Origin: Elusimicrobia bacterium RIFOXYD2_FULL_34_15
GTDB lineage: Bacteria; Elusimicrobiota; UBA8919
Direction: 5' to 3'
Length of the DNA stretch: 42,164 nucleotides
Assembly (NCBI GenBank): GCA_001800605.1
Contig: MGVS01000068.1
Span: forward strand, 78,028-120,191
A model generated the notes under the pieces. That model was given only the letters and a program-made list of their open reading frames with translations, ran no database searches and had not been told where the DNA came from. The position numbers and the translations under genes were made by a program. Numbering within the stretch: position 1 is the first letter of the stretch; the number at the start of each line of letters is the position of its first letter. Of this stretch, positions 1-42,164 are shown in pieces.

Positions 1-2
1 AT

Positions 3-1061
3 TCTTTAAGTTTTGCTTTTGCCGGTGAGTCTGAGAAGGGCCTGCCTTTATTGCTTGAACAACTGTCAAAAAAAGCAGAAAAAAAAGAGTTTAAAAATAT
101 TCCCGGCCTTGTGTGGAAAGAAAACGGAAAGATAAATATAAATCCGAAAATTTTTGTTGAAAACCTGGATAGTATAGAATTTCCCAGCTGGGATCTGATT
201 AAATTGAGCACGTATAGAGGCGGAGCTCACGGTATCTTTACAAAACAATTTCCAACCGCTCCGATTATAGTAACCAGGGGCTGTCCTTATTTGTGCACTT
301 TTTGCTCGGCACATAATATTGTAGGACGAAAGATACGGCACCGTTCAATAGAAAATGTTATAGAAGAAATTAAACTTCTTTATCAAAAATACGGAATAAG
401 AGAGATTCATATTGAAGATGATAATTTTACTTTTAATATTGAATTTGCAAAAGAGTTTTGCCGTAAACTGATAAATTTAAATTTACCGCTTACATATTCC
501 TGCCCGAACGGTGTAAGACTTGATAGAATTGATATAGAATTGCTTCAATTAATGAAAAAGGCCGGATTTTATAATATTTATGTCGGAATAGAATCTGGTT
601 CCCAGCGGATTCTTGAACTTATGAAGAAAAACTTAAAAATAGAAGAAATCACTAAAAAAATAAAATTAATTAAAGAAGCAGGGCTGGAAGTATCGGGGTA
701 TTTTATTTTAGGATATCCTGAGGAAACCAGAGAAGATATGGAAAAGACCATAGGCTTTTCGAAATCGCTTAATATAGACTGGGCACAGTTTGGTGCATTC
801 ATGCCAATTCCCGGAAGCGATATTTTAAAAAATGAAGAAGTTAAAAAAGCTGTCGCTAACATTAACTGGTCGGATTTTTTTAATACGGATGTTCCTTTTT
901 CACCGGCAGGAATAACGAGGAAAGAATTAAAAAAAATCCAGAAAAAAGCTTTTTTGACATTTTATATGCGGCCCCGGCAAATTATTAATTTAATTAAACG
1001 GGCAAGAATCAATGATATTGCCTTTATTCTAAGAAGAATAACATCGCATATATTTAAATGA
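3..1061 (+). CDS. B12-binding-type radical SAM protein (5' partial)
   Basis: The frame is open from base 3 with no stop and the first codons encode the end of a cobalamin-binding-like domain (a GESEKGLPLLLEQL stretch, matching the usual GEGE...LLE motif). The gene therefore begins before the window, and the TTG at 51 is only an internal codon. The radical SAM cluster motif CxxxCxxC is at residues 94, 98 and 101 (counted from base 3) in RGCPYLCTFC. Downstream is the usual TIM-barrel pattern, with IEDDNF and a GIESGSQ stretch. Enzymes of this family use SAM and often cobalamin for methylation or rearrangement of lipids, sugars or cofactors; the substrate cannot be read here. It is followed 24 bases later by a second member of the same family. 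The family call is secure and the reaction unknown. Confidence 0.9.
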   Translation, partial: SLSFAFAGESEKGLPLLLEQLSKKAEKKEFKNIPGLVWKENGKININPKIFVENLDSIEFPSWDLIKLSTYRGGAHGIFTKQFPTAPIIVTRGCPYLCTFCSAHNIVGRKIRHRSIENVIEEIKLLYQKYGIREIHIEDDNFTFNIEFAKEFCRKLINLNLPLTYSCPNGVRLDRIDIELLQLMKKAGFYNIYVGIESGSQRILELMKKNLKIEEITKKIKLIKEAGLEVSGYFILGYPEETREDMEKTIGFSKSLNIDWAQFGAFMPIPGSDILKNEEVKKAVANINWSDFFNTDVPFSPAGITRKELKKIQKKAFLTFYMRPRQIINLIKRARINDIAFILRRITSHIFK

Positions 1062-1085
1062 AAACCGATTAATAAAGATGAAACA

Positions 1086-2633
1086 ATGATGAACACAGAT
1101 AAAAAAAAATGCGTTGCACTGGTACGCGGTCCCATTGTTTTTAAAAACGGATCTGTTAACAATGAAGCGACTCCCGCAATAGCCTATGCATATATTTCAA
1201 GTTACCTTAATAAATACGGATATAAAACCGTTATCGTTGATGCTATTAAAGAAGGCCTTAATTTAACCTGGCCATTTAAAGACAGACCCGGTTACAGTTG
1301 TCAGGGATTACAATTTGAGAAAATAATTTTTGAAATACCTAAAGATTCGGATATAATCGGATTTTCGGCGATGTTTTCCGGAGAATGGCCGGTTTTGAGA
1401 ACATTGATTGCAAAGGTACGCAAATCTTTTCCGAAAGCATTGTTTGTGGCCGGAGGGGAACACATAACCGCTCTAACTGAATATAGCCTTAGAGATTGTC
1501 CTGAATTAAATGTCTGCGTACGCGGTGAAGGAGAACATACTTTTTATAAACTTTTAGAAACTTATTCAAAAACCGGTAATTTTGCTGATATTGAAGGAAT
1601 AGGATATTTAAATAAAGATAACCAATATTGTCAAAACGGAGATAGAACTCCGCGAATTGAAAATTTAAATGATATTCCATGGCCTGCCTGGCCGGAAGGA
1701 TATTTAGAGACCTTCTGGAAAGAAGGCAAATCATACGGTATCGCTACAAAACGTGACATGCCTTTTATTATATCAAGGGGCTGCCCATATCAATGCACAT
1801 TTTGCTCAAGTCCGCAAATGTGGACAAACCGATATGTTTTGCGGGATATGGATGATATCATCAAGGAAATCAAGTATTACATTACACGATACAATATTAC
1901 AAGCTTGCAGCTATACGACTTAACAGCAATTGTAAAAAAACAGTGGATTATAGAATTTTGTCAGCGATTGATTTCTGAAAAGATAAATCTGTTCTGGTCT
2001 CTGCCGAGCGGAACAAGAAGTGAAGCACTTGATTCAGAAACAATCAGTCTATTAAAAAAGACGGGTTGCAATTACCTTGCTTATGCTCCAGAAAGCGGTT
2101 CGTTGAGAATTCTGGAATTAATAAAAAAAAAGCTTCACCTTAACCGACTAACAGAATCGGTCTTAGAAGCCAGAAGACAGGGTTTAACAGTCCGGATTAA
2201 CCTAATTATCGGCTTTCCCGATGAAACATGGGATGATATTTTTAAAACATTATTTTACGGTCTAAAAATGTCTATTAAAGGGGTGGATGAAGTACCTGTA
2301 TTTATTTTCTCCGCATATCCCGGTACCGAGATTTTCGGCAAGCTTATGAGTGACAAAAAGATTATTTTGAATGACGATTATTTTTTTAATCTTACTTCTT
2401 TAAACGGTTCTTATCTTTCCACAAATTTGATATCTTATAATTCTAATATAAGTTCAAAACTAATCGTGCTTATCCGCATAGTTTTCACGCTTTTAAATTA
2501 TATTATCGGCTATATTTTGTATCCGAAACGTGTATTCCGTACTATTAAAAATTTATTTTCACAAAAAAATGCAGCAACCGTTTTTGAGCATCGCCTGAAA
2601 GATTTATTCAAAAGAAAAAATATAAATGATTAA
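1086..2633 (+). CDS. B12-binding-type radical SAM protein
   Basis: This 515-residue protein has an N-terminal Rossmann-like B12-binding region (about 1-160, including GGEH and RGEGEHTF). The radical SAM core starts at about 220, with the CxxxCxxC cysteines at 233, 237 and 240 in SRGCPYQCTFC. A GFPDETWDD segment near 380 is typical of this subgroup. The DxHxxG base-off cobalamin motif is not visible, so cobalamin use is inferred from the fold only. ATG at 1086 and at 1089 are both possible starts. The C-terminal 80 residues contain one hydrophobic stretch (IVFTLLNYIIGYILY), suggesting membrane association. The stop overlaps the next gene by 8 bases. It probably modifies a lipid or glycan made by the surrounding cluster; the substrate is unknown. 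Confidence 0.9.
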   Translation: MMNTDKKKCVALVRGPIVFKNGSVNNEATPAIAYAYISSYLNKYGYKTVIVDAIKEGLNLTWPFKDRPGYSCQGLQFEKIIFEIPKDSDIIGFSAMFSGEWPVLRTLIAKVRKSFPKALFVAGGEHITALTEYSLRDCPELNVCVRGEGEHTFYKLLETYSKTGNFADIEGIGYLNKDNQYCQNGDRTPRIENLNDIPWPAWPEGYLETFWKEGKSYGIATKRDMPFIISRGCPYQCTFCSSPQMWTNRYVLRDMDDIIKEIKYYITRYNITSLQLYDLTAIVKKQWIIEFCQRLISEKINLFWSLPSGTRSEALDSETISLLKKTGCNYLAYAPESGSLRILELIKKKLHLNRLTESVLEARRQGLTVRINLIIGFPDETWDDIFKTLFYGLKMSIKGVDEVPVFIFSAYPGTEIFGKLMSDKKIILNDDYFFNLTSLNGSYLSTNLISYNSNISSKLIVLIRIVFTLLNYIIGYILYPKRVFRTIKNLFSQKNAATVFEHRLKDLFKRKNIND

Positions 2634-4485
2634 GAATTTACCCGTAGATTTGTTAAGTATTATTATTTTATACCTTGCATCGGTAATATTAGGAAGAAAA
2701 ATACTGAAATGGTTTAAATTTTATAATGCAATTAATGAAAATTATATCTTTTCATTTGGCGTAGGATTATTTTTTTTAATATTTTCAACTTTCATTCTGG
2801 GACATTTAGGCCTTTTATACAAAAAATTATTTTTAACATTATTTGCTCTTTTATTTTTACTTAATTTCAAAGAAACAAAGGAAATAATTCTAAACTTTAC
2901 CAGTATATCATACTCGATAATTAAACAATTAAAAAACCGTTCTCTTATAAATTTGGTACTGCTTATAATCCTTTTCTCAAACATAACCTTTAATTTTTTA
3001 TACAACTATGCTCCGCCTGCAGCTGATGATGAGCTTATTTACCAAATAAGCCTGCCTAGATACTACTATGATAACCACAGAATAATTGTTAGGAATGACA
3101 ATTTCAGCAGTTACTATCCGCAATACGGGCAATTGTTATTTACTCTTGCAATGGTAACCGGAAGTCCGTTGTCTGCCAAACTTATGGTATATTTTATAGG
3201 ACTCTTATTAATATTGATTTTGTATAATTTCACAAAAAAATATACTTCCAAAGAAACCGCGCTATTAACCATTGTAATTTTTTATACCATGCCCATTATC
3301 ACTTCGTTAACAGGTATTACTTCTGCAGATATAATAAATATCTTTTTCCTGCTTTTATCCGTGTATGCTTTTTTCAACTGGGAAGATGATATGGAGGAAA
3401 ACAAATGGTTTTATCTCAGCGCTTTTTTTGCAGGAATTTCATTGGGCACCCGGCCTCATAGTTATCCGATCGTAGGTGCTTTAATTTTATTTGTTTTTAT
3501 ACTGCTTTTATTTGATAAAACTGTAAACATTAAGACTACTCTTTTAAAAATGATAACTTATTGTTTAATTGTATTTGCAATGTTTTCGCCATGGCTAATA
3601 CGCAGCTTTTTATTTACAGGCAATCCGACATATCCCATGAAACTAATATCCGGTATGGCTGATGATAAATATTTTACTATGATGATGAAATTTCGTTTAG
3701 TAGATAAAAATCTTTTAACCTTTTTATATAAATTTCCAACAAAGCCCATAATATGGAGTTGTGGTGCGATAATTGTAGCTTTTGCACCGATAATTTTATT
3801 TTTTAAAGATTCTGTGTTCGCTAAACGCATATTTCTTCTTTCTGCACTAATTATGCTTATAGTTTATGCAATATTTGTTCCGGAACAGAGATATTATTTA
3901 CTATCATTTCCTTTATTATCAATTTGTGCTGCATCTTCTATATCATTAATTATAAATAAAATATCTTCGATATGGAGGAAAATAATATATATTGTTGTAG
4001 TTTTCGCTCTAATTCTTCCTAATGCAGTTTTTAGCGCTTATTGGGGTTTTAAAAGAATACCGCTGTTTATTGGAAAAGAATCTGTAGATTCTTATCTAAC
4101 CCGTGAATATACCATTTTAGAAACTTATCCTGTAGTAAAATATATAAATGAAAATATTCCTAAAAACAAAAAAGTTCTGTTTCTTGGTACGGTATGGGCA
4201 CCGCAATATTACTACCAGAATAATATGGCGCTGGGAATGGGAGAATATCCTCCGGATTTTTTCAGCCAAAATATTAAAGAGGTCATTGCGCGTTTACATC
4301 AAGATGGTGTAAACTACCTGGTACTTCTTAGAAAAGATCTGACAAAAGATAATGAAAATAACCTTTTTTACACTTATTTATACCAGCCGCCGGGAATGTG
4401 TATATCATGGTTAAATAATAATAATAAGAAAAACTTTAAACTGCTCTATGAAAAAAACGATGTTGAAGTATACGAGGTTAAATGA
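2626..4485 (+). CDS. Polytopic GT-C-like membrane glycosyltransferase
   Basis: 619 residues with about ten to twelve hydrophobic segments, followed by a soluble C-terminal portion of about 130 residues. After the third to fourth hydrophobic segment comes an acidic loop (APPAADDELIYQISLP, near 127-145) of the kind that carries the catalytic Asp in GT-C enzymes (PMT/ArnT/RgtA-like), which transfer sugars from polyprenyl-phosphate donors on the outer face of the cytoplasmic membrane. The gene at 22712 has the same layout (APPTFYDSLVYHLSIP loop and similar C-terminal YPxxKY segment), so the two look like paralogues. It overlaps the preceding radical SAM gene by 8 bases and the next small ORF by 4. 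The acceptor and sugar are not determinable. Confidence 0.8.
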   Translation: MIKNLPVDLLSIIILYLASVILGRKILKWFKFYNAINENYIFSFGVGLFFLIFSTFILGHLGLLYKKLFLTLFALLFLLNFKETKEIILNFTSISYSIIKQLKNRSLINLVLLIILFSNITFNFLYNYAPPAADDELIYQISLPRYYYDNHRIIVRNDNFSSYYPQYGQLLFTLAMVTGSPLSAKLMVYFIGLLLILILYNFTKKYTSKETALLTIVIFYTMPIITSLTGITSADIINIFFLLLSVYAFFNWEDDMEENKWFYLSAFFAGISLGTRPHSYPIVGALILFVFILLLFDKTVNIKTTLLKMITYCLIVFAMFSPWLIRSFLFTGNPTYPMKLISGMADDKYFTMMMKFRLVDKNLLTFLYKFPTKPIIWSCGAIIVAFAPIILFFKDSVFAKRIFLLSALIMLIVYAIFVPEQRYYLLSFPLLSICAASSISLIINKISSIWRKIIYIVVVFALILPNAVFSAYWGFKRIPLFIGKESVDSYLTREYTILETYPVVKYINENIPKNKKVLFLGTVWAPQYYYQNNMALGMGEYPPDFFSQNIKEVIARLHQDGVNYLVLLRKDLTKDNENNLFYTYLYQPPGMCISWLNNNNKKNFKLLYEKNDVEVYEVK

Positions 4486-4610
4486 AAAAGTGGAAATTAT
4501 ATTTAATTATTTTCTGGATATTTATTAATTTTATTAACTACTATTCACAGTTATTCAAGGATGATCTTATAAAAAATAATATTAAGTCTATCTTTGGGAG
4601 ATTTCTCTAA
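4482..4610 (+). CDS. Small single-pass membrane protein (42 aa)
   Basis: An ATG at 4482 overlaps the stop of the membrane transferase (ATGA) and the ORF ends in a TAA whose last base is the first base of the asnB ATG (TAATG). The 42-residue product begins MKKWKLYLIIFWIFINF: two lysines, one hydrophobic helix of about 15-17 residues, then a charged tail with KDD and KNN. The exact fit between two coupled genes, and the GGGAG ribosome-binding site for asnB lying inside its last codons, argue that it is translated. I recognise no family. It may be a small membrane partner of the adjacent enzymes, or mainly a ribosome relay that couples asnB to the upstream gene. Confidence 0.55.
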   Translation: MKKWKLYLIIFWIFINFINYYSQLFKDDLIKNNIKSIFGRFL

Positions 4611-6556
4611 TGTGCGGAATTTGCGGTATATTACACTTTGACGAACAGAAGAATGTTGATATCAGCATTTTAAAAAAAATGTGTGATGCAATGATTTATA
4701 GAGGTCCTGATGATGAAGGTACTTATATTCAAAATGGTGAAAAAAATAAAAATATCGGCTTAGGCATGCGCCGGTTATCAATAATTGATTTACAAACAGG
4801 CCACCAGCCGATTCATAATGAGAATAAAAGCATCTGGACAATATGTAACGGTGAAATTTATAATTTCCCGGAATTAAAAAATGACCTTGAAATTAAAGGT
4901 CATAAATTTTATACGAATTCGGATACTGAAGTAATAGTCCATCTTTACGAACAATACGGTCTGGATTTTGTTAAAAAGCTTAATGGTATGTTTGCCATAG
5001 CTCTTTGGGATGAAAACAATAAAAAGCTTGTTCTTGCAAGGGACATTTTCGGTATTAAACCGTTATTATATTTTTTGAACTCTGACGGAATAGTATTTTC
5101 TTCCGAAATAAACTCGCTTCTTGCATCGAATATGATAAAAAAAGAAATCAATACAGAAGCAATGGATAATTATTTTTCTTTTTATTTTACCTGTTCACCG
5201 GAAACAATGTTCAAATCAATAAAAAAAATTCCTGCCGCGCATATGATGGTATTTCACGGTAAAGAAAATAAATTAATAAAATACTGGGAACCGAAATTTT
5301 TAATTTATGAAAATTTTAGTGAAAAATATTATACTGAAAAATTATATGAAACCATTAATGGTGCAATAAAAAGACAGCTAATCAGTGATGTACCACTCGG
5401 GGTTTTTTTAAGCGGCGGTTTGGATTCTACAACAATCGTAGCAATGATGAGTAAATTGAATGTCTCTGCGATTAAAACATTCTCAATCAGTTTCGATGAT
5501 AAGTCATTTGACGAATCTGAAGATGCTAAATTAGTTGCTGATATGTATAAAACTCAACATAAAGATATCAAAGTAGGCCCTGATGTTTATATCAAGTATT
5601 TGCCGAAACTTATACATCATCTTGGAGAACCTAACGGGGATTGGACTTCCGCTTTGGAATTATGCCTTTCGGAATTTGCTAAAAAAGAAGTTACGGTAAT
5701 ACTTAGCGGTACAGGCGGAGATGAAATATTGGCGGGTTATCCGACCATAACAGCATATAAGCTCGCAAAAATTTACAAAAAATTTCCAAAATTGTTTAGA
5801 TCACTGACAAACAATATTGTAAATAAACTACCGGTTTCAATGTCTAATATTAGTTTTGATTACAAAGCTAAACGTTTTGCCTCAGGAACAGAGCTTGAGC
5901 TATTACGCGCTCATATGTACTGGAAAGAAATATTTACTGAAGATGAAAAAGAAAAACTATATTCAAAAGATTTTAAATCAAATCTTAGTAATTATAATTC
6001 TTTTTCTGTCTTTGAACGTTATAGCAATGAATTACCGGACAAAACCGATCCGACAAATCTTTTATTATATGTTGATTCAAGGACATTTTTAGGCGATTGT
6101 TTATTGCCTCATGTCGATGCATCTTCTATGGCAACCTCACTTGAAGTCAGAGTACCTTTTCTTGATAAAGAACTGGTTGAATTTGCGGAAACGATTCCCG
6201 TTCATTTAAAACACAATAAGTTGACAACCAAATATTTATTCAGAAAAACTGTTAAAGACCTTTTGCCAAAGAGAATAATAAAGAAGAAAAAAATGGGTTT
6301 TTCTGCTCCGCTCTCAAAATGGATTAAAAAGGATTTATATAATTTCTCGAGGGAAACGGTTTTAGACAGCAATTTGATGAAGTCCGGTTTCTTAAATAAA
6401 AATTATATTTCAGAAATTTTTGATTCGCACACTAAAAATAAAAAAGATAGCGGCAGGCAGATTCAGGCTTTAGTTTCGCTTGCTTTATGGTATAATGAGT
6501 TTATAGTAACGGGTAATCCTTCGACTCCTTCCAGTCGCTCAGGACAAGTCCTTTGA
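4610..6556 (+). CDS. asnB: Asparagine synthase (glutamine-hydrolysing) family amidotransferase
   Basis: The protein starts MCGICGI, giving the N-terminal Cys nucleophile of class II glutamine amidotransferases after Met removal. The glutaminase domain spans about 2-170, with RRLSIIDL and CNGEIYN motifs. The synthetase domain follows, with the ATP PP-loop SGGLDS at 268-273 and later LSGTGGDEILAGY. Length is 648 residues, close to the usual 600-640. In a glycan cluster such enzymes often amidate sugar carboxylates or related intermediates rather than make free asparagine, but the sequence does not decide this. It is coupled by TAATG to the small ORF upstream. The last 13 codons (from about 6518, NPSTPSSRSGQVL) come from a dispersed repeat that has replaced or extended the natural C-terminus. 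Confidence 0.92.
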   Translation: MCGICGILHFDEQKNVDISILKKMCDAMIYRGPDDEGTYIQNGEKNKNIGLGMRRLSIIDLQTGHQPIHNENKSIWTICNGEIYNFPELKNDLEIKGHKFYTNSDTEVIVHLYEQYGLDFVKKLNGMFAIALWDENNKKLVLARDIFGIKPLLYFLNSDGIVFSSEINSLLASNMIKKEINTEAMDNYFSFYFTCSPETMFKSIKKIPAAHMMVFHGKENKLIKYWEPKFLIYENFSEKYYTEKLYETINGAIKRQLISDVPLGVFLSGGLDSTTIVAMMSKLNVSAIKTFSISFDDKSFDESEDAKLVADMYKTQHKDIKVGPDVYIKYLPKLIHHLGEPNGDWTSALELCLSEFAKKEVTVILSGTGGDEILAGYPTITAYKLAKIYKKFPKLFRSLTNNIVNKLPVSMSNISFDYKAKRFASGTELELLRAHMYWKEIFTEDEKEKLYSKDFKSNLSNYNSFSVFERYSNELPDKTDPTNLLLYVDSRTFLGDCLLPHVDASSMATSLEVRVPFLDKELVEFAETIPVHLKHNKLTTKYLFRKTVKDLLPKRIIKKKKMGFSAPLSKWIKKDLYNFSRETVLDSNLMKSGFLNKNYISEIFDSHTKNKKDSGRQIQALVSLALWYNEFIVTGNPSTPSSRSGQVL

Positions 6557-6677
6557 CAAGCTTGCACTGAGCAGATTCGAATGTGCTCAGGACAGGCTAG
6601 GTAAAGAGTAAATGGATAAAAAACATAAATTTGTAATTTTTAATTTTACATTTTAAATTGATTTATAAGGGGGAGCA
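6518..6677 (+). repeat. Dispersed repeat fragments and AT tract after asnB
   Basis: Bases 6518-6598 carry two fragments of a family with a GCTCAGGACA core (about 6536 and 6585), preceded by CCTTCGACTCC. The same kind of sequence occurs inside mod (13066-13083). The first fragment supplies the asnB stop. Bases 6612-6670 are an AT-rich tract (TTTTTAATTTTACATTTTAAA) resembling those at 36197-36300 and 39953-39975. A strong GGGGGAG ribosome-binding site for the next gene is at the end. No gene or terminator is clear here. Confidence 0.6.
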
Positions 6678-7541
6678 ATGAAAGAATTCGTAAGTATTAT
6701 CCTTCCGGCACACAATGAGGAAGAAGCTTTAGGAACTGATATAGACCTAATCAGAAAAACTATGAAAGAGGCAAATATAGATTATGAACTAATCGTTGTT
6801 GATGACGGTTCAAAAGATAGAACTGCTGAAATAGCTAAACAAAAGGGCGCAATCCTAATTCAGCATAAAGTCAACAGAGGCGTAGGTGCCGCGCGTAAAA
6901 CAGGCATTTTGAATGCAAAAAGCAATATCGTAATTACAACGGATGCCGACGCCACTTATCCAAATCAGGATATTCCTAAATTATTGGAATATATCGGTGA
7001 ATATGATATGGTGATCGGGGCGCGCATAGGTGAAAATGCGATAAAAGAATCTCTTATCCGCCGCATTCCAAAATTCCTGATAAGAAAACTCGCAAGCTAT
7101 ATGAGCAGAACCAAAATTCCGGATTTGAACTCCGGTTTGCGCGTTATACGAAAAGATGTTGCACTAAAATATTTCTATCTTTTACCTGATTCACATTCCT
7201 GGGAAAGTACCATCACTCTTGCGTTTTTGTGTAATGGGCAACAAGTGAAATTTATTCCGATTGATTACTACAAAAGAAAAGGAAAATCAACTTTTCATCC
7301 TATAAATGACACATATAATTATATCTTTCTAACGATACGCACAATTATGTATTTTAATCCGTTGCGAATATTTCTACCGGTAAGTTTATTGGTACTATTG
7401 ATTGGTTTGGCAAAAGGCACATATGATTTTATTATGTTTAACAGTCTGGGAGAATTTGATGTTTTAGCTATCATTGCTGCTATTTTGATTGTTATGATGG
7501 GCTTGCTTGCTGACTTGATAGTTATTCAACATAAAAAATGA
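6678..7541 (+). CDS. GT2 glycosyltransferase, polyprenyl-phosphate sugar synthase type
   Basis: 287 residues. The N-terminal GT-A domain (about 1-215) opens with VSIILPAHNEEEAL and has the nucleotide-sugar motif VVDDGSKDRT and the metal-binding stretch TTDADATYP. This order matches DPM1/GtrB-like enzymes that load a sugar from a nucleotide donor onto a polyprenyl phosphate. Two C-terminal hydrophobic helices (about 228-248 and 262-282) anchor it in the membrane. A GGGGGAG site precedes the ATG by 4 bases. It overlaps by 4 bases (ATGA) a GT-C-like membrane protein that could use the lipid-linked sugar, a classic donor-maker and transferase pair. The sugar is unknown. Confidence 0.88.
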   Translation: MKEFVSIILPAHNEEEALGTDIDLIRKTMKEANIDYELIVVDDGSKDRTAEIAKQKGAILIQHKVNRGVGAARKTGILNAKSNIVITTDADATYPNQDIPKLLEYIGEYDMVIGARIGENAIKESLIRRIPKFLIRKLASYMSRTKIPDLNSGLRVIRKDVALKYFYLLPDSHSWESTITLAFLCNGQQVKFIPIDYYKRKGKSTFHPINDTYNYIFLTIRTIMYFNPLRIFLPVSLLVLLIGLAKGTYDFIMFNSLGEFDVLAIIAAILIVMMGLLADLIVIQHKK

Positions 7542-8722
7542 AAATAAAAGTTTTATTATTACTAATTATATTTGCGTTATGCTTTTTTACCAGATTTATA
7601 TATATAAAAAAGGTGAATACGCCTATTATTAATGATGCTCAGGATTATATAATTATTGCAGATAATATAATTAAAGGCCAGGGTATAACAAACGGTATAA
7701 ACTGGGCTGCAAGACCTCCGGCTTATCCGCTCTTTGTTGCATCAATATTTTTAGTAGCAGGTAATAACACTTTCTATGTAAAAATAGCTCAGATAGTAAT
7801 TTCAATTGTTATTTGTTTCATAATTTATTTATTAGGTAAAAACTTGTTTTCCGAAAAAGTAGGTATCTTATCCTCACTGTTTTTCGCTCTTGATCCTTTT
7901 TTTGTATATTCCACGGAACTTATTTTAACAGAAGTTTTATTCACATTATTTTTTCTTGCATTTCTTTTATTTTTAGAGATGGGGATAAGAAAAAAAGATT
8001 CTGTAATGTTATTTTTAATCTCCGGATTGTTCGCCGGATTAGCCACGCATACCCGTTCAACGCCTTTTCTTCTGCCTGTGATTTTTGCTATAATATTTTT
8101 TAAGAGTAAACCCAAAAATATTGTTATTTTTTTAGTAGCATATTTACTTGTTTTAGCACCATGGACAATAAGAAATTATAAGAAACTTCATCACTTCGTA
8201 CCGCTTTCAACACTAGGCGGATATAACCTTATAGACGCCAATAATCCATTTTTAAAATTATCTGAATTGGGCAACTGGCCAACAATGCCTGATTTAAGTA
8301 AAACAACAGATTATTTCAATCCGCCTCCAAATTTAGATGAGGTGGGTTTAAATAAATATTATACAAATTTGGCTATAAGTTTTATCATAAAAAACCCGTT
8401 TAGAGCTTTAATGCTTTCTTTTGCCAAATTAATAAAATTCTGGACACCTTGGCCGTTCTTTCCATGGCCGACATCTATTAAATTAATAAGTTTAGCTAGC
8501 CACGGTTTTATAATACCTCTTGCAATAGCAGGAATATTCCTGCAAAAAACATATTGGAAAAATTATACTGTGGCACTGGTAGTGCTAATTTACTTTACAG
8601 TTTTTCATATGGTTTTTTGTTCAATGATCCGTTATAGAATTCCAATAATGCCGTATATGTATATATTTGCAGCATATACAATAATAAATCTATGGGAGAA
8701 ATACGTAAAACAAAATGACTGA
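7538..8722 (+). CDS. GT-C-like membrane glycosyltransferase (PMT/ArnT family 39 type)
   Basis: 394 residues and about nine to ten hydrophobic segments, starting with an N-terminal signal-anchor helix. The first periplasmic loop holds NDAQDYIIIADNIIKGQG and then NWAARPPAYPLF, the D...RPPxYPLF pattern typical of family 39-like transferases, where the loop Asp is the proposed catalytic residue. A further cue is RSTPFLLPV in the middle of the protein. It is shorter than the other GT-C proteins here and lacks a large soluble C-terminal domain. It starts inside the stop of the GT2 gene (ATGA) and overlaps the following radical SAM gene by 8 bases, so the three genes are probably coupled. Substrate is unknown. 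Confidence 0.82.
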   Translation: MKIKVLLLLIIFALCFFTRFIYIKKVNTPIINDAQDYIIIADNIIKGQGITNGINWAARPPAYPLFVASIFLVAGNNTFYVKIAQIVISIVICFIIYLLGKNLFSEKVGILSSLFFALDPFFVYSTELILTEVLFTLFFLAFLLFLEMGIRKKDSVMLFLISGLFAGLATHTRSTPFLLPVIFAIIFFKSKPKNIVIFLVAYLLVLAPWTIRNYKKLHHFVPLSTLGGYNLIDANNPFLKLSELGNWPTMPDLSKTTDYFNPPPNLDEVGLNKYYTNLAISFIIKNPFRALMLSFAKLIKFWTPWPFFPWPTSIKLISLASHGFIIPLAIAGIFLQKTYWKNYTVALVVLIYFTVFHMVFCSMIRYRIPIMPYMYIFAAYTIINLWEKYVKQND

Positions 8723-10145
8723 TATACTTTTAATAATACCTCATTTCAGATACAAAAAAATGGATGCATCGGCACCTATATGTCCGCGTATAGGAATAAT
8801 ATCTATAGCTGCGGTACTTGAAAAAGAAGGTTTTACTGTTAAAGTTATAGATTTGCCGGCTTTAAACTTAAGCTGGGATGAACTTAAAGAAGAAATAATT
8901 AAAACATCGGCTTCAATTGTAGGTCTTACAGCTGTTACCGCTGAATATCCTTCTGCATTGGAAATATTGAAATTGGTTAAAGAAATTAATAAGAATACCG
9001 TTACTCTAGTCGGTGGACCTCACGTTTCAATAATGCCGGATACGGCAAATATTGATTTAATAGACTATGTTGTAATGGGTGAGGGTGAAATAACGGCTGT
9101 TGAGCTAACAAAATATATTCTTCAAAAAAAAGGAAAATTAGAAGAAATTAAAGGGATTGGTTACAAAAAAGACGGTAAAATAAACTTAACTGTACCAAGA
9201 CCGCTTATTGAAGATCTCGATTCGCTTCCGTTTCCTGCGTATCATCTTTTACAAATTGATAAATATCGAAACTATGCAACTCTGGATGACGGCAGGAAAT
9301 TTGCAACTATTGTTTCAAGCCGCGGATGCCCTTTTAAATGTATTTTCTGCAGCAGTTCAGCGGTATTCGGACACCGCTGGAGAACAATGAGTCCTGAAAG
9401 AATATTCAGTGACATAAAAATCCTTTACGAAAAATTCAATATCAGGCATTTATATTTCCACGATGATGAATTCACTATAAGTAAAGAAAGAATAATTAAA
9501 CTTTGTAAATTATTAATTGAAAGTAAATTTGATTTAAAGTGGAGCTGCCTTGGACGTGTAAACGATATTGATGAAGAATTTGCAAAAAATATTTCCGAGG
9601 CCGGCTGCAGTGCAATATCCCTGGGGATTGAAACCGGCTATCCGGAAGGATTGAAACAAATCAAGAAAAATATTAATCTGGAACAAGTCACAAATGCGTT
9701 TAAACTATGCCGTAAATACAAAATATTTACAAGCGCTAATTTCATGATAGGATTTCCGTGGGAAAACAAAAAGGAAATTCTGAAAACAATAAAATTTGCA
9801 AGAACGCTTGTTCCCTACGCCGACATTTTCTATTTTCAGACTTTGATACCATACCCGGGTACGGAAGTCTATAAAGTAATGAAAGATGAAAATCTTATTA
9901 TCAGCAACGACTGGAACGATTATGTAACACATTCCGTTACCGGAACCCTGCCTGTAATACGTACGAGATATCTAACCAACAAAGAATTAAAATCATTATA
10001 TTATTATGCATTTCTATGGACATATCTAAACCCCGGTTATTTATTTAGAAAAATCTGGCGGATGAAAAATTTGATTCATCTTAAAAGAAATTTAGAAGCC
10101 GGTTATAATCTAATAAAAAATATAATAGACAATTATATTAAATAA
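8715..10145 (+). CDS. B12-binding-type radical SAM protein
   Basis: 476 residues. The N-terminal Rossmann region (about 1-155) has TVKVIDLPALN, VGLTAVTAEYP, LVGGPHVSIMP and VMGEGEITAVEL, all characteristic of the cobalamin-binding half of this family. The radical SAM core has cysteines 205, 209 and 212 in SRGCPFKCIFC, followed by FHDDEF and LGIETGYPEG. No DxHxxG base-off motif is seen. Architecture and length are close to the two radical SAM genes at the start of the window, making three in the glycan cluster. Its stop (TAA, 10143-10145) directly joins an inverted-repeat element. It probably acts on a lipid or sugar intermediate; the reaction is not known. Confidence 0.9.
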   Translation: MTDILLIIPHFRYKKMDASAPICPRIGIISIAAVLEKEGFTVKVIDLPALNLSWDELKEEIIKTSASIVGLTAVTAEYPSALEILKLVKEINKNTVTLVGGPHVSIMPDTANIDLIDYVVMGEGEITAVELTKYILQKKGKLEEIKGIGYKKDGKINLTVPRPLIEDLDSLPFPAYHLLQIDKYRNYATLDDGRKFATIVSSRGCPFKCIFCSSSAVFGHRWRTMSPERIFSDIKILYEKFNIRHLYFHDDEFTISKERIIKLCKLLIESKFDLKWSCLGRVNDIDEEFAKNISEAGCSAISLGIETGYPEGLKQIKKNINLEQVTNAFKLCRKYKIFTSANFMIGFPWENKKEILKTIKFARTLVPYADIFYFQTLIPYPGTEVYKVMKDENLIISNDWNDYVTHSVTGTLPVIRTRYLTNKELKSLYYYAFLWTYLNPGYLFRKIWRMKNLIHLKRNLEAGYNLIKNIIDNYIK

Positions 10146-10355
10146 GCCCCGTTAGAGATGAGTTAATATTGTTATAAATGATATTAAAATAAGAATGAGA
10201 AAATACAATAATAATTCTTATCAGTACTACACGGAAGCGTTACAAAATGCTTCCTATCTCGTACGGGGTAAGCCCCGTTAGAAAATGAAGCGTTATAATG
10301 ATTTTAAAATGTAATATAATTAATAAGTAATTTTTACAACATTTTCGTACGGGGT
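10146..10355. repeat. Two tandem inverted-repeat-bounded mini-elements
   Basis: Copy 1 (10146-10269) starts GCCCCGTTAGAGATGAG and ends CCTATCTCGTACGGGGT. Copy 2 (10272-10355) starts GCCCCGTTAGAAAATG and ends CATTTTCGTACGGGGT. Each copy's ends pair with one another, and the bases that differ between copies differ on both arms (GAGAT/ATCTC versus GAAAAT/ATTTTC). Copy 1 also contains an inner hairpin GGAAGC/GCTTCC (about 10233-10254). The internal sequence is AT-rich and non-coding. They fill the gap between a radical SAM gene and a glycosyltransferase. A MITE-like element or a structured RNA are both possible. Confidence 0.75.
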
Positions 10356-10364
10356 GACTTCGAT

Positions 10365-11441
10365 ATGAACAAACCTAAAATATTTCATCTTATAACAAGT
10401 TTAAATATCGGCGGAACAGAACAATATTTACTTACTATCCTCACTAACCTTAAAGATAAATATGATTTTTCTGTTGGGTATCTTAAAGAAAACGGGGAAA
10501 TAGGCAAAGAGATCGAAAATCTTAAAATACCGGTAAAAAAATTTAGTTTTTTTGAACTTATAAAATATCTTAAAGAAAACAAAATAAACATTATACATAC
10601 ACATCTTTACCGTGCAAATATTGTGGGACGTATCGCAGGCAAAATAGCCGGAACACCAACCATAATTTCAAGTCAAAGGAGTATTGACGGCTGGAAAAAG
10701 TTTTATCACGTATGGCTTGACACGATAACCTCAAAATCTTGTAATCTAATAATTGCTAATTCAGAATATGCTAAAAATATTTTAATTATTAGGGAAAATA
10801 TTTCTGAAAACAAAATTAAAGTTGTTTATAATGGTATACCTACCGGTAATATTTCCGGAGTTCAACATCCGCCTTTCAACATAAATAATCCCATAATAGG
10901 TTATATTGGCCGCCTTCACAATGAAAAAGGGGTATATTTAATTCCTGAAATTGCAAAAATAGTAATTGAAAAAAATCCAAAAATTAAATTTTTTATTGTT
11001 GGCGATGGCCATGAAATGAACAGTTTAAAATTGAAAATTGAAAAATATAAATTAAATAATTCTGTTGAATTTCACGGATGGGATAGAATCTTAGGTAATA
11101 TTTACCATAAAATTGATATTTTATTATTGCCGTCAGAAGAAGAATCTTTACCGCAAGCAGCGCTTGAAGCTATGTCTTTTGGTATACCGGTAATAGCATC
11201 TGATGTCGGAGGTGTCTCGGAACTCGTTGAAGATGAAAAAACCGGGCTTTTAATTAAAAATAGAGCTCCTGAAGAATTTGCAAATAAAATTATTTCATTA
11301 ACTGAAAACAATTATATTTTTTCTTATTATTCGGGAAATTCGAAAGAAAAAGCACATAATTTTACAATTGAAATAATGATAAATTCTATAGATAATATAT
11401 ATCAAAGCTTTTTGAGTATGATCCCGATAAAATCGAGATAA
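10365..11441 (+). CDS. GT4-type glycosyltransferase (GT-B fold)
   Basis: 358 residues with the two-domain GT-B layout. The N-terminal half begins with HLITSLNIGGTEQYL and has IIHTHLYRANIVGR. The C-terminal half has IGYIGRLHNEKG and the donor-binding EEESLPQAALEAMSFGIPVIASDVGG (split E-x7-E motif, about 268-290). Such enzymes transfer a sugar from a nucleotide donor to a lipid-linked acceptor in the cytoplasm. It has its own gap upstream (the tandem mini-elements), so it may start a transcript. The last residues (SMIPIKSR) are encoded by a degenerate copy of the GATCCCGAT...ATCGGGATC hairpin also found at 39854, so the natural C-terminus may have been slightly extended. Sugar is unknown. Confidence 0.88.
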   Translation: MNKPKIFHLITSLNIGGTEQYLLTILTNLKDKYDFSVGYLKENGEIGKEIENLKIPVKKFSFFELIKYLKENKINIIHTHLYRANIVGRIAGKIAGTPTIISSQRSIDGWKKFYHVWLDTITSKSCNLIIANSEYAKNILIIRENISENKIKVVYNGIPTGNISGVQHPPFNINNPIIGYIGRLHNEKGVYLIPEIAKIVIEKNPKIKFFIVGDGHEMNSLKLKIEKYKLNNSVEFHGWDRILGNIYHKIDILLLPSEEESLPQAALEAMSFGIPVIASDVGGVSELVEDEKTGLLIKNRAPEEFANKIISLTENNYIFSYYSGNSKEKAHNFTIEIMINSIDNIYQSFLSMIPIKSR

Positions 11442-11447
11442 AATCAA

Positions 11448-11504
11448 TTGTTTTCACTTCTGCGAAAACAAGCTATTCAGAATATATAGGTAGCTGTCCC
11501 TATT
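11448..11504 (+). repeat. Left imperfect inverted repeat of the R-M island
   Basis: Bases 11457-11504 align with the reverse complement of 20350-20394. Shared blocks are CTTC-GCGAAAA at the outer end and ATAG(G/A)TAG-TGTCCC(T/C)ATT at the inner end, with small indels and a diverged middle. Bases 11448-11471 also form a perfect 8-bp hairpin (TTGTTTTC / GAAAACAA). It lies between the GT4 gene and mod and marks the junction between glycan and defence genes. Confidence 0.5.
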
Positions 11505-11529
11505 AAAAAAATAAGAATTGGAGATGAAT

Positions 11530-13521
11530 ATGGATGGAGAGTCAAAAGATGTAAAGCAGGAAAAAATTGAGAAACTGAAAGGAGTATTACCTGAGATATT
11601 TACCGAGGGCAAAATTGACTTGCATCAGTTACATCTTACGCTCGGTGAAGTGGTTGTAACCGAAGGCGAAAGATATGTATTAAACTGGGCGGGCAAAACA
11701 GATGCCTTTAAGGTATTGCAGGAAACAACTACGGCAACGCTTGTGCCGGCGGAAAAAGAATCCATTGAATTTGACAAGACCGGAAACATTTTCATAGAAG
11801 GCGAAAACCTTGAGGTCTTGAAGGTTCTGCAAAAAGCGTATTACGGCAAAATAAAAATGATTTACATTGACCCGCCTTACAACACCGGTAACGACAGTTT
11901 TATCTATCCCGACAGATTTCAAGAATCAAAAGGCGAATATCTAAAACGTATTGGCGACAAAGACGAAGAAGGACTACTAACCAAAGAAGGACTTTTCAGA
12001 AAAAACAACAAAGAGAGCGGACACTTCCATAGTAATTGGCTTTCAATGATGTATCCGCGACTGTTTTTGGCACGGAATCTATTGCGTGAAGACGGCGTTA
12101 TATTTGTTTCCATTGATGACAACGAAGTTCACAACCTGCGGTTATTGATGAACGAAATCTTTGGTGAAGAGAATTTTATTGATACTATTTGTTGGAAGAA
12201 AAAATATGGTGGTGGTGCAAAAGAAAAATATTTAGTTTCTGTTCATGAGTATATATTGGTTTATGCCAAAGTCAAGATTGATTTACCAGAAATATTGGTT
12301 GAATTTGAGGAAGAAAAAGCAAAACGTTTTTATAAATATAAAGATGAAAAATTTGAGAAACTTGGATATTACAGGACACATCCTTTAGAAGCTGTAAAGA
12401 GTTTTGATACAAGAGATAACTTAAAATTTTCTGTAATTGCACCAGATGGTACAAAAGTATATCCTAAAAGGCAATGGAGGTGGAGCAAAGAAAGATTTGA
12501 AGAAGCTTTATCAAAAGATGAAGTTATTTTTAATAAAAATAAAGATGGTGAGTGGGTGCTTTATTCAAAACAATATCTAAATGAAGAAAATGGAGAACAA
12601 CGTAAGACTAAAGCTCAATCATTAATAGATGATATTTTTACTCAAGAAGGGACTAAGGAAGTTGTTGATATTTTTGGAGATGCTAAAATATTTTCTTTCC
12701 CCAAGCCAAATAGACTTGCTAAAAAACTTATTGAAATTGGTGGATTAAGTTGTAACGACTTAGTTCTTGACTTTTTTGCTGGTTCTGGGACTACTGCTCA
12801 TGCAGTTTTGGATTTGAATAAAGGAGATGGTGGAAATCGTAAGTTTATATGTGTCCAGATGCCGGAAAAATGCGATGAGGACTCTGAAGCATTTAAGGCC
12901 GGTTACAAAACAATTGCTGAAATATGTAAAGAGCGTATCCGCCGAGTAATTATAAAGTTAAAGGATGTCATTGCGAACGATTCAAAACAGTCAAAATTGC
13001 ATCTTAGCCGTCACCCTGAGAGTAACGAAGGGTCTCGTATTTTAAAAGCAGATTCTTCGTCTTCCTTCGACTCCGCTCAGGACGAGTCGCCTCAGAATGA
13101 CCCCCAAGAGACGGGAGACCTCGGCTTCAAAGTATTCAAACTCCAACCGTCAAACTTCAAAATATGGCGAAGCGATATAAAAGAAGACGACCTACCGAAA
13201 CAACTTGACGCATTTGAAAAACCGATAAAATCCGAATCACAAATAACAAATATGATGTGGGAAATACTTTTGAAATCAGGCTATGACCTCAATACAAAAA
13301 TAGAAGAAAATAAAATAGACGATTGCGATGTATTTTCCGTCGCTGACAATGAGATAATCCTGGCACTCTCAAAAATAAGCGAAAAGGCGATAAAAGAGAT
13401 AACAACACTGAAGCCAAAAAAGTTTATCTGCCTTGATTCGCTGTTTTCCGGCAACGACCAACTAAAAACCAACACCGCCCTTCAACTCAAAGACGCCGGC
13501 GTAGAATTTAAGACAATATAG
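11530..13521 (+). CDS. mod: Type III restriction-modification DNA methyltransferase (Mod)
   Basis: Site-specific adenine methyltransferase that also provides target recognition for the Res subunit. Numbered from ATG 11530, the catalytic DPPY is at 114-117 (YIDPPYNTGND) and the SAM-binding FAGSG at 416-420. This DPPY-first order with the recognition region between them is the beta-class layout of Type III Mod. TTG 11518 and ATG 11524 are also in frame, but GGAG at 11520-11523 sits 6 bases from ATG 11530, so I chose that (664 aa, usual size 600-680). Residues 480-524 (12967-13101) are translated dispersed repeats lying after the catalytic motifs, in the linker before the conserved tail. The frame stays open, so activity is plausible. 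Confidence 0.93.
   Translation: MDGESKDVKQEKIEKLKGVLPEIFTEGKIDLHQLHLTLGEVVVTEGERYVLNWAGKTDAFKVLQETTTATLVPAEKESIEFDKTGNIFIEGENLEVLKVLQKAYYGKIKMIYIDPPYNTGNDSFIYPDRFQESKGEYLKRIGDKDEEGLLTKEGLFRKNNKESGHFHSNWLSMMYPRLFLARNLLREDGVIFVSIDDNEVHNLRLLMNEIFGEENFIDTICWKKKYGGGAKEKYLVSVHEYILVYAKVKIDLPEILVEFEEEKAKRFYKYKDEKFEKLGYYRTHPLEAVKSFDTRDNLKFSVIAPDGTKVYPKRQWRWSKERFEEALSKDEVIFNKNKDGEWVLYSKQYLNEENGEQRKTKAQSLIDDIFTQEGTKEVVDIFGDAKIFSFPKPNRLAKKLIEIGGLSCNDLVLDFFAGSGTTAHAVLDLNKGDGGNRKFICVQMPEKCDEDSEAFKAGYKTIAEICKERIRRVIIKLKDVIANDSKQSKLHLSRHPESNEGSRILKADSSSSFDSAQDESPQNDPQETGDLGFKVFKLQPSNFKIWRSDIKEDDLPKQLDAFEKPIKSESQITNMMWEILLKSGYDLNTKIEENKIDDCDVFSVADNEIILALSKISEKAIKEITTLKPKKFICLDSLFSGNDQLKTNTALQLKDAGVEFKTI
12967..13101 (+). 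repeat. Dispersed palindromic repeats read in frame inside mod
   Basis: Exactly 135 bases (45 codons). The first part, from 12967, reads VIANDSKQS and corresponds to the well-known GTCATTGCGA...-type dispersed repeat. The second part, 13010-13101, is bounded by GTCACCCTGAG and CTCAGAATGAC (imperfect inverted ends) and reads HPESNEGS ... SFDSAQDE ... PQND. The CCTTCGACTCC and GCTCAGGAC core also occurs after asnB (6518-6598). The residues are low in complexity and rich in Ser, Asp and Gln, unlike the rest of Mod. Confidence 0.75.
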
Positions 13522-13528
13522 GAGTATT

Positions 13529-13945
13529 ATGACATTTGAAAATATTACTAGTGTATTAGTATTATTGGGACTGGGTGGATTATTAGGTAATTATTTTCGT
13601 ATTTTGTGGGAACGGAAAAACTCCGCATTATTGCAGAAACAAGAGGTCAAAGAAACCCGCTATAAATGTATTATCATGCTTATGCTTTCTATGTTGGATT
13701 TCGAAAAAAATAAGTCAATGCTACACAAACACGGAAGAGAATACATTCAGAATATTAAAGATTTAAAAGACGAGATAATTATGGAATGGAATTACATGAT
13801 ACTTTTTGCTTCAGAAGAAGTCCTTATCTCAATGGGTAAATTTATTGATACTCCTTCCAACGAAAGTTATAGAAAAGTTGCTATAGCAATGAGAAAAGAT
13901 CTATGGGGTAGTAGTTTGTCTATGAAATCCATTGATAAAATATAA
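13529..13945 (+). CDS. Small membrane-anchored hypothetical protein
   Basis: 138 residues. One N-terminal hydrophobic helix (about 7-25, SVLVLLGLGGLLGNYF) is followed by a positively charged segment (WERKNS) and a helical cytoplasmic domain rich in Lys, Glu and Met. I recognise no family or catalytic motif. It starts 7 bases after the mod stop, behind GGAG (TATAGGAGTATTATG), so it is very probably co-transcribed with mod. Its position between mod and res suggests an accessory role in the defence island, for example a membrane-linked sensor or effector, but this is only context. The end lies close to the following AlbA-type gene. Confidence 0.6.
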   Translation: MTFENITSVLVLLGLGGLLGNYFRILWERKNSALLQKQEVKETRYKCIIMLMLSMLDFEKNKSMLHKHGREYIQNIKDLKDEIIMEWNYMILFASEEVLISMGKFIDTPSNESYRKVAIAMRKDLWGSSLSMKSIDKI

Positions 13946-14027
13946 AATTATGAAACTACATTTTGAATCAACAGAAAAGTTTTTAAGAATTAAAGGGTCA
14001 CACCAATTAATTTTAGGTGAACAAAAT

Positions 14028-15461
14028 ATGACAAGAAATGAACTTATTAAGCGATTACAGGATATTGAATGGGAAGATTTTGAAGTAAAAGAGGCAAAAT
14101 CCGAAGTTCCTAAAAATGTATGGGAAACCGTCGGCGCTTTTGCCAATACATCGGGCGGATGGGTAATACTTGGAGTAAAAATATCCGGGAAAAAATACAC
14201 TGTTTTAGGGGTTGATAATCCGGAAAAGGTTGAGCAGGATTTTACAACAATATTGAGAGGACAGAAGTTTAACAGGAAATTAGAATTCAAATGCAAGAAA
14301 TACAAAATTGACAATAAAACAGTATTGGGATTTTACATAGTGTCGGCATCTTCAAAAGACAAGCCGATTTACTTTAACAACCAGGCAAATACTTTTATCA
14401 GAACCGGAAGCGGCGACCAGAGAGCAACAAAAGAAGAAATTGACGCTATGTACAGAAATTCTTCTTTTGATAAAAAAGATGAAGAGAAAACAAAACTTAA
14501 AATTACTCATCTGGATACCTCAACTGTGCAGAGATATAGAAATCATCTCAAGAACATCAATCCGGAACACAGGTATAATCAGTTATCACCCACGGAGTTG
14601 ATGGAAAAACTGAAAGTTGTTGTTGATGGCAAGGTTACTGTTGGAGGACTTTTGTTTTTTGGCAAAGAAGACAGTATAAGGAACTATATATCGGATTTCC
14701 GCATAGATTACCTTGAAGTAATGGGTACTTCATATGAAGATGCTCCGGAAAGGTATCAATACAGGTTGCCGGAAGAAAAAAACCTATACAGTTATTATTT
14801 TGCAATTTATGAAAGATTAATTAAAAAAATAGATATTCCTTTTAAACTGAAAGGCGCATTTCGCGATGAAAACCAACCACAGGTAATTGCTATTCGTGAA
14901 GCATTGGTTAATTTACTGATGCATACCGACTATTTCAGCAATGCTAAACCCAGAATAAGAGTGTTTGTTGATAGAATTGAGTTTTTTAACCCTGGCGCTT
15001 TACCGAAAGCGTTAAAATGTATTATAAAAGAAGATTTTTCTATGCCGAGAAACCCGACAATAGCAAAGATATTCAGGATAATAAATCTATCCGAAAATAT
15101 CGGTTCTGGTTTTGATAAAATGATAAACGGCTGGAAATATTTTTATAAGATAGAACCTGAAATAACCGGCGATTTTGATTATTACAAGATAGTTTTTAGG
15201 TTTGGAGATGAAAAAAGAATTCCGGTAAAAGCAAAAACAGAGAAAACTGTGGAGAAAACTGTGGAGAAAGCTGTGGAGAAAACTGTGGAGAAAATATTAA
15301 CCTTAATAAAAGATAATCCGGCAATTACACAGAAAGAACTTATGGCTAAAACCGGACTAACAAGAAGAGGGGTTGAGTGGAATATTAAAAAAATGAAAAA
15401 AGAAGGAGTTATCAAACGTAAAGGTCCCGATAAAGGCGGTCACTGGGAGATTAAGCCATAA
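14028..15461 (+). CDS. AlbA_2/Schlafen-type ATP-binding protein with C-terminal wHTH
   Basis: 477 residues from ATG 14028, chosen because AGGTGA lies 7 bases upstream. TTG 13932 and ATG 13950 are in frame but lack a good site. The N-terminal AlbA_2/Schlafen-like domain (about 1-130) has FEVKEAKSE and the GAFANTSGGWVILGV motif. A HATPase_c_4-like region follows (REALVNLLMHTDY, then ENIGSGFDKM). The C-terminus is a winged helix (TQKELMAKTGLTRRGVEWNIKKM, about 425-460). The linker is a tandem EKTV repeat. Family members are annotated as transcriptional regulators or RecG-like ATPases and are frequent next to restriction systems. Here it lies between mod and res, so a regulatory or accessory defence role is likely; the reaction is unknown. 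Confidence 0.8.
   Translation: MTRNELIKRLQDIEWEDFEVKEAKSEVPKNVWETVGAFANTSGGWVILGVKISGKKYTVLGVDNPEKVEQDFTTILRGQKFNRKLEFKCKKYKIDNKTVLGFYIVSASSKDKPIYFNNQANTFIRTGSGDQRATKEEIDAMYRNSSFDKKDEEKTKLKITHLDTSTVQRYRNHLKNINPEHRYNQLSPTELMEKLKVVVDGKVTVGGLLFFGKEDSIRNYISDFRIDYLEVMGTSYEDAPERYQYRLPEEKNLYSYYFAIYERLIKKIDIPFKLKGAFRDENQPQVIAIREALVNLLMHTDYFSNAKPRIRVFVDRIEFFNPGALPKALKCIIKEDFSMPRNPTIAKIFRIINLSENIGSGFDKMINGWKYFYKIEPEITGDFDYYKIVFRFGDEKRIPVKAKTEKTVEKTVEKAVEKTVEKILTLIKDNPAITQKELMAKTGLTRRGVEWNIKKMKKEGVIKRKGPDKGGHWEIKP
15240..15293 (+). repeat. 12-bp tandem repeat in AlbA-type gene linker
   Basis: Four full units of GAGAAA(A/G)CTGTG at 15240-15287 plus GAGAAA, encoding EKTV EKTV EKAV EKTV EK. The repeat is a multiple of three, so changes in copy number would alter linker length between the ATPase and wHTH domains without a frameshift. 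Confidence 0.9.
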
Positions 15462-15614
15462 TTTAACAGACGAAATTGCAAATAAAGACAAAAAAATATT
15501 GGCTCATTTAAGAAATCTAAATGGGTTTTATCGTGACACTTAGAAGTAAGTTAGAAGTAAATTGATTTATGAAACTACCTTTTTGACCAGAACTAATAGC
15601 AACGGAGAAAAAAA
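15462..15614. other. Intergenic spacer with possible gene remnant
   Basis: Bases 15463-15543 read without interruption as LTDEIANKDKKILAHLRN and a few more residues to a TAG, which looks protein-like but matches no family I can name. After it is a direct repeat TTAGAAGTAA (twice, 15540-15560) and the ATGAAACTAC motif (15569) that also occurs at 13950 and 17584. GGAG at 15604 serves the next gene. Confidence 0.4.
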
Positions 15615-17067
15615 ATGACAAAACAAGAAATGATAGATAAACTACCCGAGTTACTTTTACTTCCACAAGAGACTGAGTGGGTTGAATTTAAACACAACAA
15701 TTTTAAACCACAAGATATTGGTGAATACATATCTGCTTTATCAAACTCTGCATGTTTACATAAAAAAGATAATGGATATCTTGTATTCGGTATAGAAGAT
15801 AGAACTAAAAAAGTACTCGGAACTAATTTTAAACCAGTAAATGAAAAAGTGGGTAATGAAGAGTTAGAAAATTGGTTGTGTCATTTAATAGAACCTAGAA
15901 TAGATTTTAAAATTCACACTTTCATATATGAAGAAAAACCTATTGTAACATTTAGTATAGATGCGGCTCATGAGAGACCAGTAAAATTTAATGGAATTGC
16001 GTATATTCGTGTAGGAACTTATAAAAAAAATTGTCTGAACATCCCGAAAAAGAGCGAAAAATATGGGACAGGACCGCTTCTAATTCGTTTGAGCAGGGAA
16101 TAACTTTAGAAAATATATCTCTTAAAAAGGTACTTGAGTTACTTGATTGGGAAAGCTATTTTGATCTTTTGAAACTGCCACAACCAACAAATGAATTTGG
16201 CATTATTGAAAAACTTAAAAATGAGAAAATTATTATTCAGAAACAGAACTTGTTCAATATAACTAATCTCGGTGGTATTCTTTTGGCAAGAAAATTAGAA
16301 GAGTTCGAAAAATTATCTAGAAAATCTATAAGAGTTATTCAATATAACGGAAGAATAGATTAAATACAATTAAGGAACAAGTGGGTAATAAAGGGTATGC
16401 ATCTGGTTTCCAAGGTTTAGTAGCATATATAAATCAACAATTACCTACAAATGAAGTTATAGAAAAAGCATTAAGAAAAGTCGTTAAGATGTATCCTGAA
16501 ATCGCGATAAGAGAATTAGTTGCTAATGCCTTGATTCATCAGGATTTTACCGAGCAAGGTACCGGGCCGACAGTTGAGATATTTCAGGATAGAATAGAAA
16601 TTACGAATCCAGGAAAACCGTTAATTGAGCCATTAAGATTTATTGACCATCAACCGCAATCAAGAAATGAAAAGATTGCTCATTTTATGAGAAGAGCAAA
16701 TATTTGTGAAGAAAGAGGGAGTGGTATTGACAAAGTAGTTCATTTGGCAGAGATTTTTCAATTACCTGCTCCAAATTTTATTCAAGAGAATAATTTTTTA
16801 AAAGCAATAATGTATACACATAAAACGTTAACACAAATGGACAGAAATGATAAGATAAGAGCTACTTATCAACATTGTTGTTTAAAATATGTTTCAAATG
16901 AAAATATGACAAATCAGTCATTAAGAGAAAGGTTTAAAATAGAACCCAAGAATTATTCTACTGTATCAAGAATAATTGCGGATACTATACAGGAAAAATT
17001 AATTAAAGAATACGACTTAACAAATAAATCACGAAAATATGCAAAATATGTGCCTATTTGGGCATAA
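15615..17067 (+). pseudogene. Second AlbA_2/HATPase-type ATP-binding protein, two frameshifts
   Basis: Three reading frames together encode one AlbA_2 protein of about 483 residues. Frame A (15615 to about 16028) has VEFKHNNFKP and SALSNSACLHKKDNGYLVFGIED. Frame B (about 16031-16363) continues with HPEKERKIWDRTASNSFEQG. Frame C (about 16354-17067) has the GHKL-like part AIRELVANALIHQDFTEQG and ERGSGIDKVVHL, then a C-terminal helical region ending YAKYVPIWA. Each junction is explained by one missing base: an A8 run at 16023-16030 (A9 would restore the frame), and AAGAATAG at 16351-16358. Reading as a gene would need both to be sequencing errors. It is a distinct paralogue of the gene at 14028, with a different C-terminus and no EKTV linker. 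A role in the defence island can only be inferred. Confidence 0.75.
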
Positions 17068-17174
17068 ATCTTATGTGATGGTCATGTGATAGTATGGTTT
17101 TTTGCTCTCTTTAGATTAATAAAACCATTACTTGTGCACTTGCCGGCAAATATCTTATGTGATGGTCATGTGAT
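17068..17174 (+). repeat. 23-bp direct repeat downstream of the broken AlbA-type gene
   Basis: Bases 17068-17090 and 17152-17174 are identical over 23 positions (begins ATCTTATGTGATGG, ends CATGTGAT), 61 bases apart. A partial third unit, CTACGTGATGGTAG, follows at 17178. The repeat unit TGTGATGG is itself internally repetitive. No gene is seen up to 17237. It could be a recombination scar or a binding site. Confidence 0.7.
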
Positions 17175-17236
17175 GGCTACGTGATGGTAGTATAGCGATA
17201 AAAAACACTTAAAATTGATTATTCTCTCTATTTGGA

Positions 17237-17482
17237 ATGTCTTATAGTTTACCTTTACGACCGATACAAATAAATAATAAGATTGAGAATTTTATGATAA
17301 AGAAAAAATCTGAAAATATTGCGGGTTTACAATTGACAGATGCCATTGTCACTCCTATTGGAAGAAGATATTTAAATAAGATTAATTATTATATTAATTA
17401 CAATATAATAAAAAGTAAATTTAGAAAAATTATATGTGGTAAGTATAAAGGGTATGGATTGGTGATACTGCCGAGTAAATAA
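17237..17482 (+). pseudogene. DUF3800-like C-terminal remnant
   Basis: 81 codons. The stretch KKKSENIAGLQLTDAIVTPIGRR, then KFRKIICGKYKGYGLVILP, resembles the C-terminal end of DUF3800 proteins, where a GLQLADLVAYPI motif is followed by a GKYxGYGLKIFP ending. A full DUF3800 protein is over 200 residues and its N-terminal Asp motifs are absent. There is no ribosome-binding site before the ATG. I read it as a truncated remnant rather than a functional small gene. DUF3800 proteins are common near restriction systems. The family call is from memory of the motif and is moderate. Confidence 0.5.
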
Positions 17483-17686
17483 AAGTGGGTAACCCCCGCT
17501 ACGCAGTGATTACCCTAACATCTATTATAAGTATAACATAAAGTAGTATTTTGTCAAGTGAAAAACGAAGCAATAGAATTTTTATGAAACTACATTCCTG
17601 CCTACTCTTCATCCTTCGCTAAAGCTACGGTTGACAAGAAAGCTACGGCAGGCAGGTTGACCCAAAAGATGTAGGATATTTAAAAT
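17483..17686. other. Intergenic spacer before res: hairpin and dispersed repeats
   Basis: A GGGTAA/TTACCC inverted repeat (17487-17492 and 17510-17515) follows the DUF3800 remnant and may be a weak terminator. The ATGAAACTACATTCCTG motif starts at 17584. A dispersed repeat CCTTCGCTAAAGCTACGG (17613-17630) has a near-identical copy at 32216-32233, and AAAGCTACGGCAGGCAGG follows. TAGGA at 17672 may serve res. No gene is seen. Confidence 0.5.
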
Positions 17687-20338
17687 ATGAGATTGAAATT
17701 TGATTCTAACCAGCAGTTCCAGATAGATGCGATAAAATCCATAGTTGATATTTTTGAGGGGCAACCTTTGAGCAAGGGCGACTATGAGTTTTCGCTTTTG
17801 CAGGGCTCCGGCAGTTTGCAATTCAACGAGAATGGTGTCGGCAATAATCTTATACTTTCCGAAGAGCAGATATTGGAAAACTTGAACACTATTCAGAAGA
17901 AAAATGAAATCCCAAATTCTGCATCGCTTGCCGGACTGAATTTTTCAGTAGAAATGGAAACAGGAACAGGCAAGACCTATGTTTATCTGCGTACTATTTA
18001 CGAATTGAACAAGAAATACGGTTTCAAAAAGTTTATTATAGTCGTTCCCAGTGTTGCAATCCGCGAAGGCGTGTTAAAAAATCTTGAAATTACTTTTGAG
18101 CATTTCCAAAATCTTTATGACAAAACACCGACAACGTATCAGGTTTATGATTCTTCCAAAGTTTCCAATTTGCGAGGTTTTGCCTTAAGTAATGCAATTC
18201 AGATACTGGTAATAAATATTGATTCATTTGCCAAGGATATAAATGTTATTAATAAAGAAAACGATAAGCTTACCGGTAAAAAACCGATAGAATTTATCCA
18301 ATCAACAAGACCGATTGTTATTGTTGACGAGCCGCAGAATATGGAAACAGAAATAAGAAAAACAGCAATTACCAAGCTTAATCCGCTATGTACTTTGAGG
18401 TATTCCGCGACACATACGAATCCGTATAATCTTGTTTACCAATTGAACCCTGTAAAGGCGTATGATATGGGACTTGTCAAGCAGATAGAGGTTGATTCTG
18501 TGTTTGCAGAAAATGATTTTAACCGTGCATTTATTCAACTTGAAAACCTAAAGTCAACAAAAACAAAAACCAGCGTAAAATTGAAAATTGACGTCAATAC
18601 CGAAAGAGGTGTTGTAAGAAAATCAATTTCCGCGAAAGTAGGCAATGACCTTTTTGAACTGTCAAATAAATCGGACAGGTATAAAGACGGATTTATTCTT
18701 AACAATATTGATGTCGGAGAGGGATATATTGAACTTTCAAACGGCGACAGGATAAATAAAGGTGAAACAAGAGGCGGTTTGCAGGATGACATAATGAAGG
18801 TTCAAATACGTAAGACCGTTGAGGAGCATTTCAATAAGGAAAAAAACCTTAAAGAAAAAGGGATAAAAGTTTTAACGCTGTTTTTCATTGACAGGGTTGC
18901 AAATTACAGACATTATGACGAATCCGGAAATGCAGTGAAAGGCAAATTTGCAGAGTGGTTTGAACAGATATATGCTGAATTTTTTTCAAAGCCCGCATAT
19001 AAAGGAGTTATACCTTTCAAAGCTGAACAGGTTCATAACGGTTATTTCGCACAGGATAAAAAAGGTATTTTGAAGGATTCATCAGAAAAACGCGAAACTC
19101 AGGCGGACGACGATACTTACCAGTTAATTATGAAGGACAAGGAAAAGCTTTTAGATATAAATAATCCATTGAGATTTATTTTCAGCCATTCAGCATTAAG
19201 AGAGGGTTGGGATAATCCGAATGTTTTTCAAATATGTACCTTAAGAGAAATAAGCACAGAAAGGGAAAGGAGGCAGACCATCGGCAGGGGTTTACGACTT
19301 TCGGTGAATCAGACAGGGGACAGGGTGTTTGACAAGAACATAAACAAATTAACGGTTATAGCAAATGAGAGTTACGAAGAATTTGCCGGTAAATTGCAAA
19401 AAGAAATTGAGGACGATTGCGGTGTTGAGTTTACCGGTAGAATAAAAGACAAAAATAAAAAGGTAAAAGTTAAACTGAAAAAGAACTTTTCACTGGACCC
19501 AAATTTCATAGAGTTATGGAATAAAATAAAATACAAGACGACATACAGGGTAAATTATGATTCGGAAGAATTGATAAAAACCGCATCAAGAGCCATAAAG
19601 AATATGCCTGAGGTAAGAAAACCGGTTATTAAATCGGTAAAGACGGGTTTAGATATGGTTAAGGAAGGAATTACCGGACATCAACTCGGAGTCGGAATTT
19701 ACAAAGCGGATAATATGATAAGCGGAATACCCGATATACTGGGTTACATACAGGGCAAGACAGAGCTGACGCGTTCAACAATTTTAAGGATATTGAAAGA
19801 ATCCGAGCGGTTGCAAGATGTATTTAAAAACCCGCAATTGTTTTTGGATATGGTTGTTGTAGAGATAAAAAATGTTTTGAACGATTTTATGGTTAACGGA
19901 ATAAAATATGAGAAAATCTGGGGACAGGACTACACAATGATGCTTTTCGAGGAAAGTGAAATAGAAACATACATTGAGAATCTTTACAAGGTAACTAAAC
20001 AGGAAAAAACATTGGCGAATTATATAGAAATAAGTTCAATGTCTGAAATAGAACTGCAGTTTGCTAAGGATTGCGAATCGAATGAAAACGTAGGATTCTA
20101 TTTTAAGCTACCACATTGGTTTTTGATAAAAACACCTATTGGTAATTATAATCCGGATTGGGCGCTGGTATTTAAAAATGAGAAAAAATTATATTTTGTT
20201 GCGGAGACAAAAGGTAAACTTGATACATTGAGTTTACGAGGTTCCGAGCAATTGAAAATACAATGCGGAAAATCCCACTTCAAAGAATTCGAGGATGTAG
20301 AATACAAGGTAGTTACAAAATTAGAAGAATTGATTTGA
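17687..20338 (+). CDS. res: Type III restriction enzyme, Res subunit
   Basis: 883 residues, typical for Type III Res. The SF2 helicase core has Walker A in METGTGKT (90-97), motif II DEPQ (214-217), motif III SATH, and the late motifs REGWDNPNVFQ and ERRQTIGRGLRLS. The C-terminal nuclease is of PD-(D/E)xK type, with D824 in NPDWAL and E840-T-K842 in AETKG. With Mod it forms a complex that binds an unmethylated asymmetric site, hydrolyses ATP and cuts when sites meet. All helicase and nuclease motifs I looked for are present and there is no internal stop. The gene is separated from mod by about 4.2 kb of other genes, so it may have its own promoter. Confidence 0.95.
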   Translation: MRLKFDSNQQFQIDAIKSIVDIFEGQPLSKGDYEFSLLQGSGSLQFNENGVGNNLILSEEQILENLNTIQKKNEIPNSASLAGLNFSVEMETGTGKTYVYLRTIYELNKKYGFKKFIIVVPSVAIREGVLKNLEITFEHFQNLYDKTPTTYQVYDSSKVSNLRGFALSNAIQILVINIDSFAKDINVINKENDKLTGKKPIEFIQSTRPIVIVDEPQNMETEIRKTAITKLNPLCTLRYSATHTNPYNLVYQLNPVKAYDMGLVKQIEVDSVFAENDFNRAFIQLENLKSTKTKTSVKLKIDVNTERGVVRKSISAKVGNDLFELSNKSDRYKDGFILNNIDVGEGYIELSNGDRINKGETRGGLQDDIMKVQIRKTVEEHFNKEKNLKEKGIKVLTLFFIDRVANYRHYDESGNAVKGKFAEWFEQIYAEFFSKPAYKGVIPFKAEQVHNGYFAQDKKGILKDSSEKRETQADDDTYQLIMKDKEKLLDINNPLRFIFSHSALREGWDNPNVFQICTLREISTERERRQTIGRGLRLSVNQTGDRVFDKNINKLTVIANESYEEFAGKLQKEIEDDCGVEFTGRIKDKNKKVKVKLKKNFSLDPNFIELWNKIKYKTTYRVNYDSEELIKTASRAIKNMPEVRKPVIKSVKTGLDMVKEGITGHQLGVGIYKADNMISGIPDILGYIQGKTELTRSTILRILKESERLQDVFKNPQLFLDMVVVEIKNVLNDFMVNGIKYEKIWGQDYTMMLFEESEIETYIENLYKVTKQEKTLANYIEISSMSEIELQFAKDCESNENVGFYFKLPHWFLIKTPIGNYNPDWALVFKNEKKLYFVAETKGKLDTLSLRGSEQLKIQCGKSHFKEFEDVEYKVVTKLEELI

Positions 20339-20349
20339 TGTAGATGATA

Positions 20350-20394
20350 ATGGGGACACTATCTATGGACTTATACCTATGGTTTTTCGCGAAG
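20350..20394 (-). repeat. Right imperfect inverted repeat of the R-M island
   Basis: Its reverse complement begins CCTTCGCGAAAA and ends ATAGATAGTGTCCCCAT, matching the sequence at 11457-11504 with small gaps. It begins 12 bases after the res stop and ends 13 bases before the next glycan-cluster gene, so the two copies bracket the defence genes. Confidence 0.5.
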
Positions 20395-20407
20395 GCGGAC
20401 TAAAACA

Positions 20408-21823
20408 ATGATTTGGCTTATTATTTTAATTTCTGCAATAGTACGTATCTGGGGGATAAATTTCGCTTTTCCGTTAAGATACGGGCATATTGACGAATCT
20501 GTGGTAATTTTTTATACAACAAGATTTTTTACAGGTAATTTTAACCCAAATCCTTTTTTTGATTATCCGACATTATATTTATATCTGCTATATTTTTGTT
20601 TTTTTATTTTTTTTGTTATAGGTTTAACCTTCGGAAAATTCAACTCGTTAGACAGCTTTATTTCATTTAATATCTCAAATCCTGTTCCATTCATATTAAT
20701 AGGCCGGATATTAACCGTTATCTTTTCTATAGCAACAATATATTTAGTATACATATTTGCAAAAAAGCTTTTTGACAAAAAAACCGGACTATTATCTGCA
20801 TTATTTTTATCTCTAAGCTGGCAACATATCCTGAATTCACATTATGCAACAACCGATATCGCAGCCGCTTTTTTTACACTTTTAATGGTGTACTTTGTCT
20901 GGGACATGTATTCAAAAAAAGACTTGAAATCATATATTCTTTCAGGACTTTTCTGCGGACTCTCAATTGCAACAAAATATTATGGCGGAATCATTTTTTT
21001 GGCGATAATAATTTTTGGCTGTAAAAACCCGAAATATTTGTTAATATCATTTTTAGCAATGATTTTTGGGTTTTTTATCGGCTGTCCATATGCCTTTATA
21101 GATTTTTCGCATTTTTCCGCAAGATTCTTCGACAGATTTAACTTGATCGTGGGATGGGGAAAACAAACAAATTTTATATTAACTAATCTGCTTTATCTTA
21201 AAACATTTATCAATGGTTTAGGTTATTTCTTAATAATTGCTGTTTTCATAGGATTAATATTTTTAATAATCAAAATAAATAAACAAAAAACATTCTTATT
21301 AATTATAAGTTTAATTCTTCTTTTGTTTTTTGCAACATGGAAAAATCCTGCAGGAAGATACTCTCTTGCACTTTACCCTTTTTTTGCTATAATATCCGCA
21401 TTAGCAATAAATAACATTAAAAATAGATATATTGTAATTGCTGTTTTATCTGTCTTTTTTATTACAACTTTACCTAAAATCGTTAAAACGGATGTTCTGC
21501 TGTCTCAAAAAGATACCAGGATAATTGCGCGGGAATGGGTATTAAAAAATATTCCCATTAATTCCAGGATTTTAAGAGGGCCTTTTTGTCCGGAGTTTCC
21601 AAATGATAATTATATAGTAAAAATAGATTGGTACGACGAAACAAAACAGAAAGATTTTAGCGATATACGAAAGAACTTTGATTATGTAATAACAAGCTCT
21701 TTGCATAGCGATCCCGAATCTTTTTCCGATTATTTAAATAGAAATGGAAAAGTCGTATATGAAATTTCAAAAGATTCAATCGGTGAGTTCCAAAACCCAA
21801 CAATAAAAATATATAAACTGTAG
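20408..21823 (+). CDS. GT-C-like membrane glycosyltransferase (PMT family 39 type)
   Basis: 471 residues with about ten to eleven hydrophobic segments. The first periplasmic loop is YGHIDESVVIFYTTRFFTG, with the Asp-Glu pair expected of the catalytic Asp loop in PMT/ArnT-like enzymes, followed by FDYPTLYLYL. A further loop has NSHYATTDIAA, and a short soluble end follows the last helix. Such enzymes move a sugar from a polyprenyl-phosphate donor to a lipid or protein acceptor outside the cytoplasmic membrane. It is the first gene after the right inverted repeat, with no strong ribosome-binding site in the 15 bases before ATG. It has weak resemblance to the other GT-C proteins. Acceptor unknown. 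Confidence 0.82.
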   Translation: MIWLIILISAIVRIWGINFAFPLRYGHIDESVVIFYTTRFFTGNFNPNPFFDYPTLYLYLLYFCFFIFFVIGLTFGKFNSLDSFISFNISNPVPFILIGRILTVIFSIATIYLVYIFAKKLFDKKTGLLSALFLSLSWQHILNSHYATTDIAAAFFTLLMVYFVWDMYSKKDLKSYILSGLFCGLSIATKYYGGIIFLAIIIFGCKNPKYLLISFLAMIFGFFIGCPYAFIDFSHFSARFFDRFNLIVGWGKQTNFILTNLLYLKTFINGLGYFLIIAVFIGLIFLIIKINKQKTFLLIISLILLLFFATWKNPAGRYSLALYPFFAIISALAINNIKNRYIVIAVLSVFFITTLPKIVKTDVLLSQKDTRIIAREWVLKNIPINSRILRGPFCPEFPNDNYIVKIDWYDETKQKDFSDIRKNFDYVITSSLHSDPESFSDYLNRNGKVVYEISKDSIGEFQNPTIKIYKL

Positions 21824-21964
21824 AAAAAACGATTTAGACTGATAAAAGAAACTGATGAAGACAGATTGATAACGACAATAGTTTATCGTCAACGATTAGT
21901 AACGTGCATCTTGATTGCTGTGTACTGTATACTGTATTCTGTATTCTGTATCCTGTAATTTAAT
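21824..21964. repeat. Intergenic spacer with CTGTAT-type repeat
   Basis: Bases 21921-21957 are a run of near-tandem 7-mers (ACTGTAT, TCTGTAT, CCTGTAA). A copy in the opposite orientation lies between fabH and fabD (34465-34494). The rest is AT-rich and holds no gene or clear terminator. Confidence 0.65.
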
Positions 21965-22711
21965 ATGATTAACAACAAAAAAATTGTAGCCGTATTACCT
22001 GCTTATAACGCGGAAAAAACGTTAAAGAAAACATATCTTGATATTCCTAAAGATGTTGTCGATGAAATAATTCTTGTTGACGACGCTTCAATAGATAAAA
22101 CAGCAGAAATTGCTAAATCGCTTAATATTAAAACAATTGTTCATGAAAAAAATATGGGGTACGGGGCAAATCAAAAAACTTGCTATAGAGAAGCTTTACA
22201 AAGCGGTGCTGACATTATTGTTATGATCCATCCGGATTACCAATATGACGCACGTTTGACACCATTCATTGCGGGAATTATTGCAGATGATATCTGTGAT
22301 GTTGTTTTAGGGAACCGAATCAGAACAAGATGGGAAGCGATATCCGGCGGGATGCCTCTTTATAAATATATTTCAAATAGACTGCTTACGATTTTTGAGA
22401 ATTTTCTGCTTGGACAAAACCTTGGAGAATTTCATTCAGGATTCAGAGCTTATTCAAGAAAAACTTTGGAAACGATACGATGGGAAGAAAATTCAAATGA
22501 TTTCGTTTTTGACCAGCAATTCTTAATACAAGCCGTATCCTGCCATCTTAAAATCGGCGATATACCAGTGCCTGCAAAATATTTTGCCGAAGCATCATCA
22601 ATAAATTTTTTCAGAAGCTGCACATATGGACTTTCTGCTATTTTTTTCATATTTAAATTTTTACTTCATAAATCCGGATTATATCACCAGAATATTTTTA
22701 CTAAAAAATAA
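21965..22711 (+). CDS. GT2 glycosyltransferase (DPM1-like)
   Basis: 248 residues, one GT-A domain. It begins [15 protein letters not shown], has [11 protein letters not shown] (nucleotide-sugar binding) and [10 protein letters not shown] at the metal-binding position, then [20 protein letters not shown] and [11 protein letters not shown]. These are the signatures of polyprenyl-phosphate mannose or glucose synthases. Only one weak hydrophobic stretch lies near the C-terminus (about 225-238), unlike the GT2 at 6678, which has two helices. The stop is directly followed by the ATG of the GT-C gene at 22712, so the pair probably makes and uses one lipid-linked sugar. Confidence 0.87.
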
Positions 22712-24631
22712 ATGAAAAAAATACTTACATTTTTTGGTATTCTTTGGATTCTAATAATTACCGCATCTTACTTTATAACTTATCCCTTGCCTTATTTTAC
22801 CAGGCATTTAATTGAAATATCTCTTCTCTGTATAATAACATTTTTATCTTTTCAAATCGGATATTTTTTACTCAAAAAATTTAATTTTAATTTTAACGTT
22901 TTTCTGGAAATAGCCGCATCAATAGGAATTGGTCTTGCCTTTTTTTCATTAATAACATTCTTTCTAGGCATTTTTGGGATTCTTTATAAACCTGTTTTTT
23001 ATATTTTATTATCAATATTGCTTGTTTTATCACTTATAAATTTTAGGCACAAAATAAATCTAAAAATGCCTAAATTAGACCTGTGGGGATTTTTATATAT
23101 TTTCACTATTTTAATATTTATAATTTCAGCTTTTATCGGCGCAATGGCACCGCCGACATTTTACGATTCATTAGTGTATCATTTATCAATTCCTTCACAA
23201 TATATTAAAAATCACAAGATATTTTATATTGATTACAATCTTTATGCTAATTTTCCTCAAAATATTGAGATGCTCTATACAATGGCATTAATTCTATATA
23301 ACGATATTTTAGCTAATCTGTTACATTTCATATATTTTCCTTTAACATTACTGCTGATGTACGGTTTCTTTTGGGGTAAATCTGAAAAAAATATCCCTTT
23401 ATTATCAATTTTAACCTTAGTTACAACGCCGGCGATCGTATTGCTTGCTTACGGAACATATATTGATTTAGGATTAACATTTTATTTATTTTTAAGTTTT
23501 GTTTTACTAATAGAATGGATAAACACAAATAATAATAAATTGCTCATTTTAACCGGACTGCTATGCGGTTTTTCAATAGGAATTAAATACACCGCAGTAA
23601 TATCCGTATTTATTTTTTCTTTAATAGTTCTATATACTTGTTTGAAAGAAAAGCGGAATATTATAAAACCGGTATTACTATTTCTTTCTTCAATAATATT
23701 GGTAATTTCTCCATGGCTTATAAAAAACTATATTTTCACAAATAATCCGATTTTTCCTTTCTATATTTTTAGCGAAACACCGTTATACATAAAAAAATAT
23801 TTGACTCATGTTTCAAGTCATGGTACTTACGGTTTTTTATCTTTTGTTTGTCTGCCATGGGATTTGACTATGGAAGGGACTAAATTTGGTGGCGGATTTG
23901 ATTTTGTAGGACCACTATTTCTTATTTTCTTACCTGTTCTGTTATTTATAAAAAATACTGATAAGATAATGAAAATTTGCATGTTTTATCTAATTACATT
24001 TTTTCTCTTATGGTCATTAACAGCAAGAGTCCTTAGATTTTTAATACCTATATTTCCAATAGCTGCTATCGTTTTTTCAGTTTGTATATTTGAAGTTATA
24101 CATTATGAAAATTTGTTTAAAAATATTGCAAAAATTATTTTAATTGCTATAATAATTTCTAACTTCTTTATTTTAATGTATATTCAAAACATTATTTCGT
24201 CGTCATTGTATTTGTTCGGCAATATGTCAAGAGATAAATATTTATCAGAATTTATCAATCCGAATAATCCTTATCCGTCGATAAAATACATGAATGATAA
24301 ATTGAACACTGATTCAAAAACTTTGTTTATAGGAGAAGCGAGAAATTATTTAACAAAATTCAACACAGTTGCTCCAAGTCCGTTTGACCCTGACATTTTT
24401 ACTGAACTGGCAAATAAATCAAATACTGCAGAAGAACTATACTTAAATTTAAAAAAATACAATTTTACCAACATATTATGGAACTATCCGGAATATAAGA
24501 GATTAGAAGGCGGGTATAGACCGAATGATTTTACGGATAAATCTATTCAAATTATAAATAAATTTAAAGAAAAATATTTAAGTTTATTAAACAAAAATGG
24601 AGATATTTACGTATTTGAGTTAAAAAAATGA
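22712..24631 (+). CDS. Polytopic GT-C-like membrane glycosyltransferase
   Basis: 639 residues, about twelve hydrophobic segments and a C-terminal soluble region of about 140 residues. The loop APPTFYDSLVYHLSIPSQY (D152) is in the position of the catalytic Asp loop of GT-C enzymes, and HHL-type histidine context is kept (YHL). This protein and that at 2626 share length, loop and C-terminal YPS(V)IKYMN pattern, so I regard them as paralogues. Its stop overlaps the TPR gene by 4 bases (ATGA). It probably transfers a lipid-linked sugar made by the adjacent GT2. Substrate unknown. Confidence 0.8.
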   Translation: MKKILTFFGILWILIITASYFITYPLPYFTRHLIEISLLCIITFLSFQIGYFLLKKFNFNFNVFLEIAASIGIGLAFFSLITFFLGIFGILYKPVFYILLSILLVLSLINFRHKINLKMPKLDLWGFLYIFTILIFIISAFIGAMAPPTFYDSLVYHLSIPSQYIKNHKIFYIDYNLYANFPQNIEMLYTMALILYNDILANLLHFIYFPLTLLLMYGFFWGKSEKNIPLLSILTLVTTPAIVLLAYGTYIDLGLTFYLFLSFVLLIEWINTNNNKLLILTGLLCGFSIGIKYTAVISVFIFSLIVLYTCLKEKRNIIKPVLLFLSSIILVISPWLIKNYIFTNNPIFPFYIFSETPLYIKKYLTHVSSHGTYGFLSFVCLPWDLTMEGTKFGGGFDFVGPLFLIFLPVLLFIKNTDKIMKICMFYLITFFLLWSLTARVLRFLIPIFPIAAIVFSVCIFEVIHYENLFKNIAKIILIAIIISNFFILMYIQNIISSSLYLFGNMSRDKYLSEFINPNNPYPSIKYMNDKLNTDSKTLFIGEARNYLTKFNTVAPSPFDPDIFTELANKSNTAEELYLNLKKYNFTNILWNYPEYKRLEGGYRPNDFTDKSIQIINKFKEKYLSLLNKNGDIYVFELKK

Positions 24632-25614
24632 TTATTATTATTATCACTTTATTTCTTATAGCTATAGTGAGTTATATATTAGTTAAATTCAATAAGAAGA
24701 AAATTGAGATTAGAAAACATGAATTAATTGAAAAAATGATTGATAATTGGCAAATTCCTAATCATCATAACATTGGTGATTATGAAGCAGTCGTTAATAA
24801 TATAACAAGCAAATCAAAGAAAATTATTGGATTTTTTTTGTTGTCCGAATTTTATTTTCAAAAATCTGATAAAACTGACCTGGAACTAAAAAAATTAAAG
24901 GATATTTATACAGAAATTATCCAAAAGCATGTAGACTTTGAGAAAATGGATGACATATTATTTAAATATGGTAATATGCTCTTTTTTGACTATTTTGATT
25001 TTATAGAATCAGTAAAATTTTATGAAAAACTTATCACTGAATTTTCTAACAGCAAATGGCTGAAGGTCGCGTCAGCGAGGCTTAAATTAATAAAATCGGC
25101 TTATCCTAACGAGGAACCTGCATTAAAAAAATATGCTTTAGCCGAAAAATATTTTGAAATCCAAAATTTTGATAAAACAATTGAGTATCTAAAATCAATT
25201 TTATTAATGCATCCTAACACAAAACTTGCAGGAACTGCGTGTTATTTCCTGGGTGATATTTTCTTTTTCAAAAAGTCAGATTATAATACAGCCCTTACTT
25301 ATTATTCTCAACTTGTTGAAAGAGCTCCAAGCCATAGGTATTCAGGTAATGCACAATTTAAAATTGGTGAAACCTATAAAAAACTTAATAAAATTAATGA
25401 AGCTGTTATTGCATATAAAAGTTTTTTAGAAAATTACAATGACTACCAATATACTGATTATGCACAATATTATATCGCTCAATGTTATGAAGAGCAAAAG
25501 GACTGGCATCTTGCAATACGGACATATAAACTGCTTATCTCAAACTATTCTGATAGTATCTGGACTGGCATCGCATTTAGTAAAATCAAAAATCTTGAAA
25601 AACTAATAAAATGA
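24628..25614 (+). CDS. Membrane-anchored TPR-repeat protein
   Basis: 328 residues. A single N-terminal hydrophobic helix (MIIIIITLFLIAIVSYILV) acts as a signal-anchor. The rest is helical, with at least four tetratricopeptide-like units in the C-terminal half (KTIEYLKSILLMHPNTK, ALTYYSQLVERAPSHRYS, AVIAYKSFLENYND, AIRTYKLLISNYSD). There is no lipobox cysteine, so it is not a BamD/YfiO lipoprotein even though the repeat spacing is similar. TPRs bind protein partners. Flanked by and overlapping a glycosyltransferase and the WecA-like gene, it may organise the glycan assembly machinery at the membrane. That is inference. Confidence 0.75.
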   Translation: MIIIIITLFLIAIVSYILVKFNKKKIEIRKHELIEKMIDNWQIPNHHNIGDYEAVVNNITSKSKKIIGFFLLSEFYFQKSDKTDLELKKLKDIYTEIIQKHVDFEKMDDILFKYGNMLFFDYFDFIESVKFYEKLITEFSNSKWLKVASARLKLIKSAYPNEEPALKKYALAEKYFEIQNFDKTIEYLKSILLMHPNTKLAGTACYFLGDIFFFKKSDYNTALTYYSQLVERAPSHRYSGNAQFKIGETYKKLNKINEAVIAYKSFLENYNDYQYTDYAQYYIAQCYEEQKDWHLAIRTYKLLISNYSDSIWTGIAFSKIKNLEKLIK

Positions 25615-26621
25615 TTCGGTATCTTTACTCTTTTCTAATTTCTTTTTTCATTTCTTTTTTAATTACTCCTTTATTAATAAATATTGCACATAAATACAAT
25701 ATTTTTGATAAACCGCACACGCCGGTAAAAACTCATAAAATAGCGACTCCATACCTTGGCGGATTTGCAATTTGGCTTGGATTTTTAATTGCATTATTGA
25801 TAACACGGTATACTACCAGTTTTCCGACCGGAACTCTCAGATCATTAAGAGGAATTCTTCTGGGAGCTACTTTTATTGTAGTTATCGGATTTATTGATGA
25901 TATTAAAACAATCGGTTTTAAAGCTAAGTTTTTGTGGCAAATAGTTGTAGCTATAATACTTATAAATTTCGATATTAAGATAAAATTCATTAAACCTGAA
26001 TATATTGCAGATATATTAACTATTATTTGGGTAGTTGGTATTATTAATGCAATTAATATTGTTGATATTATGAACGGCCTTGCATCAGGAATATCTTTTA
26101 TTGCTGCATTGGCGTTTCTTTTTATTGCATTTCCTACAGAAGAAATATATGTCAATTTTGCTGCTGCTGCTCTTGCAGGCGGAATTATTGGTTTTGTTAA
26201 ATATAATTTTCCCAAAGCAAAAATATTTATGGGAGATACCGGAAGCATGTTTTTAGGTTTTACACTTGCTGCTTTATCATTGGGAACTTCATACACAAAA
26301 ATTAATAATGCTGCTATTTATTCGCCAATACTGATTCTTGGCATACCGATATTTGACACTTTATATGTTATGTATCTTAGAATTAGAAGCGGAAAATCAC
26401 CATTTCTGGGAAGTAAAGACCATTTTGCACTCAGGCTTGAAAAGTTTGGTTTGACAAGAACAAATGTAGTAATTTTAATTTGGATTATTTCTGCTTTTTT
26501 AAGTTTTTCAGCCTTTTTAATAACGCGGGTTTCTTTACTTGTGGCAATAATAATTTATGCTACAATTATTGGTTTATCAATTGCAGGCGGATGGAAACTT
26601 TCCAAAATAAAAATGGAGTAG
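25611..26621 (+). CDS. Polyprenyl-phosphate sugar-1-phosphate transferase (WecA/TagO/MraY family)
   Basis: 336 residues, about ten to eleven membrane helices. Family motifs are in order: DKPH at 33-36 with the TPYLGG loop, the Asp-Asp pair D96-D97 in GFIDDIK, NIVDIMNG with D152 and N155, FMGDTGS with D209, and SKDHFALRL (D270-H271) near the C-terminus. These residues bind Mg and the uridine nucleotide. The enzyme transfers a hexosamine-1-phosphate from a UDP-sugar to undecaprenyl phosphate and starts a lipid-linked glycan. The context, next to glycosyltransferases rather than mur genes, favours a WecA/TagO role over MraY. It overlaps the TPR gene by 4 bases. Confidence 0.9.
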   Translation: MIRYLYSFLISFFISFLITPLLINIAHKYNIFDKPHTPVKTHKIATPYLGGFAIWLGFLIALLITRYTTSFPTGTLRSLRGILLGATFIVVIGFIDDIKTIGFKAKFLWQIVVAIILINFDIKIKFIKPEYIADILTIIWVVGIINAINIVDIMNGLASGISFIAALAFLFIAFPTEEIYVNFAAAALAGGIIGFVKYNFPKAKIFMGDTGSMFLGFTLAALSLGTSYTKINNAAIYSPILILGIPIFDTLYVMYLRIRSGKSPFLGSKDHFALRLEKFGLTRTNVVILIWIISAFLSFSAFLITRVSLLVAIIIYATIIGLSIAGGWKLSKIKME

Positions 26622-26942
26622 AACAATAGGTAACTTTTTTTATTAAAATAAAATCTTTCATTGTGTATTATTAATTATATTTACACCGCGGGGTATAACC
26701 CCTGCACCCCTGTTAAACTTTTCTTTGGGTGCACAAAGAAAAGTTAGAAAAGAAATGCACCCCGATGGCTATTTCGCTCGTAATTTTTCGAGCGTCCCTG
26801 CCTGCCGGCAGGCAGGTGCGGAACTTGCCCTTCGGCTTCGCCAGGATGGGCTTCGGACAGTCCTCGCCGACTACCCCGAAAAATTATTCACTCATTGACA
26901 GCCATAAGGGGACCAAAAAAACAAGGTAAAATTACAAATAAT
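26622..26942. other. Repeat-rich intergenic region (321 bp) without a gene
   Basis: After an AT-rich 60 bases this is a GC-rich mosaic of inverted repeats: GGGGTATAACCCC (about 26690), a 12-bp perfect stem AACTTTTCTTTG / CAAAGAAAAGTT (26716-26745, 6-base loop), CGCTCG / CGAGCG (26775-26794), and a perfect 20-bp palindrome at 26797-26816 (CCTGCCTGCC and complement). An open frame across 26729-26929 has no ribosome-binding site, its residues follow the repeats (PAGRQ), and I reject it as a gene. The mix of units resembles dispersed intergenic repeats of environmental genomes. A transcript break between the WecA-like gene and the following gene is plausible. Confidence 0.7.
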
Positions 26943-28247
26943 ATGAAAACTGATACTATAATAATCGGCGGAGGGATAGCAGGTCTATCTACTGCATATC
27001 ATTTGAAAAATAAAGATTTTTTACTATTAGAAAAAGAATCTGAAGTCGGCGGAATATGCCGGTCGATAAAAACCGATAATGGTTTTTATTATGATTATAC
27101 AGGTCATCTTCTCCATATAAAAACCGATTATGCAAAAAGCTTAATAAAAAAATTGCTTAAAAATAACCTAAAATTGATATCCAGAAATTCCAGCATATAT
27201 TCAAATAACACACTTACCAGATATCCTTTCCAGGCAAATTTATACGGGCTTCCAAAAAATATTATTGAAGAATGCATAAAAGGACTCGTAGAATTAAAAT
27301 TAAAAAATTTTCGTAGTTCACCTTTAAATCCCCATTTATCTTTTTATGATTTTTGTCTGAATACTTTTGGAACTGGAATCTCAAAATATTTTATGATTCC
27401 ATATAATGAAAAACTTTGGCAAACAAATTTAAAAAAACTTACAACAGAGTGGATGGGAAATTATATACCTAAACCATCTTTAACTGAAGTTATTGCCGGC
27501 GCAACTACTGACAATAAAAAAAACATCGGGTACAATGCAACTTTTTATTATCCACAAAAAGGCGGAATTCAATCACTAATTGATGCAATTGAAAACGAAA
27601 TACCAAAAACAAAGATTAAAACTAATTGTAATATTATTTCAATAGATATTTCAAAGAATATAGTTAAAACTAATTATGGAGAAATTCAATACAAAAAAAT
27701 AGTTTCTACTATACCTCTTCCTGAATTGGTCAAATTAATCAAAAAACCGGCATCTAATGTTCTTAATGCATCAAGAAAACTTAAATGGACATCTGTTTTA
27801 AATATAAATATCGGGGTTCAAAGAGAAAATATTTCAGATAAACACTGGATTTATTTTCCGGAAAAAAAGTTTTCTTTTTACAGAGTCGGATTTTATCATA
27901 ACTTCTCGAAGCTCCTTTGTCCTCCGAGAACATCTTCTATGTATATAGAAATTTCCAACCTGCCAATCGGCCAGGTAAATTCGCAAAATATTTACAAAAA
28001 GGTTGTAAATGATTTAAAAATTGCGAAAATACTTAAACCCAGCGATAAAATAATATCAAAATTAATATTACATATTCCATATGCTTATGTAATTTATAAT
28101 AAAGAGAGAAACTTTGCACTTCAGACAATACAAAGTTTCTTAAGAAAAAATGATATATTTACCATTGGAAGATATAGTAAATGGAATTATTCAACAATGG
28201 AAGAAGCAATTCTTGAAGGCAGGGAAATTGTAAAATGCCTAAATTAA
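26943..28247 (+). CDS. FAD-dependent oxidoreductase (UGM/protoporphyrinogen-oxidase-like)
   Basis: 434 residues from ATG 26943; the open frame begins at 26895 but those codons come from the repeat region. The N-terminus has the FAD-binding GGGIAGLSTAYHL (8-20), then LLLEKESEVGGICRSI. A TLTRYPFQANLYGLP segment near 80-95 resembles the substrate-loop region of UDP-galactopyranose mutases. The C-terminus has FTIGRYSKWNYSTMEEAILEGR, the FAD-pyrophosphate contact typical of the amine-oxidase/UGM superfamily. Likely it oxidises or rearranges a sugar nucleotide or lipid-linked intermediate of the glycan pathway. UGM itself is about 370-390 residues and its usual signature motifs are not all evident, so the exact reaction is open. 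It overlaps the following GT4 gene by 13 bases. Confidence 0.8.
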   Translation: MKTDTIIIGGGIAGLSTAYHLKNKDFLLLEKESEVGGICRSIKTDNGFYYDYTGHLLHIKTDYAKSLIKKLLKNNLKLISRNSSIYSNNTLTRYPFQANLYGLPKNIIEECIKGLVELKLKNFRSSPLNPHLSFYDFCLNTFGTGISKYFMIPYNEKLWQTNLKKLTTEWMGNYIPKPSLTEVIAGATTDNKKNIGYNATFYYPQKGGIQSLIDAIENEIPKTKIKTNCNIISIDISKNIVKTNYGEIQYKKIVSTIPLPELVKLIKKPASNVLNASRKLKWTSVLNINIGVQRENISDKHWIYFPEKKFSFYRVGFYHNFSKLLCPPRTSSMYIEISNLPIGQVNSQNIYKKVVNDLKIAKILKPSDKIISKLILHIPYAYVIYNKERNFALQTIQSFLRKNDIFTIGRYSKWNYSTMEEAILEGREIVKCLN

Positions 28248-29374
28248 AAGTTGCCCACATAATAACACTTCTTGAACTTGGAGGTGCACAGGAAAATACA
28301 CTCTATACCTGCGAACATCTGGATTCAAATAAGTTTGATGTGCTATTGATATGCGGAAAAGGCGGCATATTAGATGAAAAAACAAAAAACATTAATACAT
28401 ATTTTGTCAAAGCACTTATAAGAGAAATTAATCCAATTAGTGATTTAACTGCATTTATAAATATATATAAAATTCTAAAAAAAGAAAAACCTGATATTAT
28501 TCATACACATTCTTCCAAGGCAGGCATTATCGGAAGATGGGCGGCATATTTCGCAAAAGTTCCTAAAAAAATACATACATTCCATGGCTTTGGTTTCCAT
28601 GATTTTCAAAATTTTTTAGTTAAAAATATCTATATCCTTACCGAACGTATAACAGCAAATATTACAGATCACTTTATTGCCGTATCCTATGAAAATATTG
28701 CTAAGGGATTGAAAAATAAAATCGGCTCTGAAGAAAAATATTCAATGATAAGAAGCGGAATAAAACTACAAAGTTACCACCTGCAAATTGATATTAAAAA
28801 GAAAAAACAGGAATTGGGAATTACAGATGAAAAAGTAGTGGGTATGGTAGCATGCTTTAAACCGCAAAAAGCTCCGCTTGATTTTATCAAAACGGCAGAG
28901 TTGGTTTGTAAGGAAAATCCAAATACGAAATTTGTTTTAGTAGGCGACGGAGTCCTACGTAATAAGATAGAAACATTAATTCTGAAATTAAAACTAAATA
29001 AAAATATTATATTGACCGGTTGGAGAAATGATGTAAACGAAATAATAAAAACATTTGATGTCTTTGTTTTAACTTCACTTTTCGAAGGACTGCCCAGAGT
29101 AATAGTTGAAGCTATGGCTACAGGCATACCGGTTGTTGCAACTTACATTGATGGTACAAAAGAAATAGTCCATGAGGGACTTACCGGATTTGTTACCTAT
29201 CCACACGAAATAGAAAAAATGGCAGAAAGAATTGCAAGATTACTGAATAATAATGAATTATGCAAGAAATTTGCACAGGAAGCAAAAAAAAGAATAGAAG
29301 AATTTGATATTGATTTAATGGTTGCTCAGCAAGAAAAACTTTACACCTCATTCCTGAACAAAATACAAAACTAA
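28235..29374 (+). CDS. GT4-type glycosyltransferase (GT-B fold)
   Basis: 379 residues. The N-terminal domain starts KVAHIITLLELGGAQENTLY and contains PDIIHTHSSKAGIIGRWAA and HTFHGFGFHDF. The C-terminal domain has VGMVACFKPQKAP, FVLVGDGVLRNKIE and the donor-binding EGLPRVIVEAMATGIPVVAT with split glutamates. This is the EpsF/RfaG-like type that adds a sugar from a nucleotide donor. It starts inside the stop region of the FAD oxidoreductase, preceded by GAAGGCAGGGAA, so it is coupled to it. It is the last gene of the glycan cluster in this window; the following icd has its own promoter. Confidence 0.88.
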   Translation: MPKLKVAHIITLLELGGAQENTLYTCEHLDSNKFDVLLICGKGGILDEKTKNINTYFVKALIREINPISDLTAFINIYKILKKEKPDIIHTHSSKAGIIGRWAAYFAKVPKKIHTFHGFGFHDFQNFLVKNIYILTERITANITDHFIAVSYENIAKGLKNKIGSEEKYSMIRSGIKLQSYHLQIDIKKKKQELGITDEKVVGMVACFKPQKAPLDFIKTAELVCKENPNTKFVLVGDGVLRNKIETLILKLKLNKNIILTGWRNDVNEIIKTFDVFVLTSLFEGLPRVIVEAMATGIPVVATYIDGTKEIVHEGLTGFVTYPHEIEKMAERIARLLNNNELCKKFAQEAKKRIEEFDIDLMVAQQEKLYTSFLNKIQN

Positions 29375-29395
29375 GCTGTTTATATTAAAATCTCC

Positions 29396-29424
29396 TTGAT
29401 TTAAAATACTCTATTTTGTATAAT
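29396..29424 (+). promoter_or_regulatory. Sigma-70 type promoter of icd
   Basis: TTGATT (29396-29401), a spacer of exactly 17 bases, and TATAAT (29419-29424). The likely start of transcription, about 7 bases after the -10, falls at 29431-29433, at or one to two bases before the icd ATG (29433). No Shine-Dalgarno sequence precedes the ATG. Confidence 0.7.
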
Positions 29425-29432
29425 CTTTCTTT

Positions 29433-30485
29433 ATGAATTATAAAATTACACTCATACCAGGTGACGGAACAGGCCCCGAAATTGCAGAATCTACCAGGCG
29501 AGTTTTAGATGCAACCGGCGTAAAAATCGATTGGGAAATAGCTGAAGCAGGTTGTGATGTTCTTGAAAAATATGGGACACCACTTCCTGAAGATGTCCTT
29601 AAATCCATACGAAGAAATAAAGTTGCGATAAAAGGACCGATTACTACTCCTATCGGCAGCGGTTTCCGTTCGGTAAATGTAGCTCTTAGAAAAGAATTGG
29701 ATTTGTATACTTGCCTCAGGCCTTGCAAAACATACAAAGGCGTAAAATCAAAATATGAAAATATAGATCTTGTAATCGTAAGAGAAAACACTGAAGATTT
29801 ATATGCTGGTGTAGAATTTGAAGCAGGATCTGAAGAATCAAAAAAAATAATTGAATTATCTAAAAATAAAATAAGAATTGATTCAGCTATAAGCATTAAA
29901 CCAATATCAAAATTTGCTTCTGAAAGAATCGTAAGATTTGCATTTGAATATGCAATAAAACATAAAAGGAAAAAAGTTACCGCAATTACTAAAGCAAATA
30001 TAATGAAATTTACCGACGGTTTGTTTTTTACTGTTGCAAGAGAAGTAGCGAAGAAATACTCAGGAATAGAATATGAAGAAAGATTGATAGATAATATGTG
30101 CATGCAGCTTGTTCAGAAACCTGAACTTTATGATGTTCTTGTTTTACCTAACTTGTACGGTGATATAATTTCAGATTTGTGTGCCGGGCTAATTGGCGGT
30201 CTGGGAATCGCACCTGGAGCTAATATCGGTAATGATATAGCTCTTTTTGAACCGGTACACGGCTCTGCACCAAAATATAAAGGTATGAATAAAGTAAATC
30301 CGACTGCAATGATATTATCCGGTGTACTGATGCTTGAATATCTTGGTGAGAAAGCCGCCGCCAAAAAATTGGAAAGAGTTGTTTCTGAAGTAATATCAGA
30401 AAAAAAAGTTGTCACATATGATTTAGGGGGAACAGCAAAAACAAGCGAGATGGCTGATGAAATAATAAAAAAATTGGGGGATTAA
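29433..30485 (+). CDS. NAD-type isocitrate dehydrogenase (IDH/IPMDH family)
   Basis: 350 residues, beta-decarboxylating dehydrogenase family. It has [12 protein letters not shown] (N-terminus), the substrate loop [18 protein letters not shown] with phosphosite-like Ser, [14 protein letters not shown] (nearer NAD-IDH and homoisocitrate dehydrogenase than IPMDH, which has a RELTGG motif), the catalytic lysine region [17 protein letters not shown] with the metal-binding Asp residues, and [12 protein letters not shown] for the cofactor. It oxidises isocitrate to 2-oxoglutarate, most likely with NAD. IPMDH or homoisocitrate specificity cannot be ruled out; no leu genes are nearby. A strong promoter lies immediately upstream and ndk follows after 7 bases. 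Confidence 0.85.
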
Positions 30486-30492
30486 AATCTTT

Positions 30493-30960
30493 ATGGAAAA
30501 AACACTCATCATTATTAAGCCGGATGGTGTATGTAAGAGGTTAATCGGAAAAATCATTGATAGATTTGAATCAGCAAATTTTAGAGTTGTAGGAATGAAA
30601 ATGATAAAACTTACAAAAGAGATATATAATGATTTTTATTCAATCCATAAAGGAAAATTTTTTTTTGAACCATACAGGGAATTTATGACTTCTGCGCCTA
30701 TCGTTTTATGTGTGCTTGAAGGAGAAAATATAATACAAGAAGTAAGAAAAATAATCGGGAATACAGATTCCAAAAAAGCAGAGAAAGGTACCTTGAGAAA
30801 TTTATTCGGACTAAATGATAGAAGAAATATAATACATGCATCGGATTCACCGGATACTGCAAAATTTGAAATAAATTACTTTTTCAAAGAAAATGATATG
30901 TTAGAATATTGTAGCGACGATTGGATGGAAAAGAATAATGAAAATTCTTGTTTTAAATAG
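30493..30960 (+). CDS. ndk: Nucleoside-diphosphate kinase
   Basis: Transfers gamma-phosphate between nucleoside triphosphates through a phosphohistidine. The family start EKTLIIIKPDGVCKRLIGKII and VVGMKMIKL are clear. The catalytic His is H115 in RNIIHASDSPDTAKFEI. At 155 residues it is slightly longer than the common 136-150 because of a C-terminal tail with DDWMEKNNE. The ATG is preceded by GGGGGA in the end of icd, with an 8-base gap, so both are co-transcribed. The 3' end overlaps the acetate kinase start by 23 bases, and the ackA ribosome-binding site lies inside ndk. Confidence 0.95.
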   Translation: MEKTLIIIKPDGVCKRLIGKIIDRFESANFRVVGMKMIKLTKEIYNDFYSIHKGKFFFEPYREFMTSAPIVLCVLEGENIIQEVRKIIGNTDSKKAEKGTLRNLFGLNDRRNIIHASDSPDTAKFEINYFFKENDMLEYCSDDWMEKNNENSCFK

Positions 30961-32149
30961 CGGTTCATCTTCCGTAAAATATGAATTATTCGATATACAA
31001 TCTGAGATCGGATTAGCCGAAGGCCAGATTGAAGCTATCGGCACCGATACAACTTTTCTCTCTCATTCACAAGGCGAAAAAAAAACAAAAATACCGATTG
31101 TTGCAAAAGATCACACTACAGCAATCAATGAAGTACTCAAAATATTAACTTCTTCTGAAAACGGTATAATAAAAAACAAAAATGAAATTACCGCTGTGGG
31201 ACACAGAATAGTTCATGGCGGTGAATTTTTTACGGAACCTGTAATTGTCACAGATGACGTTAAAAGAGATTTAGAAAAATGTTACGATATTGCACCACTT
31301 CATACTCCGCATCATGTAAAAGGAATATTGGCTATTGAAACACTCATTCCTAAAGTACCGCAAGTTCTTGTTTTTGATACGGCATTCCATAAAACAATTC
31401 CCGAGTATGCTTATTTATATGCTTTGCCTTATAAATATTATCAAAATTTTGGTATTAGAAAATATGGTTTTCACGGAATATCTAATCAATATATAGTAGA
31501 ACGGCTTTCTCAGATTGTAAAAACACCTGCCGAAAAACTAAAAATAGTAAACTGCCATTTAGGTAACGGTTCAAGCATAACAGCTGTTAGATATGGAAAA
31601 TCAATAGATACTTCCATGGGCTTTACACCTTTAGAAGGATTAATTATGGGGACAAGAAGCGGTGATATAGATCCGTCAATACCGATGCATTTAATGTCCA
31701 GGGAATCCTTAAAACCAAGTGATGTTCAAGCTATATTAAATAATCAGAGCGGGCTTCTGGGTATAGCGGGTATAAGTTCAGACATGCGTACTGTAATAAA
31801 AAAATGTGAAGAAGGACATGAAAAGGCAAAACTTGCGATCGATATGTTTTGTTACAGGGCAAAAAAATATGTTTCATCTTATATAGGAGTTTTGAACGGC
31901 TGCGATTATATTGTTTTCTCAGCCGGCATAGGTGAACGCTCGCCATTAATAAGGAAAAAGATATTATCTGAGCTTGAAAATTTTGGAATATTGATCGATG
32001 ATGAAAAAAATTCAAAATGCATAAGCTGTGAAGAAGAAATATCGGATAAAAAATCAAAAATAAAGGTTTTAGTAATACCGACAAACGAAGCAATAGTAAT
32101 AGCACGTCAAACAAAAAAACTTATTGACAGTTACGTTAAAAATAAGTAA
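30938..32149 (+). CDS. ackA: Acetate kinase
   Basis: 403 residues, full length for the family. It starts MKILVLNSGSSSVKYELFD (ASKHA fold), then AVGHRIVHGGEFFTEPV, FDTAFHKTIPEYAYLYALP, RKYGFHGISNQYI, KIVNCHLGNGSSITAV, DTSMGFTPLEGLIMGTRSGDIDP and AGIGERSPLIRKKI. It makes ATP and acetate from acetyl phosphate, the substrate-level phosphorylation step of fermentation. No phosphotransacetylase gene is adjacent. It starts 23 bases inside ndk behind GGATGGA. The presence suits an anaerobe that excretes acetate, in keeping with the Etf genes at the end of the window. Confidence 0.96.
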   Translation: MKILVLNSGSSSVKYELFDIQSEIGLAEGQIEAIGTDTTFLSHSQGEKKTKIPIVAKDHTTAINEVLKILTSSENGIIKNKNEITAVGHRIVHGGEFFTEPVIVTDDVKRDLEKCYDIAPLHTPHHVKGILAIETLIPKVPQVLVFDTAFHKTIPEYAYLYALPYKYYQNFGIRKYGFHGISNQYIVERLSQIVKTPAEKLKIVNCHLGNGSSITAVRYGKSIDTSMGFTPLEGLIMGTRSGDIDPSIPMHLMSRESLKPSDVQAILNNQSGLLGIAGISSDMRTVIKKCEEGHEKAKLAIDMFCYRAKKYVSSYIGVLNGCDYIVFSAGIGERSPLIRKKILSELENFGILIDDEKNSKCISCEEEISDKKSKIKVLVIPTNEAIVIARQTKKLIDSYVKNK

Positions 32150-32176
32150 AATTTACTTTCGTTTCATTATAATATC

Positions 32177-32238
32177 CGCCTGCGTTCAAACGGAACTGCG
32201 GCGAGATAAAACTCACCTTCGCAAAAGCTACGGTGAAT
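32177..32238. repeat. Dispersed repeat fragment before rpmF
   Basis: GC-rich fragment CCGCCTGCGTTCAAACGG followed by a copy (32216-32233) of the CCTTCGC(A/T)AAAGCTACGG repeat found before res. It fills the 102-base gap between ackA and rpmF. A TATAAT at 32168-32173 without a convincing -35 may be a promoter remnant. AGGAG (32242-32246) is the rpmF ribosome-binding site. Confidence 0.6.
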
Positions 32239-32251
32239 TTTAGGAGAAAAT

Positions 32252-32458
32252 ATGGCAAATCCAAAAAGAAGGCATTCTACATCAAGACAGAATAAAAGAA
32301 GAGCAAACTGGAAATTAGAACCCACGAATATAAGTATCTGTCCGCAATGTAAATCTCCCAAACTGCCACACAAAGTATGTCCTAAATGCGGTTTTTACAA
32401 TGGTATTTCCATTGTAAAAATTAAGGAAAAAAAACCGGAAGAAAAGAAAGGCCAATAA
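32252..32458 (+). CDS. rpmF: 50S ribosomal protein L32
   Basis: 68 residues. The basic N-terminus MANPKRRHSTSRQNKRRANW is the L32 signature. The zinc ribbon has Cys30, Cys33, Cys43 and Cys46 (CPQC ... CPKC), so this is the zinc-binding form. The usual partner yceD (DUF177) upstream is missing; its place is taken by a dispersed repeat. The plsX gene follows 7 bases after the stop, as in many bacteria, which links ribosome supply to phospholipid synthesis. The ribosome-binding site is AGGAG, 5 bases before ATG. Confidence 0.96.
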   Translation: MANPKRRHSTSRQNKRRANWKLEPTNISICPQCKSPKLPHKVCPKCGFYNGISIVKIKEKKPEEKKGQ

Positions 32459-32465
32459 AATAAAC

Positions 32466-33497
32466 ATGAAAATAGTTGTAGATGCTATGGGCGGGGATAA
32501 CGCCCCATCAGTTGTAATTGCCGGTGTAATTGAAGCTGCGGAATCTTTTAAAGAAGAGATTTTACTCGTTGGTAATGAATCAATAATAAAAGAAGAATTA
32601 AAAAAGTATAAAAACGCACAAAATTTGCCGATTCAGATAATACACTCGGAAGAAATAATCGGAATGGATGAATCTCCGGTAGATGCATTCAGAAAAAAAC
32701 CAAATTCATCTATTGTTAAAGGAATTAAACTAGTAGCCGAAGGAAAAGCCGATGGATTTTTTTCTGCCGGAAATTCTGGGGCTGTGAATGCAGCCGCACT
32801 TATGACTCTTAAACGTTTGGAAGGGGTTTCCCGTCCTGGCCTTGCAATAGCTTTTCCAACACTAAAAAAGCCTTGTGTAATAATAGATGTAGGCGCTAAT
32901 GTTGATTCAAAACCAAGAAATCTATTGCAATTTGCGGTAATGGGTTCGGTTTACTCAAGTGATTTACTAAAAATAGAAAAACCAAAAGTGGGACTTTTAT
33001 CTATCGGAGAAGAATCAACAAAAGGCAATGAACTTACCATTGAAACATACAAACTCTTGGAAAAATCAGGATTGAATTTTATAGGAAATATTGAGGGACG
33101 GGATGTGGGTAAAGGCAATATTGATGTAATTGTCTGTGACGGTTTTGTGGGTAATGTAGTTCTGAAATTAAGCGAAGGTATCGCTGATTATTTAATTCAA
33201 CTTATCAAAGACGAAATGAAAAAAAGCCCAATACTTATAATGACCGCAGCCCTTATTTTAAAAGGTATATTTAAAGATATAAAAAAGAAAATTGATTATG
33301 ATGAATATGGCGGAGCACCTCTTCTGGGAGTTAACGGTGTTTGTATAATTGGTCACGGTTCATCTAATTCAAAAGCAATAAAAAACGGAATACGCGTTTG
33401 TATTGAATCAGTAAAAAACAATATAATTCAACATTTAACATCTGATATTTCAAAAGTAAATCATTTGACCCATGGAGGCAATGAAGATGGGAATTGA
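32466..33497 (+). CDS. plsX: Phosphate acyltransferase PlsX
   Basis: 343 residues. The start KIVVDAMGGDNAP, then GMDESPVDAFRKKPNSSIVKG, FFSAGNSGAVNAAALMTL, GANVDSKPRNLLQFAVMG, GLLSIGEESTKGNEL and NIEGRDVGKGNIDVIVCDGFVGNVVLKLSEG are all conserved PlsX blocks. It makes acyl-phosphate from acyl-ACP for the first step of phospholipid synthesis, at the cytoplasmic membrane. It sits in the classical rpmF-plsX-fab order. The end overlaps the fabH start region, whose GGAGG lies within the last codons of plsX. Nothing is unusual in the sequence. Confidence 0.96.
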   Translation: MKIVVDAMGGDNAPSVVIAGVIEAAESFKEEILLVGNESIIKEELKKYKNAQNLPIQIIHSEEIIGMDESPVDAFRKKPNSSIVKGIKLVAEGKADGFFSAGNSGAVNAAALMTLKRLEGVSRPGLAIAFPTLKKPCVIIDVGANVDSKPRNLLQFAVMGSVYSSDLLKIEKPKVGLLSIGEESTKGNELTIETYKLLEKSGLNFIGNIEGRDVGKGNIDVIVCDGFVGNVVLKLSEGIADYLIQLIKDEMKKSPILIMTAALILKGIFKDIKKKIDYDEYGGAPLLGVNGVCIIGHGSSNSKAIKNGIRVCIESVKNNIIQHLTSDISKVNHLTHGGNEDGN

Positions 33498-34464
33498 AAT
33501 AATTGGGATAGGTTCATATCTGCCTGAAAAAATATTAACAAATGCCGATTTAGAAAAACTTGTTGAAACTTCTGACGAATGGATAACAACAAGAACTGGT
33601 ATAAAAGAAAGGCGAATCGCAAGCGAAATCGAAGCTACATCAGATTTAGCAATTAAAGCCGCCGAAAAAGCAATTTCAAAAGCAAAAATTTCACCAGATG
33701 AAATCGACGCTATTATAGTAGCAACGGTTACTCCTGATATGTTTTTTCCGTCAACTTCCTGTTTAGTACAAAAAGGATTAAAAGCAAAAAATGCAGCTGC
33801 ATTTGATATAAGTGCTGCTTGCTCAGGTTTTATCTATGCTTTATCTATTGCAAAAGATTCTATTAAATCCGGAACATTTAAAACTGTCCTTGTCATAGGC
33901 AGCGAGACGATGTCAAGGGTAACTGATTGGCAGGATAGAAATACTTGTGTACTTCTTGGTGATGCTGCAGGTGCAGTAATACTAAGAAAAACGGACTCTC
34001 CAAGCGATATATTATCCTCTTATTTGGGTGCCGATGGAAATTATTCAGACCTTCTTTACATGCCGGGCGGGGGTTCCCGTGAACCCGCTACGTATAAAAC
34101 AATAGATGAACGTAAACACTTTCTGAAAATGGAAGGTAATAAACTATTTAAAATTGCAGTAAAAGCAATGGCTGATTCAGCACAAAAAGCAATTGCATTA
34201 GCCGGCTTAACATGTAATGATATAAATTTATTTATTCCTCATCAGGCAAATATTAGAATAATAGAAGCAGTAGCAAAACACTTGGATATATCAATGGAAA
34301 AAGTATTTTTAAATATTCATAAATATGGGAATACATCATCTGCAACAACACCTGTAGCCCTTGAAGAAGCGATAATTGAAGGAAAGGTTAAAAAAGGAGA
34401 TATAGTTGTTTTAGTTGCATTCGGCGGCGGTTTAACATGGGGCTCAGTAGTTATCAAATTATAG
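33487..34464 (+). CDS. fabH: 3-oxoacyl-ACP synthase III
   Basis: 325 residues from ATG 33487, chosen because GGAGG at 33474-33478 is 8 bases upstream. ATG 33472 and 33481 are in frame but poorly placed. Catalytic triad: Cys112 in SAACSGF, His in LFIPHQAN, and Asn in YGNTSSATTP. FabH condenses a short acyl-CoA (often acetyl-CoA) with malonyl-ACP and starts fatty acid elongation. A motif near 150-160, LLGDAAGAVIL, is conserved. The gene overlaps plsX by 11 bases from this start. It is followed by a 33-base gap with a dispersed repeat before fabD. Confidence 0.95.
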   Translation: MGIEIIGIGSYLPEKILTNADLEKLVETSDEWITTRTGIKERRIASEIEATSDLAIKAAEKAISKAKISPDEIDAIIVATVTPDMFFPSTSCLVQKGLKAKNAAAFDISAACSGFIYALSIAKDSIKSGTFKTVLVIGSETMSRVTDWQDRNTCVLLGDAAGAVILRKTDSPSDILSSYLGADGNYSDLLYMPGGGSREPATYKTIDERKHFLKMEGNKLFKIAVKAMADSAQKAIALAGLTCNDINLFIPHQANIRIIEAVAKHLDISMEKVFLNIHKYGNTSSATTPVALEEAIIEGKVKKGDIVVLVAFGGGLTWGSVVIKL

Positions 34465-34494
34465 TACACAGAATACAGTATACAGGATACAGTA
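34465..34494. repeat. Inverted copy of the CTGTAT-type repeat between fabH and fabD
   Basis: Reads TACACAGAATACAGTATACA then GGATACAGTA, the reverse-complement orientation of the repeat at 21921-21957. It occupies nearly the whole fabH-fabD gap and supplies the AGGA near the fabD start. Confidence 0.7.
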
Positions 34495-34497
34495 AAA

Positions 34498-35451
34498 ATG
34501 AAACAGATTGCTTTGGTTTTTCCGGGACAGGCTTCGCAATATATAGGAATGGGCAAAGAATTTTATGACAAATATTCTGAAACAAAAAGTATTTTTGATA
34601 AAGCAAATTATCTTCTTGGCTATGATATAAAAAAAGTTATTTTTGAAGGACCGCTTGATCTGCTAACACAGACAAAATATACTCAACCGGCAGTTTTTAT
34701 AACATCCTTTGTTTGTTTTAAGGTTTTTATCTCTAAATTTAATATTAAAGATTATTCTTGTTTTTCGGCAGGACATTCTTTAGGTGAATACTCAGCACTG
34801 GTTGCATCGGAAGTTTTAACATTTGAAGACGGACTGCAACTTGTAAATAAGCGGGCTGAGTTTATACAAAATTCTTGTGAAAAAACAAAAGGAACCATGC
34901 TTGCTATTCTAGGAGCAGATAAAAATATTGTTGAAGAAATTTGTAAGGAAGCGAGCACAGCGAGCGGTGCAGGAGTTTGTGAAGCAGTTAATTTCAATGC
35001 ACCCGGACAGATAGTAGTATCCGGTGAAATTCCTGCAATTGAAAAAGCAAAAGAAATTGCGAAAATAAAAAAACTAAAAGCTATTTCTCTTCCGGTTTCC
35101 GGAGCATTTCATTCTTCTTTAATGAAGGATGCTCAGGAAAAAATGTCGGAAGAAATTAAAAAATATATTTTTAAAACTCCTAAATTTCCGATAATTACAA
35201 ATTGTGATGCTGAAATAATAACAGACACAAAACAAATTCAGGAAAAACTTATAAAGCAAGTGGCGTCGCCTGTTCTTTGGATTGATTCAATAAATAAAAT
35301 AATATTAAATAATTGTTTAACTTTTATAGAATTTGGCCCTAAAAATGTTGTATCCGGAATGATCAAAAAAATATCTAGCACAGTAAAAACTTTCAATGTA
35401 GAAAATGAAACATCTTTAATTCAAACTTTGGAGGCGTTAAAAAATGTGTGA
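34498..35451 (+). CDS. fabD: Malonyl-CoA:ACP transacylase
   Basis: 317 residues. The start is KQIALVFPGQASQYIGMG. The nucleophile is Ser94 in GHSLGEYSALV, with a downstream catalytic His in PVSGAFHSSLM, and Gln in the FPGQ loop. FabD moves the malonyl group from CoA to ACP to supply the elongation cycle. The segment 34938-34980 (EASTASGAGVCEA) is somewhat longer than usual in the loop before NFNAPGQIV, perhaps from a small repeat insert. The gene overlaps fabG by 8 bases. Order fabH-fabD-fabG-acpP-fabF is classical. Confidence 0.95.
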   Translation: MKQIALVFPGQASQYIGMGKEFYDKYSETKSIFDKANYLLGYDIKKVIFEGPLDLLTQTKYTQPAVFITSFVCFKVFISKFNIKDYSCFSAGHSLGEYSALVASEVLTFEDGLQLVNKRAEFIQNSCEKTKGTMLAILGADKNIVEEICKEASTASGAGVCEAVNFNAPGQIVVSGEIPAIEKAKEIAKIKKLKAISLPVSGAFHSSLMKDAQEKMSEEIKKYIFKTPKFPIITNCDAEIITDTKQIQEKLIKQVASPVLWIDSINKIILNNCLTFIEFGPKNVVSGMIKKISSTVKTFNVENETSLIQTLEALKNV

Positions 35452-36196
35452 ACAGAAACTAAAAGACAAAGTTGCTTTAATTACCGGCGGAGCACAAGGT
35501 ATCGGCAGATCAATTGCCGAAAAACTTGCGGATGAAGGTGCAAAAATTGTAATCGTTGATGTCATGGAAGAAGCTGCTAAAAAAACTGCAGAAGAAATAT
35601 CCAAAGAAAAAAATGTAGAATCTTTATCTCTTAAAATAGATGTTTCTTCATCTCAGGAAACTGAAGAAATGATTAAAAAAACAGTTGAAAAATTCGGAAA
35701 AATAGATATAATAATCAACAATGCAGGTATTACACGCGACAACCTTTTAGTAAGAATGTCAGACGACGAGTGGGACAAAGTAATCTCAATAAATCTAAAA
35801 GGTGTTTTTAATTGTTCAAAAGCTGCTGCAAAAGTAATGATGAAGCAGCGGACAGGAAAAATAGTTAACATCGCATCGGTTGTAGGATTAATGGGTAATG
35901 CAGGCCAGGTAAATTATTCCGCATCAAAAGGCGGAGTGATTGCTTTAACTAAAACTTTAGCCCGTGAGCTTGCATCAAGAAACATAAACGTGAATGCGGT
36001 TGCACCCGGATTTATTAAAACAGCTATGACAGACAAATTGTCCGACGAAGCTAAAAAGAAACTTACCGATATAATTCCGTTGAATCGATTAGGTGAACCG
36101 AGTGACGTAGCAAATGCGGTTAAATTTTTGTGTACTGATGAATCTTCTTATATAACCGGAGAAATAATTTCTATAAATGGCGGTATGTACATGTAA
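35444..36196 (+). CDS. fabG: 3-oxoacyl-ACP reductase
   Basis: 250 residues, short-chain dehydrogenase. NADPH-binding motif TGGAQGIGRSIAEKL at the N-terminus and NNAGITRDN mid-way. Catalytic Ser145, Tyr158 and Lys162 (NYSASK). The end GEIISINGGMYM is typical. It reduces 3-oxoacyl-ACP in the elongation cycle. The GGAGG ribosome-binding site lies inside fabD, and the start overlaps it by 8 bases. It precedes acpP by a 123-base AT-rich spacer. Confidence 0.95.
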   Translation: MCEQKLKDKVALITGGAQGIGRSIAEKLADEGAKIVIVDVMEEAAKKTAEEISKEKNVESLSLKIDVSSSQETEEMIKKTVEKFGKIDIIINNAGITRDNLLVRMSDDEWDKVISINLKGVFNCSKAAAKVMMKQRTGKIVNIASVVGLMGNAGQVNYSASKGGVIALTKTLARELASRNINVNAVAPGFIKTAMTDKLSDEAKKKLTDIIPLNRLGEPSDVANAVKFLCTDESSYITGEIISINGGMYM

Positions 36197-36319
36197 AAAA
36201 ATAATTAAAAATGTAAAATGCAAAATTAAAAATTTATGTAAAAGACTTTAATAATGAACATCTTAATTTTTAACTTTTAACTTTTAATTTTTAATTGTAT
36301 TTATTATTGGAGGTATCAT
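36197..36319. repeat. AT-rich spacer between fabG and acpP
   Basis: Contains AAAATGTAAAATGCAAAATT (about 36209) and TTTTTAACTTTTAACTTTTA (about 36266), which are near-complementary low-complexity tracts able to pair with each other. Similar tracts occur at 6612-6670 and 39953-39975. acpP has a good GGAGG at 36309-36313. acpP is usually expressed above its neighbours, so an internal promoter or processing site may lie here, though none is certain. Confidence 0.5.
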
Positions 36320-36565
36320 ATGGCAAGTGTAGACGTAGATGTGAAGGTTAAGGAAATAGTAGCAGAACAATTAGGCGTTGATGCGGCAAAAGTAGTTCCC
36401 ACCGCTTCATTTATAAATGATTTAGGTGCTGATTCTTTAGATACAGTCGAGTTAGTCATGGCACTCGAAGAAACTTTCGGACTTGAAATTCCGGATGAAG
36501 AAGCATCAAAAATCACAACCGTAGGACAAGCCATAGATTACATAAAAGCGCACATTGGTCAATAA
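36320..36565 (+). CDS. acpP: Acyl carrier protein
   Basis: 81 residues, acidic, four-helix ACP. The phosphopantetheine serine is Ser39 in [12 protein letters not shown]. Preceded by GGAGGTATCAT. It carries acyl intermediates for the adjacent fab enzymes and for PlsX. The start [19 protein letters not shown] is a few residues longer than the E. coli form. Located between fabG and fabF as in many bacteria. Confidence 0.97.
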
Positions 36566-36643
36566 AACAAAATATTAAATCCATATTAATACAGAAACTT
36601 ATTTGTTTAAGTTTTGGTTTTAGGATTTTTATTTCAACATTTT

Positions 36644-36659
36644 TCCGCCGGTTGGCGGA
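36644..36659 (+). repeat. Hairpin between acpP and fabF
   Basis: Perfect 6-bp stem TCCGCC / GGCGGA around a GGTT tetraloop, ending 15 bases before the fabF ATG. No U-run follows, so it is not a standard terminator. It could moderate fabF relative to acpP, or be a fragment of the GC-rich CCGCC...GGCGG repeats seen at 38600 and 39892. Confidence 0.55.
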
Positions 36660-36674
36660 TTCTTTGGGGAATTT

Positions 36675-37913
36675 ATGCAAAAAAAAGTTGTTGTTACTGG
36701 TTTAGGAGTGATATCACCTATTGGCATAGGAAAAGAGCAATTTTTGAAGTCATTGTTAGAAGGGATATCCGGAGCAGCTCCAATTGCCAGTTTTGACACT
36801 ACAAATTTTTCCGTTAAATTTGCTTGCGAAGTAAAAAACTTCAATCCAGAAGATTTTCTCGAAAAGAAAAAAATCAGAAGAATGGATCGATTTGTCAAAT
36901 TTGCTGCCGCTGCTGCTAAAATGGCAGTGGAAGATTCTAAAATAGATTTCTCAAAAGAAAATCTTGAAAGATGCGGAGTTATTGTTGGAAGCGGTATCGG
37001 CGGGATGCAAACAATAGAAGACCAAACCAGAATCCTTCATGAAAAAGGACCAGGAAGACTCTCTCCATTTCTAATACCGATGCTGATTACAAATATGGCT
37101 CCCGGTGAAATAGCCATTATGTTTGGCCTGCGCGGACCTAATTATTCAGTATCATCTGCTTGTGCAACTTCTACGCATTGTATCGGTGATGCTCTTCGCT
37201 TAATGAGATATGGTGATATGGATGTGGCAATAGTAGGTGGTAGTGAAGCTGCGGTTACACCCTTAGGTTTTGGAGGTTTCTGCGCAATAAAAGCACTCTC
37301 AACCAGAAACGATGAACCTCAAAAAGCATCTCGCCCGTTTGATGCACAACGCAATGGTTTTGTTATGGGTGAAGGTTCCGGTATATTAGTATTTGAAACT
37401 GAAGAACATGCAAAAGCAAGGGGTGCTAAAATATACGGGGAAGTTGCAGGTTACGGAGCAACTGATGACGCTTTTCATATTACTGCACCTGAACCAAACG
37501 CAATTGCATCAGCCAAGGGCATTGAACTTGCAATTAAGGATGCAAACCTGCGGCCTGAAGATGTCGATTATGTTAACGCGCACGGAACATCAACAGAATT
37601 AAATGATAAAACTGAAACACTTGCAATAAAAAAAGTTTTTGGCGAACATGCAAAAAAGTTGGCAATATCATCCACAAAATCCATGTCGGGACATTTGCTT
37701 GGTGCAGCCGGTGCGGTAGAGCTTATTGCTACATTACTTTGCATGGAAAAAGGATTCATTCACCCAACAATAAATTATGAATTTCCTGATCCTGCATGTG
37801 ATTTGGACTATGTTCCAAACAAAGCAAGACAACAACAGATAAAAATTGCTATCTCAAATTCCTTGGGTTTCGGCGGACATAACGCTACAATATTAGTAAA
37901 AAAATATGAATGA
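36675..37913 (+). CDS. fabF: 3-oxoacyl-ACP synthase II
   Basis: 412 residues, thiolase-fold condensing enzyme. Catalytic Cys163 in SSACATSTH, with the two histidines in NAHGTSTELND and KSMSGHLLGAAG. It elongates acyl-ACP with malonyl-ACP. The ATG is preceded by TTGGGGAA. It ends inside the rnc start region (8-base overlap). Conserved SLGFGGHNATI is at the end. Nothing missing. Confidence 0.96.
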   Translation: MQKKVVVTGLGVISPIGIGKEQFLKSLLEGISGAAPIASFDTTNFSVKFACEVKNFNPEDFLEKKKIRRMDRFVKFAAAAAKMAVEDSKIDFSKENLERCGVIVGSGIGGMQTIEDQTRILHEKGPGRLSPFLIPMLITNMAPGEIAIMFGLRGPNYSVSSACATSTHCIGDALRLMRYGDMDVAIVGGSEAAVTPLGFGGFCAIKALSTRNDEPQKASRPFDAQRNGFVMGEGSGILVFETEEHAKARGAKIYGEVAGYGATDDAFHITAPEPNAIASAKGIELAIKDANLRPEDVDYVNAHGTSTELNDKTETLAIKKVFGEHAKKLAISSTKSMSGHLLGAAGAVELIATLLCMEKGFIHPTINYEFPDPACDLDYVPNKARQQQIKIAISNSLGFGGHNATILVKKYE

Positions 37914-38580
37914 AGACATTGGCACTAAAGAACAATTACAAAAAAAAATAGGAATAAAATTTAATAATACCGATATTTTGGAAATTGCCTTAACTCATAA
38001 ATCATATGCAATAGAAAACGACATCAAGGAATACAATGAAAGATTAGAATTCATAGGTGATTCTGTTTTGTCTTCCGCAACCGCCGTATATTTATACTCA
38101 AAATATCCCGGTTACAATGAAGGAAAACTCTCTAAAATAAAATCTGCCGCAGTAAGCAAAACTACTCTTTATGCTGTTGCCAAAAAATTAGGACTTGGAA
38201 ACTATATAAAAATTTCTAATAGCGAAGAAGCAACAGGCGGCAGGGAGAAAGAATCGATATTAGCAAACACTGTAGAAGCTATTATCGGAGCTATTTTTCT
38301 TGATTCCGGATACGATGTGGCTGAGAAATTTATTCATAATATACTTACAAAACAAAAAATAAATACTTCAGATTATAAATCAGAACTTCAGGAAAGTATA
38401 CAATCAAAATATAAAATGACGCCTACTTACAAAGTATTGGAAGAAACAGGACCCGACCACGAAAAAATATTTTTAATTGCAGTTACAATCGGCAAAAAAC
38501 AGCTCGGATGCGGAAGCGGAAAATCAAAAAAAGAAGCGGAACAAGATGCGGCAAAAAACGCTATAAAAAAACTAAGATGA
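37906..38580 (+). CDS. rnc: Ribonuclease III
   Basis: 224 residues. The endonuclease domain has RLEFIGDSVL with Glu45, Glu48 and Asp52, matching the first metal-binding acidic residues, and Glu124 in ILANTVEAIIGAIFLD. The position that is usually Asp before that Glu (E. coli D114) is Asn121 here. The C-terminal dsRBD spans about 155-224 (SKYKMTPTYKVLEETGPDH, KSKKEAEQDAAKNAI). It cleaves double-stranded RNA in rRNA and mRNA processing. It overlaps fabF by 8 bases, as is common for rnc after fabF. The last codons and stop lie within a hairpin (38573-38597). Confidence 0.94.
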   Translation: MNEDIGTKEQLQKKIGIKFNNTDILEIALTHKSYAIENDIKEYNERLEFIGDSVLSSATAVYLYSKYPGYNEGKLSKIKSAAVSKTTLYAVAKKLGLGNYIKISNSEEATGGREKESILANTVEAIIGAIFLDSGYDVAEKFIHNILTKQKINTSDYKSELQESIQSKYKMTPTYKVLEETGPDHEKIFLIAVTIGKKQLGCGSGKSKKEAEQDAAKNAIKKLR

Positions 38581-38597
38581 CCCTAAAGGTCATCTTA
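38573..38597 (+). terminator. Hairpin overlapping the rnc stop codon
   Basis: A 10-bp perfect stem TAAGATGACC / GGTCATCTTA with a CTAAA loop. The TGA stop (38578-38580) is inside the left arm. It is terminator-like in shape but lacks a run of T after the stem, so it may be a 3' stabiliser or attenuator instead. Confidence 0.5.
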
Positions 38598-38599
38598 AC

Positions 38600-38686
38600 C
38601 CGCCATAACTCCGAAGGTGTTGGCGGATAAAACCTTATGCCCGCCACTGAGGCTTTGGCGAGGCCTTCGACCCACCATGGTGGGTC
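38600..38686. repeat. GC-rich palindromic repeats before acd
   Basis: CCGCCA / TGGCGG (38600-38626), then GCCCGCCACTGA (38640-38650, shared with 39891-39902), then a perfect 18-bp palindrome GACCCACCATGGTGGGTC at 38669-38686. The acyl-CoA dehydrogenase ribosome-binding site follows directly. Confidence 0.65.
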
Positions 38687-38698
38687 TTGGGAGGAATA

Positions 38699-39856
38699 AT
38701 GGACTATTGTTTAACTGATGAACAAAAGATGATTGTTGAATTAGCAAGAAAGGTAGCACAGGAAAAAATTAAACCGGTAAGGCAGGAATACGATGAATCA
38801 GGAGAATTCCCGTGGGATATAGTTAAAGAGCTTTCTCAGGCAGATTTGATGGGACTCTACATAGCCCAGGAATACGGCGGATTTGGCGGCGGTGTAATGG
38901 AATTATGCCTTGCAGTTGAAGAACTCTGTAAAGTTGACGGCGGTATTTCACTTGCACTTGCAGCAACCGCACTTGGTACATTTCCTATAATTCTATTTGG
39001 TACAGACGAACAAAAAAAGAAATATCTGCCAAGGATAGCAAAAGGTGAAGCACTTGCGGCATTTGGTTTAACAGAACCGGAATCCGGAAGTGATGCAGGG
39101 GCCACAAAAACAACAGCAAAAAAAGAAGGCGATTATTATATATTAAACGGCACTAAATGCTTTATAACAAACGGCGGAATGGCTGAAATATATTCAGTAA
39201 TTGCAATGACGGATAAAGCAAGAGGTTCCCGCGGTGCATCAGCCTTTATCGTAGAGAAAGGCACTCCGGGATTTACGTTCGGCAAAAAAGAAAACAAAAT
39301 GGGAATCCGTGCATCGGCAACCTGCGAATTAATATTCCAGGACTGCAAAGTTCCTAAAGCAAACCTTTTAGGTAAAGAAGGTGCCGGTTTTATAGTCGCA
39401 ATGAAAACTCTTGACCAATCAAGACCCGGTGTAGCAGCACAGGCATTGGGAATTGCGGCAGGTGCTCTTGACGAATCCATTGAATATGCAAAAACAAGGA
39501 AACAATTTGATCATCCTATTTCCTCATTCCAAGCTATTCAACATATGCTTGCAAATATGGCAACAGAAGTTGAAGCTGCCAGAGCACTGGTATACGCTGT
39601 AGCCAGAGCAGTAGATAAAGGCGATAAGGATGTTTCGGGCGCTTCGGCAATGAGTAAATTATATGCATCCGATGTCGCAATGCGTGTAACCACGGATGCA
39701 GTCCAGATTTTCGGCGGTTATGGTTATATGAAAGAATATCCGGTAGAAAAAATGATGCGCGATGCGAAAATCACACAGATATATGAAGGAACAAATCAGA
39801 TACAAAGAAATGTTATAGCACTTGATTTAATTAAAAAATCTGCAAAGAAAAAATGA
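38699..39856 (+). CDS. Acyl-CoA dehydrogenase (short-chain type)
   Basis: 385 residues from ATG 38699, chosen because GGGAGGA lies just upstream; the TTG at 38687 is within the repeat. FAD-binding regions FGLTEPESGSDAG and YILNGTKCFITNGG, then QSRPGVAAQALGIA. The catalytic base is Glu363 in IYEGTNQIQRN, as in SCAD/butyryl-CoA dehydrogenases. It oxidises short acyl-CoA or, with a bifurcating Etf, reduces an enoyl-CoA. It is followed by etfB and etfA, so it probably forms an Acd-Etf complex. Its length and motifs are normal. The stop lies in the stem of a hairpin. Confidence 0.94.
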   Translation: MDYCLTDEQKMIVELARKVAQEKIKPVRQEYDESGEFPWDIVKELSQADLMGLYIAQEYGGFGGGVMELCLAVEELCKVDGGISLALAATALGTFPIILFGTDEQKKKYLPRIAKGEALAAFGLTEPESGSDAGATKTTAKKEGDYYILNGTKCFITNGGMAEIYSVIAMTDKARGSRGASAFIVEKGTPGFTFGKKENKMGIRASATCELIFQDCKVPKANLLGKEGAGFIVAMKTLDQSRPGVAAQALGIAAGALDESIEYAKTRKQFDHPISSFQAIQHMLANMATEVEAARALVYAVARAVDKGDKDVSGASAMSKLYASDVAMRVTTDAVQIFGGYGYMKEYPVEKMMRDAKITQIYEGTNQIQRNVIALDLIKKSAKKK

Positions 39857-39875
39857 TCCCGATAAATCGGGATCA
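39854..39875 (+). terminator. Hairpin overlapping the acyl-CoA dehydrogenase stop codon
   Basis: A perfect 10-bp stem TGATCCCGAT / ATCGGGATCA with a two-base AA loop. The stop TGA is the first three bases of the left arm. A degenerate relative ends the GT4 gene at about 11419-11439. No clear T-run follows, so termination is uncertain. Confidence 0.55.
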
Positions 39876-39989
39876 TCCTGAGCTACTATCGCCCGCCACT
39901 GAATTATCGGCGGGTCCGCCAAAGAAGTAGTGGCGGAAAGGATCTCAGAAAAAAGTTAAAAGTTAAAATAGAAGTTAAAGGATTTAAAA
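39876..39989. repeat. Composite palindromic repeat before etfB
   Basis: CCGCCACT (39893-39900) pairs with AGTGGCGG (39929-39936), and CCCGCC (39892-39897) with GGCGGG (39909-39914), an alternative nested pairing. ATCCTGAG and GGATCTCAG flank it. A low-complexity AAAAGTTAAAAGTTAAAATA tract (39951-39970) follows, then AAAGGA for etfB. Confidence 0.6.
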
Positions 39990-40775
39990 ATGAACATAAT
40001 TGTCTTAATTAAGCAGGTTCCGGCAACAACAGATGTTAAAATTGATGAAAAAACCGGAACATTAAAAAGGGAAGGGGTAGAAGCACAAGTCAATCCATTT
40101 GATATGTATGCTGTTGAAGAATCCATTCGGCTTAAAGAAAAATATACTGGAAGAGTCACTGTTGTAACAATGGGCCCTCCGCAAGCTGATAAAGCACTGC
40201 GCGAATGCCTCGCAATGGGTTGTGACGAAGCGATTCTTGTCTCTGACAGGGAATTTGCCGGTTCAGATACCTGGGCAACTTCGTATACTTTATCACAGGC
40301 AATAAGAAAAATAGGCTTGTATGATGTAATTTTATGCGGTAAACAGGCAATTGACGGCGATACCGCCCAGGTAGGACCAGGTGTTGCTGAAATGTTAGAC
40401 ATACCTCATATTGCTTATGTTAAGAAAATTGAAAAAATAGAAAATAATAAAATTACAGTTGAAAGGATGATGGAAGACGGTTACGATTTAATAGAACTAC
40501 CGATTCCTTGTCTTTTAACTGTAGTAAAAGAAATAAATACTCCCCGTCTTCCGTCATTAAGGGGAATGATGTTTTCCAAAAAAGCGGAAATTAAACACTA
40601 TACAGCAAAAGCAATCGAAGCTGATAAAACAAAAACAGGAACAGCAGGTTCACCTACCAATGTTATGAAAGTTTTTTCTCCGCCGCCAAGAACCGGTGGG
40701 GAAAGAGTTACAGGAGAACCGCAGGAACAGGCAGTAAAAGTAGTTGCTAAATTAAAAGAAGCAAAAGTTATTTGA
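39990..40775 (+). CDS. etfB: Electron transfer flavoprotein beta subunit
   Basis: 261 residues. Starts MNIIVLIKQVPATTDVKID, with VNPFDMYAVEESIRLKE, then LSQAIRKIGLYDVILCGKQAIDGDTAQVGPGVAEMLDIPH, the nucleotide-binding stretch of ETF beta. With EtfA it carries electrons between acyl-CoA dehydrogenase and other acceptors. In bifurcating ETFs the beta subunit holds an extra FAD; sequence alone does not settle that here, although the EtfA partner has ferredoxin motifs. It has its own AAAGGA ribosome-binding site. The 3' region (about 40640-40730) is Pro, Gly and Thr-rich and could be a linker. Confidence 0.94.
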   Translation: MNIIVLIKQVPATTDVKIDEKTGTLKREGVEAQVNPFDMYAVEESIRLKEKYTGRVTVVTMGPPQADKALRECLAMGCDEAILVSDREFAGSDTWATSYTLSQAIRKIGLYDVILCGKQAIDGDTAQVGPGVAEMLDIPHIAYVKKIEKIENNKITVERMMEDGYDLIELPIPCLLTVVKEINTPRLPSLRGMMFSKKAEIKHYTAKAIEADKTKTGTAGSPTNVMKVFSPPPRTGGERVTGEPQEQAVKVVAKLKEAKVI

Positions 40776-40970
40776 TCGCTCGTAGAATTCGCTCGGGAGA
40801 TCGTTTCGTCAGCACACGGTCCCCTGGTGGGGCCGTCCCCACTCGTTCCGCTGAATGCGTAAGCGGAACTCCGTGAGGGCATTCCTCAACGACTCCCTCA
40901 CTCCAACATTACGGTCAATGGGAGCAAATTTCTACTTCGCTCTAGCATTATAAAGGTAAAAGGAAAAAAA
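40776..40970. repeat. Repeat-rich spacer between etfB and etfA
   Basis: 195 bases without a gene. Two copies of CGCTCG (about 40778 and 40792), an imperfect stem GGTCCCC / GGGGCC (about 40818-40834), and a perfect 8-bp stem GTTCCGCT / AGCGGAAC (40845-40852 and 40862-40869). The rest is non-repetitive. AAAGG at 40953-40957 and AAAAGGA at 40959-40965 precede the etfA ATG. This splits two genes whose products form one heterodimer. Confidence 0.6.
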
Positions 40971-42164
40971 ATGTCTAAAATTTATGTAGTCTCTGATAAG
41001 TGTGTTGGCTGTGGACTTTGTTTAAAATCATGCCCTTTTTCTGCAATTAATCTTAATGTCAGACCTGATAAGAAGATAAAACTTGCGGTAATTGATGAAA
41101 TGAAATGTAATTTCTGCGGTGCTTGTCTTGAATCATGTAAAAAATATCAGGCAATAGTTATAGAAAAAGATGATATTAAAGCAAATGTTATAGATAAATC
41201 GCTTTATAAAAATGTTTGGGTATATGCCGAACAACGACATGGAGAGATTTCACCGGTTGTATTTGAACTATTGGGAAAAGGCAGAGAACTAGCCGATAAA
41301 CTTTCAGTTAAATTATGTGCTATTTTGATGGGACATAATATTGAAAATAAATCAACTGATTTAATTGATCACGGAGCAGACACAGTTTATGTTTATGACG
41401 ATGAAATACTAAAAGAATTCCAGGATGATCCTTATTCTGAACTATTAGCACAGTTAATAAAAGAAGAAAAACCTGAAATAATATTAATGGGAGCAACAAA
41501 TATAGGAAGAAGTTTTGCTTCCCGTGTTGCTGCAAAAATCTGGACCGGTTTAACCGCTGATTGCACAGGCTTGGATATTGACCCTGAAACCCGAAATTTG
41601 ATGCAAACAAGACCTGCATTTGGCGGTAACATCATGGCGACTATTTTAACAAAAAATCACAGACCGCAGATGGCAACGGTAAGACATAAAGTTTTCAAAA
41701 AAGCAGAGAAAAAACAAAATGCAAAAGGTGAAATAATTAAGAAATCATTTGATAAGACAAAAGTAAAAAATAGAACAGCTTATTTGCAGTTTGTCGCTGA
41801 TCTTTCACAAAAAGTAAATCTTGCCGAAGCAGATATAATCGTTTCCGGCGGACGCGGACTTGGAAAACCGGAAGGATTTCAATTGATCGAAGAATTCGCA
41901 AAAGCAATAGGCGGAGCTGTAGGTGCATCCCGCGCTACTGTTGATGCCGGCTGGATTCCATACTCCCACCAGGTAGGTCAAACCGGAAGAACCGTCTCAC
42001 CTAAACTCTATGTTGCCTGCGGTATTTCAGGCCAGATTCAGCATTTAGTTGGAATGCAATCATCAGACAGAATAGTTGCAATAAATAAAGACCCTGAATG
42101 CCCAATGATGAAACTTGCGACTTATGCTCTTGAAGGCGACTTGTATCAGGTAATACCGGAAATA
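40971..42164 (+). CDS. etfA: Ferredoxin-fused electron transfer flavoprotein alpha subunit (3' partial)
   Basis: Open from ATG 40971 to the window end (398 codons, no stop), so probably only a few residues are missing. The first 60 residues are a 2[4Fe-4S] ferredoxin-like domain with Cys11, 14, 17 and 21 (CVGCGLCLKSCP) and Cys46, 49, 52 and 56 (CNFCGACLESC). The ETF alpha part follows, with VFELLGKGRELADKL, PEIILMGATNIGRSFASRVAA, and the FAD-binding SGGRGLGKPEGF, AVGASRATVDAGWIP, VGQTGRTVSPKLYVACGISGQIQH. Ferredoxin-fused EtfA is known from CarE and LctC of acetogens, where it is part of flavin-based bifurcating complexes. With the acd and etfB just upstream, a ferredoxin-coupled enoyl-CoA reductase is likely. 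Confidence 0.93.
   Translation, partial: MSKIYVVSDKCVGCGLCLKSCPFSAINLNVRPDKKIKLAVIDEMKCNFCGACLESCKKYQAIVIEKDDIKANVIDKSLYKNVWVYAEQRHGEISPVVFELLGKGRELADKLSVKLCAILMGHNIENKSTDLIDHGADTVYVYDDEILKEFQDDPYSELLAQLIKEEKPEIILMGATNIGRSFASRVAAKIWTGLTADCTGLDIDPETRNLMQTRPAFGGNIMATILTKNHRPQMATVRHKVFKKAEKKQNAKGEIIKKSFDKTKVKNRTAYLQFVADLSQKVNLAEADIIVSGGRGLGKPEGFQLIEEFAKAIGGAVGASRATVDAGWIPYSHQVGQTGRTVSPKLYVACGISGQIQHLVGMQSSDRIVAINKDPECPMMKLATYALEGDLYQVIPEI

What the first reader, a model, noticed from the sequence alone, without database searches (positions are those of the whole stretch)
12967..13101. Dispersed palindromic repeats translated in frame inside Mod
Exactly 45 codons made of two different dispersed repeat families (VIANDSKQS type and HPESNEGS...FDSAQDE...QND type) sit after the FAGSG motif without breaking the frame. 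This recalls the protein-coding palindromic elements described in Rickettsia. It may be a tolerated insertion in a linker, or a way to add a flexible segment to a DNA-binding enzyme.
Basis: partly seen in the sequence, partly recalled or inferred. Interest (0 to 1): 0.6.

Follow-up and report, generated by a model that had tools for sequence, protein, structure and literature searches.

The report
Repeat elements translated inside a methyltransferase
A bacterial DNA-methylating defence enzyme carries about 45 amino acids that are translated from two kinds of scattered palindromic repeat DNA, and related enzymes in several bacterial phyla have repeatedly taken up different repeats at the same two loops, which shows where this protein tolerates foreign inserts and suggests that such genes may carry repeats between genomes.

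Summary
In a type III restriction-modification Mod gene (11518-13521) of an Elusimicrobiota MAG, codons 484-528 (12967-13101) consist of a decayed half of one palindromic repeat family and a complete head-to-head dimer of another. Both belong to families dispersed in the same genome (59 matches for the second, control 0). A near relative (85% identical in its best-matching stretch) lacks the insert. The net gain is 35-38 residues, not exactly 45, because old linker was overwritten.

The case is not isolated. Among 170 Mod genes, in-frame REPs occur at only two places: this pre-CTD loop (8 genes) and a CTD hairpin (8 genes), needing at least 6 and 8 changes on a tree. Between two alleles about 91% identical in the flanks, only the TRD and this REP block are unalignable: one REP dimer was exchanged for another, in frame. 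Mod genes hold more REPs than their neighbours. In some hosts the only copies found of a family lie inside Mod.

Best explanation: selfish REP dimers tolerated in disordered loops. In-frame REPs are known (Rickettsia RPEs, CGTC-REPs). New are the recurrence at fixed loops of an RM enzyme and the hint that mobile Mod genes carry REPs between phyla.

The parts
11518..13521 (+). mod: type III restriction-modification methyltransferase subunit, 667 aa, beta-class amino-MTase
   Evidence: Pfam N6_N4_Mtase E 3.9e-38; profile match to EcoP15I Mod 4zcf_A E 8.3e-110; best fold match 4zcf, Foldseek E 2.4e-42
12178..12756 (+). target recognition domain region, replaced relative to allele C20
   Evidence: 42-67% identity in 60-nt bins against 83-100% in the flanks; position between the DPPY and FAGSG motifs as in EcoP15I (PMC4490356)
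12775..12789 (+). FAGSG (motif I)
   Evidence: sequence; includes invariant columns of alignment A1
12967..12994 (+). A-type half REP, decayed, read VIANDSKQS
   Evidence: aligned with intact GTCATTGCGAGTGAAACGAAGCAATCTC in allele C20 and relatives
13010..13101 (+). B-type head-to-head REP dimer, read HPESNEGSRILKADSSSSFDSAQDESPQND
   Evidence: both halves match the B/D pattern; 59 pattern matches in the genome, control 0; hairpin z -2.45
12977..13116 (+). segment exchanged relative to allele G000:C20 (there a C-type REP dimer, C20:4516-4592)
   Evidence: blastn blocks end at 12976 (90.5%) and resume at 13117 (93.4%)
13021..13107 (+). predicted disordered loop, residues 502-530, pLDDT < 50
   Evidence: AlphaFold2 model m4eacb79f84a3, mean pLDDT 83.5
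13300..13323 (+). second REP-prone site: CTD hairpin after LNTKIE, empty in this gene, occupied by REPs in eight homologues
   Evidence: alignment and strict scan
17687..20338 (+). res: type III restriction subunit, 883 aa
   Evidence: ResIII, DEAD and RE_endonuc; NF012027 match, below its cut-off

Best explanation
Short selfish palindromic elements (CGTC-tagged, REP-like dimers) that are dispersed in the genome inserted into, and were later exchanged within, a loop of the type III Mod protein lying between the last helix of the methyltransferase core and the strand before the C-terminal domain. The elements happen to be open in the frame used, and the loop is disordered and free in length, so the enzyme survives with about 35-45 extra residues. 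Selection removes insertions elsewhere in the gene. Shown: identity as dispersed repeats, in-frame reading, absence in relatives, recurrence at two sites, exchange between alleles, predicted disorder. Inferred: insertion by mobility of the repeats, retained enzyme activity, neutrality.
For: Dispersed in the same genome with zero control matches. Relatives without the insert: G004 (85% in its best-matching stretch), linker KKIKEEEKQLKLEKKEIDLGFK, and G034. Different REPs at the same spot in relatives: L062/C20 (A half plus C dimer), L063 (A half plus B half), L070 (A dimer), L078 (D/B dimer), L189, L196, L197 (C type). In the scan of 170 Mod genes the sixteen clear occupied sites all fall in the two loops; reversed control 0. 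Tree with the linker removed where it could be located: at least 6 changes at site 1 and 8 at site 2. Allele comparison: only the TRD and the REP block diverge between ~91% identical flanks; REP dimers of 92 and 77 nt differ by 15 nt, so frame is kept. Close pairs with different linkers: L070/L189 (79% nt, A dimer versus C dimer), L196/L205 (83% nt, C dimer versus none). Disorder at 502-530. MTase motifs intact and a Res partner downstream. Other proteins of this genome also carry in-frame REPs (TPR membrane proteins L157:249-2300 and 2342-4330).
Against: No target-site duplication was defined; old linker seems overwritten rather than cleanly split. None of five Y1 transposase genes in the genome is flanked by these repeats, so the mover is unknown. 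Enzyme activity is unproven. The number of independent gains is a parsimony minimum of state changes that cannot tell gain from loss, from a quick tree with many weak forks.
Confidence: 0.88

Rival explanations
1. The REP-derived peptide is kept because it does something useful, such as setting the reach or flexibility between the MTase core and the Res-contacting C-terminal domain.
For: Two spots are used again and again; in EcoP15I the CTD of ModA contacts Res (PMC4490356); Mod holds more REPs than neighbouring DNA.
Against: Length and sequence are unconserved (15-79 aa); the REP allele differs even between close pairs; EcoP15I has almost no linker here; a survival bias explains the two spots.
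Confidence: 0.07
2. The hairpin acts at the nucleic-acid level in the mRNA (pausing, stability), and the peptide is a by-product.
For: The B dimer folds better than shuffles (z -2.45) and the C dimer of the other allele has z -4.35.
Against: Palindromic elements fold by construction; many Mod genes have no hairpin there; several have only half-elements (L063, L135). The whole segment with flanks is not unusual (z -1.16).
Confidence: 0.04
3. Assembly or binning artefact joining repeat-bearing sequence into mod.
For: The window comes from a fragmented assembly (119 contigs); contig C20 is 100% identical over 9006 bp to a sister species' contig, so cross-binning is possible for that contig.
Against: The frame is kept with homologous sequence on both sides; the same arrangement recurs in independent assemblies from different phyla at the same place.
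Confidence: 0.01

Closest known systems
Rickettsia palindromic elements (RPEs; Ogata et al. 2000, 2002, as summarised in PMC10969869 and PMC3733652)
   Same: Dispersed palindromic elements inserted in frame inside genes that probably stay functional, adding tens of residues.
   Different: Another phylum and, as far as seen, other repeat families; here one protein is hit repeatedly at the same two loops in several phyla, with exchanges between alleles.
CGTC-tagged REPs (Di Nocera et al. 2013, PMC3733652), including dRS3 and RPE-4/RPE-6
   Same: CGTC-type tag, inverted dimers, dispersed, sometimes within ORFs (clusters encoding 43-82 aa are reported); many in DNA synthesis and repair genes; X. 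campestris and X. oryzae recB carry REPs at about the same site.
   Different: C-type dimers fit the published description (8-bp stem, 4-base loop, CCA tail); A and B types share the tag but have only 5-bp outer stems. The main text does not mention restriction or methyltransferase genes or Elusimicrobiota.
RAYT-mobilised GTAG REPs
   Same: Short palindromic repeats thought to be non-autonomous mobile units.
   Different: No GTAG tag here, and no Y1 transposase gene flanked by these repeats was found in this genome.
Type III Mod of EcoP15I (PDB 4zcf)
   Same: Fold, domain order and motifs.
   Different: EcoP15I has no insert at this position (RASKK-NRDQGFKVYQL).

Membership tests
Type III restriction-modification Mod | beta-class amino-MTase with DPPY, TRD, then FxGxG | tested here: met
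   DPPYNTGND and FAGSG in the translation; Pfam; EcoP15I match
Type III restriction-modification Mod | Res partner with helicase and endonuclease domains in the same locus | tested here: met
   17687-20338: ResIII, DEAD, RE_endonuc
Type III restriction-modification Mod | site-specific adenine methylation | not testable with these tools
   needs base-modification data
CGTC-tagged REP | terminal CGTC (or TGTC/CCTC) tag | tested here: met
   CGTC at 13009-13012 for the B dimer; definition in PMC3733652
CGTC-tagged REP | stem of 8-9 bp, loop of 4-5 bases, A-T in first and second position | tested here: not met
   A and B halves have a 5-bp outer stem (ATTGC/GCAAT, ACCCT/AGGGT); the C dimer of allele C20 does meet it (ATTCCTGT-GAAA-ACAGGAAT, CCA tail). 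So A and B are called REP-like, not members of the four published CGTC families
CGTC-tagged REP | organised as head-to-head dimers and dispersed in many copies | tested here: met
   two inverted halves at 13010-13101; 59 genome matches
Rickettsia palindromic elements | in-frame insertion inside protein-coding genes | tested here: met
Rickettsia palindromic elements | occurrence in the genus Rickettsia | tested here: not met
   a same-genus genome carries the identical C20 locus as record 'Elusimicrobia bacterium UBA9627'. Works like an RPE, is not one
Rickettsia palindromic elements | sequence membership in a published RPE family | not tested
   RPE consensus sequences were not held or compared
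RAYT-mobilised REP | REPs flanking a Y1 (TnpA_REP) gene | tested here: not met
   five Y1_Tnp genes in the genome; no A, B or C repeats in the loci fetched around them

The most novel reading that the evidence does not exclude
Type III mod genes act as vehicles and reservoirs for REP elements. Their two permissive loops capture REPs in REP-rich genomes, and when the RM locus is transferred to other phyla the REPs travel with it, arriving in genomes that have no other copy and so possibly seeding repeat families that lack a transposase of their own. Support: in G677 the only C-family pattern match in 2.9 Mb lies inside Mod; in G344 both A-family matches lie inside Mod; in G346 two of three B/D half-matches are the two halves of the Mod element; Mod holds 12 elements in 315 kb against 5 in 745 kb of neighbouring DNA, window lineage left out, p = 6e-4. 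Later spread from Mod into the genome is not shown.
Probability: 0.25. Interest if true: 0.75.

Novelty: new variant of a known kind. Interest (0 to 1): 0.5.

Why it matters
In-frame REPs are known, but mostly as scattered single cases. Here one protein family with a solved relative offers many natural insertions at two defined loops, with close partners that lack them or carry another repeat. That makes it testable whether coding palindromes are neutral or alter the enzyme. It also gives a concrete, checkable route by which CGTC-type repeats, which have no known transposase (PMC3733652), could cross phylum borders: hitch-hiking inside restriction-modification genes that move horizontally. A practical caution follows: peptides such as VIASEAKQS or LDSRLRGND inside an ORF are translated repeats, not conserved domains.

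Tried and rejected
A loose palindrome detector gave as many control as real hits (11 versus 10) and was dropped for stricter half-element patterns with zero control matches. A transposase origin was looked for: five Y1 genes, none flanked by the repeats. Paper searches for the repeat peptides (VIASEAKQS, LDSRLRGND and others) found nothing. Considered and rejected: assembly artefact, gene fusion, and an intein (far too short; own judgement). Other linkers (L248, L199, L208, L125, L127) look like translated intergenic repeats too, but their dispersal in their genomes was not tested. Matches of 11 bases only (L071, L119, L123) and the one-mismatch match in L241 were treated as chance.

Full report
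What is there. The ORF at 11518-13521 (+) encodes a 667-aa type III restriction-modification Mod: Pfam N6_N4_Mtase, DPPYNTGND and FAGSG motifs, profile match to EcoP15I Mod 4zcf_A at E 8.3e-110, and best fold match 4zcf. A Res gene with ResIII and RE_endonuc domains lies at 17687-20338. Codons 484-528 (12967-13101) consist of a decayed A-type half-repeat (12967-12994), a short spacer, and a complete inverted B-type dimer (13010-13101, tag CGTC at 13009-13012).

The repeats are dispersed. Whole-genome patterns gave 59 B/D matches, 5 A matches and 13 C matches in the 2.47-Mb genome; the control patterns read backwards gave none. A same-genus genome (G001) has 32, 1 and 36 (B/D, A, C); other genomes of the family have 35, 4 and 1 (G004) and 112, 3 and 3 (G007). 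In 413 kb of this genome (window plus fetched stretches) 25 half-elements were found. Most are outside ORFs, but besides the two Mod genes, two adjacent TPR membrane proteins carry them in frame (L157:249-2300 and 2342-4330).

It is an insertion, but not an exact 45-residue one. The distance from ERIRR to GFKVFKL is 59 aa here, 21 aa in the G004 relative (85% identical in its best-matching stretch; KKIKEEEKQLKLEKKEIDLGFK), 24 in L061, and 15-79 over 82 homologues. EcoP15I has almost none. The net gain is 35-38 residues because old linker was overwritten. The AlphaFold2 model (mean pLDDT 83.5) has a helix at 466-496, then pLDDT < 50 at 502-530, then a strand at 537-544 before the C-terminal domain.

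The same loop is hit again and again. L062 and the second allele of this assembly carry an A half plus a C dimer (VIASETKQS...HSCENRNP...GLDSHLRGND). L063 carries A and B halves (HPEHSEGS). L070 carries an A dimer (VIASEAKQS...SSQTPRND), L078 a D/B dimer (CHAERSEASK...SRRDQND), and L189, L196 and L197 C-type elements (such as RESGNP...LDSRLRGND). A second spot, a hairpin in the CTD after LNTKIE, carries REPs in L064, L070, L073, L081, L096, L117, L135 and L139. In a scan of 170 Mod genes the clear elements fall only at these two spots, and the reversed control gave none. On a 135-row tree, with the linker removed where it could be located, this needs at least 6 and 8 changes of state; the tree is a quick one and cannot tell gain from loss.

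Exchange between alleles. The window locus and contig C20 of the same assembly are 92.3%, 90.5% and 93.4% identical in three blocks. The only unalignable parts of mod are the TRD (12178-12756), where type III enzymes change specificity, and the REP block (12977-13116). The second element starts at the same position in both, and the 92-nt B dimer and 77-nt C dimer differ by 15 nt, so the frame is kept. C20 is 100% identical over 9006 bp to a sister species' contig, so it may be cross-binned or recently transferred; either way it is a valid allele for comparison. L070 and L189, from genomes of two different phyla, are 79% identical in nucleotides and carry different dimers; L196 carries a C dimer where the 83% identical L205 has none.

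Enrichment and hosts. Leaving out the window lineage, Mod genes hold 12 elements in 315 kb against 5 in 745 kb of neighbouring DNA, p = 6e-4. This test treats elements as independent, and L064 and L139 may share one by descent. In some hosts Mod holds the only copies found of a family: the single C match of G677 and both A matches of G344. This fits REP-bearing mod genes arriving by horizontal transfer, though loss of other copies is not excluded.

How it most likely works. REP-like dimers enter DNA at many places. In mod, only insertions that are open in frame and lie in disordered, length-tolerant loops survive. Mobility is inferred: none of the five Y1 transposase genes of this genome is flanked by the repeats, and CGTC REPs are reported to lack a dedicated transposase (PMC3733652).

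Relation to known things. RPEs in Rickettsia and intragenic CGTC REPs are the same kind of event (PMC10969869; PMC3733652). The C-type dimer fits the published CGTC description (8-bp stem, 4-base loop, CCA tail); A and B types share the tag but not the stem length, so they are called REP-like rather than members of the four published families. Published features already include dimers in ORFs, DNA repair genes as hosts, and one same-site case (recB). New here are the RM methyltransferase as host, the repeated use of two loops across phyla, the allele exchange, and the vehicle hypothesis.

Noticed in passing
12178-12756 versus G000:C20: The target recognition domain is exchanged between the two Mod alleles while the flanks are about 91% identical, so the two systems probably have different recognition sites.
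   Followed up: partly
G000:C20 (L159): A second, syntenic type III locus in the same assembly, 100% identical over 9006 bp to a contig of a sister species (L062); either cross-binning or very recent transfer.
   Followed up: partly
13959-17067: Between mod and res lie AlbA_2 (Schlafen) genes: one complete (13959-15461) and one that looks broken into an AlbA_2 ORF (15615-16103) and a HATPase_c_4 ORF (16381-17067).
   Followed up: no
15240-15299: 12-bp tandem repeat in frame (EKTVEKTVEKAVEKTVEK) in the AlbA_2 gene; copy number could vary without frameshift. The C20 locus has several repeated segments in the corresponding region.
   Followed up: no
17061-17174: 30-bp direct repeat, two copies 84 bp apart (93% identical), between the broken AlbA_2 gene and res.
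   Followed up: no
L248, L199, L208, L125, L127 (Mod linker): Other linkers look like translated intergenic repeats of other kinds (NIEHLTLNIEH...MINEKCSMINEN, HPNPLPEGEGA, HPSSLILHN, LITHNSTLITDN, VNGQLLMVNE). L248 and L061 are 90% identical in nucleotides but differ in this linker.
   Followed up: partly
L115 and L129 (Mod CTD hairpin): The second site also holds other repeat-like peptides (PRPLGEGRGEG; SSPPILGGVAEGRGG...TPPYQGG).
   Followed up: no
L157:249-2300 and 2342-4330 (G000:C3): Two adjacent TPR membrane proteins in this genome with in-frame REPs.
   Followed up: partly
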